A stretch of 64,000 nucleotides of DNA, taken from Empedobacter falsenii (GTDB lineage Bacteria > Bacteroidota > Bacteroidia > Flavobacteriales > Weeksellaceae). Below, in pieces: positions 1 through 64,000 of the stretch. Both the position numbers and the translations under genes were made by a program. The stretch is from the NCBI RefSeq assembly GCF_019308355.1, contig NZ_JAAGKM010000006.1, forward strand, positions 1 to 64,000, in the 5' to 3' direction. The first letter of the stretch is position 1; every line of letters begins with the position of its first letter. Below the pieces are notes generated by a model. It did no database searches. It had not been told where the DNA came from and saw only the letters and a program-made list of their open reading frames with translations.

Positions 1-148
1 GTAGTACCTGTTTTTTACAACTTCGAATTTCCTATAGCTCCATTATTCAAGGATTGACTTCGTTTTATTCGGCTATTTTTTCTTCTGTATATTTTATAAT
101 TTCAAATGAACTTCTCATCTTAGCAAAACCTCTCGGTATTTGCGGTTG
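1..148 (-). other. 5' leader of an operon off the left edge, probably rRNA
   Basis: The minus strand downstream of three strong tandem promoters is non-coding up to the window edge. It contains AGTTCATTTGAAAT, which resembles the boxA-like antitermination element (TTCTTTGA) of Bacteroidota rRNA leaders. The start of 16S rRNA is not in the window, so the rRNA assignment is inference from promoter strength, tandem arrangement and the boxA-like motif. Confidence 0.4.
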
Positions 149-179
149 CAAAGGTAATACTTATTTTTTAACTAACAAA
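149..179 (-). promoter_or_regulatory. Tandem promoter P1 (nearest the left-edge operon)
   Basis: On the minus strand the -7 box TACCTTTG lies at 156-149 and the -33 box TTTG at 179-176, with 19 bp between them. This matches the Bacteroidota primary sigma consensus. It is the last of three similar promoters about 110 bp apart that point off the left edge. Confidence 0.75.
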
Positions 180-260
180 TTTTATTTCAAAATTTTTTAA
201 AATTTTTATTTCAACAAGTCAATTTACTTTCACTTTCAAACTCCTTTCGGAATCGGTTTG

Positions 261-291
261 CAAAGGTAAAACTTATTTCTAAACTCGCAAA
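261..291 (-). promoter_or_regulatory. Tandem promoter P2
   Basis: Minus-strand -7 box TACCTTTG at 268-261 and -33 box TTTG at 291-288, again with 19 bp between. The sequence just downstream (GCAAACCGATTCCGAAAG) resembles that after P1, so the promoter units look duplicated. Confidence 0.75.
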
Positions 292-368
292 TTTATTTTA
301 AATAAATTTTATCGCTATATAAGTCCTTATGTCAATTTCAATACTACTCGTCTTTCGTATTGAGATTG

Positions 369-401
369 CAAATATACGCCTGCATTATTCGTTTTTCCAA
401 A
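369..401 (-). promoter_or_regulatory. Tandem promoter P3 (furthest upstream)
   Basis: Minus-strand -7 box TATATTTG at 376-369 and -33 box TTTG at 401-398, with 21 bp between. It completes a three-promoter array like those in front of stable-RNA operons. Confidence 0.65.
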
Positions 402-540
402 CATAATTTACATTTATTTTACATTCTGTTCTTAAGTGATTGGTATGATGCAAAATATTTTTTGATTTTTTTTGATATGAGATGCTAGATAAGAGATTTT
501 AGACGAGAAAAGCCCGTTTTTACCGCACAAAATGATTAGA

Positions 541-622
541 CGTTTTGCTTTTCTTGAACAAAAGAAAAGTAAAATGGATACTTTTGAAGGAACGACTCGG
601 GAGAAATTCTACGAAGTAGAAT
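541..622. repeat. Intergenic stretch with two inverted repeats
   Basis: Positions 402-633 carry no gene. Two hairpin-forming palindromes stand out: CTTTTCTT (548-555) with AAGAAAAG (562-569), and ATTCTAC (606-612) with GTAGAAT (616-622). From memory, similar CTTTTCTT-AAGAAAAG palindromes are common between genes of flavobacteria, so the first may be a dispersed element; no function is implied. Confidence 0.4.
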
Positions 623-633
623 CTATTTATAAA

Positions 634-660
634 TAAAAAAAGCTAGAATAAATCGAGCTT
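634..660 (-). terminator. Weak terminator after metX
   Basis: On the minus strand AAGCT and AGCTT form a 5-bp stem followed by a run of T (640-634), about 25 bp past the metX stop. The stem is short, so this is a weak call. Confidence 0.4.
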
Positions 661-684
661 CATATAATTATTCATTTCATAATA

Positions 685-1692
685 TTATACGAGATGTTCC
701 AAAATTGTATTTAATTCTTGTAATTCTACCAAGAAACCATCGTGTCCAAAAATAGAATCTATTTCGATGAATTTTGCATTTGGAATATGATTCGCTATAA
801 ATTTTTGCTCACTTGGCGGAAATAATATATCCGAAGAAATTCCAATCACTAAAGTGTTCGAAGAAATCTGAGACAAAGATTTCTCTAAAGATTTTCTATT
901 TCGAGCCAGATTTTGTGAATCCATGGCTTTCGAAAGTGTCCAATAAGAATGAGCATTGAATCTGTTTGCTAATTTTTCACCTTGATATTTTTGATAAGAA
1001 GACGCTTTGAAATCATTGTAAACAGAATCCTCGTCTTTTTGCTTCTGTTCATATATAATATAGGTACGATAAGACAACATCGCAATTGTACGAGCTGCAA
1101 TCAATCCATTTCTTCCTCCAATCTCAGTTTTATCGTTAAAAGTTGCATCTGCCTCGATAGCTAAACGCTGCGATTCGTTGAACGCAATTCCCCATGGAGA
1201 ATGTACCGCATTTGTCGCCAACAAAACCAAATTATCCACTTTAACTTGATCAAGTAACGTAAATTCTAACGCTTGTTGACCACCGAGTGAACCACCTATT
1301 AATAAATGAATAGTTGAAATTCCTAAATGATCTGCCAACAATTGGTGCGCATTTGCCATATCTTTTATCGTAATTGTAGGAAAATCTCGATAATAAGGCG
1401 AATTTGTTTCAGGATTTGTAGACAACGGATTTGTCGTTCCATAATTAGAACCAATCACATTGGCGCAAATAATAAAATGATCTTTTGGATTGAATAATTC
1501 ATTTTCTCCAAAAAGACCAGCCCACCAATCAAAAACATCCGAGTTTGCCGTTAAAGCATGACAAACCCAGATGATATTATTTTTTTCGGGATTCAACGTT
1601 CCCGCTGTATGATAAGCAATGGTTAAATTTTCGAGAATTTGACCATTTTCTAATTGAAATGGCTTTGTATAATTATATTGATAAAAATTCAC
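685..1692 (-). CDS. metX: Homoserine O-acetyltransferase
   Basis: Transfers an acetyl (or succinyl) group from the CoA thioester to homoserine, activating it for sulfhydrylation in methionine synthesis; cytoplasmic. The 335-residue protein is an alpha/beta hydrolase: nucleophile elbow GGSLGG at 133-138 with Ser135, a late Asp288 in SSDILFPP and His317 in FGHDG complete the triad. Length is normal for the shorter flavobacterial form. The gene lies 30 bp after metY on the same strand, so the two are an operon making and using acetylhomoserine. The donor (acetyl versus succinyl) cannot be settled by eye. Related serine O-acetyltransferase-type enzymes share this fold, but the metY neighbour favours MetX. 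Confidence 0.92.
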   Translation of the reverse strand: MNFYQYNYTKPFQLENGQILENLTIAYHTAGTLNPEKNNIIWVCHALTANSDVFDWWAGLFGENELFNPKDHFIICANVIGSNYGTTNPLSTNPETNSPYYRDFPTITIKDMANAHQLLADHLGISTIHLLIGGSLGGQQALEFTLLDQVKVDNLVLLATNAVHSPWGIAFNESQRLAIEADATFNDKTEIGGRNGLIAARTIAMLSYRTYIIYEQKQKDEDSVYNDFKASSYQKYQGEKLANRFNAHSYWTLSKAMDSQNLARNRKSLEKSLSQISSNTLVIGISSDILFPPSEQKFIANHIPNAKFIEIDSIFGHDGFLVELQELNTILEHLV

Positions 1693-1722
1693 TGAATTAA
1701 TTTATAGCTAATAATACTTTGT

Positions 1723-3081
<1,359 letters not shown>

Positions 3082-3091
3082 TTAGCTAAAA

Positions 3092-3190
3092 TTAGCAGCT
3101 GCACATTCGAATTTTACTATTGATACAATTATAGATGCTGTGAAGCAGGACGCCGTGTCCAAAAGAATGTTTTTTAGAATTGTACTTCAT
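3092..3190 (-). CDS. Putative 32-aa leader peptide ending in Met-Cys-Ser-Cys
   Basis: A complete ATG-to-TAA ORF too short for routine gene callers. The peptide starts MKYNSKKHSF, has one Cys at residue 22 and ends RMCSC, so two of the last three sense codons before the stop are TGC. It lies 61 bp in front of metY on the same strand, where no other gene exists. The stop codon sits inside a small inverted repeat (GCTAA/TTAGC, roughly 3086-3097), so a ribosome waiting on the cysteine codons would cover it. This arrangement resembles a cysteine-sensing attenuation leader. The ORF is seen; the regulatory role is inference, and no canonical SAM riboswitch was recognised in this gap. Confidence 0.55.
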   Translation of the reverse strand: MKYNSKKHSFGHGVLLHSIYNCINSKIRMCSC

Positions 3191-3211
3191 CTTTAAAAAT
3201 TATTCATTTCT

Positions 3212-3228
3212 AACTACACTTTGTAGTT
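3212..3228. promoter_or_regulatory. Perfect 7-bp inverted repeat upstream of the leader ORF
   Basis: AACTACA (3212-3218) and TGTAGTT (3222-3228) flank a 3-base spacer, 22 bp before the leader ATG. It could be an operator or a hairpin in the transcript. The rest of 3229-3420 is AT-rich with no gene and only a weak -7 match (TAACTTTTTG near 3340-3331, minus strand). Confidence 0.4.
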
Positions 3229-3423
3229 TTATATTTTATGTGAAATTAGAATAATTTTCTAAATAATAAAATTTATAATTAGTTTTTAGAAAATAAATCT
3301 ATAAAATTGATTTAAAAAGAATATTCATGCCAAAAAGTTAAAAATATTTCTTTCGAAATCTATAAAAAGGATTTAAACAGAATAAAATTTGAAGTAAAAA
3401 AGAGAATATTAAGTAGAAAACAT

Positions 3424-3454
3424 AAAAAAAGGAGATCAAAATTGATCTCCTTTT
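3424..3454 (-). terminator. Strong terminator of atpDC
   Basis: AAAAGGAGATCAA (3427-3439) and TTGATCTCCTTTT (3442-3454) form a perfect 13-bp stem with a 2-base loop, followed on the minus strand by seven T. It lies 22 bp after the atpC stop. Confidence 0.9.
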
Positions 3455-3476
3455 AAGTTTTATGATAAAAAAGTAA

Positions 3477-3770
3477 TTAGTTTGCTAAAACGATTACTTT
3501 ATTATTGTTCATTTCTATTGTTCCTCCTTTGATATCTAACAATAATGTAGATTCATTAGATGGAGAACTATAAACTTTTCCAGATTGATTATCGAAATCT
3601 TCGAAAGTTTTTGTGTGAACTTTAATTTTGATTGTTCCTTCACCTAAAGTTGCAACGATAGGAGCGTGGTTATTTAATAACTGAAATTCACCATCTTTAC
3701 CTGGTAAAGTAACAGCATCTACTTCTGCATCGAAAACTACGAATTCTGGCGTAATAATTTGTAAGTGCAT
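3477..3770 (-). CDS. atpC: ATP synthase F1 epsilon subunit, short form
   Basis: Part of the central stalk that couples the c-ring to the catalytic F1 head. The 97-residue protein is only the N-terminal beta-sandwich (MHLQIITPE, FDAEVDAVTLPGKDGEFQLL, NHAPIVATL); the two C-terminal inhibitory helices of longer epsilon subunits are absent, as is usual in this phylum. An upstream in-frame TTG would add twelve residues, but the family begins at MHLQII, so the ATG at 3770 is chosen. The gene follows atpD by 85 bp and is followed by a strong terminator. The other ATP synthase genes are not in the window. Confidence 0.93.
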   Translation of the reverse strand: MHLQIITPEFVVFDAEVDAVTLPGKDGEFQLLNNHAPIVATLGEGTIKIKVHTKTFEDFDNQSGKVYSSPSNESTLLLDIKGGTIEMNNNKVIVLAN

Positions 3771-3855
3771 AATCCTATTGTTTTTAAAAAAAAGAGTACT
3801 TAGCAACTTTCAAAAAGAAAAGAAACGTAAGCACTCTTTATATGGTTAAATTATA

Positions 3856-5382
<1,527 letters not shown>

Positions 5383-5398
5383 TTATTTTATTTGGGTG

Positions 5399-5406
5399 CA
5401 AAGGTA
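5399..5406 (-). promoter_or_regulatory. -7 box of the atpDC promoter
   Basis: TACCTTTG on the minus strand, followed by CA at the expected start region. It predicts a leader of about 30 nt before the atpD ATG. No clean -33 TTG is seen at 19-21 bp; CAATG at 5420-5416 is closer than usual. Confidence 0.65.
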
Positions 5407-5509
5407 AGTTAAAAACATTGTATAATTTATATACTTTTTAAGATTTTTGTCATAATATTTTGATTAGTAATCAGAATATTATAAACAACGAACTTCTAAA
5501 ACAAAAATA

Positions 5510-6226
5510 TCAATCCTTATCAACTCCATTTCCGCCATACATTTCTTGTACTTTTTTCTGATAATCTTCATAAATCTTATCAAATTGTCCTCTCGAAATT
5601 GTTTTATCAGAAATATTATTGAAATAAGATTTTATTATTGAATCATCTTTAAGTGTTTCAATACTTTTCATTCTAACAATTCCTGTTGCTTCATTTTCAT
5701 CTTTAGGTTTTATCAATATTTCTAATACTAATCCAGGAAAACCTACAAAATTACTAGGTCCGCATTTTGATTTTATACTTTTGGCAAACCACACTTCTGT
5801 ATTATTTTTAGAAGTCTCCATCGTTGCTTTTGTCGCTTCAATACCATTTATCATTTTAGTTTCTCTATGCATCACCCATCTTTCACTTAACTTCAAAGGA
5901 GATTTTACTTTGTAATTTCTATTTTCGATATTCATATCTTGATAGACAGTCTTCTCTTTAGGATTCGTAACCACAAAATTTTGAATATAATTACCTATAG
6001 TCTCCACATTAGAATTACGCAAATTTTCTTTTTGTTTATAAACACACAAATCTTCTGTATTGATGAATAAATCATATAATTTTGGAGATTCGTAATCTTC
6101 TATAATCATCTCTGATAAATTTTTCTTATATTTTTCTGGTAAAAAACTTCTATTTTCATATTCAACTTTATAATTTTGACTGAAAACAGATGAAATCGGA
6201 ATTAACAACATTAAGAGAGTCTTCAT
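5510..6226 (-). CDS. GLPGLI family secreted protein
   Basis: A 238-residue exported protein with a signal peptide (MKTLLMLLIPISSVFSQ). It carries the hallmark of the GLPGLI family near residue 165: GPSNFVGFPGLVLEI, preceded by EVWFAKSIKSKCGP. Members are abundant in flavobacteria, often in tandem, and have no established biochemical role. The neighbour at 6232-6987 belongs to the same family and ends 5 bp upstream, so they are co-transcribed and probably arose by duplication, though the pair has diverged greatly outside the signature. The family call is firm; function is unknown. Confidence 0.85.
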   Translation of the reverse strand: MKTLLMLLIPISSVFSQNYKVEYENRSFLPEKYKKNLSEMIIEDYESPKLYDLFINTEDLCVYKQKENLRNSNVETIGNYIQNFVVTNPKEKTVYQDMNIENRNYKVKSPLKLSERWVMHRETKMINGIEATKATMETSKNNTEVWFAKSIKSKCGPSNFVGFPGLVLEILIKPKDENEATGIVRMKSIETLKDDSIIKSYFNNISDKTISRGQFDKIYEDYQKKVQEMYGGNGVDKD

Positions 6227-6231
6227 AATTA

Positions 6232-6987
6232 TTAAAATATTTCTAAACTTTTATTACATGTATCACAGTTTTTGTCTAACTTAATATTTGGATTAGTTTT
6301 TCTAAGTTGATTTAGGATTTCTTCACTCTTCTGATTCTGTTTTACTTTATATTCTTGCATTGTAATACTTGAATTTAAATTAGTATTTTTAACAAAATCA
6401 TCAAAATCAAAATGATCTTTTGATATTTTAACTGCATCTATTTTGAAAAAATTCTGATCATCATATACTTCTAAAATTATACCTGGTAAACCATTCATTT
6501 TCCATGGTCCAAAAGGATATTTTATTTTAGTAGAAAACCATGCTGTATAATTTCGTCCTCTAAAACTTGTTGATGCTTTTTGACATTTTTGATTTAAAAT
6601 CATTTTTGTTTCATTTTCAATCTTCCAATTATGTTCAAAAACATCTCTAACTAAATAATTATCTTCATTGCTAATATAACTATTGATATAAAAATCTGTA
6701 TTATTTTTATTAAAATAAAAAAGTTTTTGAGTTGCAGTTCTTTCCTTTGTAAGATTTATTTCACCATCAACTTTTTTAAGTTTAATAGTATCTTTTAATT
6801 CTTTATTTTCAATATATAGAGACTCTTTGTTATTAACATACAAATCATAATACTTAGCATTTACATTTTCAAAATTAAAGTTATCAAAATTTATTTTTTG
6901 AGTATATATAACATGATAATTCTGAGCATTTATCAAACTAAAACCTAAAAGAAAAATCAGAAAAAAATTATTTAATTTATTATTCAT
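6232..6987 (-). CDS. GLPGLI family secreted protein
   Basis: A 251-residue protein with signal peptide (FFLIFLLGFSLINAQ) and the family signature FGPWKMNGLPGIILEV near residues 155-170, after TAWFSTKIKYP. It is upstream of the second GLPGLI gene in one transcript. The C-terminus has a CDTCNKS motif (two cysteines three apart), which could be redox-active or bind metal, but that is only a pattern. It lies just after the terminator of the small cysteine-containing gene at 7057-7302, so it depends on readthrough or an unseen promoter. Function unknown. Confidence 0.82.
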   Translation of the reverse strand: MNNKLNNFFLIFLLGFSLINAQNYHVIYTQKINFDNFNFENVNAKYYDLYVNNKESLYIENKELKDTIKLKKVDGEINLTKERTATQKLFYFNKNNTDFYINSYISNEDNYLVRDVFEHNWKIENETKMILNQKCQKASTSFRGRNYTAWFSTKIKYPFGPWKMNGLPGIILEVYDDQNFFKIDAVKISKDHFDFDDFVKNTNLNSSITMQEYKVKQNQKSEEILNQLRKTNPNIKLDKNCDTCNKSLEIF

Positions 6988-7002
6988 TTTTATTTTTTTT
7001 TA

Positions 7003-7032
7003 TAAAAAAAACTCATTTTTAAAATGAGTTTT
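7003..7032 (-). terminator. Terminator between the small exported gene and the GLPGLI pair
   Basis: AAAACTCATTTT (7008-7019) pairs with AAAATGAGTTTT (7021-7032). On the minus strand eight T follow, giving a good intrinsic terminator for the gene at 7057-7302. The plus-strand side is also T-rich. Confidence 0.75.
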
Positions 7033-7056
7033 TTATTTTAAAATTTTATTTGATAT

Positions 7057-7302
7057 CTAATGTTCTTCTTTTATTTCAACTATAACTTTTACAGCATCAC
7101 ATGGAATTTCTTGCCATTCAGTACATTCTTTTCTTTCATCAGAAACTAACCAACAAGTTCTTGTATAACAAGTTTTGTCTACAAGTTTATACTCAATTAT
7201 ATAAGTTTTTTCAAAAGTTTCGCTTGACTCTTTCTTTTCTAAATTATTTGCCAGAGTAAAAGAGCTTACTAATAAAGTAGCTAATAAGAATAAGTTTTTC
7301 AT
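7057..7302 (-). CDS. Small exported protein with four cysteines
   Basis: An 81-residue ORF beginning MKNLFLLATLLVSSFTLAN, a clear signal peptide with a likely cut near residue 18-19. The mature part is about 62 residues, acidic at both ends, with four cysteines in KTCYTRTCWL, KECTEW and IPCDAV. That spacing suggests two disulfides after export. I do not recognise a family. It sits just upstream of two GLPGLI genes on the same strand but is separated from them by a terminator. A bacteriocin-like or envelope-stress role could be imagined, but nothing in the sequence decides it. Confidence 0.7.
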   Translation of the reverse strand: MKNLFLLATLLVSSFTLANNLEKKESSETFEKTYIIEYKLVDKTCYTRTCWLVSDERKECTEWQEIPCDAVKVIVEIKEEH

Positions 7303-7360
7303 AATTAATGTTTTTAATGTTAATACTTACTCGAATTTAATAATTGAATTTAATAATTCC

Positions 7361-7393
7361 AAATTTATTTTAATCTTTTTATCTAATAATCAA
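7361..7393 (-). promoter_or_regulatory. Likely promoter of the small exported gene
   Basis: Minus-strand -7 box TAAATTTG at 7368-7361 with TTG at 7393-7391, a spacing of 22 bp. This gives a leader of about 50 nt. The -33 spacing is slightly long, so confidence is moderate. Confidence 0.45.
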
Positions 7394-7425
7394 TAAATTA
7401 GAACTAACCTTGTTAAAAAATAAAA

Positions 7426-7455
7426 TTGTCAATCGATTTGAAAGCCTTAAATTTG
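7426..7455 (+). promoter_or_regulatory. Promoter of ribF
   Basis: TTG at 7426-7428 and TAAATTTG at 7448-7455 are separated by exactly 19 bp, a consensus Bacteroidota promoter. The predicted start of transcription near 7460 lies 12-13 nt before the GTG chosen as the ribF start, and it rules out the longer reading from TTG at 7410. Confidence 0.75.
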
Positions 7456-7472
7456 TAGCAAATCATATATTA

Positions 7473-8402
7473 GTGAACGTTTATCAATCCTTAGAAGAAA
7501 TCAAACCTATCAAACGTCCCGTCCTTACTTTGGGCATGTTTGATGGTGTACACATTGGACATCAATCTATTCTAAAACAACTCAATACAATTGCAAAGGA
7601 AATTGATGGAGAAAGCGTTTTGATTACTTTTAATCCACATCCCAGAATGGTTTTACAGCCAAATTGTGATCTTAAATTTTTGAACACTTTAGAGGAAAAA
7701 GAAAATGTTTTACGTCAATTTGGATTAGAACATTTGATTATTCAAGCGTTTACAAAAGATTTTTCACAAGTAACTTCTGTCGAATTTGTCAAGAATTTAT
7801 TGGTTGATAAAATCAATATTGATACGTTAGTCATTGGTTACGATCATCATTTCGGGAAAAATAGAGAAGGAAATTTCGAGCAATTACAAGTTTTTTCGAA
7901 AGAATATGGTTTCAATTTGATTCAATTGCAAGCTGTCGAAGAAAATGATGTGGCGGTGAGTTCTACAAAAATTAGAAATGCACTTATCGAAGGAAATATC
8001 GCATATGCGAACAAAGCGTTAAACTATCATTATCCACTTTCTGGAGAAGTTGTTCATGGTGATAAAATTGGGCGTACACTTGGTTTTCCTACCGCTAATT
8101 TACAAGTTGATCCTAATAAATTGATTCCAAAAGATGGCGTTTATGCGGTTGATGTTTTTGTAGATAATCAAAAATATTTAGGTTTATTAAGTATCGGATT
8201 TCGAGAAACGGTTACCAATTCTCGCGAACATCGAGTAGAAGTGAATATATTGGATTTTGATCGAGAAATTTATGGAGAAACAATTTGCCTTGAATTTTTA
8301 GGACATTTGCGAGATGAAAAGAAATTTGACTCGTTAGATGATTTAATCATCGCGATGAATCAAGACAAAGAAAATGCAATAAAATTATATGGAAATAATT
8401 AA
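7473..8402 (+). CDS. ribF: Bifunctional riboflavin kinase / FAD synthetase
   Basis: Phosphorylates riboflavin to FMN, then adenylates FMN to FAD; cytoplasmic. The 309-residue protein has the nucleotidyltransferase motif GMFDGVHIGHQ near 21-31 with the HIGH-like signature, a second motif SSTKIRNAL and, in the C-terminal flavokinase domain, GRTLGFPTANL. The frame is open back to TTG at 7410, but that would place a consensus promoter inside the gene and add 21 residues unlike the family. The GTG at 7473 (VNVYQSLEE) fits both promoter and family length. It is a single-gene unit closed by a strong terminator. It should feed the flavoenzymes of the cell, including MnmG in this window. Confidence 0.93.
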   Translation: MNVYQSLEEIKPIKRPVLTLGMFDGVHIGHQSILKQLNTIAKEIDGESVLITFNPHPRMVLQPNCDLKFLNTLEEKENVLRQFGLEHLIIQAFTKDFSQVTSVEFVKNLLVDKINIDTLVIGYDHHFGKNREGNFEQLQVFSKEYGFNLIQLQAVEENDVAVSSTKIRNALIEGNIAYANKALNYHYPLSGEVVHGDKIGRTLGFPTANLQVDPNKLIPKDGVYAVDVFVDNQKYLGLLSIGFRETVTNSREHRVEVNILDFDREIYGETICLEFLGHLRDEKKFDSLDDLIIAMNQDKENAIKLYGNN

Positions 8403-8432
8403 AAAAAGGTTCGCTAAAAGCGAACCTTTTTT
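8401..8432. terminator. Bidirectional terminator between ribF and the anti-sigma gene
   Basis: AGGTTCGCT (8406-8414) pairs with AGCGAACCT (8418-8426) and has A and T runs on both sides. It serves convergent ribF and the gene ending at 8439. Confidence 0.9.
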
Positions 8433-8438
8433 TAATCT

Positions 8439-9476
8439 CTATTTATTATAATATTTAAATATTTCTTTTTTATTTTTTTCCAAAACTCCCAAAAGCGTTG
8501 CATCAACCTTTGGTTCGTTTGTTGTTAAAACAATTTTATCATTTACTTTTTCGAATGTAATGACAAGATTATTCGTTGTACTTTCAAACGAAATTTTATT
8601 TTTTGATTTCTTTTGTAATTTAAAATTAGTACGTAGAATATCCGATTTTACTGTAAACTTTAAAGGTTTATAAACAATTGCATATTTGTCAATTTCAGAT
8701 TTTTTTGGCGAAACTTCCACCACTGAAGCTGTTTCTAATGATGCATTCGCAGTACGTTCTTCTGCAACAACTTTCATTTTCATCACATCAGAAGTGTCTT
8801 TTAATTTAGCATTTTGTCTACTTACACCATTTGTCACCACCACTCCATAAGTTTTTCCAGCTAACTTATCCGAAATGACTGAATCTTTTGTATAGCCAAA
8901 ATTTTGACTACTTGCTTTAGTATATTGTCCTTCTTTTTCTATCGAATCTAAAACCTTAGAACGAGCTTCCATGGCTTGCGGTGCTGATAAAGTAACTGGA
9001 GCATTTGGAGCAGAAGCTTTAGATAGTTGAGGAAAATATCCTTCGTCATCAATTGCGCCAGCAGAATGTCCTTCAATTACTTTATAAACAGGCTCTTTTT
9101 TAACTTTATCATTCTTTACTATTTCTAGAGGTTTTTCCAAATCTTTATCTTTCGATTCTAAAATAACTATTTCTTCTTGTTCAGTAGGTGATTGCTCAAT
9201 AACTGGGGCATTTGTTTTGACAATTTCAAGTAAATTTTCTCTATTTTCAGTATTAATATTCTCGATAAAAAGTACAAAGTAAGGAATCGCAATCAACGCG
9301 AAAACTGCAGCAGAAAACCATACACTTGAAACAAATTCGCGAATAGGTTTCTTTTTCTTTTCCTCGTTCTGCAAACCAGATTCAATACGTTTCCACACCA
9401 AATCTCTCGGCTTTTCGCCGACAGTTTCGGTACTTCTTGATCGAAATAAATCTTCTATTGGATCGTTTGTGTTCAC
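8439..9476 (-). CDS. Single-pass membrane protein, probable anti-sigma factor
   Basis: A 345-residue protein encoded just after an ECF sigma factor with a 4-bp start/stop overlap, a coupling typical of sigma/anti-sigma pairs. The N-terminal 45 residues are polar and would face the cytoplasm (LVWKRIESGLQNEEKKKKP), followed by one membrane segment (SSVWFSAAVFALIAIPYFVLF, about 49-70) and a long, charged extracytoplasmic region. The short cytoplasmic part resembles flavobacterial anti-sigma proteins, but I see no HxxxCxxC zinc motif. It probably holds the sigma factor at the membrane and senses envelope state. That role is inferred from context. Confidence 0.65.
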   Translation of the reverse strand: MNTNDPIEDLFRSRSTETVGEKPRDLVWKRIESGLQNEEKKKKPIREFVSSVWFSAAVFALIAIPYFVLFIENINTENRENLLEIVKTNAPVIEQSPTEQEEIVILESKDKDLEKPLEIVKNDKVKKEPVYKVIEGHSAGAIDDEGYFPQLSKASAPNAPVTLSAPQAMEARSKVLDSIEKEGQYTKASSQNFGYTKDSVISDKLAGKTYGVVVTNGVSRQNAKLKDTSDVMKMKVVAEERTANASLETASVVEVSPKKSEIDKYAIVYKPLKFTVKSDILRTNFKLQKKSKNKISFESTTNNLVITFEKVNDKIVLTTNEPKVDATLLGVLEKNKKEIFKYYNK

Positions 9477-10015
9477 GATAAACTTGATTTTATATTTTCA
9501 TTCTTACTTAACATTTCCTTCAATTTCGTCTTCGCTAAATTAAGTTGCGATTTCGATGTTCCTTCTGTAATGCCCAAGCTTTCGGCAATTTCTTTGTGTT
9601 TATACCCCTCAATAACGTAGAGGGTAAACACGAGACGACAGCCTTCGGGTAAATAATCGAGGAGTTTCATCACATCATCTTCTTCGATTTGTTGTGAAGC
9701 TTCTTGGTTAGATGAAATGGAAGAGGAGTAATCGTCAACATTGAGATGAAAAATTTTATTTTTCCGCAACTCCATCAAACATTCATTAATCATAATTCTT
9801 CGCATCCATCCTTCAAAACTTCCTTCGAACGAATAATTCTCAAGATTCTGAAAAATTTTCAAGAATCCTTTTACCAACGCATCTTCCGCTTGTTGTATAT
9901 CGGTAAAATAACGTTTACAAACCGCAAAAAATCGCGCATCATATTTTTCATAAAGCAGCCGCTGTGCTTTCGAATCATTGCTGATACAAGCTTTTATGAG
10001 TTGTTTTTCGTCCAA
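9473..10015 (-). CDS. RNA polymerase ECF-type sigma factor
   Basis: A 180-residue sigma-70 family factor of the extracytoplasmic-function class. Region 2 is visible at about 20-75 (LYEKYDARFFAVCKRYF, AEDALVKGFLKIF, SFEGWMRRIMINECL) and region 4 at about 120-170 (LPEGCRLVFTLYVIEGYKHKEIAESLGI with the helix-turn-helix and TSKSQLNLAKTKLKEML). Sigma 1.1 and region 3 are absent as expected. It overlaps the downstream membrane gene by 4 bp, so the two are made together. No match to its own target promoter was recognised. The exact ECF group is not assigned. Confidence 0.9.
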   Translation of the reverse strand: MDEKQLIKACISNDSKAQRLLYEKYDARFFAVCKRYFTDIQQAEDALVKGFLKIFQNLENYSFEGSFEGWMRRIMINECLMELRKNKIFHLNVDDYSSSISSNQEASQQIEEDDVMKLLDYLPEGCRLVFTLYVIEGYKHKEIAESLGITEGTSKSQLNLAKTKLKEMLSKNENIKSSLS

Positions 10016-10116
10016 AATACTTTTTCTTTCTTATTATTTAGATGCGAAAATTACGCTTATGGTTGCTTTGATAGCGTAAAATATTTGTTAAAGTTCTGAA
10101 AACTTATTCATTAAAC

Positions 10117-10145
10117 ATAAAAAAAGTCGCTACAAGAGCGACTTT
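10117..10145 (-). terminator. Terminator of asd
   Basis: AAAGTCGCT (10123-10131) pairs with AGCGACTTT (10137-10145) across a 5-base loop. On the minus strand a run of seven T follows. It also faces the upstream region of the sigma gene. Confidence 0.85.
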
Positions 10146-10168
10146 ATATTCATTTTTAATTGAATTTT

Positions 10169-11164
10169 TTATCCTACTAAATTATGTTTTACTAGATATT
10201 CAGCAATTTGAACTGCATTTGTAGCTGCACCTTTGCGTAAATTATCTGCAACAATCCAACAATTTAATGCATTTTGTTGAGACAAATCACGACGTATACG
10301 TCCTACAAAAACATCGTCTTTTCCTTCTGAATAGAAAGCCATTGGATAAGTATTTGTGTCTGGATTATCTTGTACTGTTACACCTTCCTGTTCTGCTAAT
10401 AATTTGCGAACTTCGGCTAAATCAAAATCATTCTCAAATTCAATATTCACCGACTCCGAATGTCCTCCTTGCACAGGAACACGAACCGCAGTAGCAGTGA
10501 TATTCATTTCGTCCACACGCATAATTTTACGAGGCTCACGCGTTAATTTCAATTCTTCTTTTGTATAACCTGTTTCTTCATCAAAAACATCACAATGAGG
10601 CAATGCATTTTTGAAGATTTGATATGGATAAACTTTCGCAACATCACGTCCTTCAATTTCTCCATTCAATTGTTCAACTGCATCTTTACCAGTTCCTGTA
10701 ACCGATTGATACGTAGAAACAACAACACGTTTAATTCCATATTTTTTATGCAAAGGATTTAACACCATTACCAACTGAATTGTAGAACAGTTAGGATTTG
10801 CGATAATTTTATCATTTGTTGTTAAAATATCTGCATTGATTTCTGGTACAATCAACGGACGATCTGGATCCATTCTCCAAGCCGATGAATTGTCAATTAC
10901 AGTTGTTCCGACTTCTGCAAACTTAGGCGCCCACTGTTTGGAAGTTTCTCCACCTGCTGAAAAGATTGCGATATCAGCTCGCATTTCTACAGCATCCTGC
11001 ATTGATACAATTTTGTATTCTTTTCCTTTGTATTCAATAGTTTTTCCTATTGATCTTTCTGATGCTACTGGTATAATTTCAGTGATTGGAAAATTTCTTT
11101 CTTCCAAAACTTGGAGCATAACTCTGCCGACCATTCCGGTAGCGCCTACGACTGCTATTCTCAT
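10169..11164 (-). CDS. asd: Aspartate-semialdehyde dehydrogenase
   Basis: Reduces aspartyl phosphate with NADPH to aspartate semialdehyde, the branch-point compound for lysine/peptidoglycan, threonine and methionine. The 331-residue protein has the nucleotide-binding GATGMVG at 7-13, the catalytic Cys126 in NPNCSTIQ and the active-site histidine in VQGGHSESV near 239. Length is that of the Gram-positive/Bacteroidota subtype. It is a one-gene unit between two terminators. It supplies homoserine for the metYX route at the left end of the window, although the genes are not linked in an operon. Confidence 0.96.
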   Translation of the reverse strand: MRIAVVGATGMVGRVMLQVLEERNFPITEIIPVASERSIGKTIEYKGKEYKIVSMQDAVEMRADIAIFSAGGETSKQWAPKFAEVGTTVIDNSSAWRMDPDRPLIVPEINADILTTNDKIIANPNCSTIQLVMVLNPLHKKYGIKRVVVSTYQSVTGTGKDAVEQLNGEIEGRDVAKVYPYQIFKNALPHCDVFDEETGYTKEELKLTREPRKIMRVDEMNITATAVRVPVQGGHSESVNIEFENDFDLAEVRKLLAEQEGVTVQDNPDTNTYPMAFYSEGKDDVFVGRIRRDLSQQNALNCWIVADNLRKGAATNAVQIAEYLVKHNLVG

Positions 11165-11357
11165 TTGTTTATTAAATAATATATTAAAAAATTTCGAATT
11201 GCTAATTTACAGATTATTTTGATACATTTTTCTCTATTTCATAGGTTTAGCAATCAATTTGATATGATATATTTTATGTTATGATGTTAATTCAGGTTTT
11301 TAAACTTTTCCTCGAATTAAAATTTATAAAACTCTTTTTTATAAGAATTTTGAACAC

Positions 11358-11387
11358 AAAAAAAGTGGAACAAATTGCTCCACTTTT
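11358..11387 (-). terminator. Terminator of the bacilliredoxin gene
   Basis: AAAAGTGGA (11361-11369) pairs with TCCACTTTT (11379-11387); a T run follows on the minus strand. The rest of 11165-11357 is AT-rich with no recognisable gene. Confidence 0.85.
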
Positions 11388-11421
11388 TAAAATATTTTTG
11401 AAATAACCTTCAAATTTAGTC

Positions 11422-11832
11422 TTAAGCAAACTCGTTGTAAGCTGCTTTTAAGTTTTCTGCGATAGCTGCTGCAGAGTGTCCTTCGATGTGGTGACGCTCT
11501 AACATATGTACTAATTCACCATCTTTGAATAAAGCAACAGCTGGAGAACTTGGAGGAAATGGAGCAAAAAACTCACGTGCTTTTGCTACAGCATCTTTAT
11601 CAAATCCTGCGAAAACTGTTGTTAAATGTGTAGGAACTTTATCATTATCTAATGACATTACAACTCCTGGTCTTGCAGCACCTGCAGCACAACCACAAAC
11701 ACTATTTACCATTACCAAAGTTGTTCCTTCTTGTTTGATTGCTGCTTCTACTTGTTCTGGAGTAGTTAAATCTTCAAAACCATTAGAAGTCAACTGAGCC
11801 TTCATCGGCATTACTATTTCTGCTGGATACAT
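11422..11832 (-). CDS. Bacilliredoxin (BrxA/BrxB, YphP/YqiW family)
   Basis: A 136-residue thioredoxin-fold protein of the DUF1094/bacilliredoxin family, which in Firmicutes removes bacillithiol from oxidised protein cysteines. The diagnostic CGC motif is at 46-48 (VNSVCGCAAGAARPG), with the conserved FPPSSPAVALFKDGELVHMLERHHIEGH segment in the C-terminal half. The frame is open 14 codons upstream, but the family begins MYPAEIVMPMKAQL, and the promoter position supports the ATG at 11832. It is a single-gene unit divergent from rnpA. Its presence suggests a bacillithiol-type thiol, which some Bacteroidota make; the synthesis genes are not in this window. Confidence 0.92.
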   Translation of the reverse strand: MYPAEIVMPMKAQLTSNGFEDLTTPEQVEAAIKQEGTTLVMVNSVCGCAAGAARPGVVMSLDNDKVPTHLTTVFAGFDKDAVAKAREFFAPFPPSSPAVALFKDGELVHMLERHHIEGHSAAAIAENLKAAYNEFA

Positions 11833-11871
11833 ATTGTTCTTTTTTTGTTTTAAATAAAAATAAATTATTTT

Positions 11872-11879
11872 CAAAGTTA
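11872..11879 (-). promoter_or_regulatory. -7 box of the bacilliredoxin promoter
   Basis: TAACTTTG on the minus strand, about 40 bp before the chosen ATG. Its upstream region overlaps that of the divergent rnpA promoter. The -33 element is not clear. Confidence 0.55.
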
Positions 11880-11906
11880 CATAATTCTAAAACTTTTTAG
11901 AATACT

Positions 11907-11914
11907 TACTTTTG
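11907..11914 (+). promoter_or_regulatory. -7 box of the rnpA promoter
   Basis: TACTTTTG followed by CA. It predicts transcription from about 11920, so the ATG at 11945 is inside the transcript and the earlier in-frame ATG at 11912 is not. Confidence 0.6.
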
Positions 11915-11944
11915 CAGTTACAAATTTACGTAGAATTTAGCAAT

Positions 11945-12325
11945 ATGAAATTGACTTTTGGTAAGAATGAGAAACTTAAAAGCAGAAAAGCATTCGATGA
12001 ATTGTTTTCTGATGGAAAAACATTTGTTTCTCATCCGATTAGATTTGTCTACAAAATCAAACCGAAAGCGGATTACAATATAAGAGTAGGAGTAAGTGTT
12101 GGAAAGAAAAAATTCAAACACGCGGTTGATCGAAATTTATTGAAACGTCGTGCTAAAGAAGCTTACAGATTGAATAAATTGTTACTTGAACCTAATGAAA
12201 ATTATTCGGTTGATTTGGTGATGATTTATACTTCTACAAAACATCAACCTTTTGAGGTGATAGAACAATCTGTCAAAACTTTATTAGAAAAATTAAACGA
12301 AGCGATACAAACAAAAAAAGATTAA
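11945..12325 (+). CDS. rnpA: Ribonuclease P protein component
   Basis: Protein cofactor of RNase P, which trims the 5' ends of pre-tRNAs together with the catalytic RNA. The 126-residue basic protein begins MKLTFGKNEKLKSRKAFDELF and carries the RNA-binding signature DRNLLKRRAKEAYRLNK near 62-78 and VGVSVGKKKFKHAVDRN before it. An in-frame ATG eleven codons upstream lies before the predicted transcription start and is rejected. Here it stands alone: rpmH, which often precedes rnpA in bacteria, is not next to it. The stop codon lies inside the terminator palindrome. Confidence 0.94.
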   Translation: MKLTFGKNEKLKSRKAFDELFSDGKTFVSHPIRFVYKIKPKADYNIRVGVSVGKKKFKHAVDRNLLKRRAKEAYRLNKLLLEPNENYSVDLVMIYTSTKHQPFEVIEQSVKTLLEKLNEAIQTKKD

Positions 12326-12345
12326 TCCTAGGATTAATCTTTTTC
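12313..12345. terminator. Bidirectional terminator after rnpA
   Basis: A long palindrome centred on CCTAGG (AAAAGATTAATCC with GGATTAATCTTTT) with T runs on both strands. It includes the rnpA stop codon and also faces the gene ending at 12370. Confidence 0.85.
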
Positions 12346-12369
12346 ATTTATTATAAGTTGTAAAACTGT

Positions 12370-12570
12370 TTATTTCTTAAGATTTGCTTGCAATCTGAAA
12401 AAACTAAAGTATACAGATACTAAAATTAATCCACAAACTGATGCTCCAATTCCTAAAACGCTACGAAAGTTTTCTTCAGCCATAAAACCAGCTTTATAAT
12501 CCATCTCATATAGGTTGTAACCTAAACCTATCAACAAAACGATTGTCGCGATATAAATATATGTTTTCAT
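12370..12570 (-). CDS. Small two-helix membrane protein
   Basis: A 66-residue ORF with two predicted membrane segments, ATIVLLIGLGYNLYEM (about 8-23) and LGIGASVCGLILVSVYFSFF (about 39-58), separated by a short polar loop. It ends with a basic tail (RLQANLKK). It follows marC by 14 bp on the same strand and so is probably co-transcribed. Similar small proteins with the YEMDYKAGF-type loop occur in flavobacteria, but I know of no function. It could be an accessory subunit of the upstream membrane protein; that is only suggested by linkage. Confidence 0.7.
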   Translation of the reverse strand: MKTYIYIATIVLLIGLGYNLYEMDYKAGFMAEENFRSVLGIGASVCGLILVSVYFSFFRLQANLKK

Positions 12571-12584
12571 TAGATAATGAATTT

Positions 12585-13199
12585 TTAAATTTTAATTTCA
12601 TTCATAAACAATGCACCGATATTTGACGTAAATAATTTGATTGCGATTGACAATAAAATTACTCCAAATACTTTTTTCAGTACCGATAAAACGCCAGGTC
12701 CCATCCATTTTTCGAGTTTTCCTGCGAATTTCAGCACCAAATATACGATTAACATATTTAATATAATCGCTATCACAATGTTAATATCTGCAAACTGCGA
12801 ACGAAGCGAAAGTACAGTTGTCAACGATCCCGCACCCGCAACTAACGGAAACGCAATAGGAACGATGGATGCAGAGTTAGATTCGACTCCTTTCTGGATC
12901 TCAATTCCTAAAATCATTTCAATAGCGATGATAAAAATCACAAATGCACCAGCCACAGCAAATGACTGAACATCAACACCAACTAATTTCAAAATTTTTG
13001 TTCCGAAAAACAAAAACGAAATCATCATAATTCCTGCTGCAATCGAGGCTTTTTCGGACTGAATATGTCCAACTTTGCTCCGAATTCCTACAATAATTGG
13101 AATACTTCCTAAAATATCGATAACTGCAAAAAGTACGGCGAAAGTTGTTCCGATTTGATTGAAAGAGAATTTCTGAAAAAATGATATTATATTTTCCAT
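12585..13199 (-). CDS. MarC family integral membrane protein
   Basis: A 204-residue protein of the MarC/UPF0056 family with about six membrane helices. Visible family blocks are LFAVIDILGSIPIIVGI at about 21-37, EMILGIEI near 93-100 and VPIAFPLVAGAGSLTTVLSL near 112-131. The transport substrate of this family is not known; the old link to multiple antibiotic resistance in E. coli has been withdrawn. It heads a two-gene unit with the small membrane protein downstream and has a promoter-like -7 box about 30 bp upstream. Confidence 0.9.
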   Translation of the reverse strand: MENIISFFQKFSFNQIGTTFAVLFAVIDILGSIPIIVGIRSKVGHIQSEKASIAAGIMMISFLFFGTKILKLVGVDVQSFAVAGAFVIFIIAIEMILGIEIQKGVESNSASIVPIAFPLVAGAGSLTTVLSLRSQFADINIVIAIILNMLIVYLVLKFAGKLEKWMGPGVLSVLKKVFGVILLSIAIKLFTSNIGALFMNEIKI

Positions 13200-13229
13200 T
13201 CGTATTTAGTTATAATTAATTGGTTGATG

Positions 13230-13237
13230 CAAAAATA
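13230..13237 (-). promoter_or_regulatory. -7 box of the marC promoter
   Basis: TATTTTTG on the minus strand followed by CA, about 30 bp before the ATG, the same distance seen for atpD and tdk. The -33 element is unclear. Confidence 0.45.
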
Positions 13238-13283
13238 GAAGTTTTTATGAACAATTTTTCATAAAAAAGCAATAAATCAATTC

Positions 13284-14036
13284 TTAATCCAACCAATTCT
13301 TAAAATCTGCCACTTTTTCGCGACTCACAATCATATCTTGTTCGTTGTAAGTATTTAAAATTATTTTTAATCTAGAATTAGAATACATTGTAATTTCTTT
13401 AATCGAATCGATTTGGATGATTTGACTACGATTAATTCTAAAAAACTTTTTCGGGTCGATTTGTTCTTCCACTTTATCCAACGAAAAATCTACCAAATAA
13501 TTTCGGTTTTCTTTTGTATGAATATACGTTGCTTTGTTTTCGCTAAAAAAACATTCGATATTATCGATTTCTATAATTTTGATTGATGTTCCTATTTTAA
13601 TCGAAAAACGTTCTTTAAATTTTTCTGTTTGATTATTCGAAAAAAGACTTTTCAATTCATTTAGATTGAAACTTGAAGATGCTTGCTGAAATTGTCTTTC
13701 AAATTTTTCAATAGCAAACTTCAATTCCTCTTCATCAACAGGTTTCAACAAATAATCAACCGAGTTTAGTTTAAACGCTTTCAATACATATTCGTCATAA
13801 GCAGTCGTAAAAATAATCGCAGACGAAACATCTACTTGATTAAAAATCTCAAATGATAACCCATCTGATAACTGAATATCCAGAAAAATTAAATCAGGAT
13901 TTGGATTCGTTTTCAACCACGCTACACTTTCTTCTACAGAGTGCAACATTTCGTGTATTTGATAACCCAATTTTTCTACACGTCGCTTTAATAAACGCGC
14001 TGCAGGCTTTTCATCTTCTATAATTAGTATTTTCAT
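13284..14036 (-). CDS. LytTR-type response regulator
   Basis: A 250-residue two-component regulator. The receiver domain (1-120) has the acidic pair E7/D8 in IIEDEKPAA, the phosphoacceptor Asp53 in LIFLDIQLSDG, T and Y switch residues in IIFTTAYDEY and the conserved lysine in LLKPVDEEE. The C-terminal LytTR DNA-binding domain spans about 145-250 (SIKIGTSIKIIEIDNIECFFSENKATYI, FFRINRSQIIQID). It is the last gene of an operon with the sensor kinase, the usual partner arrangement. Targets are unknown; no obvious pair of LytTR direct repeats was recognised nearby. Confidence 0.93.
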   Translation of the reverse strand: MKILIIEDEKPAARLLKRRVEKLGYQIHEMLHSVEESVAWLKTNPNPDLIFLDIQLSDGLSFEIFNQVDVSSAIIFTTAYDEYVLKAFKLNSVDYLLKPVDEEELKFAIEKFERQFQQASSSFNLNELKSLFSNNQTEKFKERFSIKIGTSIKIIEIDNIECFFSENKATYIHTKENRNYLVDFSLDKVEEQIDPKKFFRINRSQIIQIDSIKEITMYSNSRLKIILNTYNEQDMIVSREKVADFKNWLD

Positions 14037-14044
14037 AGTTTTTT

Positions 14045-14767
14045 TTAAGTTAATTCACGAATCGGTTTTCTTTCAAAAATTTTGTTCCAAACAAATAATA
14101 AAGCAAGTATAATGACAAAAATGATCAATGTTGCAAGATTTGTCTTAGCCATTAAAGCGTGAATTGTAGCTGGAACGATAATCGATTTTGTTCGAATTGT
14201 TGAAAAAGTTAATACAAAAGAAAAAACAATGCACAATAACATAAAAATTCCAAAACCTCCAAACTGATCGAAATCTTTAAAAATAAATAAGTGCCAAACT
14301 GCCCAAAATATTCCCGTTATAATGCTTTTTATTATCCAAAATATATTGCCTAAAGCATCATTCAAATAACCTCGTCAAGTATATTCTTCCATTATATCAT
14401 AAAGCAACGTCACAGAAATAAAAATCGCTGCCCACAAATGTTTATTAATTCCATAATCATTACTTATCCCATAAATTGAATAACCAATGATTAGTATAAA
14501 TGGAAAAATCAATGTTTTTAAACTTTCTTTTCCCAAAAGAGAAACTTCTTTTTTAATCTTAGAGAATTTATAGAAAAGTAAACTAATCAAAAAAATAATC
14601 AACCCATGATTCATATTCCAAGGCAGTTGAAAATCTACTAAACCTCCAAAAATCAATTGTAAAAAATTAGGACATTTACGAATCAGAAAAGTTCCTATCA
14701 ATATCAATCCATAAAAAATGATTATTCTAATCCAATTTGTTTGCTTTATTTGACTTATAAAATTCAT
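14045..14767 (-). pseudogene. CPBP family intramembrane metalloprotease, interrupted by an in-frame TGA
   Basis: Read through one stop, this is a 240-residue membrane protein of the CPBP (Abi/CAAX-protease-like) family. The stop TGA at 14377-14375 falls inside motif 1: the reading is MEEYT-stop-RGYLNDALG, where family members have EExxWRGYL, so TGG has become TGA by one base. The later motifs are intact: FWAVWH with the second metal ligand and a histidine in PATIHALM. Both halves are multi-helix membrane segments. It lies between the sensor kinase (0-bp gap) and the regulator. A sequencing error is the main alternative; the downstream half alone would lack the glutamate pair. Confidence 0.85.
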
Positions 14768-16288
14768 TTACTGCCACTTTTTATTTTGCTCTTTTTCCAA
14801 GATTTCTTTGGCTTTATTTTCTTCCCAACCAGAACCATACGCAAAAACTTTGACAGCATTTAATGCAACTCCCAATCCCCAACCTAAAACTGGCCAATAA
14901 AACCACCAATGTCCATTACTTGTAACTAAATTCAGAATAAAAAAGAATAAACTCATTACAACATAAGTTCCTAAATGTGCATAAAACTTTTTCAATTCTT
15001 TTGCGCGTTCTATTGCACGTAAATAAGCCTGTTGTTCGTCAAAATTTTGTGTGTTCATAGTTGTATTTTTTTGTGTTAATATGGGAAGTTCTACACGAAA
15101 TAGTTGTTCATTTTTTTCGATGTTCACTTCTCGGTTAGAAATTAATTGATAACGATTAATAATATTTTTCAGCCCAATTCCTATCGAATCTTTAATGGTT
15201 TCTTTTGGTTGGAAAGAATTTTCAATTATCAAATAATTATCTTTTTTATAAATTTTAATTTTCAAAGGTTTTTGATCAGATACAATATTGTGTTTAATCG
15301 TATTTTCTAATAAAATCTGCAAAGAAAGTGGTACAATAAATTCGGTTTCAGAGAAAGTTATTTGTTCAATTTCGAAATCGATGCTATTTTCAAATCTTAA
15401 TTTTAGAAGGTTGACATAGGTTTTTGCAAAATTTATTTCTTCTTGAATCGACACAACTTCTTTGTCTTTTTGTTCTAAAACATATCGATAAATCTTAGAA
15501 AGCGATGTTGTAAAATCTATCGCATTATCTGGATTTTCTTCAATCAAACCAGTTAAAACATTCAAACTATTGAATAAAAAATGTGGGTCTAATTGATTTT
15601 TTAAAGTTTCGAATTGTGCCGTTGCTGTTTCTGCTTTTGTTGATTCTATGACAATTTTACGTTCTAATTTATTTTTTTTTCGATCGATAATAAAGAATAA
15701 AAACAAAAAGAAAACCGTGATAACTGCAACTAAAAGATAATTGATCGATTGATCGTAAAAAATATATTTCTGCAAAAGGAGATTCGCAAACTCCACGAAT
15801 ACATAATACAATACCAACGTATAAATAATAGAACGTAAAAAATACTTTCTTAAAACTTTTTCTGGTTTAGGCGAATCTGGTACATCTGTTCTATATTCAT
15901 TAAAAACGCTTGTATTCACAAAAGATGCTGCAACACTGAACGAAAAATATCCGATAAAATATTTGATAGCTTCTGGATGAAAAAATTGATTGAATGATAC
16001 ATTTGGAGATGTAAAAAATATCACGCTATAAATCAAAACATTGATTACAAATAGAATCAAAATATTACGAACAATTAACTTTTTGTCAGAAACAATAATT
16101 CCCTCAATGAATTTGTAAACAATAAATCCTAAGGCTATAAATTTCGTAGAATGACCAACTAATTTACCTAACTCAAAAGATGATGTTATAGGATATACCG
16201 ATTCACTTTCATTTAAAATATATATAAATAATATCAATGAAATTAGAATAGAAAAAATTGTTATTAATCTTTTATTATATGGTTCCAT
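14768..16288 (-). CDS. LytS-like sensor histidine kinase with a C-terminal 2TM domain
   Basis: A 506-residue membrane kinase. From the ATG at 16288 (MEPYNKRL; the TTG nine bases earlier is less likely) it has about six membrane helices to residue 205, then the histidine kinase domain with the phosphoacceptor His236 in QLDPHFLFNSLNVLTG and the ATP-binding N box PLSLQILLENTIKHNIV, and G-box-like SIGIGLKNIINRY. After VELPIL a further 96 residues (from about 411, MNTQNFDEQQ) form a separate 2TM-domain module with two helices and WWFYWPVLGWGLGVA. That module is commonly a stand-alone protein next to such kinases, so this looks like a fusion. Partner: the LytTR regulator at 13284. Confidence 0.92.
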   Translation of the reverse strand: MEPYNKRLITIFSILISLILFIYILNESESVYPITSSFELGKLVGHSTKFIALGFIVYKFIEGIIVSDKKLIVRNILILFVINVLIYSVIFFTSPNVSFNQFFHPEAIKYFIGYFSFSVAASFVNTSVFNEYRTDVPDSPKPEKVLRKYFLRSIIYTLVLYYVFVEFANLLLQKYIFYDQSINYLLVAVITVFFLFLFFIIDRKKNKLERKIVIESTKAETATAQFETLKNQLDPHFLFNSLNVLTGLIEENPDNAIDFTTSLSKIYRYVLEQKDKEVVSIQEEINFAKTYVNLLKLRFENSIDFEIEQITFSETEFIVPLSLQILLENTIKHNIVSDQKPLKIKIYKKDNYLIIENSFQPKETIKDSIGIGLKNIINRYQLISNREVNIEKNEQLFRVELPILTQKNTTMNTQNFDEQQAYLRAIERAKELKKFYAHLGTYVVMSLFFFILNLVTSNGHWWFYWPVLGWGLGVALNAVKVFAYGSGWEENKAKEILEKEQNKKWQ

Positions 16289-16289
16289 A

Positions 16290-16355
16290 TCAAGCAATCA
16301 AATTAATTAACCAAAAAATAATTTCGTGAATAAATTGTGCAACTAAAGCTATCAT
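16290..16355 (-). CDS. Putative 21-aa hydrophobic micro-protein coupled to its neighbours
   Basis: An ATG-to-TGA ORF of 22 codons filling the gap between two genes. Its ATG overlaps the stop of the upstream gene as TAATG, and its TGA is followed one base later by the ATG of the sensor kinase (TGATATG). The peptide, MIALVAQFIH to WLINLIA, is almost wholly hydrophobic and would span a membrane once. The double coupling argues for translation; a spacer that re-starts ribosomes for the kinase is the other possibility. No family is recognised. Confidence 0.45.
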   Translation of the reverse strand: MIALVAQFIHEIIFWLINLIA

Positions 16356-16984
16356 TATAGTACGTTTTTACATTCGTTATTCAACAAGGCTTCGGCACGA
16401 TCTTTTCCCCATATCGGTTCATTATTCTTTGGCTTTTCAGTATCGAATAAAGCTAAAGATTTTTTTACATTTTTACAATCTTGTGTAATATCCATTCCGC
16501 TATATTTTGCAGCATTGATATTGAACTCAGCCAAACCTAAAACAGAACGCGGATTAGTAGGGTTTAACATCAACGATTTTTGATAGATTTGTACTACTTC
16601 TGGATAATAAATTGCTCCATTTTGCATTGGATTCTGCACAATTTCTGCTGTTAAATACAAGGCTTTTAAATTGAGAATTTCTACATTTAATGGATTATTT
16701 CTGACTAAATCATCGATTTGAGTTTTTACATTCAAAAGAATTTCTTCATTTTTAGTAATATCTTTTGATTCGAACGTTTTCAAAACTTCAGAAAAAGTCA
16801 AGTAATATTTAGGCAACCATTCATTTGGATAATCATTTATTAATTGCTTAAAATTAGCTTCAGAAGAATGATTTCCTTTGTTCCATTCCGTTAAAGTTTT
16901 ATTCATATCTGATTCAAAATTCTTTTGTGCAAAAGTTGATACAGTGAATAAAATTGCGATTGTTAAGAAAACTGTTTTTATCAT
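16355..16984 (-). CDS. Exported TPR-like protein of unknown function
   Basis: A 209-residue protein with a signal peptide (MIKTVFLTIAILFTVSTFAQ). The mature part is helical, with repeat-like blocks spaced about 35-40 residues (FKQLINDYPNEWLPKYYLTF, DLVRNNPLNVEILNLKALYL, YQKSLMLNPTNPRSVLGLAEF), consistent with tetratricopeptide repeats. It ends with a conserved-looking CKNVKKSLALFD...WGKDRAEALL block. It is first in the operon with the micro-ORF, LytS kinase, CPBP gene and LytTR regulator, so it may act in the same envelope-sensing pathway; that is inference. Similar proteins are usually annotated as hypothetical in flavobacteria. Confidence 0.75.
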   Translation of the reverse strand: MIKTVFLTIAILFTVSTFAQKNFESDMNKTLTEWNKGNHSSEANFKQLINDYPNEWLPKYYLTFSEVLKTFESKDITKNEEILLNVKTQIDDLVRNNPLNVEILNLKALYLTAEIVQNPMQNGAIYYPEVVQIYQKSLMLNPTNPRSVLGLAEFNINAAKYSGMDITQDCKNVKKSLALFDTEKPKNNEPIWGKDRAEALLNNECKNVL

Positions 16985-17090
16985 TTATGTTTTTTTATTT
17001 GTTGAGTCAAAGTTCTTACAAACACTTCTTGTTTGAAATTATATGTTACCGAATTGTCAATTTTTGAGGATGAGTTGTAAGAGCAAAAAT

Positions 17091-17125
17091 AAAAGGGACA
17101 ACTCAAAACTGAGATTGTCCCTTTT
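17091..17125 (-). terminator. Terminator of the Bat operon
   Basis: AAAAGGGACAA (17091-17101) pairs with TTGTCCCTTTT (17115-17125). On the minus strand TTTTATTTTTGC follows. It lies 22 bp after the batD stop. Confidence 0.8.
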
Positions 17126-17146
17126 ACTATCTAAAAAACTTGAAAT

Positions 17147-18946
17147 TTATTTTCGTAATAATTCTTCGGAAATATTTTGCGTAGCTTCGAAAACTTCTTC
17201 TAAATTTTGATGCAAACCACCAAAGGCATATTTAGCTTGTCGTGCGTTGTTCAGCAACAATTTCCATTGTTCTACGGCTAATTCACTCACACCATTTTCA
17301 ATCAATTTATTTGCAATCACCTCGTCAGAAAAATGAGCTAAATCTGTATTCGTTTTTAATAGCGCGGCATTACACAAAATATTTTCTTGTAATTGATAAA
17401 AATCTTTTTGGTCTTCAACGTTTATTTTTTGCTTCAACTCATCTAATTCAGCAGAAATTTGACTCGAATTTATCGTTGGTTTTTCAACCAAAGTAAACTT
17501 TTGGGTTTCTGTTTTTGGTTGGTATGATTCAAAATTATTTTGCTCGTTAAGAGGTTTTATTTTTGGTTCAATTTTTTGTTTTTGTGTCGGGTTATTTTTC
17601 TTTCTCATCAAAAATAAACTTCCAGCACTCAATGCAATTACACCACCAGTTAACCACAACCAACCGCTTTTTCCTTCTTTCACATCGTTCGTCATTTCTT
17701 CTATTTTATCAGAAATTGTCGAATCTGGTGAATTAGAAGCCACAGCCGTTGCAGAAGAAGTTTTAGAACCTGAAACAGACAAATTAATCGAATCTGATTT
17801 CAAGGTTACATATTTCTCTTTAACAGGATCGAAATAACAAAATTCTACAGGCGAAATCGTATATTCTCCTCCAAAATTTGGGACAAGAACTGTTTGCTCA
17901 GCAACTTTTCCTTTCATTCCTGTATCATAGGTTTTATATGCATCGCGTTTTTTCGGTGCGAATTTTTCTAAATTTTTTGGCGTCGTAATTTCAGGTAAAT
18001 TAATCGTATTAAAGTTTCCTGTTCCAATAATTTCAACATCAAAATTTACACTTTCATTGGTTGTAACTTCTTTTTTATCAACCGAAGCGTTCATTTTAAA
18101 TTGACCAACTGCACCGCTAAAATTCTTTGGCTTTCCTTCTTCTGGAAGTGCTTTTGCATTAATCACAACTGGATTACTACGCACTTCTACAGGCTCCGCT
18201 CCATACGTTGTTGGCAACACCACATCTACCGAAAACGGATCGATTTCTATCTTTCCTGGTTTTTGAGGAAAAACATAATAACGTGCAATTTCTTCGGAGA
18301 AATATTGTTTTCCTCCAACAATTTCTTGCTTGATATTTTCGGGAGAGCTTTTTACAATTTTTGGGCTTAATCCGTCTAAATTTCCTTGACGAAAGTTTTG
18401 TTTACGATTAAGATAAGATAAATCTTTTACGTATAATTTTACTGATAAACCAACTTGTTCGTTTACATAAGGATTCGTTTTCGAAACTTTACTTTGTAGA
18501 AAAACAGGCTGCGAAGTATTACTTCTAAAATTATTGTGCGTCAATCCTGTTCCTTTCACTACAACATCGACAGGTTTTGATGTATAGGTTTTTCCATTAA
18601 TCACAATCTTAGCAGCTCCAATGCGATATTTACCCTCTTTTTCAGCAACAAAAGCAAGGATAATTCCTTCTTCTATCACTCCTTTTCCATTCACATAAGA
18701 AACATTTTGCGAGTGTTGTTCACCTACAATTTGTAATCCATTATGTGGAGGATATTTCATTGGTTGATCAATCGAATAACTATCTGTATTAGATTCGATA
18801 AAAAAGCCCACGCTAAATGCTTCTCCTAAACTGACCTGTGTTTTATCTGCATCAGATTTAAAAGAAATTTGTTGTGCTAACGCTGTGATAGACGTTAAGG
18901 CAAACACTAAAAAGCTATTTAAAACGCTTGTCGTTGTCATTACCAA
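17147..18946 (-). CDS. batD: BatD, aerotolerance operon membrane protein
   Basis: Last gene of the Bacteroides aerotolerance operon. The 599-residue protein has an N-terminal signal (LVFALTSITALAQ), several beta-rich oxygen-tolerance domain repeats over about 30-400 (VSLGEAFSVGFF, VTTNESVNFDVEIIGTGNFNTINLP), one membrane helix near 430-450 (WLWLTGGVIALSAGSLFLM) and a cytoplasmic helical tail of about 150 residues. BatD is thought to work with the VWA proteins BatA and BatB in a periplasmic/inner-membrane complex; its biochemical role is unsettled. It overlaps batC by 7 bp, so translation is coupled. Confidence 0.92.
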   Translation of the reverse strand: MVMTTTSVLNSFLVFALTSITALAQQISFKSDADKTQVSLGEAFSVGFFIESNTDSYSIDQPMKYPPHNGLQIVGEQHSQNVSYVNGKGVIEEGIILAFVAEKEGKYRIGAAKIVINGKTYTSKPVDVVVKGTGLTHNNFRSNTSQPVFLQSKVSKTNPYVNEQVGLSVKLYVKDLSYLNRKQNFRQGNLDGLSPKIVKSSPENIKQEIVGGKQYFSEEIARYYVFPQKPGKIEIDPFSVDVVLPTTYGAEPVEVRSNPVVINAKALPEEGKPKNFSGAVGQFKMNASVDKKEVTTNESVNFDVEIIGTGNFNTINLPEITTPKNLEKFAPKKRDAYKTYDTGMKGKVAEQTVLVPNFGGEYTISPVEFCYFDPVKEKYVTLKSDSINLSVSGSKTSSATAVASNSPDSTISDKIEEMTNDVKEGKSGWLWLTGGVIALSAGSLFLMRKKNNPTQKQKIEPKIKPLNEQNNFESYQPKTETQKFTLVEKPTINSSQISAELDELKQKINVEDQKDFYQLQENILCNAALLKTNTDLAHFSDEVIANKLIENGVSELAVEQWKLLLNNARQAKYAFGGLHQNLEEVFEATQNISEELLRK

Positions 18947-19815
18947 TCCTTAGATGTTGTTGTTCGTTGTTTTTCTGCTTTTTGTTGAATAATTTTTCGT
19001 TGGGTTTTGGCTTCCTGATTTTGCAATGCTTTTAGCAAACCGTCTCCCAAATTATTCTTTGCATTATCTTGTTCTTTTCCGTCTCCATTATTTCCTTGTT
19101 TGATTTCTGGAGATTGATTATTTCCTTGTCCTTTATTGTTTCCATTTTCACCACCAACTTTCGGGTTTCCTCCTTGATTTTGCTGTTTCTGCTGATCAGA
19201 TTGTTGTTGTTGAGATTGATTCTGATTCTGATTTTGCTTTTGGTTATTTTGGTTTTGTTGATTCTGTTTATTTTGCTGCTGTTGTTGTTTTTGCTGATTA
19301 TTTTGATCTTGTTTGTTTTGATCTTTATTATCCTTATTATTTTGATCTTTTTGTTTCTCACGTTCTTTTTCTAACATTTTTTTTGCTAATGCATAGTTGT
19401 AACGTGTTGCATCATCTTTTGGATCATTTCGTAAGGCTTGTTTGTAATTATCAACAGCATTTTGATAATCTTTTTCCTGCATAAAAGCATTTCCTAAATT
19501 GTGATAAGCCAAATGTTTATCATTATTCGTTTTAGATACTTCAGCAGAACGTTTGTAATGCGCTATACTTTCTTTGTAACGTTTTTGTTGAAATAAAGCA
19601 TTTCCTAAATTGTAATTTGCTTTGACAGAAGTTGGATCTTCCATGGTAGCTTTCTTGTAGGCAACTTCTGCATTATCAAATTTTCCTTTTTGATAATACT
19701 CGTTTCCTTCAATAATGTAGCTTTTCGCTTTCGATTGACTATAACCAAAAACGGATAAAAGCATTATTCCTAAAAATCCTATTTGTTTTAAAAAGTACAT
19801 CATTTTACCATACAA
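18940..19815 (-). CDS. batC: BatC, TPR protein with a long Gln/Asn tract
   Basis: A 291-residue exported or membrane-anchored protein (hydrophobic 8-24) with three TPR units over about 33-145 (YYQKGKFDNAEVAYKKA, GNALFQQKRYKESIAHYKRS, GNAFMQEKDYQNAVDNYKQAL). Residues about 157-214 are nearly pure Gln, Asn, Lys and Asp, then a Gly/Asn linker, then a conserved amphipathic end (LLKALQNQEAKTQRKII) typical of BatC. The Met at residue 5 or 6 could be the true start instead of that at 19815. The tract is low-complexity and likely variable in length between strains. It probably scaffolds the BatA/BatB/BatD assembly. Confidence 0.9.
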   Translation of the reverse strand: MYGKMMYFLKQIGFLGIMLLSVFGYSQSKAKSYIIEGNEYYQKGKFDNAEVAYKKATMEDPTSVKANYNLGNALFQQKRYKESIAHYKRSAEVSKTNNDKHLAYHNLGNAFMQEKDYQNAVDNYKQALRNDPKDDATRYNYALAKKMLEKEREKQKDQNNKDNKDQNKQDQNNQQKQQQQQNKQNQQNQNNQKQNQNQNQSQQQQSDQQKQQNQGGNPKVGGENGNNKGQGNNQSPEIKQGNNGDGKEQDNAKNNLGDGLLKALQNQEAKTQRKIIQQKAEKQRTTTSKDW

Positions 19816-19820
19816 ACTTA

Positions 19821-20831
19821 CTATTTCTTTTTGTTAAAAATCTTATATTCAGATGTTAATAATTCCACAAAAAGTAAACAAACCGCAACCGCTAAAAACC
19901 ACTGATAAATATGATTCATATCTCTTGTTGTAGAGTTAGCAATTTCGTTTTTATCTAATCGGGCTTTATACATTGATAATGCGGATAATGCATCTTGCGT
20001 ATTATCCAAATGAATGTAAGTTCCGTTTGTATCTTGTGCCAATTTGCGAAGATTTTTATCTTCTAATTTTGTAATAACTATAGAACCTGTTTCGTCCTTT
20101 TTATAGTCTTCGGCGTAGCCATTGTAATACATCGGAATTGGAGCTCCTTTATCTGTTCCAACACCAACTGATACAATATGAATTCCGTTATCTTTTGCTA
20201 TTTTAGAAGCTTGATTAACTGTATTTTCGTTGTCTTCTCCATCCGAAATTAACACAATTAATCTACTTGTATTCGCCGATCCTTTGAATGTTTTTGCAGC
20301 TTCCTGAATCGCATTTAAGTAATTTGTTCCTTGACTCGAAATTAACTCAGTATTAACATTTTGCAAATAACTTTCGATTGCAGCATAATCATTTGTCAAT
20401 GGAGAAATCGTGTAAGCATTCGCTGCAAACGCAACCAAAGAAGCTCTATCTCCTCCTAATTGATGTAATGTTTCTGTAATTAATTTTGTTGCTTTTTCTA
20501 ATCGCGAAGGAGCAACATCTTGTGCATTCATCGAACTTGATAAATCTAACAAGAAAACCATATCAATTCCTTCGCGCTTTACTTGCACATCTCGTTCACC
20601 ATAAAGTGGATCCATCAATGCAATTACCATTAAAAATAAAGCCACACAAAATGCAATGATTTTGAAACCATAACGCTTTGAAGAAGTGATTGGAAAAACA
20701 AATGGAAACAGTTCTTTATCTGCAAATGTTTTCTTTACACGTTCGCGCCATTGAAATACTGTTATCGATAGAAAAATAACGACAAACAATAAAATCATCA
20801 ACCAAATATTATGTAATTCTCCCCACTGCAT
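19821..20831 (-). CDS. batB: BatB, von Willebrand factor A domain membrane protein
   Basis: A 336-residue protein with two N-terminal helices (about 8-25 and 56-74), a VWA domain over 88-290 and a C-terminal helix near 312-330. The metal-ion site DxSxS is complete: Asp96, Ser98, Ser100 in LLDLSSSMNAQD, with further site residues in LVAFAANAYTISPLTND and LISDGED. The VWA domain would face the periplasm and mediate metal-dependent protein contact. It shares one base with batA (start/stop TAATG) and lies 5 bp before batC. Confidence 0.93.
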   Translation of the reverse strand: MQWGELHNIWLMILLFVVIFLSITVFQWRERVKKTFADKELFPFVFPITSSKRYGFKIIAFCVALFLMVIALMDPLYGERDVQVKREGIDMVFLLDLSSSMNAQDVAPSRLEKATKLITETLHQLGGDRASLVAFAANAYTISPLTNDYAAIESYLQNVNTELISSQGTNYLNAIQEAAKTFKGSANTSRLIVLISDGEDNENTVNQASKIAKDNGIHIVSVGVGTDKGAPIPMYYNGYAEDYKKDETGSIVITKLEDKNLRKLAQDTNGTYIHLDNTQDALSALSMYKARLDKNEIANSTTRDMNHIYQWFLAVAVCLLFVELLTSEYKIFNKKK

Positions 20832-21847
20832 TAGATTAATTCTTTAAAAACGGTTCTTCGTAAAATGGCTTCTAATACCAAAATAATGAATGCAGGCAAT
20901 AAGAATCGTGCAAACAATTCGGTATAATTATAATATTTGACTTCGTTAATCTCTGTTTTTTCAAGTTTATCAATTTCGTTATAAATGTTTTTCAAACTTT
21001 CATTGTTTGTTGCACGGAAATATAAACCTCCCGTTTTATCAGCAATTTGTTCTAACAATTTTTCATCAATTTGTACAGGACGCATATCAAAAACATAATC
21101 ACCTAACATATCGTAACCATAAGGCATAGGTGCCATTCCGTTTGTCCCAATACCGATTGTATATACTTTAATTCCCTTTTCAGCTGCAATATCAGCAGCT
21201 TGTCTTGGCGAAACATACATTAAATCTCCAGAAGGATTTACACTTTCAACACCATCTGTAATCAAAATAACTACTTTAGATTTTGCCTTACTATTTTTGA
21301 GATGATTAACAGCTGTTGCTAAACCAACTCCAATTGCTGTTCCATCAGCTAAACTACCTGAATGTAACATTTCGATTTCTTGCGTCAAAACATCACGATC
21401 TGTTGTTAATGGAACACGTGTCAAAGCTTCTCCAGAATATTCGACCAAACCAACTCTGTCCGTTTTTCTTCCAATTGAAAAGTCTTTTGCAACTTCTTTT
21501 AACGCTGTTAAACGATCTGGTTTCAAATCGCGTGCTAACATACTCAACGAAGTATCTACAGTCAATAAAATATCAACTCCTTCGTCCGATTTTACTTTTG
21601 TTGTAACATCTACATAACGTGGACGAGCCAAGGCAACAATGCACAAAGCCATTGCGATAATTCGCATCAAAAATAAAAGTGGTTTGTACGTCGCTAACGA
21701 ACTTTTTGCACCTCCAAATGCTTTGAGCGAAGGTAATTTTAAGGATGCTTTTTTCTGGCTCGTTTTGCGAATTTCTCTGAAAATAAAGAAAGGCAAAGCA
21801 AGCAATAAGAGTAAGATCCAAGGATTTTGAAACTCAAAATTTAGCAT
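20831..21847 (-). CDS. batA: BatA, von Willebrand factor A domain membrane protein
   Basis: A 338-residue paralogue of BatB in the same operon: helices at about 9-23 and 56-74, a VWA domain with an intact DxSxS site (Asp98, Ser100, Ser102 in TVDTSLSMLARDLKPDR), LVEYSGEALTRVPLTTD and ITDGVESVNPSGD, and a C-terminal helix (LFARFLLPAFIILVLEA). The sequence MRPVQIDEKLLEQIADKTGGLYFRATN near the end is typical of BatA. It starts 2 bp after the preceding gene and overlaps batB by one base. Confidence 0.93.
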   Translation of the reverse strand: MLNFEFQNPWILLLLLALPFFIFREIRKTSQKKASLKLPSLKAFGGAKSSLATYKPLLFLMRIIAMALCIVALARPRYVDVTTKVKSDEGVDILLTVDTSLSMLARDLKPDRLTALKEVAKDFSIGRKTDRVGLVEYSGEALTRVPLTTDRDVLTQEIEMLHSGSLADGTAIGVGLATAVNHLKNSKAKSKVVILITDGVESVNPSGDLMYVSPRQAADIAAEKGIKVYTIGIGTNGMAPMPYGYDMLGDYVFDMRPVQIDEKLLEQIADKTGGLYFRATNNESLKNIYNEIDKLEKTEINEVKYYNYTELFARFLLPAFIILVLEAILRRTVFKELI

Positions 21848-21849
21848 TC

Positions 21850-22815
21850 CTAATTGTTATTAAACTGTTTATATTTTTCTCCCGTCACTTGATCTTTTTT
21901 CAAATCTTCGTTCTCCGGAATTTCTAATGGTTTTACACGATCTACAAATTCATCTACCCAATTTCGATGCGAAATATTTGTTGGTTCATCAAATTCTTGT
22001 TTGGCGAATTTTACCAAATCAGCATCGAACAAAAATTGTTTAAATTTCTGTACATCTTCTGGTAAAACATCTGGTTTTGTCGCAACATATTTTACTAAAT
22101 CATCCGACAAAATTTCTAATGCAGAAAAGTTATAAATACGTCCTAAATATCGTCTTACAATAAATGATAATTGCGTGTAATATTCTTTTTGTTCGCCTCG
22201 TTTCAAATATTTCTTGGCATCCAACGCTTTTAAACTTGCTTTCGCTTCGTCATAAGGCGTTTTGTACGAATCTTTGCCAGATAATTTCGATTTTGCGCGA
22301 ACATATAATACAACCAAAACAATTCCGATGATAAATAAAATCAACGCAATAATGCCGTACAACCAATATTTATTCCAATAATCTCCAATAGAATATTCTT
22401 CTTCCATCACAGGTTTTATCTGGAAAATTGCATTTTTCGTTGTATCAATTGCAATATCTTGAATATCAATTTCGAGTTGTTTTGTTGTTAAATCTTTTCC
22501 ATTTTTCTGAATGATAAATGATGGAATATTAAATTTCCCTGCATCATATCCAGTCAATTCTAAATGTTGAACAATTTCAGATTTTCCATCCGTTTTTACA
22601 GTGTCAATTTTTTGACCTAAAACTTCGATGTGATGATTAATTGAATCTGAAATCGTAGGAAAAACAACTTTATCTCCTTCTTTGTAATCAATTTTTACTT
22701 CATATTGGATTGGCTCGCCAATTTTGATTGTCGTGCGATCCAATTTTGGCGTAATTTCTTGCGCAAACGAAAATTGAAGGATAAAAAAACTTACTAAAAG
22801 CAATAAATTCTTCAT
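21850..22815 (-). CDS. Bat operon membrane protein of unknown role
   Basis: A 321-residue protein with a signal peptide (LLLVSFFILQFSFAQ), an extracytoplasmic beta domain of about 130 residues resembling a BatD repeat (IKIGEPIQYEVKIDYKEGDKVVFP), one helix near 152-175 (LYGIIALILFIIGIVLVVLY) and a cytoplasmic helical region with EYYTQLSFIVRRYLGRIYNFSALEIL. This gene regularly lies between the DUF58 gene and batA in Bacteroidota but has no agreed name. It is coupled to the DUF58 gene by TAATG. Its layout mirrors BatD in short form, so it may pair with one of the VWA proteins. Confidence 0.82.
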   Translation of the reverse strand: MKNLLLLVSFFILQFSFAQEITPKLDRTTIKIGEPIQYEVKIDYKEGDKVVFPTISDSINHHIEVLGQKIDTVKTDGKSEIVQHLELTGYDAGKFNIPSFIIQKNGKDLTTKQLEIDIQDIAIDTTKNAIFQIKPVMEEEYSIGDYWNKYWLYGIIALILFIIGIVLVVLYVRAKSKLSGKDSYKTPYDEAKASLKALDAKKYLKRGEQKEYYTQLSFIVRRYLGRIYNFSALEILSDDLVKYVATKPDVLPEDVQKFKQFLFDADLVKFAKQEFDEPTNISHRNWVDEFVDRVKPLEIPENEDLKKDQVTGEKYKQFNNN

Positions 22816-23687
22816 TAGGCTTTATGACTTTTAAAGTAGTTTAACAATGGGCGAACATAATCTTCGTCGGTACGAATACTGATTGCGCCTGAATGATTTT
22901 TTTTGAAAATAGATTGATAACGTTGATCTAAATCGCGATAATATTGCGCATATTGTTGACGCAATTTCTTCGATGAAGTATCAATCAAGCGGATTTCACC
23001 TGTTTCGTTATCTTGCACATGAACCAAACCTACATCTGGAAAAGATTGTTCTTTTTCATCATAAACTCTAATTCCAGTCACATCATGTTTTTTTGCCACG
23101 ATTCGCAATGCTTTTTCATAATCAGACGAATCAATAAAATCTGAAAGAATAAAAACATTTGATTTTCGGCGAACCAAATTCATAAATGTTTCCAAAGTCT
23201 CTGCTAAATCAGTTTTCTTACTTTTTGGCTCATACGAAACAATTTCTCTCACCAAACGCAACACATGTTGTTTTCCTTTTTTGGGTGGAATAAATTTCTC
23301 CACTTGATCCGAATATAATATCAAACCAACTTTATCATTATAGGTAATTGCCGAAAAAGCCAATGTAGCGCTCAATTCAGCAATCGTTTCCATTTTAATT
23401 TGTTTTCGTGTTCCAAAGTTTTCAGAATTCGAAACATCAACCAATAAAAACATGGTTAATTCTCGTTCTTCTTCAAAAACTTTTACATAAGGTTCGCTAT
23501 ATCGAGCCGTTTTATTCCAATCGATATTACGAACGTCATCACCGTATTGATAAGGACGAATTTCACTAAAAATCATACCTCTTCCTTTGAATGAACTGTG
23601 ATATTCACCCATAAAAAGGTTGCTCGCTTTACGCTTGCTTTTTAGCTCAATACGTTTTACACGTTTGATGATTTCTTTTGCATCCAA
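22815..23687 (-). CDS. DUF58 domain protein of the Bat operon
   Basis: A 290-residue soluble protein with the DUF58 signature FSEIRPYQYGDDVRNIDWNKTAR at about 40-62 and, in a VWA-like fold, LLVDVSNSENFG (about 85-96) carrying a partial DxSxS site. It ends with a TDEDYVRPLLNYFK block. Members are always encoded next to MoxR ATPases and VWA proteins and are thought to be their substrates or adaptors. It starts 25 bp after moxR and its stop overlaps the next start (TAATG). Confidence 0.9.
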   Translation of the reverse strand: MDAKEIIKRVKRIELKSKRKASNLFMGEYHSSFKGRGMIFSEIRPYQYGDDVRNIDWNKTARYSEPYVKVFEEERELTMFLLVDVSNSENFGTRKQIKMETIAELSATLAFSAITYNDKVGLILYSDQVEKFIPPKKGKQHVLRLVREIVSYEPKSKKTDLAETLETFMNLVRRKSNVFILSDFIDSSDYEKALRIVAKKHDVTGIRVYDEKEQSFPDVGLVHVQDNETGEIRLIDTSSKKLRQQYAQYYRDLDQRYQSIFKKNHSGAISIRTDEDYVRPLLNYFKSHKA

Positions 23688-23712
23688 AGTTTAAATGATT
23701 TTGAATAGTGGT

Positions 23713-24696
23713 TTAAGGAACTGGAACAACATTAAGAATATTGTCTATAATTTCTTCTGGCGTAACATTTTCTGCTTCTGCTTCGTAGCTAATTCCGATA
23801 CGGTGACGCAACACATCTTTTGCCATTGCACGTACATCGTCTGGAATAACATAAGCGCGTTTACGTAAAAATGCATACACTTTAGAAGCTTGTGCCAAAT
23901 TGATTGATCCACGAGGTGAAGAACCAAACGAAATCATTGGAACCAATTTTTCTAATCCAACTTTTTCTGGAAAACGAGTTGCGAAAATAATATCCAAAAT
24001 ATATTTTTCAATTTTTTCGTCCATATAAACTTGTTTCACCATTTCGCGCGCATCCAACAATTCTTGAATAGAAATTACTTTCTCAATTTTTGGAAAAGAT
24101 TGATTAATCGAATTTCTTAAAATCAAACGTTCTGCTTCAAATTCCGGATAAGTAATTACAGTTTTCAACATAAAACGGTCAACTTGCGCTTCTGGCAAAG
24201 GATAAGTTCCTTCTTGTTCCACTGGATTTTGAGTTGCCAAAACCAAGAAAGGTTTTTGTAACGGATACGTTTCATCACCAATTGTTACTTGACGCTCTTG
24301 CATTGCTTCTAACAAGGCAGATTGTACTTTTGCAGGCGAACGGTTAATCTCATCAGCTAAAACAAAATTGGCGAATATTGGTCCTTTTTTGATTCTAAAA
24401 TCGTTTTCTTTTACATTATAAATAAGTGTTCCCACAACATCGGCAGGTAACAAATCTGGTGTAAATTGTATACGAGAAAAAGATCCATCAACAGCATCAG
24501 ATAATGTTTTAATCGCCAATGTTTTTGCTAATCCAGGAACACCTTCTAATAAAACGTGTCCATTTCCAAGTAATCCGATTAATAGACTTTCAATCATTTT
24601 TTCTTGTCCAATAATCGCTTTATTTATTTCCGATGTCAACCTTGCAATGCTTTCGCTTTTTGCTTCTATTTGTTGGTTTAGTTGTTGTATATCCAA
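23713..24696 (-). CDS. MoxR-family AAA+ ATPase
   Basis: First gene of the Bat operon. The 327-residue AAA+ protein has Walker A GVPGLAKT at 52-59, Walker B FVLADEINRS at 111-120, sensor 1 LATQNPVEQEGTYPLPEAQVDRFM and sensor 2 in SFGSSPRGSINLAQASK. MoxR proteins act as chaperone-like ATPases that mature or remodel VWA partners, here the DUF58 and Bat proteins. It is preceded by about 240 bp without a gene. Genome annotations sometimes call it ATPase RavA-like or BatI; the family is certain, the precise substrate is not. Confidence 0.93.
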   Translation of the reverse strand: MDIQQLNQQIEAKSESIARLTSEINKAIIGQEKMIESLLIGLLGNGHVLLEGVPGLAKTLAIKTLSDAVDGSFSRIQFTPDLLPADVVGTLIYNVKENDFRIKKGPIFANFVLADEINRSPAKVQSALLEAMQERQVTIGDETYPLQKPFLVLATQNPVEQEGTYPLPEAQVDRFMLKTVITYPEFEAERLILRNSINQSFPKIEKVISIQELLDAREMVKQVYMDEKIEKYILDIIFATRFPEKVGLEKLVPMISFGSSPRGSINLAQASKVYAFLRKRAYVIPDDVRAMAKDVLRHRIGISYEAEAENVTPEEIIDNILNVVPVP

Positions 24697-24809
24697 AATT
24701 TCGTTGAAATTAATGTTTATATTATTGATTCAAATTTCCTCTAAAATTAACAAATACAATTGATTTAGAAATTAAAACTTTCATACAATATTGTTAAACT
24801 TTGTTAAGA

Positions 24810-24817
24810 CAAAAGTA
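24810..24817 (-). promoter_or_regulatory. Possible -7 box of the Bat operon promoter
   Basis: TACTTTTG on the minus strand, giving a leader of about 108 nt before moxR. No convincing -33 box is at the right distance. The remaining bases to 24938 are AT-rich and shared with the upstream region of the divergent gene. Confidence 0.4.
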
Positions 24818-24938
24818 GTGTACCAAACGTTTTGATTATTATTTTCAGTAAAATTTTTCCAAGACTTACAAACTATTTATAAACAATAAACGTTTCCAAA
24901 TAATATTTATATTTTTACTGAAATCTATTAAAACTATT

Positions 24939-25544
24939 ATGAAAAACTATTTATTATTAATCATTATTGTATTCGGTTCTAACATTTATGCTCAAAAAGA
25001 GAAAGTAAAATCTGGTACTGTTGATTTCTTAAAAGGACAATCTAAAATGAAAGTTATTTTTGACTATTCAAATCTAAAAATTAATGCAGATAGCATTACA
25101 GAAGCAGAATATGTTAAAAAAAAGATTGTTGATCTAAATGGCAAAAATGCTGGAAATGGAGATATTTGGAATGATAAATGGACTGGTGCAAAAGAGTCTA
25201 TCTGGGAACCAAAATTTATGGAGTTATTAACTAAATATGGTGCAAAATCTACTGGAATTTCATTCTCTGAAAACGCTACAAATGCTCCTTACACAATGAT
25301 TGTTAAAGTTGATTGGATTTATCCAGGTTGGGATGCATTTGTAATGAAACAAGCTGCAAAAGTATCTACTACTATTTCTATTGTTGATTCTAATAATTTT
25401 GAAGATAAAAAATTTGTTGTCAATTATAAAGAAGCTCCAGGAACTCAATTCGGTAATAATTATAGTGATGAATCGAGAATTGGAGAAGGATTCGCAAAAA
25501 CTGCTAAAACTTTTTCTAAAATGTTAGAGAAAAAAATAAAATAA
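24939..25544 (+). CDS. Exported protein of unknown function
   Basis: A 201-residue protein with a signal peptide (MKNYLLLIIIVFGSNIYAQ). The mature part starts with a charged strand (VDFLKGQSKMKVIFDYSNLKI), has a conserved-looking middle (NDKWTGAKESIWEPKFMELL) and a beta-rich half with YTMIVKVDWIYPGWDAFVMKQAAKVSTTISIVD. It resembles flavobacterial hypothetical proteins of similar length. It is divergent from the Bat operon, stands alone and has its own terminator. No catalytic motif is seen. Confidence 0.72.
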   Translation: MKNYLLLIIIVFGSNIYAQKEKVKSGTVDFLKGQSKMKVIFDYSNLKINADSITEAEYVKKKIVDLNGKNAGNGDIWNDKWTGAKESIWEPKFMELLTKYGAKSTGISFSENATNAPYTMIVKVDWIYPGWDAFVMKQAAKVSTTISIVDSNNFEDKKFVVNYKEAPGTQFGNNYSDESRIGEGFAKTAKTFSKMLEKKIK

Positions 25545-25565
25545 TCTTTCAAAAAAAATACATCA

Positions 25566-25597
25566 AAATCCATTCTTTATCGAATGGATTTTTTTAT
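25566..25597 (+). terminator. Terminator of the exported protein gene
   Basis: AAATCCATTC (25566-25575) pairs with GAATGGATTT (25582-25591), followed by a T run. Confidence 0.85.
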
Positions 25598-25769
25598 TCA
25601 ATAAATTTGACAATTTTGTTAAAAATTTTAATAAATCTTTTATTTCACCGCTACTTAACACTCGTTTACCTCAATATTTTTGACGTCTTTTTTTTGTGTT
25701 GCAACTTTGTTTCAAGAAAAATGAAAAGAATATAATTCTAACATTTAGTTGTAAACAAAAACATAGATT

Positions 25770-26210
25770 ATGAAAAAAGCATTTTTATTAGCAAATATAA
25801 TGATGGTTATGGCAGTTTCTGCTCAACAAAGACCACAACAAGGTGAACGATCTGGAAATAGAAAAGAGCAAAGAGAACGCCCAACTGTAGATCAACAATT
25901 GAAAGAATTTGATCAATATAATTTGAGTTCTGCTCAAAAGAAAAAAGTAAAATCGTTGTTAGAGAGTAGAGATTCTGACATGAAAAAAGAGTTTACAAAC
26001 AGAGACAAAAATTCTACTCAAAAAGGAGAAAGAGGCTCTCGACCAGAAAAAGGTACAAACGATTTTGATACTAAATTAGAGAAAATTTTAGACAAAAATC
26101 AGTTCAATCAATACAAACAAGATCGTGAAAAGCGTATGAAATCTAATAAATTTAGTATGCACAAAAAACGTGATGCGAAAGGAAATAGACCTTCGTCTAA
26201 ATGTGCATAA
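25770..26210 (+). CDS. Exported, highly basic low-complexity protein
   Basis: A 146-residue protein with a signal peptide (AFLLANIMMVMAVSAQ) followed by a Gln/Arg/Lys/Glu-rich chain. Two helical segments, LKEFDQYNLSSAQKKKVKSLL (about 44-64) and FDTKLEKILDKNQFNQYKQDRE (about 99-120), recall the helical repeats of small periplasmic chaperones of the Spy/LTxxQ type, although the exact LTxxQ signature is not present. It is a single-gene unit. The function is not recognised. Confidence 0.65.
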   Translation: MKKAFLLANIMMVMAVSAQQRPQQGERSGNRKEQRERPTVDQQLKEFDQYNLSSAQKKKVKSLLESRDSDMKKEFTNRDKNSTQKGERGSRPEKGTNDFDTKLEKILDKNQFNQYKQDREKRMKSNKFSMHKKRDAKGNRPSSKCA

Positions 26211-26225
26211 AATCATAAAAATTAG

Positions 26226-26254
26226 GGTTAACCTACAAATTTTGATGGTTAACC
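26226..26254. repeat. Pair of identical GGTTAACC palindromes
   Basis: GGTTAACC occurs at 26226-26233 and 26247-26254, 21 bp apart (two helical turns), 16 bp after the preceding stop codon. The two copies can also pair with each other as an 8-bp stem with a 13-base loop. It may be a weak terminator-like hairpin or a twofold protein site. Confidence 0.45.
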
Positions 26255-26400
26255 TCTATTAATTTAAATTTTGAAAGAATATTTTAAAATTTGTGTGAGT
26301 TTAAAAATTATTATTGATTAACACAATGTGTTATTTCATTTCATAAGTAAGTTTTTTTTAAAGTAGTTTTTAAAATTCATTTTCATTCAATTATCAAGTG

Positions 26401-26433
26401 AAAAGCGAGCCGATTTAGCTCGCTTTTCTTTTT
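26401..26433. terminator. Bidirectional terminator
   Basis: AAAAGCGAGC (26401-26410) pairs with GCTCGCTTTT (26418-26427) with T runs on the plus strand (TCTTTTTTT). It separates the convergent units ending at 26210 and 26434. Confidence 0.85.
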
Positions 26434-28180
26434 TTATTCTTCTGGCATTGCTTGCCATTTTTTGTAAAGATTGATGATGAAATAAAAACTTATTAAATAT
26501 AAAATTGGATTGATGTAAAGAAAAATTTCTGCAAATTCTTGTAACAGCAATAATTCTTTATTTGTTTGTCTAAACTCATAAATATTCATATGTTTATTTG
26601 CTTCATATAACATTTCTTCACGCAAATCTGTGTAAAAACTAAGCATCACAATTCCAATAAAAATATTGGTCGCAACAAACCAATTAAGATTAACACCTGT
26701 CAAAACTTTATATTTTTTGGAACGTAAGCCAATTAGTGTAGTCACTATAAATGCAATTTAAAAAACAAATAAAATAATATAAGGTGTGAATTGTGTATAA
26801 CCAATACTTGCATCGATAGAAATTCCGAAAACGCTTCCTAAAATTGCCAAAATTCCTGCGCCAATCAATGAAATTAACCAAACTTTGAACGAACTAAATC
26901 TGAATGTAATAATAAGAACGGTAATAACTAAAGCGATTAGTAAATAGTACTGAATATGTTCTAACCAAGTGGAACTATATTTCGAAAACTCAATATTTTC
27001 ATACACTTTGTTTAAACTATCTTGGTGGATATAATCATTCAGTTTTTTATCTACAGTTTGATAAGGATCAATATAATTCAATTTATGATCAATGAAATAA
27101 TACGGATATTGAGGCAAATAATCAATCCACTTTTTATGTTTGAACTGATACCCAATTTCTTGCTTTTTTAATAAATCGGTATAATTATTCAATAAATTTT
27201 CAATTACTTTTCGATCATTTTTTTGCAACAAAGCAATCCATTGTCCATCATAAAATTGATGATTTAAAGTAGAATCTTTCGGATTGTTAAAAGCCAAAAC
27301 ACTATAATTATACAAACTTGCTAAGTTGTAATAAACATCTGGTTTTCCACCAGAATTTAATGTTACTGCAGCAGAATCGACAACAGCATAAGTTGAATCT
27401 ACAGCTACTGTAGTAGGATAGTCCATTTCTTCTTGAAATGAATCTGTAGATGAATTATTCTTTTTAAGAGGTTGATACGTTTGATTAAAATTAATTTTAG
27501 AATAACTAAATCGATCCGGAAAATAATCTCTTAATAAGGTTTCAAATTCAGGATTTCTGAAATACGGATCCAAAAAAGCATCATATGAGTATGTTGGATT
27601 TTTTCTTAAATATTCTCTCTTATTTTTTTCATATAATTCTCTTGTTTCTTTTTCCGAAACCAACGAATCAAAAGCTGGAACAGGCAAATTTCTCGAATAA
27701 TTATCGTACCCAAAATTTGGTTGCAACGTAAAACCTTGCGCTCTATTGATAATATCGATATCTTTCAAATATTGCTCTTCAGTTATATAATTTGAAACAC
27801 GAAATTTAAGACCAGTTTTGAACGAATTTGGTACATAAAACATCAAAAATATAATGAAGAAAACGGCCAAAAAATTTTTTGAATAAATAATTTCTTGAGG
27901 TTGGATAATTTGATTTGAAACGATTATTTTTTATATAGAAATACAACCAAATAACGCCGATAATGTCACCAATTAATAGGTAATAAATTGCAATTCCTGA
28001 GTTGAAAAACACTTCATAAAGTCCAGTTACTTGCAGTTGAGATTTTTTAGTAAAAAACAAAAAACCATTGATAAATGCAATCAAGTTGAAAACTAAAACC
28101 GTCAACAAAATCCAAATAAATTTCAGATTCCAAATCAATGGATATTTGGTAATTAAAGTTTGATTTATTTTTTTGAACAT
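26434..28180 (-). pseudogene. ABC transporter membrane subunit broken by a frameshift and a stop
   Basis: Three adjacent ORFs are pieces of one roughly 581-codon membrane protein. The first piece (from 28180, MFKKINQTLITKYPL) changes frame at an A6T6 tract (27869-27880); removing one base joins it as LFKNFLAVFFIIFLMFY to the second piece. The second ends PYIILFVF-TAA at 26760-26758, and the same frame continues with IAFI then VTTLIGLRSKKY to 26434. With one base removed the whole span is a multiple of three. It has several membrane helices at both ends and a large soluble domain between. It follows the ABC ATPase by 12 bp, so it is its permease. Either a decayed gene or an error-rich region. 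Confidence 0.75.
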
Positions 28181-28192
28181 AGTTGGTTGGTT

Positions 28193-29344
28193 TTAATTGA
28201 CAAAAAAGCGACGACTTGATTTCGAAATATCTCGAATGTATTTTACTTTCAATAATGATTTTCCGATTTCAGACAAAATCATATTCATCGAAATTTCATC
28301 ATCAAAATATGCGATATATGATCCTCCATTGAATTTTATCTGTTTAATTTCGATGTTAGATAAAGCTGTTAATAACTCTTCTTTGGTATTTTCAACATCA
28401 ATTTCAACAATCGTAAAATCACCTTCCAAATCATTTGTATCTCCTTGTATTTTAAGCTTTCCTTGCTCTAAAAAGAGAACTTCTGTCGATACTTTTTCAA
28501 CTTCGTACAATTGTTGAGAACTCAAAATAACACCAAAAGGATTTCGGATTGATTGTGATAAAAATTTCAAATCTTCAAGAATAATTTGTTGTGCCAAAAT
28601 ATCTAAATTAGCCAAAGGCTCATCTAACAACAATACTTTTGGACGACGCAATAACGTTCGCGCGAGCTCGAATCGCATTTTATAACCAGACGACAATTGT
28701 CGCCATTGCAAATCCTTGTAAGGCCAAAGCCCCAAACGCGCCAACATAACATTCGCTAATAACCTATTTTCTTCGTTGTAAATATCATAACATGTCAAGG
28801 TAAATTGCAGATTTTCCATCAACGAACCATATAAAACTTCGATTCGTTGCGGCACATAAACTAATTTTGTTTTCAGCTCAAAACTAAACGGTTTTGCTTT
28901 AGAAAAATGATAAATTATTTCGCCAGAAGTTGGTTTCAATTCACCACAAATTAAACGTAATAAAGTCGTTTTTCCATTTCCATTCTCTCCAACTAATCCA
29001 ACAACTTCTCGTGATTTCAAATCAAAAGTAATGGGATGGAGTTTAAAATTTCGACGATGATAAGCTTTTTCAACATTGTTGGTTGATATCAATGTTTCTT
29101 CTTTCTGAAAGGGAGGAGGAGAAGCTTGTTTTAACTTTTCCACCAATTGTAAAGCCTGCGTTATTTTATTTTCGTTCGTAGAATTTTCGGTGTAATAAAG
29201 ATCCGAATAGGAGATAATCTCTTTGTAAAAAGATTTCTCACCCAAATCCAACACGCAATCAATTAATCGGCGATAGCCCAAATCAAGATCATTGTGCTGC
29301 AAATGATTTTCTACTTCGTTTAGTCGTTGGTTAAATTCATTCAT
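28193..29344 (-). CDS. ABC transporter ATP-binding protein
   Basis: A 383-residue ATPase subunit. After an unusual 85-residue helical N-terminal extension comes a nucleotide-binding domain with Walker A GENGNGKT (119-126), Q-loop VPQRIEV, an atypical signature LSSGYKMR (217-224) in place of LSGGQ, Walker B KVLLLDEP (236-243) and D-loop LANLD. About 90 further C-terminal residues follow (regulatory-type). The frame is intact. The only membrane partner visible is the broken gene immediately downstream, so the transporter may not be functional. The substrate cannot be inferred. Confidence 0.88.
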   Translation of the reverse strand: MNEFNQRLNEVENHLQHNDLDLGYRRLIDCVLDLGEKSFYKEIISYSDLYYTENSTNENKITQALQLVEKLKQASPPPFQKEETLISTNNVEKAYHRRNFKLHPITFDLKSREVVGLVGENGNGKTTLLRLICGELKPTSGEIIYHFSKAKPFSFELKTKLVYVPQRIEVLYGSLMENLQFTLTCYDIYNEENRLLANVMLARLGLWPYKDLQWRQLSSGYKMRFELARTLLRRPKVLLLDEPLANLDILAQQIILEDLKFLSQSIRNPFGVILSSQQLYEVEKVSTEVLFLEQGKLKIQGDTNDLEGDFTIVEIDVENTKEELLTALSNIEIKQIKFNGGSYIAYFDDEISMNMILSEIGKSLLKVKYIRDISKSSRRFFVN

Positions 29345-29707
29345 AGATTGATTATTAAATCATTACGAATATAACAATCCTTTTCTATAAATAAAATGGC
29401 TAATTGTAGGGAGATTTCAGTTTCAACAATTTTTGATAAACTTTCTTAATTACTTTTTAATTCATTATTTATCAAGTTTTTATAATTAACAATTTTAACT
29501 TTATTAAATCAATTTAGTTCTAAAATCATCATTATTCACAAGTTTTAATAAAGTTTATTCATAACTTTTTAATTCATTTATATTGAATAGTTTACTATTA
29601 ACAATTTGAGTAATTAATCAAGCTATAAACATTCTTTTTATAACTCAGTTGAAAAGTAGTTAATTTATTAAATAACAAGTGATTACTATTAACAATTTTA
29701 GAATCAT
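29345..29707. other. AT-rich gene-free stretch with a 16-bp direct repeat
   Basis: No ORF or RNA is seen. TTACTATTAACAATTT occurs twice (29592-29607 and 29683-29698) and the related ATTAACAATTTTA at 29485-29497; CTATTAACAATT recurs at 31179-31190 beyond pgk. A one-mismatch DnaA box, TTATTCACA, is at 29532-29540. The stretch could be part of a replication-origin region or just a degenerate spacer. Confidence 0.4.
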
Positions 29708-29805
29708 TGAGATTCCTCCTAACGTTGGAATGGCAGAAAATTTGATGCTAAAAAAAAATGTCATTCTGAACGAAACGACAGCAAAGTGAAGAACCTAATC
29801 ATTAA
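29708..29805. repeat. Dispersed hairpin repeat (REP-like)
   Basis: Contains GAGATTCCTCC, GGAATGGCA (29727-29735) and TGTCATTCTGAACGAA from 29759, the last two able to pair as a stem. From memory this resembles the TGTCATTCTGA...GAAGAATC repeats scattered between genes in many Bacteroidota genomes. It is slightly degraded. Confidence 0.55.
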
Positions 29806-29844
29806 GATGAGAAGTTGAAATAAATTCAGCTTAACAATTAAGAC

Positions 29845-29871
29845 AAAAAAAGTCGAGCAAATGCTCGACTT
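29845..29871 (-). terminator. Terminator of pgk
   Basis: AAGTCGAGC (29850-29858) pairs with GCTCGACTT (29863-29871) and is followed on the minus strand by a T run, 36 bp after the pgk stop. Confidence 0.85.
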
Positions 29872-29906
29872 AATTTTTTACTATTTTAAGTATTTTTTTC
29901 CTTTTC

Positions 29907-31097
29907 TTATTTTAAAATCGCAACAACTCCTGGTAATTCTTTACCTTCCAACGATTCTAACATTGCACCACCTCCTGTAGAAACGTAGCTTACTTTGTCG
30001 TCGTAACCAAATTGTTTTACGAAAGCAACAGAATCTCCACCACCAACAAGCGAGAAAGCGCCGTTTGCCGTAGCTTCAGCAATTGCATCACCTAAAGCAA
30101 TAGTTCCTTTTGCAAAATTTGACATTTCAAAAACACCTAAAGGACCATTCCAAAGAATTGTTTTCGAATTGTTAATTACATCTGCAAAAACTTTTGACGA
30201 TTCTTCACCAACATCCATTCCCATCCATCCATCAGGAATTTGATCCGAAGGAACTGTTTGTGTATTTGCATCATTACTGAAATTATCAGCAATTACATTG
30301 TCAACCGGTAAATAAACTTTTACATTATGTTTTTCACATTCAGCCAAAATTTCTTTCGCTAAATCTAATTTATCATCTTCTACCAACGAATTTCCAATAT
30401 TTCCGCCATTTGCTTTTACAAATGTATACGTCATTCCACCACCAATAATCAAGTTATCAATAACGGGTAAAATATTGTTGATAATCGTAATTTTAGAAGA
30501 TACTTTAGCTCCTCCAAGTACCGCTGTTACAGGTTTTTCTCCGTCTGATAACACTTTGTTAATAGCTGTTAATTCTTGTTCCATTAACAAACCAAAACAT
30601 TTATTTCCCGGGAAAAATTCAGCAATAATTGCAGTCGAAGCATGTGCGCGGTGTGCTGTTCCGAAAGCGTCATTCACATAAATATCTCCAAATTGAGCCA
30701 ATGATTTTGCAAAGTCTTTATCTCCAGCTTCTTCCTCATTATGGAAACGAACATTCTCCAATAATAAAACTTGGCCTGGTTTTAGATTACTAACTTTTTG
30801 TTTCGCATCATCGCCAATAACATCATTCGCAACGATCACATCAACACCAAGAATTTCTGAAACTTTTGATGCAATATGTTTTAATGAATATTTATCATTG
30901 AATTCGCCTTTAGGACGTCCCAAATGACTCATTAATACAACAGCGCCACCATCTTTCAATATTTTGTCGATCGTTGGTTTTGCAGCTCTAATACGTGTAT
31001 CATCTGTCACATTTAAATTTTCGTCTTGCGGAACATTGAAGTCAACACGAATCAATGCTTTCTTGTTTTCGAAATTGTAGTCGTTGATTGTTTTCAT
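29907..31097 (-). CDS. pgk: Phosphoglycerate kinase
   Basis: Glycolytic and gluconeogenic enzyme that transfers phosphate between 1,3-bisphosphoglycerate and ADP; cytoplasmic. The 396-residue protein has the substrate-binding block [23 protein letters not shown] (17-39), the conserved [11 protein letters not shown] (53-63), ENVRFH (116-121) and [13 protein letters not shown] (137-150), and the nucleotide site [13 protein letters not shown] near the C-terminus. Length is standard. It is a single-gene unit with its own -7 box and terminator, flanked on both sides by long AT-rich gene-free stretches. Confidence 0.97.
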
Positions 31098-31123
31098 ATT
31101 TTGATTTGAAATTTTGAACTACA

Positions 31124-31131
31124 CAAAAGTA
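31124..31131 (-). promoter_or_regulatory. -7 box of the pgk promoter
   Basis: TACTTTTG on the minus strand, about 27 bp before the ATG, the same distance as in other promoters of this window. The -33 element is not clear. Confidence 0.5.
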
Positions 31132-31639
31132 ATCAAACTTTCATTTTGAGACTTAAAATCATTCAATACAATTTTCAACTATTAACAATTCATAATAATA
31201 TATATAGTTTAATTAATTTTTAAATTTTAAAAAAAGAAAAAAATGTTACTATTATTAGCACTGTTAATATGTGGATAACTAAAGTGAGATAAATTTTATT
31301 TAATAGCAATTAACAAGCTATTATTTGTAATTTTGTTTTGTAATGAAAGAGTTAGATATTCTATCAACAATTTATCATTTTGGTTGATAAACAACTTTTG
31401 TTAAAAAGAAGTTTTGTGAAAACTATTCATAACGGTGTGTAAATCTTTTATGCCAAAATGAAAACTTTTACTTGACTTGTATTGATTTATTTCTAATTGA
31501 TTTTTTGAATCAGATTTCCAAATTTTTCTCTCGAAAAGTTATTAGTTTTATTCAATCATCTTTTAACAAGTTGTTACTTTTACTTAACATTTGATTTACA
31601 ATTATTTAAACAAAAACAACAAAAACACCTGTTAATTAA
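31132..31639. other. AT-rich gene-free region between divergent pgk and rpiB
   Basis: About 500 bp with no ORF. It holds one exact DnaA box (TGTGGATAA, 31270-31278), looser matches around GGTTGATAA (31382-31390), and a copy of CTATTAACAATT (31179-31190). Genes to the left run mostly leftward and the next genes to the right run rightward. These are weak origin-like features; TTATCCACA also occurs inside two genes here by chance. Confidence 0.3.
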
Positions 31640-32080
31640 ATGAAAATTGCAATCGGAGCGGACCATGCTGGGTTCGATTATAAGGAGAAATTAGTACCCT
31701 TTTTAACAAGTCAAGGATTTGAGGTTGAGGATTTTGGTACGTTCTCAACAGCGAGTGTTGATTACCCTGATTTTGCACACCCAACGGCACAAGCTGTGGA
31801 AGATGGAAAAGCAGATTTCGGAATTTTGATTTGTGGTAGTGCGCAAGGCGTTACAATGACTGCAAATAAACACCAAGGAATTCGTGCTGCATTATGTTGG
31901 ATGATGGATATTGCCAAGTTAGCTCGTCAACACAATAATGCAAATGTGTTAACTTTACCTGCACGCTTTATTGCGTATGAATATGCAGAAGAAATTGTGA
32001 ATACATTTTTAGCAACAGAATTTGAAGGTGGTCGTCACCAAGGACGCGTAGATAAAATTGCTTGTTCATACAACGGATAA
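31640..32080 (+). CDS. rpiB: Ribose-5-phosphate isomerase B
   Basis: Interconverts ribulose-5-phosphate and ribose-5-phosphate in the pentose phosphate pathway. The 146-residue protein has GADHAGFDYKEKL (6-18), the catalytic Cys65 in LICGSAQGVTMTANKHQGIRAAL and a conserved RHNNANVL-like segment, here RQHNNANVLTLPARF. The RpiB/LacAB fold and length match the family. Some relatives act on allose or galactose phosphates, so exact substrate is not proven. It is a single-gene unit closed by a terminator. Confidence 0.93.
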   Translation: MKIAIGADHAGFDYKEKLVPFLTSQGFEVEDFGTFSTASVDYPDFAHPTAQAVEDGKADFGILICGSAQGVTMTANKHQGIRAALCWMMDIAKLARQHNNANVLTLPARFIAYEYAEEIVNTFLATEFEGGRHQGRVDKIACSYNG

Positions 32081-32104
32081 TTTTATACATCTATTATAAG
32101 ATAT

Positions 32105-32146
32105 AAAATCGGTCAATTCGTTAGAGTTTACCGATTTTTATTTTAA
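32105..32146 (+). terminator. Terminator of rpiB
   Basis: AAAATCGGT (32105-32113) pairs with ACCGATTTT (32130-32138), followed by TATTTT. The remainder to 32313 is AT-rich with no gene. Confidence 0.75.
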
Positions 32147-32313
32147 AAATTAAATTTAAAACTATTATAAAGTTTAAATAGTTAAGTATAAACAATATTT
32201 TATATTTAAAATTAAATATTTTTAAACCAATTTAAGTCAATAGTATATTTATTGATTTTAGCTGTTCTACTTTTACATCAGTTAAAAAAACAAATCATTT
32301 AAAGATTAAAAAG

Positions 32314-33318
32314 ATGAGCAGAGCATTATTACGTAGAGAACAAGCAATCTCTTTTGTAAAAGAAGAATTTTCGAAAGGATTACAAAAAGAATTAAACATT
32401 ATTCCAGTTTCTGGACCATTGGTAGTTTTGGATGGAACAGGTATTAATGATGATTTGAATAGTATCGAAAGACCTGTAAAATTCCCTATAAAATCTTTGA
32501 ATGATAAAAATGCGGTAGTTGTACATTCTTTGGCAAAATGGAAACGTATTCGTTTGAAAGAATTAGAAATTGAGCCAGGCGAAGGAATTATAACAGATAT
32601 GCGCGCTTTGCGTCCAGACGAAGATTATTCGCCAATTCACTCTATTTATGTGGATCAATGGGATTGGGAAAAAGTAATTGTGCCGCAAGATCGCCAATTG
32701 GATTATCTTTTTTCGACAGTAAAATCGATTTATGAAGTTATTAAAAAAACGGAGCAAAATGTAGAAGCAAAATATCCACAATTGAAAGCTGTTTTACCAG
32801 AACAAATTACATTTATTTCGTCTGAAGATTTATTACAGAAATATCCAACTCTTACGCCGAAAGAAAGAGAAAATGCAATTTGTAAAGAATTTGGAGCTGT
32901 TTTTATTTACGGAATTGGAGGAGAATTGAGTAATGGAGAATTACACGATGCACGTGCTGCTGATTATGACGATTGGAGTACAGAAAACAGTGCTGGTTTT
33001 AGAGGTCTTAATGGTGATATTTTAGTTTGGAACCCTGTTTTAGAATCTGCTTTCGAGTTATCCTCGATGGGAATTCGTGTAGATAAAGAAGCTTTGACCA
33101 AACAATTAGAAATTAGAGATTTTTCGGATCGTAAAAATTTATTATTTCACTCGATGTTGTTAGATGATCAGTTAACAGAATCAATTGGAGGTGGAATTGG
33201 ACAATCTCGTATGTGTATGTTTATGTTGAAATCTCGACATATTGGCGAAGTACAAGCGAGTATTTGGGACGGAAAAGTAAAAGAAAAATTAAAAGAAGAA
33301 AGCATCGAATTATTATAA
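32314..33318 (+). CDS. asnA: Aspartate-ammonia ligase (asparagine synthetase A)
   Basis: Makes asparagine from aspartate, ammonia and ATP; a class II aminoacyl-tRNA-synthetase-like fold. The 334 residues are the usual length. Family blocks are visible: VSGPLVVLDGTGINDDLNSIERPVKF near 32-57, VVHSLAKWKR near 69-78, ITDMRALRPDE (about 91-101), DQWDWEKVI (about 113-121) and the C-terminal IGGGIGQSRMCM motif that binds ATP. It is alone between terminators. It uses free ammonia rather than glutamine, unlike AsnB. Confidence 0.96.
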   Translation: MSRALLRREQAISFVKEEFSKGLQKELNIIPVSGPLVVLDGTGINDDLNSIERPVKFPIKSLNDKNAVVVHSLAKWKRIRLKELEIEPGEGIITDMRALRPDEDYSPIHSIYVDQWDWEKVIVPQDRQLDYLFSTVKSIYEVIKKTEQNVEAKYPQLKAVLPEQITFISSEDLLQKYPTLTPKERENAICKEFGAVFIYGIGGELSNGELHDARAADYDDWSTENSAGFRGLNGDILVWNPVLESAFELSSMGIRVDKEALTKQLEIRDFSDRKNLLFHSMLLDDQLTESIGGGIGQSRMCMFMLKSRHIGEVQASIWDGKVKEKLKEESIELL

Positions 33319-33325
33319 ATGAAAA

Positions 33326-33357
33326 AGCAGTTTCAAAGTCTTGAAACTGCTATTTTT
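33326..33357 (+). terminator. Terminator of asnA
   Basis: AGCAGTTTCAA (33326-33336) and TTGAAACTGCT (33341-33351) form an 11-bp stem with a 4-base loop, followed by ATTTTTG. Confidence 0.85.
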
Positions 33358-33451
33358 GTATTTTATATAGAAATTAACAATGTTTATAACTGTTGATAAA
33401 GGTTGTTAATTTATTTTAATTCAGTAACTTAATAAGTGTAATAATTGTTGA

Positions 33452-34250
33452 TTAAGAAATTCTTTCATTTTTCTTCACAATAAAACTATCATAGAATTTT
33501 TTGAAACCATAATGATTAATTAAATAGAAATATTTAGGAAATAATCGATTCAATTCGTATTGAATTTGTTTTGGAAATTTAGACTTTCTTAAACTGCGAT
33601 TAATCTGAATTTGCGTTTCTACTGGAGCTGGTTTAACAAGCGATGGAAGAAGGTTGTAAATTCTTAAATCAAATTCCCAAGCATGCTGCAAATCACAATC
33701 AATTGGACGTTGAATCATAGGTAGTGGCATTTTAATTTTATTCAAAAATTTTTCGGCGGCCTTTCTTGTCCAAATGGCTGCAATTGTTGTGATTGGAATA
33801 CTTGTTCCACAAGCACCAATAATGTATTTATTATCCACATCAGCAATTTTTATATGTTTTCGTTTTCCATTAAATAACTTCAAAATATCCCAATGATCCT
33901 TCACTTCTAAATTCATTATATTGATTCATGGCTTTTTCGATAGCAGATTTAAAATCATCAACCAAAATTGCATCATCTTCTATAATCAAAGCAAAATCAT
34001 TTTCAGAAGTCAAAAAAGTTTCTAGCGTTTTCACATGACTCAAATAACAACCAATTTCTCCAGGAACTAAATCTCGGTCATATTTATTTTTTACTTTATA
34101 GGTTGGCGAATCCAAAGTTTTGGCATCTACAGCAGAAATTCTTTCGTAAGTAATCTCACATTTTTCGAATTCTTTTTGCATCAATTCAAGCCGATCCGTA
34201 GCTCGATCAAGATTAATCAAGTAGGTCTGGTATAATGATTTAGTTTTCAT
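33452..34250 (-). pseudogene. Family 25 glycosyltransferase split by a one-base frameshift
   Basis: Two overlapping ORFs are halves of one LPS-type GT25 transferase. The upstream half (from 34250) has YLINLDRATDRLELM, ISAVD, GEIGCYLSHVKTLE and the metal-binding IIEDDAILVDDF. It then leaves frame near 33896-33899 (GAAGGATCATTGG; with one G fewer it reads RSEDHWDILKLFNG). The downstream half continues in the other frame with WDILKLFNGKRKH, then CGTSIPITTIAAIWTRKAAEKFL and RPIDCDLQHAWEFDLRIYNLLPSLV. With one base removed the span is 265 aa, normal for the family. A sequencing error is possible. Confidence 0.82.
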
Positions 34251-34356
34251 TCAATTAATTATCAATGCAAAAATAGCTTTTTTGGCTCAATTTTCGCAAT
34301 AAATCAAAACATTACAAGTAATCTTATCCTTTCCGTAACATAGAATTGGCTGTAAA

Positions 34357-34389
34357 TTGTTATTTTAGAAAAAGGATATATTACCTTTG
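34357..34389 (+). promoter_or_regulatory. Promoter of rnr
   Basis: TTG at 34357-34359 and TACCTTTG at 34382-34389 (22 bp apart) followed by CA. It predicts a long leader of about 133 nt before the rnr ATG. Confidence 0.65.
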
Positions 34390-34409
34390 CAGTGGATATG
34401 TTGTTTATT

Positions 34410-34464
34410 AACATCTTATCAATAGTTATTAAAAACAATTTGATAATCAAATAATTAAGATGTT
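34410..34464 (+). promoter_or_regulatory. Inverted repeat in the rnr 5' leader
   Basis: AACATCTTA (34410-34418) pairs with TAAGATGTT (34456-34464), with an inner palindrome TTTGATAATCAAA at about 34439-34451. The transcript of this leader should fold into a branched hairpin. Possible post-transcriptional control, for example by temperature or by RNase R itself; this is inference. Confidence 0.4.
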
Positions 34465-34528
34465 TATTTATTAACTATTTTAAAATAAATCTCGAAAAAA
34501 CAAGAAGAGATTTTACAGAAAACAAATT

Positions 34529-36688
34529 ATGCCAAGAAGAAATTTTAAAAATACAAAGGCGAAAAAAGACAAAAACATAACAAAGTTTACGAAGTCTATC
34601 ATCGAAGTTTTATTTCAAAATCCGAATAAACCTTTAAATTATAAACAAATTGCAGCAGCTTTAAACCTAACAAATCGAATTGATACAGAATTATTGATTA
34701 AGAATTTGAATGTTTTATTAGCTGACAAAAAGATTTCTGAAGTAGAAAGAGGAAAATACAAAATCAATGCAACCAATGATTATATGGTTGGGATTGCGGA
34801 TTTGACTTCTTCGGGAAGCGCTTATATTATGATTGATGGTCTTGAACAAGATGTCTTTGTACAAAAAGGAAAAACGCGAAATGCTTTAATGGGCGATACG
34901 GTTCGCGTATATGTTTATCCAAAAAAACATGCCAATCAATCGAGAGCAGACGGAGAAATTGTAGAAATTATCGAGCGTAATAAAACTGAATTTACAGGAA
35001 TTTTCGAGTTAGGAAAGAACGGAAATTTTGGTTTTGTAACGATGCAAAATGGTAACCACGATTTCTTTATTCCGAAAGAGAAAATTAAAAATGCTCAACC
35101 AGGAGAAAAAGTTGTGGTTCGATTAACAAATTGGCCAGAAGGATCTAATTCACCATTTGGTGAAATCACGCAAGTTTTGGGTAGTCCAGACGATACGGAT
35201 GTAGAAATTCATGCAATTTTGTTAGAATACGATTTGCCAGCTCAATTTCCAGAGGAAGTTGAAGAAGAAGCAAATCAGTTGGATACTTCGATAGATGAAG
35301 CCGAGGCAGCTCGTCGTAGAGATATGCGAAATATAACGACATTTACAATCGATCCGAAAGATGCAAAAGATTTTGATGATGCTTTATCAATACGAAAATT
35401 AGAGAACGGTAACTGGGAAATTGGTGTTCACATTGCTGATGTTACGCATTATGTTCGTCCAGGTTCGTTGATCGAGCAAGAAGCATACAAGCGTGCAACT
35501 TCTGTTTATTTGGTGGATAGAGTAGTGCCAATGTTGCCAGAAGTGTTGTCGAATGTTGCGTGTTCTTTGCGTCCAAACGAAGATAAATATACGTTTTCGG
35601 GAGTTTTTGAAATGGATGATAATGCGAAGATTGTAAAAACATGGTTTGGTCGGACAGTAACGCATTCGGACAGACGTTTTACTTATGAAGAAGCGCAAGA
35701 AATTATCGAAGGAAAAGATGGAGATTTTAAAGATGAAATTTTGACTTTAGATCGTTTAGCAAAAACAATGCGTCAAAAGCGTATGAAATATGGAGCGGTT
35801 AATTTTGATAAAGTTGAAGTAAAATTCGATTTAGATCAAACGCATAATCCGCAAGGAATTTTCTTCAAAATTTCGAAAGATTCGAATAAATTGATTGAAG
35901 AATTCATGTTATTATGTAACAAAAAAGTTTCTGAATTCATTAGTTTAGATAAACATGGAAAAGAGAATGCGAACACTTATATTTATCGTGTTCACGATGA
36001 TCCAAATCCAGATAAATTATTAGACTTAAAGAATTTTATTCGCCAATTTGGGTATGAATTAGAGATTGGAGATCGTAAAACAACTATCAATTCTATGAAT
36101 AAGTTGTTAGCAGAAGTGAAAGGAAAACCAGAAGAAAATATGGTTGAAACTTTGGCAATGCGAACAATGGCGAAAGCAAAATATACAACAGAGAATATAG
36201 GACATTACGGTTTAGCGTTCGATTATTACACGCATTTTACATCGCCGATTCGTCGTTATCCAGATATGATTGCGCACCGTTTGTTGCAAGATTATTTAGA
36301 TGGTAAAAAATCTCCTGCAGCGGCTGTTTACGAAGATAAAGCAAAACATTGTTCATCTCGCGAAAAAATTGCTGCAGAAGCAGAGCGAGAGTCAATAAAA
36401 TATATGCAAGTAAAATACATGGAGCAATTTGTTGGCGAAACTTTTGATGCTTTTATTACAGGTGTACAAGATTATGGAATCTTTGTTGAAATTCCAGAAA
36501 CGCGTTGCGAAGGTTTGATTCGTTCTCGTGCTATGAAAGGTGATCATTTTGTTTTTGACGAAAAAAATCATGCTTTAATAGGTAAACGCACACGTGTTAA
36601 ATATCAGTTAGGAAGTCCGGTTAGAATCAAAGTTTTAAATGCTGATTTAATCAAGAAGCAATTAGATTTTGAATTAGTTGATGCTTAA
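34529..36688 (+). CDS. rnr: Ribonuclease R
   Basis: 3'-to-5' exoribonuclease that degrades structured RNA; cytoplasmic. The 719-residue protein shows a winged-helix start (about 17-80), cold-shock OB domains (about 85-220), the RNB catalytic domain from about 265 with the four metal-binding acids in TIDPKDAKDFDDAL (Asp275, 281, 283, 284) and an S1 RNA-binding domain (about 635-716, VGETFDAFITGVQDYGIFVEI). RNB motif HYGLAFDYYTHFTSPIRRYPD is present. Length fits RNase R rather than RNase II. It has its own promoter and structured leader. Confidence 0.97.
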   Translation: MPRRNFKNTKAKKDKNITKFTKSIIEVLFQNPNKPLNYKQIAAALNLTNRIDTELLIKNLNVLLADKKISEVERGKYKINATNDYMVGIADLTSSGSAYIMIDGLEQDVFVQKGKTRNALMGDTVRVYVYPKKHANQSRADGEIVEIIERNKTEFTGIFELGKNGNFGFVTMQNGNHDFFIPKEKIKNAQPGEKVVVRLTNWPEGSNSPFGEITQVLGSPDDTDVEIHAILLEYDLPAQFPEEVEEEANQLDTSIDEAEAARRRDMRNITTFTIDPKDAKDFDDALSIRKLENGNWEIGVHIADVTHYVRPGSLIEQEAYKRATSVYLVDRVVPMLPEVLSNVACSLRPNEDKYTFSGVFEMDDNAKIVKTWFGRTVTHSDRRFTYEEAQEIIEGKDGDFKDEILTLDRLAKTMRQKRMKYGAVNFDKVEVKFDLDQTHNPQGIFFKISKDSNKLIEEFMLLCNKKVSEFISLDKHGKENANTYIYRVHDDPNPDKLLDLKNFIRQFGYELEIGDRKTTINSMNKLLAEVKGKPEENMVETLAMRTMAKAKYTTENIGHYGLAFDYYTHFTSPIRRYPDMIAHRLLQDYLDGKKSPAAAVYEDKAKHCSSREKIAAEAERESIKYMQVKYMEQFVGETFDAFITGVQDYGIFVEIPETRCEGLIRSRAMKGDHFVFDEKNHALIGKRTRVKYQLGSPVRIKVLNADLIKKQLDFELVDA

Positions 36689-36729
36689 GTTTCATATTTT
36701 AGACTTATCTTGCAGACCTTAATTATGTT

Positions 36730-37413
36730 ATGGAAATAATATTTTCGGCCATACTAATAGGTTTTTTGTTAAGTACAATTCTTATTGGACCTGTATTTTT
36801 CTTACTTATTGAAACCAGTTTGCGTAGAAGTTGGAAAACCGCTGTAGTCCTAGATTTAGGGGTTATTGCAGCTGATATTTTATGTATTGCAGCAGCCTAT
36901 TATGGAAGTAAAGATTTTACAGATTATGTGACCAATCATCCAAAGTTTTACCGCATTTATATCATTGCAGGTTTCTTTGTATTGATTTACGGAATTTTCA
37001 TGTATTTCTCTAAACCAAAGCTACATATAGAAGGCGAAGCTGGATTTGTAAGCAACAATTATTTGAGAACGTTTATCAATGGATTTATTATGAATTTGTT
37101 GAATATCGGTGTCATTGTTTTTTGGTTTGTAATTGTCTCTTCAATTATGATTCAATATCCAAATCCAAGCGATTTTATGCTGTATATGGGCGTTGTTTTG
37201 ACGACCTATTTTGTAATAGATTTGGGTAAAATATTTTTGGCAGGGAAGCTACAGAAACGTTTTACCGATCAAAAAGTATTTATGGTGCGAAAAGGAGTTG
37301 GTATTTGTCTTTTAGTCTTTGGATTAATCATTATCTTAAAAGGTTTCGGATTCTTTAAAGAAATCGATCAAAGGATAGAGCATCAGCTCATTAATCAAGA
37401 ACAAACAAGTTAG
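36730..37413 (+). CDS. LysE-type transporter / exporter
   Basis: A 227-residue membrane protein with about six helices: ILIGFLLSTILIGPVFFLLIETSLRRS (about 8-34) contains the GP motif of the LysE/RhtB fold, followed by AVVLDLGVIAADILCIAAAYYG and the later block LNIGVIVFWFVIVSS. Such proteins export amino acids or related small metabolites; the substrate is unknown. It starts 41 bp after rnr on the same strand, so readthrough is possible, and it ends at a strong terminator. Confidence 0.85.
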   Translation: MEIIFSAILIGFLLSTILIGPVFFLLIETSLRRSWKTAVVLDLGVIAADILCIAAAYYGSKDFTDYVTNHPKFYRIYIIAGFFVLIYGIFMYFSKPKLHIEGEAGFVSNNYLRTFINGFIMNLLNIGVIVFWFVIVSSIMIQYPNPSDFMLYMGVVLTTYFVIDLGKIFLAGKLQKRFTDQKVFMVRKGVGICLLVFGLIIILKGFGFFKEIDQRIEHQLINQEQTS

Positions 37414-37420
37414 AAATATA

Positions 37421-37456
37421 AACTCCCATCAAATTTTTTGATGGGAGTTTTTTTAT
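37421..37456 (+). terminator. Terminator of the LysE-type gene
   Basis: AACTCCCATCAAA (37421-37433) pairs with TTTGATGGGAGTT (37437-37449), followed by a T run. Confidence 0.88.
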
Positions 37457-37566
37457 TTCTACTTTATAAAAATAATCTAATTGATTATTGATATCATGAA
37501 AAATAAAATAAATAATTAAGTACAAAATAAGGTTGATAATGATGTAATAAAATATGTATTTTAGCA

Positions 37567-37866
37567 TTAATTACAATTCATAAAACCTGTTTTTTTTATT
37601 TCTTCTATCAATTTATCAGGATTAGAAACTCTGAAAATTATTTTTGAATCATATTTAGGATTTTTATGAAGAATTTTAATTCCTTTTTCAAAAAAATCGT
37701 TAGATGGAATTATATCTATAATATCTTTTTTTAAAAGGATTATTTTAAAGAAAAACAAATAATTTATTATTAACTTATCTTCATAAATATTTATTTGAGC
37801 AAGTAAACTTGACATTCTAATAGAGCCTATTATAAGACCTCCCGATTTTGTATAAAGATTGTTCAT
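37567..37866 (-). CDS. Hypothetical protein, PH-like
   Basis: A 99-residue cytoplasmic-looking protein without signal peptide. It has alternating beta strands (GGLIIGSIRMSSLLAQINIYEDKLIINYLFF, split by short turns), LKKDIIDIIPSNDFFEKGIKILHKNP and a final helix VSNPDKLIEEIKKTGF. That order of seven strands and one helix is what bacterial PH-like domains show, but I can only suggest the fold. It stands alone, AT-rich like its surroundings. Function unknown. Confidence 0.55.
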   Translation of the reverse strand: MNNLYTKSGGLIIGSIRMSSLLAQINIYEDKLIINYLFFFKIILLKKDIIDIIPSNDFFEKGIKILHKNPKYDSKIIFRVSNPDKLIEEIKKTGFMNCN

Positions 37867-37989
37867 ATTTTTTTAGGTTAAATTATTGATATTGTGAGAG
37901 TGAAGTTTTGAATAAATAATTTTACAGTTAGGAATGCTCTGAAAGGCATATTTTATCGTTTTAAACTGCATATCCAAAGCAGACAAATC

Positions 37990-39042
37990 TTACTTCAATA
38001 ACGACTTCCCAGAATCCTTATAATTCCATGTTTTTACTTTCATCAAATCAGCAATTGTAGAGGCAATTTGATTGAGATAAGTTTGTTTCTGTTTGAATTT
38101 TTTAGGATTAATCCCATTTCCAATCATCAAAATAAAACCTTCGTCTGATCCAGGAATTTCATCATAATGTTCTGGCCATTGTCTTCCATTTCCACGTCCG
38201 TGATCAGTTGTTACAATAATAGTTGTTTGATCTTTATAGAATGGATCGCTTTGTACATAATTCCATAATTCCTCAATCATTCTATCATTGCGATTTATTG
38301 AAGTAATATATTGATCGTAATCTTCATCATGTCCGTAATCATCAGCTTCTCCATAACCAATAAAAAGTAATTTTGGCTTTTGATTTTTCATCGCTTCTAA
38401 CGCAAATTCGTGCGTAAAAATATCAAATCTAGTTGCCCACCATTGTTTTGGTGTTTCTAATTGAAAACGTTCGATAAGCAATTCTCGTTCAGATTTGTTT
38501 TGATTAAAACTATCTTGATATCCAGCATTTACAAACAATTTAGAACGTTCTTGATTGAAAATATTTGTATACATTCTCCAGCTTCCAAAAGCCATTACCT
38601 TATTGTTTAAATTCTTTTGTTGATTTGCAATTTCAAAAACTGAAACATTAGGATTCGGAATATCTTTGTTATTTTTAATTCGCTCATCATCAGCTTTTCC
38701 TGTAATAATTTCGTTGTATCCAGGATAAGACCATAATCTTTTGTTGGTCAAATTAACAAAGTTTTGTTCATCACGATTTCCTAAAATAACTCCTTTGTCT
38801 TTAATCGTTTTCCACGTAAATGGCATCAATAATTCGCGACGTTTTATAGAATCTTCTGTCCAATATTTTTCATTAGTTTGAACAATAAGTGAGTTGTATT
38901 TTTTATCATTTAAAATTGATTTTTCAACTCCTCGGAAAACTTCTTTCCAACGAACACCATCCAGCGTAACCAAAATAACTTTCGGTTCTTGAGCAAATAA
39001 AAAATTTGAGAATAAGGCAAGAATAAGAAATGTATACTTCAT
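37990..39042 (-). CDS. Exported alkaline-phosphatase-superfamily protein
   Basis: A 350-residue protein with a signal peptide (YTFLILALFSNFLFAQ). The start of the mature chain, VILVTLDGVRWKEVFRG, gives the first metal-binding Asp of the phosphodiesterase/phosphatase fold, and WSYPGYNEIITG follows. Further ligands are visible in GYGEADDYGHDEDYDQY and the late TTDHGRGNGRQWPEH. Members hydrolyse phosphate, phosphodiester or sulfate esters outside the cytoplasm. The usual nucleophile Thr/Ser/Cys is most likely in the SYPGY segment, so substrate class is open. It is a single-gene unit. Confidence 0.85.
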   Translation of the reverse strand: MKYTFLILALFSNFLFAQEPKVILVTLDGVRWKEVFRGVEKSILNDKKYNSLIVQTNEKYWTEDSIKRRELLMPFTWKTIKDKGVILGNRDEQNFVNLTNKRLWSYPGYNEIITGKADDERIKNNKDIPNPNVSVFEIANQQKNLNNKVMAFGSWRMYTNIFNQERSKLFVNAGYQDSFNQNKSERELLIERFQLETPKQWWATRFDIFTHEFALEAMKNQKPKLLFIGYGEADDYGHDEDYDQYITSINRNDRMIEELWNYVQSDPFYKDQTTIIVTTDHGRGNGRQWPEHYDEIPGSDEGFILMIGNGINPKKFKQKQTYLNQIASTIADLMKVKTWNYKDSGKSLLK

Positions 39043-39069
39043 GTGATTATAATTTCTTATAAAAATAGG

Positions 39070-39092
39070 AAAAGCATCGATATGATGCTTTT
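39070..39092 (-). terminator. Terminator of the sufE-kef-GT9 operon
   Basis: AAAAGCATC (39070-39078) pairs with GATGCTTTT (39084-39092) across a 5-base loop; on the minus strand a broken T run (CCTATTTTT) follows. Confidence 0.65.
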
Positions 39093-39099
39093 AAAAGTA

Positions 39100-40104
39100 T
39101 TATTTTTCTAATTTATCGACGATTTGTTCATAAATATCTTCGGCACTCAAATTTTGAAAATAATCATAATTTTGAAACTTTTTTGGATCTTTTCCAAAGA
39201 TAGAAGTTGGACGAATTTTCATCGTTTCGTCTTGTATCACATCATTCATAGATTGACCATAACCTAAAAATCCAGCAAATGGATGCGTTCCACCCCAAAT
39301 AGAAATTGTGCGTGTTCCCATCAACGAAGCTAAATGCATGTTTGCGCTATCCATAGAAATCATTACTTCTAATTTAGCAATTGCTTGTAATTCTTCTTCA
39401 AAAGAGATTGTTCCAGCTAAAGATTTGATGTTAGGATTAAAACTTTCCCACGTTTTTAATTCATCAATTTCAATTTTTCCACCGCCAAATAAATAAATTT
39501 TGTACCCATTTTCAGCTAATTTCTTCGCAACGATTTTCATCTTTTCGATGGGATACATTTTACTTGTAAAGGCTGCAAAAGGCGCAATTCCAATTGATTT
39601 AGATTCTTTAATCGATTTTGGTTCGATTTTATGCTTTAAATTGACGTTAAAACTAAATTGACGCAAAACATCAGCATAGCGCTCAGTTGTTAATTTTAAT
39701 TGCTTAAAAACGCGATTTTTTTGATTGACTAAAGCTTTTTTCTCCTCACGACCTTTATCTAAAGTAGCCGTTTCTGTTCCGTTAAGTTTGAATAGAGTTG
39801 TAATGACTTTTGATCGGATTACGTTGTGAAAATCAGCTACATAATCAAAATTATATTGTTTTAATTCTTTGTATAATTTGAACAAGCTAAAAAAGCTTTT
39901 GTAGTCTTTGTTCAAATCAACCGAAATAAATTTGATTTGAGGAAATTGCTTGAAAATATTTCCCATAAAAGGGCGCGAAGCAACATAAACTTCGATGTTA
40001 GGATTTTGTTCAATAAACTCTTGTAAAACAGGAGCAATCATTGTAACATCCCCCAAAGCAGAAAAACGTAAAACTAATAGTTTTTTATGATTCGTTTTCT
40101 CCAT
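39100..40104 (-). CDS. Family 9 glycosyltransferase (heptosyltransferase-like)
   Basis: A 334-residue transferase of the GT9 family, which in Gram-negatives adds heptose or similar sugars to lipopolysaccharide core. It begins KKLLVLRFSALGDVTMIAPVLQEF (N-terminal Rossmann domain), and the C-terminal nucleotide-sugar domain has SIGIAPFAAFTSKMYP, LFGGGKIEID, ISMDSANMHLASLMGTRTISIWGGTHPFAGF. The frame is open nine codons earlier, but MEKTNHKKLL at 40104 matches the family start. It overlaps the 3' end of the antiporter gene by 20 bp, so it is co-transcribed with it. Confidence 0.88.
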   Translation of the reverse strand: MEKTNHKKLLVLRFSALGDVTMIAPVLQEFIEQNPNIEVYVASRPFMGNIFKQFPQIKFISVDLNKDYKSFFSLFKLYKELKQYNFDYVADFHNVIRSKVITTLFKLNGTETATLDKGREEKKALVNQKNRVFKQLKLTTERYADVLRQFSFNVNLKHKIEPKSIKESKSIGIAPFAAFTSKMYPIEKMKIVAKKLAENGYKIYLFGGGKIEIDELKTWESFNPNIKSLAGTISFEEELQAIAKLEVMISMDSANMHLASLMGTRTISIWGGTHPFAGFLGYGQSMNDVIQDETMKIRPTSIFGKDPKKFQNYDYFQNLSAEDIYEQIVDKLEK

Positions 40105-41935
40105 TATTCCTATTGTTAATTTCTTTTGCAACCATTTTCATTTGCTTTTCAAATTCTTGCTTAGATGCTTCAAAATATTGATCAGAATTTTCGGCATGTT
40201 TTGCAATTTTACGCAACGATTTTCGGTCACTTTTTATGAAAATTTCTCCAATTTTAGACGCTTCTTCAGGTGAAAAACCATATTTTATAAGGATTTGTCT
40301 ACCAACGTAAACAGATGAGAAAAAGTTTTCTCGATAAACTTCGTCTATACCATCTTTCAAATAATTATACGCATAACTACGATTTTTTGCACGAACAATA
40401 ATTTCTAAATTCGGAAAGTTTTTACGAACAATATAAACTAATTTTTGATTAATTTCTGGCGGATCCAAAGCAGCTACAAAATATTTTGCATGTTCAGCAC
40501 CAGCCGATTTTAGTAAGTTAACATTTGTTGCATCGCCATAAAAAACATTAAAACCCTGCTTGCGCATTTTCTCTACACGCTCACTATCATTATCCAAAAC
40601 AATCGATTTTATTCCAGTGCTTTTCAAGACACGACTAATTGTGTTTCCAAAATCACCAAAACCAGCAATAATTATTTCACCTTCTGCTGAATGTGGATTT
40701 ATTTTATCGTTTTCAATGATTGTTTTTACTTTTGTTTTTACACCAAAATATTTTAGAATTAATTTTTCATTTAAGACTAAAAGTAATGGTGTTATTACCA
40801 TTGTTATCGCAGTTGTAGCTAACATCAAATCGTACCATTCTTTATTTAGAATATCTAAATTTCGAGTCAATGATAAGATAACGAAAGCAAATTCTCCGAC
40901 TTGTGATAAAAGCAAAATGAACAACCATTTTTGATCAAAATCAAATTTATGTTTGATTCCAATAAACCATAAAACCAATGATTTTATTAACATTATTCCA
41001 AATGTTAATCCAAGAATCATAAAAGGTTTATCTGCAATTAATTTGAAGTTAATCGTTGATCCAACAGCAATAAAAAAGATTCCTAATAATAATGATTTGA
41101 ATGGCTCAATGTCACTTTCTAATTGATGTTTATATTCGTTATTCGCCAAAACAACACCAGCAATAAATGCTCCCAAGGCAGGAGAAATTCCAACTTTTTG
41201 CATCAAAATTGAAACTCCAATGACTAAAAGTAGGGCAGAAGCGGTGTAAATTTCTCGAACTTGTAATTGTCCAACATACTTGAAATAAGGTGTAATAATG
41301 TATTTTGCAATCACATAAATAAATGTAATTGCACCAAGAATAACCAAGGTTTTCATGAACGCTGGTCCACCAACTAACAAACTTTTAGAATCATCTCCAA
41401 TGGACTGAATCAAGGAATCTCCAACTAAAAGTGGAATAATTGCTAAGATTGGAATTACCATAATATCTTGAAACAACAAAACTGAAAAAGTTGATTTACC
41501 TATGTTTGTTTTGGTCAATCCTTTTTCGCTAAGCGTTTGCATAATAATGGCTGTTGAAGACATGGTTATTGCAAAAGCTATAGAAAGAGCCAAAGAAAAA
41601 TCCATTTTCAAGGCAAATATTCCGACTAAAGTTGCAATAATTATTGTTCCCAAAACTTGCATTCCACCAAGGTTGATGATTTTATTTTTCATCTTCCAGA
41701 ATTCCTTTGGATCAAGTTCTAATCCGACCAAAAAAAGCATCATAACTACACCAAATTCTGTGGCGTGCATAATGTCTGTACCGTCATTGCCAACAAATTT
41801 CAGCAGATAAGGTCCAATTAAAACTCCGGCAATTAAATATCCCAAAACCGAACCCATTCCTAATTTTTTGGAAATAGGAACGCAGATTACAGCGGAAAAT
41901 AGAAAAATAAATGCTTGGCCTAAAAAGTCGTTCAT
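40085..41935 (-). CDS. KefB/KefC-type cation:proton antiporter with RCK domain
   Basis: A 616-residue membrane protein of the CPA2 family. Residues about 1-390 form 12-13 helices, including the conserved FLVGLELDPKEFW, FAITMSSTAIIMQTLSEKG and LLFQDIMVIPILAIIPLL. From about 418 comes a cytoplasmic RCK/TrkA-N Rossmann domain (EIIIAGFGDFGNTISRVL, YGDATNVNLLKSAGAEHAKYFV) that senses NAD(H) or related ligands. It exchanges K+ or Na+ for protons; glutathione regulation known from E. coli cannot be assumed. It is the middle gene of sufE-kef-GT9, starting 29 bp after sufE. Confidence 0.93.
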   Translation of the reverse strand: MNDFLGQAFIFLFSAVICVPISKKLGMGSVLGYLIAGVLIGPYLLKFVGNDGTDIMHATEFGVVMMLFLVGLELDPKEFWKMKNKIINLGGMQVLGTIIIATLVGIFALKMDFSLALSIAFAITMSSTAIIMQTLSEKGLTKTNIGKSTFSVLLFQDIMVIPILAIIPLLVGDSLIQSIGDDSKSLLVGGPAFMKTLVILGAITFIYVIAKYIITPYFKYVGQLQVREIYTASALLLVIGVSILMQKVGISPALGAFIAGVVLANNEYKHQLESDIEPFKSLLLGIFFIAVGSTINFKLIADKPFMILGLTFGIMLIKSLVLWFIGIKHKFDFDQKWLFILLLSQVGEFAFVILSLTRNLDILNKEWYDLMLATTAITMVITPLLLVLNEKLILKYFGVKTKVKTIIENDKINPHSAEGEIIIAGFGDFGNTISRVLKSTGIKSIVLDNDSERVEKMRKQGFNVFYGDATNVNLLKSAGAEHAKYFVAALDPPEINQKLVYIVRKNFPNLEIIVRAKNRSYAYNYLKDGIDEVYRENFFSSVYVGRQILIKYGFSPEEASKIGEIFIKSDRKSLRKIAKHAENSDQYFEASKQEFEKQMKMVAKEINNRNNGENES

Positions 41936-41964
41936 TATTTTATAAGGTTGATTAGATGATGTGT

Positions 41965-42393
41965 CTAACTATTATTTTGTTTTGATTGAAATGCAATCGC
42001 ATAAAATTTGAATTGTTTTATCATCGCTAATAATCCATTTGCACGAGTTGGTGATAAAAATTCTGATAAACCAATTTCGTTGATAAAATCTGTATCCGAT
42101 TCTAAAATATCTTTTGGCGTTTGATGATTATACATTCTCACCAATAGTGCGGCAATTCCTTTTGGTAAAATAGCATTAGAATCAGCTTTAAATTCGATTG
42201 TATTACCATCCAATTCTGCATCTAACCAAACAGAAGATTGACAACCTTTTATGATTTTATCATCTGTTTTTGCTTCTTCTGGTAAATTATTTAAGCTTTT
42301 TCCTAACTCGATCAAATATTCGTAGCGTTGTTCCCAATCATCAAAAAATGAGAATTCGTCTACTATTTCGTTTTGAATTTCTTTAATTTTCAT
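41965..42393 (-). CDS. sufE: Cysteine desulfuration protein SufE
   Basis: Accepts sulfane sulfur from the SufS desulfurase and passes it to the Fe-S scaffold. The 142-residue protein has the acceptor Cys51 in IIKGCQSSVWLDAEL, preceded by DDWEQRYEYLIELGK and followed by GIAALLVRMYNHQTP and a C-terminal LSPTRANGLLAMIKQFKFYA, all family hallmarks. Its core promoter -7 box ends only 5 bp before the ATG, so the transcript should begin at or next to the start codon. It leads an operon with the Kef-type antiporter and GT9 gene; sufS is not in the window. Confidence 0.95.
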   Translation of the reverse strand: MKIKEIQNEIVDEFSFFDDWEQRYEYLIELGKSLNNLPEEAKTDDKIIKGCQSSVWLDAELDGNTIEFKADSNAILPKGIAALLVRMYNHQTPKDILESDTDFINEIGLSEFLSPTRANGLLAMIKQFKFYAIAFQSKQNNS

Positions 42394-42397
42394 ACTA

Positions 42398-42405
42398 CAA
42401 AGTTA
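42398..42405 (-). promoter_or_regulatory. -7 box of sufE promoter, predicting a leaderless mRNA
   Basis: TAACTTTG on the minus strand with its last base 5 nt from the A of the ATG. In this promoter class transcription starts about 4-7 nt after the box, that is at the start codon. A TTTG that could serve as -33 is at 42432-42429 (23 bp spacing). Confidence 0.55.
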
Positions 42406-42468
42406 GAAAGTTTTTGATAGTTTTTCCTCAAAAAAAGACGTTAAATAGCTTGATTCTTTTAGATTTCT

Positions 42469-42476
42469 TATTTTTG
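42469..42476 (+). promoter_or_regulatory. -7 box of the lipid kinase promoter
   Basis: TATTTTTG on the plus strand, with TTG at 42450-42452. Transcription from about 42482 supports the ATG at 42505 over the in-frame TTG at 42481. Confidence 0.5.
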
Positions 42477-42504
42477 TGTTTTGATAAATTTCAATTCCCA
42501 AAAA

Positions 42505-43377
42505 ATGAAGTACACTTTCATTGTTAATCCAAATTCTGGAAACGCAAAACACGATATTTCGCTCGATTTTTTACAATCTAAATTTGATTCTTCAGACGAA
42601 ATCGTTTTGAAAGAAACTGCTTATCAATTTCATGCAAAAGAATTGGTGAAGGAGGCGATTGCAGAAAATTCGGATGTTATTGTAGCATGTGGTGGTGATG
42701 GGACAATCAATGAAGTGGCGAGTGCTTTGGTGAAAAAAAATATTCCGTTGGGAATAATTCCTGCTGGATCTGGAAATGGTTTGGCAACAAATCTTAATAT
42801 TCCGAAAGATGCTAACAAAGCGATTGAAATTATCAAATCAAATGCTATTCACAAAATTGATGTTGGTAGAGTAGAGGACAAGTATTTTTTTAGCAATTTA
42901 GGTTTTGGGATTGATGCAGAAGTCATCAAAACGTATGAAGAAAATCAAAAGCGTACGATTACTGGATATGTTGATGCTTCTGTGAAAACCTTGTTGAATT
43001 ATCAATCTAAATTGTTTCGTCTTTATATAGATGATGTAATTATCGAGAAGAGTTTTTATTATCTTTTCTGTTCTAATTCTAACATTGCTGGTTATGGGAT
43101 CTCTTTTACACCCAAAGCTGATTTGTCTGATGGTGAATTGGATTTATTGATGATAGAAGATTTAGATGTTTTCGAGCAGTTTTATTTTTCGGTATTGGTT
43201 TTAGCCAAAAAGATTGATTTTTTGAACAAAGCAAAGTATCGAAAAGTTAAGAAATTTAAGATTGAAAGTTTAGATCATAATCCGATTACGTATCAGCTTG
43301 ATGGAGAGATTCATAATACCGATTCACTTCAAGTAAAAGTTAAGGTATTACCAAATGCTTTAAAAATCATTTTTTAA
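42505..43377 (+). CDS. Diacylglycerol/lipid kinase family protein
   Basis: A 290-residue cytoplasmic lipid kinase of the DagK/YegS family. The catalytic nucleotide loop is CGGDGTINEVASAL (about 55-68), preceded by FIVNPNSGNAKHD at the start and followed by GIIPAGSGNGLATNLNIP. The C-terminal beta-sandwich begins near 110 and includes KIDVGRVEDKYFFSNLGFGIDAEV and ITYQLDGEIHNTD. It phosphorylates diacylglycerol or a related lipid, or sphingosine-like bases; which one is not decided by sequence. It is divergent from sufE and about 155 bp before the dehydrogenase. Confidence 0.92.
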   Translation: MKYTFIVNPNSGNAKHDISLDFLQSKFDSSDEIVLKETAYQFHAKELVKEAIAENSDVIVACGGDGTINEVASALVKKNIPLGIIPAGSGNGLATNLNIPKDANKAIEIIKSNAIHKIDVGRVEDKYFFSNLGFGIDAEVIKTYEENQKRTITGYVDASVKTLLNYQSKLFRLYIDDVIIEKSFYYLFCSNSNIAGYGISFTPKADLSDGELDLLMIEDLDVFEQFYFSVLVLAKKIDFLNKAKYRKVKKFKIESLDHNPITYQLDGEIHNTDSLQVKVKVLPNALKIIF

Positions 43378-43509
43378 ACTTCAATTATTATTTAATTAGC
43401 AATATAAATTATACATTTTCAATAAATTAAAATATTATTAACGTAGTTATAAACGATTTGTTTGTAACCAATTTTATCTTCAATTTTATAATAATACTTG
43501 CATTCGTTG

Positions 43510-43517
43510 TAACTTTG
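43510..43517 (+). promoter_or_regulatory. -7 box of the dehydrogenase promoter
   Basis: TAACTTTG about 15 bp before the chosen ATG at 43533, within the over-long open frame that starts at 43458. It supports the later start. The -33 element is not clear. Confidence 0.5.
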
Positions 43518-43532
43518 ATTAAAATTTTTGCA

Positions 43533-44486
43533 ATGAATACGCCTTATAAAATTTTAGCAATCGATTCTAATCATGAATGTCTGAATAATGGACTTCGCGA
43601 AGCGGGTTTTATTGTTGATGAAGATTATACTTCGCCCAAAGAAATCATCGAACAAAAGATCAATGAATATGATGGAATGATTGTAAGGAGTAGATTTCCA
43701 ATTGATAAAGATTTTTTGGCAAAAGCAACGAATTTAAAGTTTATTGGTAGAGTAGGGGCAGGCTTGGAGAATATTGACGAAGAGTTTGCAGCAGAAAATA
43801 ACATTGTTTTATTTAATTCACCCGAAGGAAACCGTGATTCTGTTGGTGAACATGCGATTGGTATGTTGTTGATGTTGATGCATCATTTGCGTAGAGCTGA
43901 TAACGAAGTTCGTAATGGAATTTGGAAACGCGAAGAAAATCGTGGAGATGAATTGAAAGGAAAAACGGTTGGAATTATTGGTTACGGAAACATGGGAAAT
44001 GCTTTTGCGAGACGCTTACAAGGCTTTGAAGTCAATGTGATTTGCTATGATATTTTGCCAAACAAAGGAAATGAATTTGCGAAACAAGTTTCGTTAGAAG
44101 AATTTTTTGAGCAAGCTGATGTTGTAAGTTTACATACGCCACAAACGCCGGAAACGATGCAAATGATTAATGCAGAATTTATTTCTAACTTCAAAAAACC
44201 ATTTTATTTTGTGAATACAGCTCGTGGAAAATCTGTTGTAACAAAAGATTTGGTCGAAGCAATGAAAACAGGAAAAATTTTAGGCGCTGCTTTAGATGTT
44301 TTAGAATTTGAAAAATCGAGTTTCGAGAAATTAGTTGCATCTGAATTACCAGAAGAATTTCAGTATTTAATTCAAGCGGATAATGTTGTCTTGGCACCAC
44401 ATATTGCTGGTTGGACACATCAAAGTAAAGTGAAATTAGCAGAATTTATCCGTGATAAAATAATTGATTGGAAGAATAATCAGTAA
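43533..44486 (+). CDS. D-2-hydroxyacid dehydrogenase (phosphoglycerate dehydrogenase-like)
   Basis: A 317-residue NAD-dependent dehydrogenase. The N-terminal substrate domain has GLREAGFIVDEDYTSP and IVRSRFPIDKDFLAKATNLKFIGR; the NAD domain has GIIGYGNMGNAFARRL, the specificity Asp in VICYDILP, and the catalytic set Arg in VNTARGKSVV, Glu in LDVLEFE and His in LAPHIAGWTHQS. Length and the ENIDEEFAAENNIVLFNSPEGN block fit the short SerA-like form common in Bacteroidota, lacking the ACT domain. It could act in serine synthesis or on another hydroxyacid. ATG at 43533 is preferred over the earlier TTG (see promoter). Confidence 0.88.
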   Translation: MNTPYKILAIDSNHECLNNGLREAGFIVDEDYTSPKEIIEQKINEYDGMIVRSRFPIDKDFLAKATNLKFIGRVGAGLENIDEEFAAENNIVLFNSPEGNRDSVGEHAIGMLLMLMHHLRRADNEVRNGIWKREENRGDELKGKTVGIIGYGNMGNAFARRLQGFEVNVICYDILPNKGNEFAKQVSLEEFFEQADVVSLHTPQTPETMQMINAEFISNFKKPFYFVNTARGKSVVTKDLVEAMKTGKILGAALDVLEFEKSSFEKLVASELPEEFQYLIQADNVVLAPHIAGWTHQSKVKLAEFIRDKIIDWKNNQ

Positions 44487-44508
44487 AATGATTAATTGAT
44501 ATAAACTA

Positions 44509-44538
44509 AAAAGGTTCCGAAACTTCGGAACCTTTTTT
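44509..44538. terminator. Bidirectional terminator after the dehydrogenase
   Basis: AAAAGGTTCCGAA (44509-44521) pairs with TTCGGAACCTTTT (44524-44536) and has T runs on both strands. It also closes the small minus-strand ORF ending at 44538. Confidence 0.88.
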
Positions 44539-44657
44539 CATTTTGTAAGTTTTTTGTAAACTTTATACAAAATAACTGCTACTATAATAACAAGAACGAT
44601 TTGGAGTAGAATCCAAAGTATAACATTAAATGTTGATTCGCCTGAAATTGATAGCAT
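44538..44657 (-). CDS. Small single-span membrane protein (39 aa)
   Basis: A complete ATG-to-TGA ORF in an otherwise empty 340-bp gap, missed by callers with a length cut-off. The peptide begins MLSISGESTF, has one long hydrophobic helix (about residues 11-30, NVILWILLQIVLVIIVAVIL) and ends in a basic tail YKVYKKLTK. That outside-in layout is what a single-span membrane microprotein shows. A terminator follows directly after its stop on the same strand, and TATATTTT at 44694-44687 could be a weak -7 box. No family is recognised. Confidence 0.6.
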   Translation of the reverse strand: MLSISGESTFNVILWILLQIVLVIIVAVILYKVYKKLTK

Positions 44658-44762
44658 ATATATGTCTCATGTGTTAACTGAATGCTAAAATATAAATTAT
44701 TTTTAACATTTTGTTAATAATTTAAAAAAAGTTTTATTCATCTTCTAGGTGTGTTAATTGAT

Positions 44763-44809
44763 AACTTATCACATGTCAATAGATAAGTTTTTTTTGCACC
44801 CTAAATTTG
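44763..44809 (+). promoter_or_regulatory. Pirin promoter with an inverted-repeat operator
   Basis: The -7 box TAAATTTG is at 44802-44809. An 8-bp perfect inverted repeat, AACTTATC (44763-44770) and GATAAGTT (44782-44789) with an 11-base spacer, lies over the -33 position, the expected site for a dimeric repressor. The T run after it also makes it terminator-like, an alternative reading. The gap 44658-44762 is AT-rich with nothing else visible. Confidence 0.45.
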
Positions 44810-44826
44810 TATAAAAATAAATTACT

Positions 44827-45540
44827 ATGAATTACCAAATATTTAAATCAGAATCAAGAGGTGGAGGAAATCACGGATGGTTAGACTCTAAACATTCTTA
44901 CAGTTTTGCAAATTATTACGATCCAGCTCGTATTCATTTTGGAGCTTTGCGTGTCGTAAATGATGATATAATTACCGGAGGAATGGGATTTGGAAAACAT
45001 CCTCATGATAATATGGAGATTATTACAATTCCTACAAAAGGAGGAATTTCTCACGAAGATTCAATGGGAACTGGTTCTGTAATTGAGTCTGGGGATGTAC
45101 AAGTAATGAGCGCTGGTACGGGAGTTTTTCATAGTGAAATGAATGCTTATGAAAACCAAGAAGGACATTTTTTTCAGATTTGGATTATTCCAAATAAAAT
45201 GAATGTTGAGCCTCGTTATCAACAAATTTCTGTTCGTGAAGTAGCAAAAGAAAATGAATTATATCAAGTTCTTTCTCCAAATGCAGATGATCAAGGAGTT
45301 TGGATTCATCAAGATGCATGGATTTTTTTAGGAAATTATACAGAAGATAAACAAGAAACATACAAAGTACAAAAAGAAGGAAATGGTGTTTTCTTTATGG
45401 TTGTGGAAGGAGAAGTTGAATTTGATGGAAACAAATTAGGACGAAGAGATGTCATCGAGATTAAAGATACAAACGAGTTTTCGTTTAATGTAGCAAAAGA
45501 TTCTCGCTTGATGTTAATCGAAGTTCCTATGGATATTTAG
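44827..45540 (+). CDS. Pirin family protein (quercetinase-like bicupin)
   Basis: A 237-residue bicupin of the pirin family. The metal site of the N-terminal cupin is complete: His58 and His60 in GKHPHDNMEIIT, His102 and Glu104 in GTGVFHSEMN. The start RGGGNHGWLDSKHSYSFANYYDP is a family hallmark. Bacterial pirins such as YhhW oxidise flavonols in vitro; the physiological role is often redox or stress related and not known here. It is a single-gene unit with a possible operator over its promoter. Confidence 0.93.
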   Translation: MNYQIFKSESRGGGNHGWLDSKHSYSFANYYDPARIHFGALRVVNDDIITGGMGFGKHPHDNMEIITIPTKGGISHEDSMGTGSVIESGDVQVMSAGTGVFHSEMNAYENQEGHFFQIWIIPNKMNVEPRYQQISVREVAKENELYQVLSPNADDQGVWIHQDAWIFLGNYTEDKQETYKVQKEGNGVFFMVVEGEVEFDGNKLGRRDVIEIKDTNEFSFNVAKDSRLMLIEVPMDI

Positions 45541-45574
45541 AATTTTTTTCAAGTTTTAGTTGTTTTATATATAG

Positions 45575-45609
45575 AGCAGATTTCAGAAATGGAATTTGCT
45601 TTTTTTTTG
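45575..45609 (+). terminator. Terminator of the pirin gene
   Basis: AGCAGATTTC (45575-45584) pairs, with two G-T wobbles, with GGAATTTGCT (45591-45600), followed by eight T. Confidence 0.75.
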
Positions 45610-45695
45610 TTAAAAAAATACCATTATCAACACAAGTATTTAGTATATTTACTGCTTATATAACTTTAACTCAAAACGTACTTAATCTAAACTAT

Positions 45696-46787
45696 ATGAA
45701 ACGTTTATTCATCATTGCTTCTTTCGCTTTAATGATTATCAGTTGTAAAAATGATAACATTGAAATTGATTCTACATCTGTACAAACTTTTAGTGAAACG
45801 GTAGACAAAATTTCGAAGGCTTTGCCTGTTATGCAACAAGATAAATTTAAGGAAGCTTTACAGATTATTTTCGAGTACAACACAAGTCAATCAATGGATA
45901 ATGAAGCGCGTTGGGGAATTGTGCGTACGTTGTTAGATGGAAAAACGGTAGATGAGGTTTTTGATATTGCTGAAAAAGTCGCGTTACAAAATAAATTTAC
46001 ATGGAATAGAAATCAAGTTCCTTTGGTGAATGGAATTCCAAAATCAGGTGCAATTGAAACTGTAGAAACGCCTGCTGAACCGACTTCTAATGTACAACGT
46101 TTCGATTTTAGTTTAAAACAAGATGATACAGGAATCTCAATTTCTCCTTTTTTCTACAATGCACAAGGAGAGGAAATTCAGTTGGATAAAGCTGTAACGG
46201 CAACGATAGAAGTGTTTAATTCAGGTAGTATTGTGTACACATTTCGTTCTACAATTGATCCAAATTCTATGGATGATTTGTACAGAAAAAATACAATTAA
46301 TATTAAATATTCGTCATTAGATGCTTCTAAAATTAAGAGTGATCGATTAGATATTTTGGTTCGAATTCCGAATTCTGAACGATATTTAACGAATCGTAAA
46401 GCGATAAAAGTTCCGTTGAATTTAGTTGGTGCTGCTGAGGTTGTAGATTCTCTTTTGGTTGAAAGTACGCCTGCACATGTAAGTAAAGAAGCTGGAATGG
46501 TAAAATCTCTTTCGAATCGTTTTATGACAAATTTATCAAAGAAAAATTATTCTGGTGCTTTTGCGTTGACAAGAAGTGGCGAATGGAATACTTTCCAAAA
46601 ATTTTCTTCTGATGAATCAATTAAGAATTTAGAGCAAGCAACAATTAATGATGCAAAAGTTTTGGATGCGGATGAAAAAGTAGCTTTGGTAGAAGTGCAA
46701 GCGAACTTAAAAGATCAATCATCTAAGACGTATCAAGTGACTTTAGAAAAGATCAATAATAAATGGTTTGTGGTTAATTTTAAATAA
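45696..46787 (+). CDS. Lipoprotein of unknown function
   Basis: A 363-residue lipoprotein: signal FIIASFALMIISCKND with the lipobox cysteine at residue 17. The next 80 residues (FSETVDKISKALPVMQQDKFKEALQIIF) form helices also seen in small lipoproteins of other bacteria. A middle beta-rich domain (160-240) and a C-terminal domain with NRFMTNLSKKNYSGAFALT and a final VTLEKINNKWFVVNFK resembling DUF4878/NTF2-like folds follow. It is a single-gene unit that converges on ompA. No enzyme motif is seen. Confidence 0.75.
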   Translation: MKRLFIIASFALMIISCKNDNIEIDSTSVQTFSETVDKISKALPVMQQDKFKEALQIIFEYNTSQSMDNEARWGIVRTLLDGKTVDEVFDIAEKVALQNKFTWNRNQVPLVNGIPKSGAIETVETPAEPTSNVQRFDFSLKQDDTGISISPFFYNAQGEEIQLDKAVTATIEVFNSGSIVYTFRSTIDPNSMDDLYRKNTINIKYSSLDASKIKSDRLDILVRIPNSERYLTNRKAIKVPLNLVGAAEVVDSLLVESTPAHVSKEAGMVKSLSNRFMTNLSKKNYSGAFALTRSGEWNTFQKFSSDESIKNLEQATINDAKVLDADEKVALVEVQANLKDQSSKTYQVTLEKINNKWFVVNFK

Positions 46788-46810
46788 TTCTCAAACTTAT
46801 TAAACATAAA

Positions 46811-46840
46811 AAAAGCGTTCAGATTCTGAACGCTTTTCTT
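46811..46840. terminator. Bidirectional terminator between the lipoprotein gene and the OmpA gene
   Basis: AAAAGCGTTCAGA (46811-46823) and TCTGAACGCTTTT (46825-46837) form a perfect stem, with T-rich sequence on both strands. It serves the convergent genes ending at 46787 and 46859. Confidence 0.9.
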
Positions 46841-46858
46841 GTTTTATATTGAAATGAA

Positions 46859-47539
46859 TTATTGTCCGTTAGCTTCTTTAGCAGCGTCCGCTTTCATTTT
46901 TTCGTTAGCTGTAATAGTAACTTCTACACGTCTATTTTTAGCACGACCTTCAGCAGTACTATTATCTGCAATTGGATCTTCTATACCTTTTCCAGTAGAT
47001 GTTAGACGAGAAGATGCAATTCCTTTCGAAATTAAATAATCTTTTACAGATTGTGCTCTTTGTTCAGAAAGTGGTTTATTATAAGATTGAGAACCTACAT
47101 TATCTGTATACCCAATAACTAAAAGATCTGTATCAGGATATTCTTTAAAAACTTCAATTAATTTATCTAAGTTTGCTTTTGCAGTACTTGTTAATGAAGA
47201 TTTATTGTAATCAAAAGTAACTTTAGAGTTTTCATCTAAAATTAAATTAATTCCTTCTTCAGTTCTTACAACTTCTGCACCTGGTAAAACTTGCTCAATT
47301 TTTTGCGCTTGTTTATCCATGTTGTTACCAATAACACCACCAGCAGCTCCACCAACAGCAGCACCAATTAACGCACCTCCAGCACCTTTACCAATAAGCC
47401 CTCCTAAAACTCCACCGGCAACAACTCCAATTCCTGCACCTTTTTGTGTGTTATTAGCATTTTGTACAGCTGTACATGAAGAAAACATAAAAGATCCTCC
47501 TAAAACTATAGCTGCTACTTTAGTATTTATTTTTTTCAT
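46859..47539 (-). CDS. OmpA family lipoprotein with glycine zipper
   Basis: A 226-residue outer-membrane lipoprotein (lipobox FMFSSCTA, Cys22). Residues about 34-73 are a glycine zipper (GAGIGVVAGGVLGGLIGKG), and about 105-215 an OmpA C-terminal peptidoglycan-binding domain with FDYNKSSLTSTAKANLDKL, VIGYTDNVGSQSYNKPLSEQRAQSVKDYL and NRRVEVTI. It anchors the outer membrane to the cell wall. It follows the lipocalin-like gene by 26 bp, a pairing often seen in flavobacteria. Confidence 0.93.
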   Translation of the reverse strand: MKKINTKVAAIVLGGSFMFSSCTAVQNANNTQKGAGIGVVAGGVLGGLIGKGAGGALIGAAVGGAAGGVIGNNMDKQAQKIEQVLPGAEVVRTEEGINLILDENSKVTFDYNKSSLTSTAKANLDKLIEVFKEYPDTDLLVIGYTDNVGSQSYNKPLSEQRAQSVKDYLISKGIASSRLTSTGKGIEDPIADNSTAEGRAKNRRVEVTITANEKMKADAAKEANGQ

Positions 47540-47565
47540 AATTTCTAAGTTTTTTAAATTGTTGA

Positions 47566-48081
47566 TTAACGTACGAAGTTATAAATCACTTGAGCAATTT
47601 TTCCGTTTGCATTGATATCTTGTACCAATTTCATCGAATTTGCATCAACATAATCTACACGCATTTTATATCCTGCTGTATTTTGTTTCGCTTTGATTCC
47701 TGTAACATCTTTGAAGATGAAATAAGTTGTAGAACCATCTTGTTGTAAATCCCAAATAATGTTAGCCGTTCCTGAAGGACAATCTCCACCTGCATTATTG
47801 AAAGTGTAAGTTCCTTTTTTGTTGTTTTGAACCAAGTTCCAAGTAGAACCTTCATAACATTCTGGATTTGCTGTGTCAAAAACTTTCGCAACTGCATCAG
47901 TAATTTTTACATTACCTTGTACCTCGTTTGTTGTTAAACCTTGGTAGTCTACATTTGTCAAAGTCCATGCACCTCTTACTTCTTTACCTGTTTGTATTTC
48001 TTGTTTTGCAACGGTTGTAGATGCACAAGAAGTTAAAAATGCTGAAGCGCATATCCCAAATAATAAAATACTTTTTTTCAT
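47566..48081 (-). CDS. Lipocalin-like lipoprotein
   Basis: A 171-residue lipoprotein with lipobox FLTSCAS (Cys19). The mature part begins VRGAWTLTNVDYQGL, the typical opening strand of lipocalin-like domains (G-x-W), and continues with WNLVQNNKKGTYTF, WDLQQDGSTTYFIF and the end strand IAQVIYNFVR. Two cysteines (PECYEG, GGDCPSG) are placed to form a disulfide. It probably binds a small hydrophobic ligand or stabilises the envelope. It is the first gene of the unit with the OmpA lipoprotein. Confidence 0.8.
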   Translation of the reverse strand: MKKSILLFGICASAFLTSCASTTVAKQEIQTGKEVRGAWTLTNVDYQGLTTNEVQGNVKITDAVAKVFDTANPECYEGSTWNLVQNNKKGTYTFNNAGGDCPSGTANIIWDLQQDGSTTYFIFKDVTGIKAKQNTAGYKMRVDYVDANSMKLVQDINANGKIAQVIYNFVR

Positions 48082-48207
48082 AGCTATTTATTTTATCTAT
48101 TATTAATCTTAAAAAACGGCTTTTATAAATTAGATTTAATAAAGTTTTAGAAAAAAAACGATTCCTAATACGTCTGATTAGATAATCATTCTTTAAAAAC
48201 GCTTATT

Positions 48208-49101
48208 TTAATTTTCAGCTTTAATAATATAGATTAAAGACGAATATTGACCTGTTTTTTTAGCTTGAGTATTAGACTTCAAACCAATTCTAAGCGCATT
48301 GATAAAACCTAACTTATTACCTTTATATTTTTCAGATAGTAGACTCACATAAAATGAATCTAATTTCATCGGGTGGATAGATTCAATTTTCATGCCAAAG
48401 TTGCTAAATAACTTTCGCATGCTGGTTTCTGTGAAATGCCATAAATGACGAGGTACATCATAAGCTGCCCAATGTTCACCATAATATTTAGCATCATACG
48501 ATTGGTGGTTTGGAACAGCTATTACTAAGATACCACTTTTTGTTAAATGTTTCTTTAGTTCTGTAATTATTTCTTTAAGATTAGGAATGTGTTCTAAAAC
48601 ATGCCACAAGGTAATCACATCATACTTTTCTGTATTCTGTTCTAATTCTGTAGAAGTAACTTTTTCGATTCCTACTTTTGATTGAGCAATTCGTCTTGCC
48701 GAATCATTTGGCTCCATTCCCAAAACATCGTAACCATTTTTTTGTAGATGCTCTAAAAAATCTCCAACGCCGCAACCATAATCTAGAATCTTTTTACCAT
48801 TGCCAATTTTATTAATCAATTCTAATTTATTATTTAGATTGATTGATTTTGCCATTTGATAAAAACGTTCGAAAATAGATTTCTTTCCATCGGTATGGGA
48901 AATGTAATTTTTACTTTCGTAATACTTTCCCAAATTTTCGATAGGTTGGGGGAGAGTATACAAAACTTCAGTTTCTGAATCTTCGTAAATTTCGAACTTT
49001 TCTTTTGTTAAAAAATAATCTTTTAAATCTAATTTCTTAATACCAGAAAATCCTTCTTTTGAAGGATTTTCTTGAGATGTTTCACGTGGAACATTTTCCA
49101 T
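48208..49101 (-). CDS. Class I SAM-dependent methyltransferase
   Basis: A 297-residue methyltransferase. The SAM-binding motif I is ILDYGCGVGDFLEHL (about 104-118), followed by the acidic GMEPNDSARRIA, motif IV-like DVITLWHVLEHIPN and VIAVPNHQSYDAKYYGEHWAAYDVPRHLWHF, a block typical of methyltransferase type 11/12 proteins acting on sugars, quinones or small molecules. The first codons spell NVPRET because they contain a parS site (49093-49078). It lies 1 bp after mnmG as the last gene of the patatin-ybeY-mnmG operon. Substrate unknown. Confidence 0.88.
   Translation of the reverse strand: MENVPRETSQENPSKEGFSGIKKLDLKDYFLTKEKFEIYEDSETEVLYTLPQPIENLGKYYESKNYISHTDGKKSIFERFYQMAKSINLNNKLELINKIGNGKKILDYGCGVGDFLEHLQKNGYDVLGMEPNDSARRIAQSKVGIEKVTSTELEQNTEKYDVITLWHVLEHIPNLKEIITELKKHLTKSGILVIAVPNHQSYDAKYYGEHWAAYDVPRHLWHFTETSMRKLFSNFGMKIESIHPMKLDSFYVSLLSEKYKGNKLGFINALRIGLKSNTQAKKTGQYSSLIYIIKAEN
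49078..49093 (-). promoter_or_regulatory. parS site 1 (ParB/Spo0J binding), inside a coding sequence
   Basis: On the minus strand the 16 bases TGTTCCACGTGAAACA equal the classical Bacillus parS sequence. It occupies codons 3-8 of the methyltransferase. Known parS sites cluster near the chromosome origin and nucleate the ParB partition complex. A second site lies 1.9 kb away. Confidence 0.85.
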
Positions 49102-49102
49102 A

Positions 49103-50974
49103 TTATCTTCCCATGTAAATTAATAATACACTAATATCTGCTGGTGATACACCACTAATTCTTGATGCTTGTGCTACCGTTGCAGGTTTTATTTTTGTTA
49201 ATTTTTGACGAGCTTCTATCGACATCGAACCAAAGACATGATAATCGATGTCAGCCGGAATTTTTAGATTTTCCAAACGATGCAATTTATCTGCATTCTG
49301 TTGTTCTTTCTTAATATAACCTTTGTATTTGATCTGAATTTCTGTTTGTTCTAATTCTTCTTGATCGTATTCATTTGTTTCAATAAATTCTTTTACACGA
49401 TCTAATTTCGTAAAATCAGAAAGTTTTAACTCAGGACGAGAAATAACCGAAATCATTTTGTTTGGTTGTTTCAAAGGTGTTCCTTCGCGCTCTTCAATTA
49501 CATCATTTATTTCTTGTGGCTTGATGGAATTTTCTTCGAAATAATTAACAAGTTTTTCAGCTTTGTCAAATTTTTCTTCCATTCTTCTCAAACGATCTTC
49601 TGAAGCTAAACCAAGTTCAAAACTTTTTCTTGTCAAACGTTCATCCGCATTATCTTGTCTCAATAAGATACGATATTCTGCACGAGACGTAAACATACGA
49701 TAAGGTTCTTCTGTACCTTTTGTAATCAAATCGTCGATTAAAACTCCTATATAAGCTTCGTTACGATTTAAGATAAATGGATCTTTTCCTTGAATTTTTA
49801 ACACAGCATTTATACCCGCCATTAAACCTTGAGAAGCAGCTTCTTCATAACCTGTTGTTCCGTTAATTTGACCAGCGCAATATAAGTTATCAATTAACTT
49901 AGTTTCTAGCGTATGTTTTAACTGTGTTGGTGGAAAATAATCGTATTCGATGGCGTAACCTGGACGTAAAATTTTTGCATTTTCAAAACCAGGAACAGAA
50001 CGTAAAGCTCTTGCTTGAATATCATCTGGCAAAGATGTTGAGAATCCATTTATGTAGAATTCCATCGTGTGCCAACCTTCCGGTTCAGCAAAAATCTGAT
50101 GACGATCTTTGTCTGCAAAACGATTAATTTTATCTTCGATAGATGGACAATATCTTGGTCCTGTCGATTTAATTGTTCCGTTAAACATTGGAGAACGATC
50201 AAAGCCTTCACGCAATAAATCATGAACTTCTTGATTGGTATAAGTAATCCAACAAGAACGTTGTTTCGTTAATTTTTGTGTATTTGTATATGAGAATTTT
50301 GAAGGATTTTTATCACCTGGTTGCTCAACCATTTTCGTATAATCGATAGAACGACCATCTACACGTGGAGGAGTTCCTGTTTTCATTCGTCCAGCTTCGA
50401 AACCTAAATCAACTAATTGTTCCGTAATTCCGAAAGCAGCAGATTCTCCCATGCGTCCACCTCCAAATTGTTTTTCTCCAATATGAATTAAACCATTCAA
50501 AAAAGTACCATTTGTAAGTACAACAGACTTAGAACGAATTTTCATTCCCATGGCTGTAATTACTCCGCAAACTTTACCATTTTCGATGATTAAATTTTTT
50601 ACCATATCTTGAAAGAAGTCAACATTCTCTGTTCTCTCTAAAGATAAACGCCATTCTTCTGCAAAACGCATACGGTCTGATTGCGCACGTGGCGACCACA
50701 TCGCTGGACCTTTTGATTGATTCAACATTTTGAATTGAATCGCAGTTTTGTCGGTAATAATACCTGAGTATCCGCCTAAAGCGTCAATCTCGCGAACAAT
50801 TTGCCCTTTCGCAATTCCACCCATAGCAGGATTACAAGACATTTGTCCGATTGTTTGTAAGTTCATTGTAACAAGAAGCGTTTTTGCTCCTAAATTGGCT
50901 GCTGCCGCTGTTGCTTCTGCACCTGCGTGACCACCACCAACTACAATTACATCATATTCTGATTGAAATATCAT
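49103..50974 (-). CDS. mnmG: tRNA uridine-5-carboxymethylaminomethyl modification enzyme MnmG (GidA)
   Basis: With MnmE it installs the carboxymethylaminomethyl group on U34 of certain tRNAs, using FAD. The 623-residue protein has the FAD Rossmann motif GGGHAGAEAT (13-22), the conserved SCNPAMGGIAKGQIVREIDALGG block (about 45-68), GTPPRVDGRSIDY, the second motif YEEAASQGLMAGINAVL and the C-terminal tail with ARQKLTKIKPATVAQASRISGVSPADISVLL. All are hallmarks of GidA. It lies between ybeY and the methyltransferase, flanked by two parS sites; gidA is a classic origin-proximal gene. Confidence 0.97.
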   Translation of the reverse strand: MIFQSEYDVIVVGGGHAGAEATAAAANLGAKTLLVTMNLQTIGQMSCNPAMGGIAKGQIVREIDALGGYSGIITDKTAIQFKMLNQSKGPAMWSPRAQSDRMRFAEEWRLSLERTENVDFFQDMVKNLIIENGKVCGVITAMGMKIRSKSVVLTNGTFLNGLIHIGEKQFGGGRMGESAAFGITEQLVDLGFEAGRMKTGTPPRVDGRSIDYTKMVEQPGDKNPSKFSYTNTQKLTKQRSCWITYTNQEVHDLLREGFDRSPMFNGTIKSTGPRYCPSIEDKINRFADKDRHQIFAEPEGWHTMEFYINGFSTSLPDDIQARALRSVPGFENAKILRPGYAIEYDYFPPTQLKHTLETKLIDNLYCAGQINGTTGYEEAASQGLMAGINAVLKIQGKDPFILNRNEAYIGVLIDDLITKGTEEPYRMFTSRAEYRILLRQDNADERLTRKSFELGLASEDRLRRMEEKFDKAEKLVNYFEENSIKPQEINDVIEEREGTPLKQPNKMISVISRPELKLSDFTKLDRVKEFIETNEYDQEELEQTEIQIKYKGYIKKEQQNADKLHRLENLKIPADIDYHVFGSMSIEARQKLTKIKPATVAQASRISGVSPADISVLLIYMGR

Positions 50975-51012
50975 TTGATTTGTAAACTTATTTTTCTTGT
51001 TAAAATAATAAA

Positions 51013-51028
51013 TGTTCCACGTGGAACA
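51013..51028. promoter_or_regulatory. parS site 2 (perfect 16-bp palindrome)
   Basis: TGTTCCACGTGGAACA is fully palindromic and fits the ParB-binding consensus TGTTnCACGTGnAACA. It lies in the 54-bp gap between ybeY and mnmG, touching the ybeY stop codon. Confidence 0.88.
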
Positions 51029-51454
51029 TTATTGATTTAGATAGCTACTAAACGTTTCTAAATATTGATTTTCTTTAGCAGTCATTAATTCTTTGTCATC
51101 TGGTTCTTTGTCCATATAACCAGCAAAATGTAATATCCCATGGATAACAACGCGAGCTAATTCGTTTTCAAAAGAAACATTATTTTGCTCAGCATTATCT
51201 TTGATTCGTTCGACGCTAATAAAAATATCACCCATCAATTTATCTTCAATAGAATTATCGAAACCAATAACATCTGTGTAATAATCGTGTTCTAAATATT
51301 GTCGATTAATTTGAAGTAAGTATTCATCATCACAGAAAATATAGTTTAAATCTTCTATTGTTTTCCTTTCATTCTTCATACTCTCTACGATCCAATCTAT
51401 CCAAGTTTGAGCATCTTTTAGCTCAAAATCTGTTTCGTAAAATAATTCTATCAT
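51029..51454 (-). CDS. ybeY: Endoribonuclease YbeY (rRNA maturation factor)
   Basis: A 141-residue metal-dependent endoribonuclease involved in 16S rRNA 3' processing and ribosome quality control. The zinc motif is VVIHGILHFAGYMDKEPDD near 107-125; the first two histidines (HGxLH) are present, while the third position, usually His in GYDH, reads GYMDK, a variant I associate with Bacteroidota members. The earlier DVIGFDNS block fits the family TDVLSF position. It follows the patatin gene by 4 bp and is co-transcribed with mnmG. Confidence 0.93.
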   Translation of the reverse strand: MIELFYETDFELKDAQTWIDWIVESMKNERKTIEDLNYIFCDDEYLLQINRQYLEHDYYTDVIGFDNSIEDKLMGDIFISVERIKDNAEQNNVSFENELARVVIHGILHFAGYMDKEPDDKELMTAKENQYLETFSSYLNQ

Positions 51455-51458
51455 TGTT

Positions 51459-53663
51459 CTAAAACCAGTAACCTAAACTTAAATTAAATAATCCTTTTTT
51501 TGTGTAAGGCGAATAACTCCAAATAAAATTTAAAGGACCTAATGGACTATCGTAGCCATAGGTAATGCCGTACCCAAGATATTTGTAATCTGTTAAACTC
51601 AATTGCTCAAATCTATCTGTGATATTTGCTATATTCATAAATAGACTTGTGTAATGATTTTTCAAAATTCTAGCTTGAATATGGGATCCAAACATTAATT
51701 GATTATCACCAATCGCAGAACCAAAAGGAAGCCCATAAAACTTAGTGTAATTGAAAAAATCTTGTTCAACATAACCTCCGATATAAAACTTCTGAGGCAT
51801 TGTTACATTATCGTTGAAAAAGGTTCCAAAGTTAGCAGTAAATCTGTAACTTAGGAAATTATTTAACGGAAAATTTGCCTCTAAACTTGATTCTAACAAA
51901 TAGTTATTTTCAAACCCAGTTACATTAGAATCAAATAAATACTTGAAACTTCCATCAAATTTTAAACCACTACGCGCAAAATTTGCATTATTTCGATTAT
52001 CTGCTTTGATATATCCATACGCTTTCCAATAATAACCTTCGGATTTTGCTGGAAATTCCTCATTAGAAGCAATAAAATTATTCGTGAAAACTTTTGTGTA
52101 TTGATGCTCTAATCCAACGCCAATAGCAAATTTTTCTTTGATAGTCGATTGAATGTAGATTTGATTGATGTATTCTCTAAAGTTATAATTTACTTTTTTG
52201 TAGATATTATCCTGGCCAAAGAAGTTTCTTAGATCAATTTCTTTATCAAAATAATGTGAAAAAGAGTTGAAGCCGATACTTGGAAGATATCCATTATCAA
52301 TGAAAAAATTGATGTTATATCGCGCATAATCACCAACCACAACATCAGCAGAAAGCACCGAGTTTTTGACAAATAAATTCTTTGAAGTGAAGTTTAAAAG
52401 TAATCCTGTTTTAAATAAATCATCGTAATGTAATCCAAATCGGATAGATTGTTTGGTCTTATTTTCTTGAACTTTTAACGTTAATAAATTTTCTTCATCG
52501 TTAATTTCTGAGATTTTATACGTGATATTATTGAAGTTTCCAGAAGCATATAGTTTCGAAATTCCAGCTTTTAAATCATCATATTTTATAATTTCAGGAG
52601 TACGAATTCTTAGCTTACCTTCGATATAATTTGTGTTGAAATTTTTCAATCCTTCAACTTCGATTTCTTTGACCAAAACATAATCATCAAGTTTGATTTC
52701 GTTTCGAGTTTTGTTCGAAGCATGCTGTTTTTTTGCAATTTCTTTGAGTTGATCATACACTTTTTCTGAAGCAATAAGTCCGCGATTATAAATAGAATCT
52801 ACTTCGTCAAAACTCGTGACAGCATATTCTTTTAACTCTGGTTTAATCAATAAATCGACTAATTTCTTTTGTTCATTTGTTTTTTTAACGATGCTCATCG
52901 TCATAATTTGACTCAAAATATCAATCGCTGAATTGAGGTCTTCACCCTTTTGCAAACCATCTCCAAGCTCAACTCCGATAATGATATCGGCACCCATTTC
53001 TTTTACTTCTTTGACAGGGAAATTATTGACAACGCCGCCATCAACATAAATTTTTCCGTCAATTGTAACAGGATCCAACATGGTAGGATAAGCGCCAGAA
53101 GCTAAAATTACGCGAGGTAAAAATCCTGAACGAAACACTTTTTCTTCACCAGTTTCGAGATTTGTTCCAATGCAAACAAATGGTGTGGGAAGTTGATTGA
53201 AATCGTCGATATTGTGAACTGGGCGTAGTAGATATGTTAATAAATCTAATGGACCTTGCCCTTTAGAAAAAGCATTTGGAATGGTTAGTTTGAACTTATC
53301 AAAAGGTAATTCTAAGATATACTTTTCTTTGTATGCTTTTTCAAAAAAAGGAATTTCTGCACGTTCTTTATTTTGTGAAATCAAAGAAGAAATATCCAGT
53401 TGATACATGATTTTTTGAAGTTCATCGGGAGTATAACCAGCCGCATATAACCCGCCGATAATCGCTCCCATACTTGTTCCTCCAACATAGTCAATCTTAA
53501 TTCCAGCTTCTTCTATTTTCTTTAAAGCACCAACATGTGCATAACCTTTTGCGCCACCACCACTCAATACAACACCAACTTTTAATCGTGTGGAATCATT
53601 CTTCGTTTCTTGTGCAAAAGAAATCGATGAAAAGAGTATTACGAAAGTGAAAAATCTACGCAT
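51459..53663 (-). CDS. Patatin-like phospholipase fused to POTRA and outer-membrane barrel
   Basis: A 734-residue outer-membrane protein of the PlpD/type Vd-secretion layout. After a signal peptide (FFTFVILFSSISFAQ) comes the patatin domain (about 28-300) with oxyanion loop SGGGAKG (34-40), nucleophile Ser64 in GGTSMG and Asp208 in YVDGGVVNNFP, a complete catalytic dyad. A POTRA-like region (about 335-410, VKEIEVEGLKNFNTNYIEGKL) precedes a 16-strand-type barrel to the end, finishing in an aromatic residue (LGYWF). The start at 53663 (MRRFFTF) is preferred to a TTG eleven codons earlier, which would disrupt the signal peptide. It leads the operon with ybeY and mnmG. Confidence 0.92.
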   Translation of the reverse strand: MRRFFTFVILFSSISFAQETKNDSTRLKVGVVLSGGGAKGYAHVGALKKIEEAGIKIDYVGGTSMGAIIGGLYAAGYTPDELQKIMYQLDISSLISQNKERAEIPFFEKAYKEKYILELPFDKFKLTIPNAFSKGQGPLDLLTYLLRPVHNIDDFNQLPTPFVCIGTNLETGEEKVFRSGFLPRVILASGAYPTMLDPVTIDGKIYVDGGVVNNFPVKEVKEMGADIIIGVELGDGLQKGEDLNSAIDILSQIMTMSIVKKTNEQKKLVDLLIKPELKEYAVTSFDEVDSIYNRGLIASEKVYDQLKEIAKKQHASNKTRNEIKLDDYVLVKEIEVEGLKNFNTNYIEGKLRIRTPEIIKYDDLKAGISKLYASGNFNNITYKISEINDEENLLTLKVQENKTKQSIRFGLHYDDLFKTGLLLNFTSKNLFVKNSVLSADVVVGDYARYNINFFIDNGYLPSIGFNSFSHYFDKEIDLRNFFGQDNIYKKVNYNFREYINQIYIQSTIKEKFAIGVGLEHQYTKVFTNNFIASNEEFPAKSEGYYWKAYGYIKADNRNNANFARSGLKFDGSFKYLFDSNVTGFENNYLLESSLEANFPLNNFLSYRFTANFGTFFNDNVTMPQKFYIGGYVEQDFFNYTKFYGLPFGSAIGDNQLMFGSHIQARILKNHYTSLFMNIANITDRFEQLSLTDYKYLGYGITYGYDSPLGPLNFIWSYSPYTKKGLFNLSLGYWF

Positions 53664-53729
53664 GAATTGATCTAAATTGAGGAATAAAGATAGCAATTTT
53701 GAATCTAAGTTGTAGAATTGATACTTTAA

Positions 53730-54008
53730 CTATTCAACATTATTTTCATAACAACTTAAATGATATGAAAATTTCGAAAAGTCGGGAAAAAAAGCTTTAT
53801 TTACTTTTAGAAAAGGCTTTAATTTTTCTATTTGTGAAGCAGAAAGTGGATATGAATCATAAATTTCTGTTGGATAATCGTCGTCATATAAGATGAAATT
53901 ATCTAAATGGTTTAAGATTTGTTCAGTAGATATCTCTAATTCAAATTCATTGTTTAATGAATCATCAGAATTATTATACTCTTCAATTAATCTAATTATT
54001 TTATCCAT
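53730..54008 (-). CDS. Small acidic hypothetical protein
   Basis: A 92-residue cytoplasmic protein, rich in Asp and Glu, with a helical start (MDKIIRLIEEYNNSDDSLNNEF), a central LDNFILYDDDYPTEIYDSYPLSASQIEKLKPFL and an aromatic C-terminus. The size and acidity recall immunity proteins of toxin systems, but there is no toxin next to it and I do not recognise the family. It is a single-gene unit upstream of the patatin operon on the same strand, with its own start context. Confidence 0.55.
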   Translation of the reverse strand: MDKIIRLIEEYNNSDDSLNNEFELEISTEQILNHLDNFILYDDDYPTEIYDSYPLSASQIEKLKPFLKVNKAFFPDFSKFSYHLSCYENNVE

Positions 54009-54023
54009 TTATTTTTTTGAAAA

Positions 54024-54057
54024 ATACAAAAAAAGAGCTACTTTTCAGTAACTCTTT
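54024..54057 (-). terminator. Terminator of tdk-murF/alr
   Basis: AAAGAGcTACT (54032-54042) pairs with AGTAACTCTTT (54047-54057) with one mismatch; on the minus strand a T run follows. It overlaps the region just before the small acidic gene. Confidence 0.7.
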
Positions 54058-54064
54058 CTGTATA

Positions 54065-56530
54065 TTATTCTTTGTAATAAACGCGTTTTATTCGTTGGGA
54101 AACCGAAGTCAAGACTTCATAAGGAATTGTTCCTAACCATTCGGTAACGTCAGCAATTGTTGGTGAATCACCAAAAATAGTCACTTCATCACCTTCTTTA
54201 CATGGAATATCGGTAACATCAACCATCATCATATCCATACAAATGGTTCCGGTAATTGTAGCTAAATGTCCATTGATACCAACTTTTCCTATTCCATAAC
54301 CAAGCGAACGACGAATACCGTCTGCATAACCAACAGGTAATGTTGCAATTTTGGTATGACGCTCCGCTGTAAAACGACGACCATAACTTACAGTTTCGCC
54401 TTTTTCAATCTCAGAAATCTGAGAAATTACCGTTTTGAAACGCACAACAGGTTTCAAATATTTCTCCATAAAATCGGTATATTCAGAGTAGCCATACATC
54501 CCGATTCCTAAGCGAACCATGTCATATTGATGCTCTCCATATGCTACAATTCCAGGAGAATTTAACGCATGTTTGATTGGTTTTATGTTTAATGCAGTTG
54601 TAATTGCCGCATAACTGTTATCAAAACGATTCAATTGGTATCTTGCATAATCTTCCTCCTCAGGCATATCAGCAGTTGCTAAATGCGTGAAAATTGAACG
54701 AACATAGACATGTGAATTATCTTTTAGAATGGCAATTAGCTCTTCGAAATCATCTTCATGAAAACCAAGACGATTCATACCTGTTTCCATTTTTAGGTGA
54801 ATTGGATAAGGCGAAGAAATCTGTTTTTCTTGTAGTTTCTGAATAAATAGTTTCAAGACGCGCAAACTATAGATCTCCGGCTCCAACTGATAATCGATAA
54901 CCGTAGAATAACTACTTTGTTCCGGATTCATCACGATGATTGGAACGGTAATTCCAGCTTCGCGCAATTCTTTTCCTTCATCTGCAATCGCTACGCCCAA
55001 GAAATCGACACCGTTATTTTGTAAGGTATTTGCCACCTCAAAACTTCCCGTTCCATAACTGTTCGCTTTCACCATGCACATCAATTTTGTGGTAGGTTTT
55101 AGCAACGAACGGTACACATTTATATTCTCGATAAGGTGTTGTAAATTAATTTCGAGAACAGAATCGTTGGAACGTGTTTCTAATTCATTCGAGATTTTTT
55201 CTAATTTGAACGGACGAGCACCTTTTAATAAAATAGCTTCGTTGTCGACATTTTGATGTTTGAACTGTTCTAAGAATTCTTCAGTCGAATTAAATGAACG
55301 AACATACGATTGAAACAAATTTTTGAACTGCGAAATTTTTTCACCAATCAAAACGATTTCATCAAAATGATAAGGATTCACTAAATCGGCAGCTTGTTGA
55401 TATAAATCGTGGTCAGATAAGTTACTTTGTAAAATATCTGTCAACACTAACGATTTTTTGTCGCGTGGTTGTTGATTTAACACATTTAAACCAATTTTTA
55501 ATGAATTTAGATCAGAATTGAAGGTATCATTAATTAAAATTGAATGATTAATCGCTTCTTTAATTTCCAAACGCATTTCGATTGGTAGAAGTTGACTAAA
55601 TTCGTTTTTAAGTTGTTTATAATCAATATTTAAACTAATTAAAGTTGTTAAGCAAATTAAACTATTTTTAATCGAAGCATCATCGATAAAAGGAATCGAA
55701 TAGGTGAATTCTTCTTGATTATGTAAAATAGAAATTTGTGTATTAGTTTGATTACTTTGTATTTGCTTGATTTGTACAGTGGCAGAATTGGAGTAACCAT
55801 ATGTATATTTATCTATTTGTGCTAAATGAGCGTTTTCAAGAATAGCTTGATGTACTTTTTCATTTTCGATATTGAAAACTAATTTATCAACATGAGAAAA
55901 TAGTTTCAGTTTTTCTTGAATCAATTCATCTTGATTTTTGAAATTCTCTAAATGCGCTTCTCCGATTTTTGTCAACACACCAATTGTAGGTTGAATAATT
56001 TCTTCGAGATTTTGCATTTCATTTGGCATCGAAATTCCAGCTTCGAAAATACCCAAATCGTTTTTCTCTTCCATTTGCAAAACAGAAAGTGCTGCTCCGA
56101 ATTGAGAATTGTAACTTTTTGGACTACGAACAATCGAGAATTTTTTCCATAACAATTGATTCAACCATTCTTTAACAATCGTTTTTCCATTGGAACCGGT
56201 AATTCCGATCACAGGAAAATGAAATTGTTTGCGATGAATTTTTGCCCAATTTTGTAAAGCAAGTAGTGGATTTTCGACCTCGATAAAATTTGCATGAGGC
56301 AAATTTGTCAACGCTTTTTCCACGACAAAATTTCGAATTCCTCTTTGATAAGCGTCTTGCAAATACAAATGCCCGTCTTTTTGGTTTCCGTGAAAAGCAA
56401 AGAAAATTCCGTGAGTTGGATTGACAATCATGCGCGAATCAAAGAAAATTTGATCGATGATTTCGTCTCCATTTCCAATCAAAGTACCGTTGATGATACT
56501 TGCAATTTGATTTAGATTATAAGTTTTCAA
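54065..56530 (-). CDS. Fused MurF ligase / alanine racemase
   Basis: An 821-residue two-domain enzyme for peptidoglycan precursors. The N-terminal half is MurF (adds D-Ala-D-Ala to UDP-MurNAc-tripeptide): P-loop [14 protein letters not shown] near 109-122, [15 protein letters not shown], and [15 protein letters not shown]. From about 455 the alanine racemase begins, with the PLP lysine in [13 protein letters not shown] and the catalytic region [10 protein letters not shown], then [26 protein letters not shown]. The racemase makes the D-alanine the ligase pathway needs. This fusion is usual in Bacteroidota. The TTG at 56530 is chosen as start because earlier codons run far into tdk. Confidence 0.93.
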
Positions 56531-57113
56531 CTTTGTGTTTGTTATGTTCTTCCCAGAAAGCAACTCGGCTTAATGGTTCGTATTCTAGTACTTCGCCAAG
56601 CTCTACAAGGCGATCACTGTCAATTTTTCGGTGCGAATAATTGGCTAAATTTCCTGTACGAACGCAGATTGCATGCACTTTTGTTACATACTCGGCAGTC
56701 GCCATTAAATTGGGCATTGGACCAAAAGGACGACCTTTGAAATCCATATCCAAACCAGCAACAATAACGCGTTTGCCTTCATTCGCCAATTGATTGGCTA
56801 CGTCTACAATACCGTCATCAAAAAATTGTGCCTCATCAATTCCTACCACATCGCAATCATCAGCCAATAATAAAATTGCTGAAGAATATTCAACCGGCGT
56901 TGATGTAATAGAATTTTGATTGTGCGAAACGACTTCTCGGTCAGCATAACGCGTATCTACCGTAGGTTTGAAGATTTCGACACGTTGCTTGGCAAATTCG
57001 GCACGTTTTAGACGGCGTATAAGTTCTTCGGTTTTACCAGAAAACATTGAGCCACAGATGACTTCTATCCATCCACTTTTTTTGTTATGATTAAAGGTAT
57101 TTTCGAGGAACAT
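56517..57113 (-). CDS. tdk: Thymidine kinase
   Basis: Phosphorylates thymidine in the salvage of DNA precursors. The 198-residue type II enzyme has P-loop [15 protein letters not shown] (about 21-35), the DEAQFFD motif (about 91-97) with the catalytic acid, [14 protein letters not shown] and the lasso region [25 protein letters not shown]. The four cysteines that bind structural zinc in E. coli are mostly missing; only one Cys is left in that segment, as in some Bacteroidota enzymes. It overlaps the start of the murF-alr gene by 14 bp. Confidence 0.95.
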
Positions 57114-57144
57114 AGTTCAAATAATTTAGATTAAAATATGAGAA

Positions 57145-57152
57145 CAAATTTA
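57145..57152 (-). promoter_or_regulatory. -7 box of the tdk promoter
   Basis: TAAATTTG on the minus strand, 31 bp before the ATG, similar to other promoters in the window. No clear -33 is seen. Confidence 0.5.
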
Positions 57153-57260
57153 CGGAATAAATTAGTTGGGAAATGTAAAAAATATAAATAAAGCTGATTG
57201 TATAACAAATGGAAAAGTTTTGCGTTTTATCAACAAAACAATCCAATTATTGTATTAAGT

Positions 57261-57827
57261 ATGAAAAAAATTTTATTAAGCACTTTATTAATTTCTTTGT
57301 TTTTAACATTATCTTCTTGTGGTGACAAAAAAGGAGGAAGAAATGATTTGTCAGAAACTGAAGAAGTAGAAAAAGATTCGACAAAAGGTTTAGTAGTAAC
57401 ATTAGAAGGGGTATTTCCTACAAATGATACTTATCAATTGTTTTATTCTAATTCTGATCAATTTGATGAGAAAAAATCTCTTCATATTCCAGTTTTTGGT
57501 CAACAAGTGTTACAGAAAATTGTTTTTGAAATTCCAGATGGAGCAAAACCAAGTTTTATTCGCATTGATTTAGGATCAAATCCAGCACAAACTTCAGCTA
57601 CTATTAAAGAAGTTAATTTTAGATTTAATGAAAATGAATTTAAAATAGAGAATAAAGATGTAGTTGGAAAGTTCTTTGCTAATAACCCAAGTATTGAATA
57701 TAATCCAGTTACTTTATCATTTAATTTAAAAATAGATCAGAACAATGTTTATGATCCGTTCATCATTAGTAATGATGAATTAAAAAAATCTTTAAATAAA
57801 TTATATAGTTCAGAATCTGCTAAATAA
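57261..57827 (+). CDS. Lipoprotein of unknown function
   Basis: A 188-residue lipoprotein. The ATG at 57261 gives a signal (ILLSTLLISLFLTLSSCGDKK, split here by the cleavage point at Cys20); the reading open from 57198 would put 21 polar residues before it and is rejected. The mature protein is a single beta-rich domain (VVTLEGVFPTNDTYQLFYSN, KIVFEIPDGAKPSFIRIDLG, NPVTLSFNLKID). It lies 17 bp before the sugar transferase gene on the same strand, so it may be the first gene of the polysaccharide locus; that link is from position only. Confidence 0.75.
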   Translation: MKKILLSTLLISLFLTLSSCGDKKGGRNDLSETEEVEKDSTKGLVVTLEGVFPTNDTYQLFYSNSDQFDEKKSLHIPVFGQQVLQKIVFEIPDGAKPSFIRIDLGSNPAQTSATIKEVNFRFNENEFKIENKDVVGKFFANNPSIEYNPVTLSFNLKIDQNNVYDPFIISNDELKKSLNKLYSSESAK

Positions 57828-57844
57828 TTTAAAATAAAGATACT

Positions 57845-59278
57845 ATGTATAGAAAAAGAAACTGGTTTTTGTATTTTGTACCACAAATGTTTGATTTCAT
57901 TTGTGTAATCAGTTTTTTTCTCATATTTGTTCGGCTTCAGTATATATATTTTTACCCCAAAGAGCATCTTCCTTTGATGCATATACCTTCTTATATAGAA
58001 GTTTTTGAAGCACATTACAAAGCATTGATATTATTATTAATTTCGTGGTTTGTTATTGCTCAAAACATAAAATTATATGAAGACTCTAGGAAAACGAAAC
58101 TAATCAAAAATATAAAAAGAGTTTTTCTTCAATTGATTTATTTTTCAATCATTTTATTTGCAATTTCTGGATTGAAAGAGTATGATCTGATGTCATTTTA
58201 CTTGGGATTAATTTACATTTCAATACTCTTAGTTTTAATGATTAGTTTTCGATTGTTTATGTTTTTTTATAAACGATCTAGACATAAATCTGGTGAAGAT
58301 TTGATGAATATTTTGATTGTTGATGAGAATATTAATACTAAAAAATTTGTCGAAATTATTGAATTAAGAAAAGAGCTTGGATTTAAACTTTCGGGTAATT
58401 TTTCTTACGGAACTAAATTTTATTTGAAAAATGATAGACTTTTCTATGATAATGAAGATGTAGAAGATTTTATTGTAGAAAATGATATTCATCAAATTTT
58501 TATTTCTCAATTTGGTACAATTGATAAAAATGTTTACCGTAAAATATCAATTTTAGCAGAACAAAATCATATTGAGTTAAACTATATTCCATATTCTATT
58601 TATAATAATTTTACAAATTTGAAAATAGACTATATTGATACATTACCGATATTAGAAGTAAAGAGATTTCCATTGGATTTATCATATAATCAATTTGTTA
58701 AATTTTGTTTTGATAAAGTTTTTGCATTATTTATCTGTATATTTATTTTGAGTTGGTTAATACCGGTTATTTCCATTTTTGTTTTATTGGATTCTAAAGG
58801 ACCTATATTTTTTATACAGAAAAGAAATGGACTAAATGGGAATGAATTTGATTGTATTAAGTTTAGGACAATGCGTCAATCTAAATTAAATTCTATAAAA
58901 GCGACTGTTCGTAATGATGCTAGAATTACGAAGGTAGGTTCTTTTCTTAGAAAAACTTCTTTAGATGAAATGCCACAATTTATAAATGTATTATTAGGTG
59001 ATATGTCTATTGTTGGCCCTCGCCCTCATATGATTTCTCAAGATAGTTATTATAAAGAAATTATAGAAAAATATAACTTGAGACATTATGTAAAACCAGG
59101 TATTACAGGTCTTTCTCAAGTAAAAGGTTATCGAGGAGCTATTGATTCTGATGAGGACATGGAAAAACGTATTAGAACAGATGTATATTACGTGCGCAAT
59201 TGGTCGTATTTATTAGATATACAAATTATTTATCAAACCATTATGTTAGTGATAAAAGGAGACGAAAACGCAATTTAA
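57845..59278 (+). CDS. Undecaprenyl-phosphate sugar phosphotransferase
   Basis: Starts a surface polysaccharide unit by transferring a hexose-1-phosphate to undecaprenyl phosphate at the cytoplasmic membrane face. The 477-residue protein has four N-terminal membrane helices (about 10-140), a middle cytoplasmic CoA-binding-like domain (about 155-260), a helix near 290-315 and the C-terminal catalytic domain of the polyprenyl glycosylphosphotransferase family: KGPIFFIQKRNGLNGNEFDCIKFRTM, RNDARITKVGSFLRKTSLDEMPQF, GDMSIVGPRPHM and GITGLSQVKGYRG. Layout is as in WcaJ/WbaP enzymes. The sugar (often glucose or galactose) cannot be read from sequence. Confidence 0.95.
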   Translation: MYRKRNWFLYFVPQMFDFICVISFFLIFVRLQYIYFYPKEHLPLMHIPSYIEVFEAHYKALILLLISWFVIAQNIKLYEDSRKTKLIKNIKRVFLQLIYFSIILFAISGLKEYDLMSFYLGLIYISILLVLMISFRLFMFFYKRSRHKSGEDLMNILIVDENINTKKFVEIIELRKELGFKLSGNFSYGTKFYLKNDRLFYDNEDVEDFIVENDIHQIFISQFGTIDKNVYRKISILAEQNHIELNYIPYSIYNNFTNLKIDYIDTLPILEVKRFPLDLSYNQFVKFCFDKVFALFICIFILSWLIPVISIFVLLDSKGPIFFIQKRNGLNGNEFDCIKFRTMRQSKLNSIKATVRNDARITKVGSFLRKTSLDEMPQFINVLLGDMSIVGPRPHMISQDSYYKEIIEKYNLRHYVKPGITGLSQVKGYRGAIDSDEDMEKRIRTDVYYVRNWSYLLDIQIIYQTIMLVIKGDENAI

Positions 59279-59287
59279 AATAAACAA

Positions 59288-59323
59288 AAATCACTCAAAT
59301 TTGGATTGAAGTGATTTTTTTAT
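59288..59323. terminator. Terminator after the sugar transferase gene
   Basis: AAATCACT (59288-59295) pairs with AGTGATTT (59310-59317), followed on the plus strand by a T run. The convergent gene ends inside this hairpin at 59295. Confidence 0.7.
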
Positions 59324-60590
59324 TTTGATTCGTTCTGTGAAAAATACAATACAATAATATGAAAAATACAATACCTCTTTGTCTATGAAATAGAGATTCT
59401 GTAAACATAATTGAGGTTGTTAGAATCGCATAAAATAGAAAGACAAAATCATTATATTTTAACGCTTTTATCCAATTGTAACTAACCATCAGCATTAATA
59501 ATATCAATCCAAAAATACCCAATTCTGCAAAAGATTGTATGTATTGGTTATGAAAATTTAATGTACCATAATAGTCAACTAAATGATTTTCTTGTTGTTT
59601 TTGTACAATTTTACCCTGTCCAGCAGAAGCTCCAAAACCTTTCCAAAATATAGGGTATTCATTCAAAAACTCTTTGAATAATCGAGCTTGATACAATCGA
59701 AAAGCAGTTCCATTAAAATAATATTCTGGTCCAAAATCTTTTTGTTCCCAAGCATTTTTTAGAGAAACATTAATAATTCCATTTTCAAGTGTTTCATTTT
59801 GAGTTGTATTTTGAATTTCTAAATCAAATCGTTCTTTTATTTTAGAACTCAATGGAATCATTAATAAGATAAATGCACCACTAATAATGATGATGTTTTT
59901 CTTTTTGAAGATAGATTTTGTATAGAAGAAACTAAGCAAAGTAGCTAACAATGTAATGACAATTACATTTTTAGATGACAATAAAATTAAGAAAGAAAAG
60001 AGTAAAATTACACTAACAATATCATACCATTTTTTATTTTTTTTGATAAATAGATTGATGAATGCAAAGGAGATAAACAATGATATATAAATGGCATTTA
60101 CCTCTAATGTGACTAAATCGTGGTAAAAAAAATGATGTGATTCTCCGGTTATAATAAATCGATAAAATGCTCTACATAGATAAAAAATAGTGGCAATGAC
60201 CATTAAATAGCTATAATTATTAAAAATTGTTTCCCTTTTTGTACGATTAAATTTTGGTAAAAAAGAAAATAGGAGAGGCAATGCAATAAAGAAAAGTCCT
60301 TTCGAGAGATACTTAATTGTTTCTTTAATCTCTATTGTCCATATTAATGATATTACACAAAGTAAATAATATAAAACAGGAATTAACAAGGCAAAAGAAA
60401 ATTTGAAATAAAGCTGTTTATAATTTAATAGCGTTAGTACAAAGAACAAACCGAATGTAATATTAATAAATGCAAATGGTAAAGGCAATGAAGCTAATAG
60501 TAATGAAATACTTATTGTATGTAAAAAGCTTATGTTGGAAGAGTATTTATTTATTATTGATAACATTTGCGATATGCTATATTTTGACAT
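59295..60590 (-). CDS. O-antigen ligase / Wzy-like membrane protein
   Basis: A 431-residue protein with about 11 membrane helices and a large outer loop (about 250-350), the layout of O-antigen ligases (WaaL) and polymerases (Wzy). The loop ends in GFGASAGQ and a conserved histidine-containing region HNQYIQSFAELGIFGLILL that matches the ligase signature position. It would join or polymerise lipid-linked sugar units on the periplasmic side. The stop lies within the terminator shared with the convergent transferase gene. It follows the GT4 gene with no gap. Confidence 0.8.
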   Translation of the reverse strand: MSKYSISQMLSIINKYSSNISFLHTISISLLLASLPLPFAFINITFGLFFVLTLLNYKQLYFKFSFALLIPVLYYLLCVISLIWTIEIKETIKYLSKGLFFIALPLLFSFLPKFNRTKRETIFNNYSYLMVIATIFYLCRAFYRFIITGESHHFFYHDLVTLEVNAIYISLFISFAFINLFIKKNKKWYDIVSVILLFSFLILLSSKNVIVITLLATLLSFFYTKSIFKKKNIIIISGAFILLMIPLSSKIKERFDLEIQNTTQNETLENGIINVSLKNAWEQKDFGPEYYFNGTAFRLYQARLFKEFLNEYPIFWKGFGASAGQGKIVQKQQENHLVDYYGTLNFHNQYIQSFAELGIFGLILLMLMVSYNWIKALKYNDFVFLFYAILTTSIMFTESLFHRQRGIVFFILLYCIFHRTNQNKKITSIQI

Positions 60591-61676
60591 TTATTCAACT
60601 TCTTTAAGTAAATTATAATATTTCTGATTAATAATATTCCAACTAAATTCTGTAGAAATTGCTGTTCTATTTTGATTAATTTTTTCCAATTCATTTTTCT
60701 TTTCTAAATTGTTATATAATTCTTTTACATGATTTGCATTAGAAAAGTAAAATGCATTTTCTTTTAGAACACCTTTGTTAAATTCGTTATCATTTGCACA
60801 AATTAGACAATTAGAAGCCATGGCTTCTAACAGAGATGGATTTGTCCCTCCTACAGAATGTCCATGAAAATATAAACGTGAATAATAACGAATATTGTTT
60901 AATTCATCAAAATTATAAATTCCTCCTGTAAAAATAATGTTAGAAAAGGCTTTATACTTTTCTTTCAAGAATTCTCCGTAAGGTGTTTCATGCTTTCCAA
61001 TAACTAAAAAAGTTTCTTTTTTTGAAGAAGAAGTTACTCCATCAAGAATCATTTCAAGATTATTTTCAGGCTCAAATCGTGCAATTAAAAGACTGTATTT
61101 TTCTTTTTCGATGTTATATTTTTTTAGAATAGCTTCATCTGGATTTGTAAAGTTATCTGCACCATAAGCAATATAAGTAGAACTTTTATTGTACTTATTT
61201 TTCAGATACGTTTGTATACCTAAAGAATCTGCTATTAAATGATCAGAATGTATAGCGCCTAATTTTTCAGCATATTTTAAGAAATTTTGAACTTTTTTCG
61301 AATATTTACTTCGCTTCCATTCTAAACCATCCATATTGGTTACAATTTTCGCTTTTTTAGGCATTAACCACCACCAAATAGTACTACTTGTATAACCTAA
61401 CTGTAAAATAATATCAAAACTTCGTTTACGAGCGTCTAAAATACAATTCAAATCATATATAAACTGTCCTGCTGTTCCCATTTTATCTTCAGGATCTTTG
61501 CAGTGAATTAATTTAACTCCGTTAAAAGTATTTTTTTTATACGGGTGTAAAGAAGAGTTGTAAACATAAACATCTTCTCCTTGATTGGCTAAATAAACAG
61601 CAAAAAATTCTGCAAATTGTTCAAATCCACCGTGATAATTTGGAATTCCTCTTGTTCCTAAAATGGCAATTTTCAT
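60591..61676 (-). CDS. Family 4 glycosyltransferase (rhamnosyltransferase-like)
   Basis: A 361-residue retaining transferase. The start MKIAILGTRGIPNYHGGFEQFAE is the DUF1972 signature found in rhamnosyltransferases of polysaccharide loci; the C-terminal GT4 domain has SLLIARFEPENNLEMILDG and the donor-binding EAMASNCLI (SVGGTNPSLLEAMAS). Donor and acceptor sugars are unknown, although the signature favours rhamnose or a related deoxysugar. It abuts the O-antigen ligase-like gene downstream (0-bp gap), so both come from one transcript starting near 61.7 kb. Confidence 0.88.
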   Translation of the reverse strand: MKIAILGTRGIPNYHGGFEQFAEFFAVYLANQGEDVYVYNSSLHPYKKNTFNGVKLIHCKDPEDKMGTAGQFIYDLNCILDARKRSFDIILQLGYTSSTIWWWLMPKKAKIVTNMDGLEWKRSKYSKKVQNFLKYAEKLGAIHSDHLIADSLGIQTYLKNKYNKSSTYIAYGADNFTNPDEAILKKYNIEKEKYSLLIARFEPENNLEMILDGVTSSSKKETFLVIGKHETPYGEFLKEKYKAFSNIIFTGGIYNFDELNNIRYYSRLYFHGHSVGGTNPSLLEAMASNCLICANDNEFNKGVLKENAFYFSNANHVKELYNNLEKKNELEKINQNRTAISTEFSWNIINQKYYNLLKEVE

Positions 61677-61777
61677 AAATGATGTATATTCGAATCTAAA
61701 ATATTCTAAATTCTTTATAATAAACGTATTTGAAAATAGTTTATTGAAAGAAGTAGTACTTTTATTGAAATTTATTT

Positions 61778-62878
61778 ATGAAAATATTTGTTGACGCCTA
61801 TTTGTTGAATAAAGAATACCAAGGAACAAGGACATATATTGTAGAGCTTTACAAAGAGGTAGCTAAAAAAAGAAAGGATATTCTGATAACTTTTGGAGTT
61901 ATAGATGTTACACCTGAGATTGAAAATGAGTTTGCAGAATTTGACAATATATTTTTATACAAATTTGAAGAAAAAAATCGATGGAAAAGAATGTTTGGAG
62001 AATTACCGAAACTATCTTTATCATATGATTATATGCATTTTCAATACATCATACCATTTAGAAAGTTGAATAAAAACTGTCGATATATCAACACAATTCA
62101 TGATATTCTTTTTATAGATTATCCAAATCAATTTCCTTTATTGTATAGAATTTCAAGAACAATTTTATTTAAATGGAGTGCAAAAAAAACAGATATTTTA
62201 TTGACGGTTTCTAATTATTCTAAAAGACAAATTGCTAAACATTTTCATTTATCAGAACAGAAAATTTTTGTTACAACAAATGGCGTAAACGAAAAATTTT
62301 TAGAAAATTATGATAAAACTAATATAGAAGATAAAATTTCAAAAAAATATGGATTGAAAAATTTTATCTTGTATGTGAGTAGAGTAGAACCACGTAAAAA
62401 TCAACTACAACTGTTGCAATTGTTTTCTAATAACCCATCTATTTACGAAAATTTTACAATAGTGTTTGTTGGAAAAAAATCATTAGAATCTAATTCTTTA
62501 GATGAATATTATGATAAAATCCCTGAAGAAATAAAAAATAAGGTGGTTTACATTGAACAAATTCCGCAAGAAGATTTGATTGATTTTTACAGAAGCGCCT
62601 CTTTCTTTATTTATCCATCTCTTTATGAGGGGTTTGGTATTCCACCAATAGAAGCTGCAGCTGCAAAAATTCCTGTTTTGTGTAATAACATGACCGCTAT
62701 GAATGATTTTACCTTTTTTAAACCATATTTAATCAATTTTGAAGACAAAAATATTCAACAATGCTTTGATGATTTCATTTTGAATAATCAATCAAATGTA
62801 GAAAAAATAAAATCTGAAATAGAAGTCAATTATGCTTGGTCAACTTCTGCAGATGACTTTTTATTTGCATTAAAATAG
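61778..62878 (+). CDS. Family 4 glycosyltransferase
   Basis: A 366-residue GT-B-fold transferase. The N-terminal acceptor domain starts MKIFVDAYLLNKEYQGTRTY; the C-terminal donor domain has YVSRVEPRKNQLQLLQLF, VFVGKKSLES and the EX7E-type motif PSLYEGFGIPPIEAAAA. It transfers a sugar from a nucleotide donor, probably adding to the same surface polysaccharide. Its last 49 bp overlap the convergent gene 62830-64000 tail to tail. Divergent from the GT4/ligase pair at 61676. Confidence 0.88.
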   Translation: MKIFVDAYLLNKEYQGTRTYIVELYKEVAKKRKDILITFGVIDVTPEIENEFAEFDNIFLYKFEEKNRWKRMFGELPKLSLSYDYMHFQYIIPFRKLNKNCRYINTIHDILFIDYPNQFPLLYRISRTILFKWSAKKTDILLTVSNYSKRQIAKHFHLSEQKIFVTTNGVNEKFLENYDKTNIEDKISKKYGLKNFILYVSRVEPRKNQLQLLQLFSNNPSIYENFTIVFVGKKSLESNSLDEYYDKIPEEIKNKVVYIEQIPQEDLIDFYRSASFFIYPSLYEGFGIPPIEAAAAKIPVLCNNMTAMNDFTFFKPYLINFEDKNIQQCFDDFILNNQSNVEKIKSEIEVNYAWSTSADDFLFALK

Positions 62879-64000
62879 AAGAAAAGTAAACATCCTAAAA
62901 TAATAATCATATTATCTTTTTGATTGTATATACCAGTTATTGTAAGTGTTGTAAAAAAATAAATAATAGCTAAAACAGAAATAAACTTTGCTTCGAATGT
63001 GTTGTTTTTTTGAGCAACCCAATAAAGTCTGAAAATAAAAAATAAGTAAGCAATTAATGCAAAAACACCTAATTTGTAAAGGATAAATGTGTAGCCATTA
63101 TGCGTATGAGAAATATATTTCATTCCTTTTTTAGTACCATCTAAAGGAGCATGAAATTTGAGATTAACTAGAGAACCAAATCCATTACCAAAAATGATAG
63201 TCTCAGGTTTACTTTCGATTAATTGTATTGATCTTAAGGCTTCGTAAGCACGCCAATGATCCCAAAGCTTTCGATGATCATCTATCCTAACTTTTGATTG
63301 ATAAATTTCGGACTGACTCATTTTAATTTTAAACAAAAAGCCGTCGAATCCTTTTGCATTTCTGTTAATAGGAGTATTATTTAGATAGTAAAATAAGCCT
63401 ATAACTGAAAAGAATAATGCAATAATAACTGTAAGATTAAATTTGTTTAATCGAGTTAATCCTAATGCTCCTAGCGATACTAAAATAACTATAATGAACA
63501 TTAATCGGGAGAAATATAAAAAGATTGAAAAGCTTAGAATACAGAATATAATAATACTTAATAGCTTATTGTTAGTAAATGATTTTTTGAAAAAATAATG
63601 ATAAAATAGTAAGAAAACAAAGCTAAAACATTCAATAAAATTATCTCTTGTTATTTCTCTCATTGAAGAAACGCTTCTTAAATCAGATGTAATAAAAACT
63701 ATAGAGAAGTGAATTAAGGCACAAGCTACACCTAAGTAAATGATTACTTTAGCAAAATAAGAAGTATTATCAATTTTTCTTGCATATAAATATCCTAAGA
63801 TTATTCCCAAAATTGGCTTAAGGAAGAAAATAAAATCTTTAATAATATCAATAAAAGAATAGTCATAGATTAAAGTACCAACAAAGCCCAATAAGACAAA
63901 ACTTAATAGAAATCCTATAATTTTTATGAATTTCGTATGTAATACAATTTTTTCTGTAATTATATATTGTATTAACAGAATAAGCTCTAAAACAAAGATC
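62830..64000 (-). CDS. O-antigen ligase / polymerase-like protein, cut by the right edge
   Basis: The frame is open from the stop at 62830 to position 64000 with no ATG start near 63891; a TTG there is mid-helix, and membrane-type sequence (LLIQYIITEK, KIIGFLLSFVLLGFVG) continues upstream. So the gene starts beyond the window. The visible 390 or so residues have about nine membrane helices and an outer loop with GNGFGSLVNLKFHAP and ISHTHNGYTFILYKLGVFALI, which is the histidine-containing ligase/Wzy motif. It is the second protein of this type in the locus; one probably polymerises, the other ligates, but which is which is undecided. Confidence 0.78.
   Translation of the reverse strand, partial: IFVLELILLIQYIITEKIVLHTKFIKIIGFLLSFVLLGFVGTLIYDYSFIDIIKDFIFFLKPILGIILGYLYARKIDNTSYFAKVIIYLGVACALIHFSIVFITSDLRSVSSMREITRDNFIECFSFVFLLFYHYFFKKSFTNNKLLSIIIFCILSFSIFLYFSRLMFIIVILVSLGALGLTRLNKFNLTVIIALFFSVIGLFYYLNNTPINRNAKGFDGFLFKIKMSQSEIYQSKVRIDDHRKLWDHWRAYEALRSIQLIESKPETIIFGNGFGSLVNLKFHAPLDGTKKGMKYISHTHNGYTFILYKLGVFALIAYLFFIFRLYWVAQKNNTFEAKFISVLAIIYFFTTLTITGIYNQKDNMIIILGCLLFFYFNANKKSSAEVDQA

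Follow-up and report, generated by a model that had tools for sequence, protein, structure and literature searches.

The metYX operon of Empedobacter falsenii is preceded by a short open reading frame that ends in cysteine codons, and sequence comparison suggests that this leader descends from a family of Cys/Met-rich leaders lying before metY across Bacteroidota. It was found in a 64,000-nt stretch of DNA (contig NZ_JAAGKM010000006.1, positions 1 to 64,000), which we call the window. The leader ORF is almost certainly real, and it likely senses cysteine. The best explanation, which we consider fairly probable, is that the translated leader would stall ribosomes at its Cys codons and unmask the metY start, with metYX made mainly under sulfur starvation. 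The finding is larger than the first-pass annotation of this DNA supposed, as the window leader stands at the edge of a phylum-wide family.

The leader lies on the minus strand between metY, whose ATG is at 3030, and atpC. The following features of the region are used below.

685-1692, minus strand: metX-like homoserine O-acetyltransferase (best match TIGR01392, 336.1 bits, below the cut-off of 500)
1723-3030, minus strand: metY, O-acetylhomoserine/O-acetylserine sulfhydrylase (TIGR01326, 673.6 bits, cut-off 495.1)
3031-3091, minus strand: leader-metY spacer, 61 nt, G-poor (12 C, 3 G), without a terminator-like hairpin
3092-3190, minus strand: leader ORF of 32 codons with ATG start and TAA stop, encoding MKYNSKKHSFGHGVLLHSIYNCINSKIRMCSC and ending ...KIRMCSC-stop
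3092-3109, minus strand: sensor end, Arg(CGA)-Met-Cys-Ser-Cys-stop, with the genus variants RMCSC, RMCYC, RMRCCF and RMCNR
3148-3160, minus strand: small hairpin within the leader ORF (GGAC..GTCC), 87.5% of cells paired
3427-3454, no strand assigned: terminator-like hairpin behind the neighboring atp genes, the upstream border of the region

The first-pass annotation had described a 32-codon ATG ORF ending in Arg-Met-Cys-Ser-Cys, 61 nt before metY in an otherwise empty 446-nt gap, and we confirmed both the ORF (minus strand, 3190-3092) and the gap (3031-3476). Cys makes up 3 of the 32 leader residues, two of them within the last three codons, compared with 0.43% in 35 long window ORFs. The sensor pattern ATGTGYWSNTGYTAA has a single match in its own genome, which is this leader, and the peptide has no matching family in NCBIfam. 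An inverted repeat around the stop, GCTAATTTTAGC, had also been pointed out; it is present, but its stem is no better than those of shuffled sequences (rank 0.27), and it is not kept in two genus relatives, L006 and L009. Elsewhere, hairpins straddling the leader stop (L064, L092, L098, L100, L111 and others) rank below 0.1 against shuffles in 13 of 51 leaders (binomial p 0.0012, KS p 0.039). As a universal part such a hairpin was rejected, being missing in many leaders and unremarkable in the window.

Conservation within the genus was assessed in 14 genomes, nine of which carry a close metY and make up the leader count, the other five lying outside it. The leader ORF is present in eight of the nine, with its stop 56–64 nt before metY. 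Its ends read RMCSC (four genomes), RMCYC (two), RMRCCF (one) and RMCNR (one), and IYNC.NSK.RM is kept in all eight. The variation includes an Arg instead of the Cys after Met in L008 and the loss of the second Cys in L009 (the RMCNR end). Between clusters of the seven equal-length leaders, pN is 0.04–0.08 and pS 0.29–0.65, which indicates purifying selection. Amino-acid conservation in relatives had been set beforehand as the test on which the ORF could fail; the leader passes it, being conserved within the genus with a pN/pS far under 1. Two marks of a Cys-codon leader peptide of the actinobacterial kind are found at the window's metY, namely Cys codons at the 3' end of a short ORF upstream of a sulfur gene and coding selection. 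The ninth metY-bearing genome, L010, has a different leader, MNTFNCFKQIRKETLLTQTIRLCSCGKRMR, which lies at -207 to -114 and follows a SAM-I riboswitch. The small hairpin at 3148-3160 is kept across the genus, and L008 has a G-C to A-U change in it although the peptide differs there.

Beyond the genus, a MetY alignment scan confirmed at least 591 loci, and the 400 nt upstream of metY were examined in the best 80 of these, a count that includes five cyanobacterial loci (L113, L118, L125, L130 and L132). Of these best 80 of at least 591 loci, 29 have an upstream ATG ORF whose last 12 residues include four or more Cys, a feature seen in none of 80 reverse strands and none of 800 dinucleotide shuffles. 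Lowering the threshold to three Cys gives 36 of 80 loci, 2 of 80 reverse strands and 16 of 800 shuffles; at two Cys, the counts are 45 of 80, 12 of 80 and 110 of 800. The ends of these leaders can be illustrated as follows.

Mucilaginibacter: ...CICMCCCCC
Bernardetia: ...MCCCCCC
Lewinella: ...RLMCCCCC
Hymenobacter: ...RMRMCC..CCCCC
Pedobacter: ...CMCCCIQ
Sphingobacterium: ...LAMRMC and ...RMRMHMHLPTC

Cys accounts for 30.7% and Met for 10.9% of the last 12 residues across 44 leaders (40 that follow a riboswitch, described below, and four from the genus), compared with 0.43% and 1.99% in the 35 long window ORFs. MetY composition was discarded as a baseline because MetY is nearly free of both residues, which makes the comparison unfair. 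A search of 296 phylum genomes with the pattern TGYTGYTGYTGYTRR was also set aside as too lax, since TRR also admits TGG and the opposite strand is hit by CAG-type repeats. The Cys end that the first-pass annotation had read as a sensor feature belongs to a phylum-wide pattern of Cys-rich leader ORFs before metY, and this pattern, together with the conservation in the genus, supports its proposal of translation-based cysteine sensing.

Many of these leaders sit behind a riboswitch. An Rfam scan of 60 loci (L010, L032, L053–L056 and L058–L111, with L057, L112–L132 and the family loci L033–L051, whose leaders look SAM-I-like by eye, outside the scan) placed RF00162 upstream of metY in 47, including L102, whose aptamer is 1503 nt from metY. 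In 40 of the 47, a leader ATG begins 5–15 nt behind the SAM-I aptamer and opens an ORF of 9–64 codons. Thirty-one of these 40 ORFs have at least two Cys in the last 12 residues and four more end in RMR or RMC, so that 35 have one feature or the other and five have neither. These 40 tandems, L010 and L032 among them, have the SAM-I (S-box) riboswitch immediately in front of the leader, and their aptamer ends just before the leader ORF, not before a terminator or gene. Among the seven loci without a leader at 5–15 nt, L066 has a poly-Cys leader with its ATG at +62, and no leader was seen behind the aptamer in L073, L102 and L108. In L095, L096 and L109, a riboswitch with the usual GATAAG-type P1 lies far upstream, and a separate poly-Cys leader lies close to metY.

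A second sample covered 118 phylum genomes, 102 of them with RF00162. About 150 aptamers were among the matches listed, and 128 were analyzed (100 fetched and 28 with loci), leaving out 14 rows of the heavily sampled family f17 without a locus, three from the window's own genome, the last four outside f17 and L231, which is at a contig end. Of the 14 aptamers whose P1 is TATAA-type, 7 are followed by a Cys-rich leader, whereas none of the 109 GATAA-type aptamers is; the remaining five belong to neither type. The Fisher p-value for this contrast, 4.8e-8, is optimistic because the P1 typing rule, like the rule for Cys-rich ends, was written after the second sample had been viewed. The other seven TATAA-type aptamers comprise three followed by ATG ORFs without Cys-rich ends and four with no ATG ORF behind them, although L331, among the latter, does have a poly-Cys leader that escaped the ATG rule by starting with GTG. 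Running counter to the P1 rule are two aptamers from outside this sample, namely L032, which has an RMRC leader and is classed as GATAA-type, and, from the 12 named genomes described next, the GATAA-type L222, which has an 18-codon ORF at +2 with two Cys in its last 12 residues.

We also read 30 of the 43 aptamers listed for 12 named genomes, namely those with loci; the genomes were picked for their metY aptamers or leaders, and their metY rows repeat loci of the first set. In these genomes, Cys-rich leaders accompany metY and, in one case, a cysH-like gene. In L219 (Pontibacter oryzae), a TATAA-type SAM-I aptamer is followed at +9 by a leader ending QKQNCCCCCCMC (...QNCCCCCCMC), before a cysH-like gene, which shows that the tandem is not confined to metY. 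The Hymenobacter aptamers L200, L203 and L210 have GTG-start leaders with Cys-rich ends, those of L203 and L210 lying before a permease-like gene. The names cysH-like and permease-like come from reading the translations, without a family search.

Translation in Bacteroidota starts in A/T-rich regions poor in Shine-Dalgarno sequences. In many relatives, the 3' strand of the aptamer's P1 would lie in the leader's ribosome-binding region, and SAM should for this reason gate leader translation. We envision a two-input RNA device before metY (and before at least a cysH-like gene and an amino-acid permease) in Bacteroidota, a proposal to which we give an even chance. The P1 3' strand of SAM-I would itself be the ribosome-binding region of the leader, SAM would shut off leader translation and only a ribosome stalled at Cys codons by cysteine shortage would activate the operon, which would make the device an AND gate for low SAM and low cysteine. 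The window clade would then have lost its response to SAM while retaining that to cysteine, with the leader codons connected directly to the metY start.

At the window's own metYX, only the leader half of the tandem is found. The SAM-I riboswitch that L010 and L032 carry at metY is absent there; known RNA families give no Rfam match at the gathering score anywhere in the window, and none of the ten weak matches in the gap (3000-3480) is to SAM, so a decayed SAM-I or other known family was rejected for this gap. The genus genomes hold two to three SAM-I riboswitches each, none at metYX except in L010, and no Cys-rich leader ORF follows the aptamer in the 14 informative of 16 genus SAM-I loci (L179 and L191 are at contig ends).

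In a tree of 40 MetY proteins, in which the bootstrap had not settled, the proteins of the window genus cluster with those of Sphingobacterium (support 100/99). Four other MetY proteins from the family to which the genus belongs (L033, L037, L045 and L052) fall elsewhere, and their upstream regions look SAM-I-like by eye and have no Cys leader. This placement and these upstream regions suggest that metY was acquired together with its leader by horizontal transfer, which we regard as probable. L010 and L032, both with SAM-I and leader, fall at the base of the window's MetY group with weak support (91/57 and 86/23); given this position, the simplest order would be that the aptamer was lost in the window clade after metY had arrived. 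The window clade suggests that one half of a two-sensor device can be lost and the other kept.

How the sensor would act on metY in this clade is indicated by predicted folds, in which the following segments take part.

3110-3120, minus strand: leader arm ATAGTAAAATT (codons N-S-K-I), predicted to pair with the metY start region, 96.6% of cells paired
3029-3039, minus strand: AATTTTATTAT, metY start region including the AU of AUG, 3' partner of the above arm in the predicted fold
3102-3108, minus strand: leader arm GAATGTG (codons R-M-C), second part of the long-range helix, 89.3% of cells paired
3045-3051, minus strand: CACATTC, 3' partner of GAATGTG upstream of metY in the predicted fold

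The helix that hides the start is predicted in seven of eight genus loci. The metY start region has a predicted unpaired fraction of 0.35 in the free RNA, 0.67 with a ribosome masked at the first Cys codon and 0.62 with one at the stop. Over the eight sequences, the main helix and the small hairpin have 92.4% of cells paired, versus 34–49% when slid. Nine of the 11 pairs of the main helix are invariant and one shows a two-sided change. The GAATGTG arm is re-registered in L008 and absent from the predicted fold of L009; L008 keeps the metY-start helix through the re-registered pairing and one two-sided change. Shuffled leaders leave as few start bases unpaired in 2 of 200 cases for L002, 1 of 200 for L006, 0 of 200 for L008 and 12 of 200 for L009, and synonymous recodings hide the start as well in 13, 11, 0 and 63 of 300, respectively (9 of 300 for L004, which is close to L002). 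Combined by Fisher's method, the recoding values of the four lineages give p = 0.0007, a generous figure because the lineages are related. For L009, concealment of the start is at chance level. As many two-sided changes in pairs as observed occur in 37 of 500 shuffles, and the 211-nt region as a whole folds no better than shuffles (z -0.36). Of the possible outputs, unmasking of the metY start has the best support in the window clade, although we put it forward tentatively, at somewhat less than even probability.

The same output was rejected as a general one. When the test was applied to the 40 riboswitch-leader loci, with recodings drawn from the codon frequencies of metY alone, the mean rank for start masking was 0.60, and 2 of 40 loci ranked below 0.1. 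Because no such masking is predicted in these relatives, the start-unmasking output would be specific to the window clade; the sensor is shared, and the output may differ by lineage.

In the explanation that we favor, the leader would be translated, and the ribosome would stall at its Cys codons when cysteine is short and run off the leader when cysteine is plentiful. A stalled ribosome would prevent the NSKIRMC codons from pairing with the metY start, a form of translational attenuation by which metYX would be made mainly under sulfur starvation. The window MetY (435 residues) has no Cys and no Met beyond the start Met, which fits a protein made under sulfur shortage; 28 of the 40 MetY proteins of riboswitch-leader loci are Cys-free too, but so are 9 of 34 long window ORFs. 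Several observations weigh against the explanation: the peptide body is conserved in the genus beyond the need of codon counting, L009 has no second Cys and a start hidden only at chance level, L008 has Arg rather than Cys after Met, and five of the 40 relative leaders are neither Cys-rich nor end in RMR or RMC. To these can be added the little covariation in the helix, with its invariant pairs and its two-sided changes matched by shuffles, and the unremarkable fold of the whole region.

The rival that survives best, which we still judge unlikely, is Rho-dependent attenuation. Here a stalled ribosome would shield a C-rich, G-poor Rho-loading stretch, and Rho would end transcription upon run-off or when no ribosome loads. 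Such a mechanism would suit the lack of an intrinsic terminator in the window and of a general one in the relatives, and the available text of Seliverstov et al. 2005 (PMC1262725) proposes it for the same layout in Mycobacterium. The composition of the spacers also favors it: C exceeds G in 39 of 40 riboswitch-leader loci (mean skew 0.30), above two controls, the upstream regions of other ORFs (39 of 74, 0.02) and leaderless aptamer-gene spacers (69 of 102, 0.09), and the spacers of the window genus have skews of 0.33–1.00. However, most of this skew lies within 50 nt of metY (0.75 and 0.41 in the two 25-nt bins), and further upstream it does not exceed the aptamer control. This position weakens the skew as proof of Rho, since it may only mark the initiation region. 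Moreover, a ribosome at the leader end would cover too little to hide so distant a site in most relatives.

Less probable again is nascent-chain arrest, in which the peptide body and the IYNC-NSK-RM core would stop the ribosome in response to cysteine, methionine, SAM or a different small molecule, and not to a shortage of Cys-tRNA alone. Purifying selection on the whole peptide, the presence of IYNC.NSK.RM in eight of eight leaders and the recurrence of Met and Arg beside Cys in relatives would agree with it. Yet the body is not conserved beyond the genus (L010, L032, Sphingobacterium), whereas the Cys-rich ends are, which points to codon sensing.

We give very little weight to classical transcription attenuation, in which stalling at Cys codons would choose between an anti-terminator and an intrinsic terminator before metY. 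The first-pass annotation had taken the leaders of His, Trp and Leu operons as its precedent, and the terminator of those systems did not bear out: none lies between the window leader and metY, and 32 of 40 relatives have none at -8 kcal/mol. A few relatives do carry terminator-like hairpins behind the leader (for example, L032 and L111), and the 8 of 40 riboswitch-leader loci with one at that threshold are a mild excess over 17 of 200 shuffles (Fisher two-sided p 0.044). An intrinsic terminator as a general part behind the leader was accordingly rejected. Least probable of all is a small functional protein or simple translational coupling without cysteine sensing, which purifying selection alone would fit but which leaves unexplained the Cys-rich ends of unrelated peptides before metY, cysH-like and permease-like genes, and for coupling the gap of 56–64 nt is long.

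The proposed mechanism shares its principle with known systems. With E. coli tnaC and erm-type leaders, expression of the next gene changes when a ribosome is held close to the leader end, and the signal is tryptophan or a drug. The held ribosome is what we propose here, but with cysteine shortage as the signal, and we know of no homology between those leaders and the window leader. The Rho-dependent rival would resemble tnaC and the proposal made for actinobacterial poly-Cys leaders.

Those leaders are the closest precedent. Poly-Cys leaders without terminators lie before actinobacterial cys operons, where Rho has been suggested (PMC1262725), and the mycobacterial ones are reported to be cysteine-responsive (Canestrari et al. 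2020, as cited in PMC9094748; also cited in PMC13236596). As far as the accessible parts of these papers describe them, they match the leaders reported here in having Cys codons by the stop, a place before sulfur genes and no obvious terminator. They differ in that ours occur in Bacteroidota, before metY, cysH-like and permease-like genes instead of cys operons, are often behind a SAM-I riboswitch and are probably not leaderless; the window leader has only Cys-Ser-Cys where actinobacteria have a run of Cys. In Rhodobacterales, the uORFC-8-2 leader before cysS has been proposed to combine Cys codons with a terminator (PMC8632094). Judged from the accessible text, its conserved Cys codons are proposed to stall the ribosome, as in the window leader, but it goes with an intrinsic terminator and a cysteinyl-tRNA synthetase, neither of which the window leader has. 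Leader-peptide attenuation before amino-acid biosynthesis operons has been described in Flavobacterium psychrophilum, a flavobacterium like the host of the window, with no cysteine or methionine operon named in the portion available (PMC9723704). Short ORFs in long 5' UTRs are described in the available text for Bacteroides thetaiotaomicron (PMC7366714).

Among the papers listed in searches of the open-licence PMC literature, we recognized no description of Cys leaders in Bacteroidota or of tandems of SAM-I and leader; the accessible parts of PMC2965389, PMC4833913, PMC7366714 and PMC13236596 show neither. Whereas poly-Cys leaders are known in actinobacteria, the Bacteroidota family and its coupling to a riboswitch appear to be new, and the tandem with the riboswitch is the novel part. 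If our reading is true, the known range of Cys-codon leaders would grow to include Bacteroidota, and there would be an account of how a sulfhydrylase operon able to feed both the methionine and the cysteine pools senses both. The tandem would also be an example of a riboswitch that controls a regulatory leader peptide rather than a gene. The aptamer, the Cys codons and the metY-start helix are each testable parts.

Two further observations concern the leader and its surroundings. The Arg that precedes Met near the leader end (15 loci and window positions 3104-3109) is encoded by CGA in 18 of 20 cases, and CGA makes up 46 of 515 Arg codons in the metY genes of the riboswitch-leader loci. This preference is unexplained and could reflect a slow codon or an RNA motif. 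Further upstream lies a possible operator or promoter part.

3246-3263, minus strand: palindrome TTTAGAAAATTATTCTAA, upstream of the leader, with arms kept in eight of eight genus loci

As the operator of a regulon it was rejected, with five forward and two reverse matches versus two and two for the reversed control and neighbors that are not recognizably sulfur genes. One further exact copy of the palindrome in the genome stands before a receptor-like gene.
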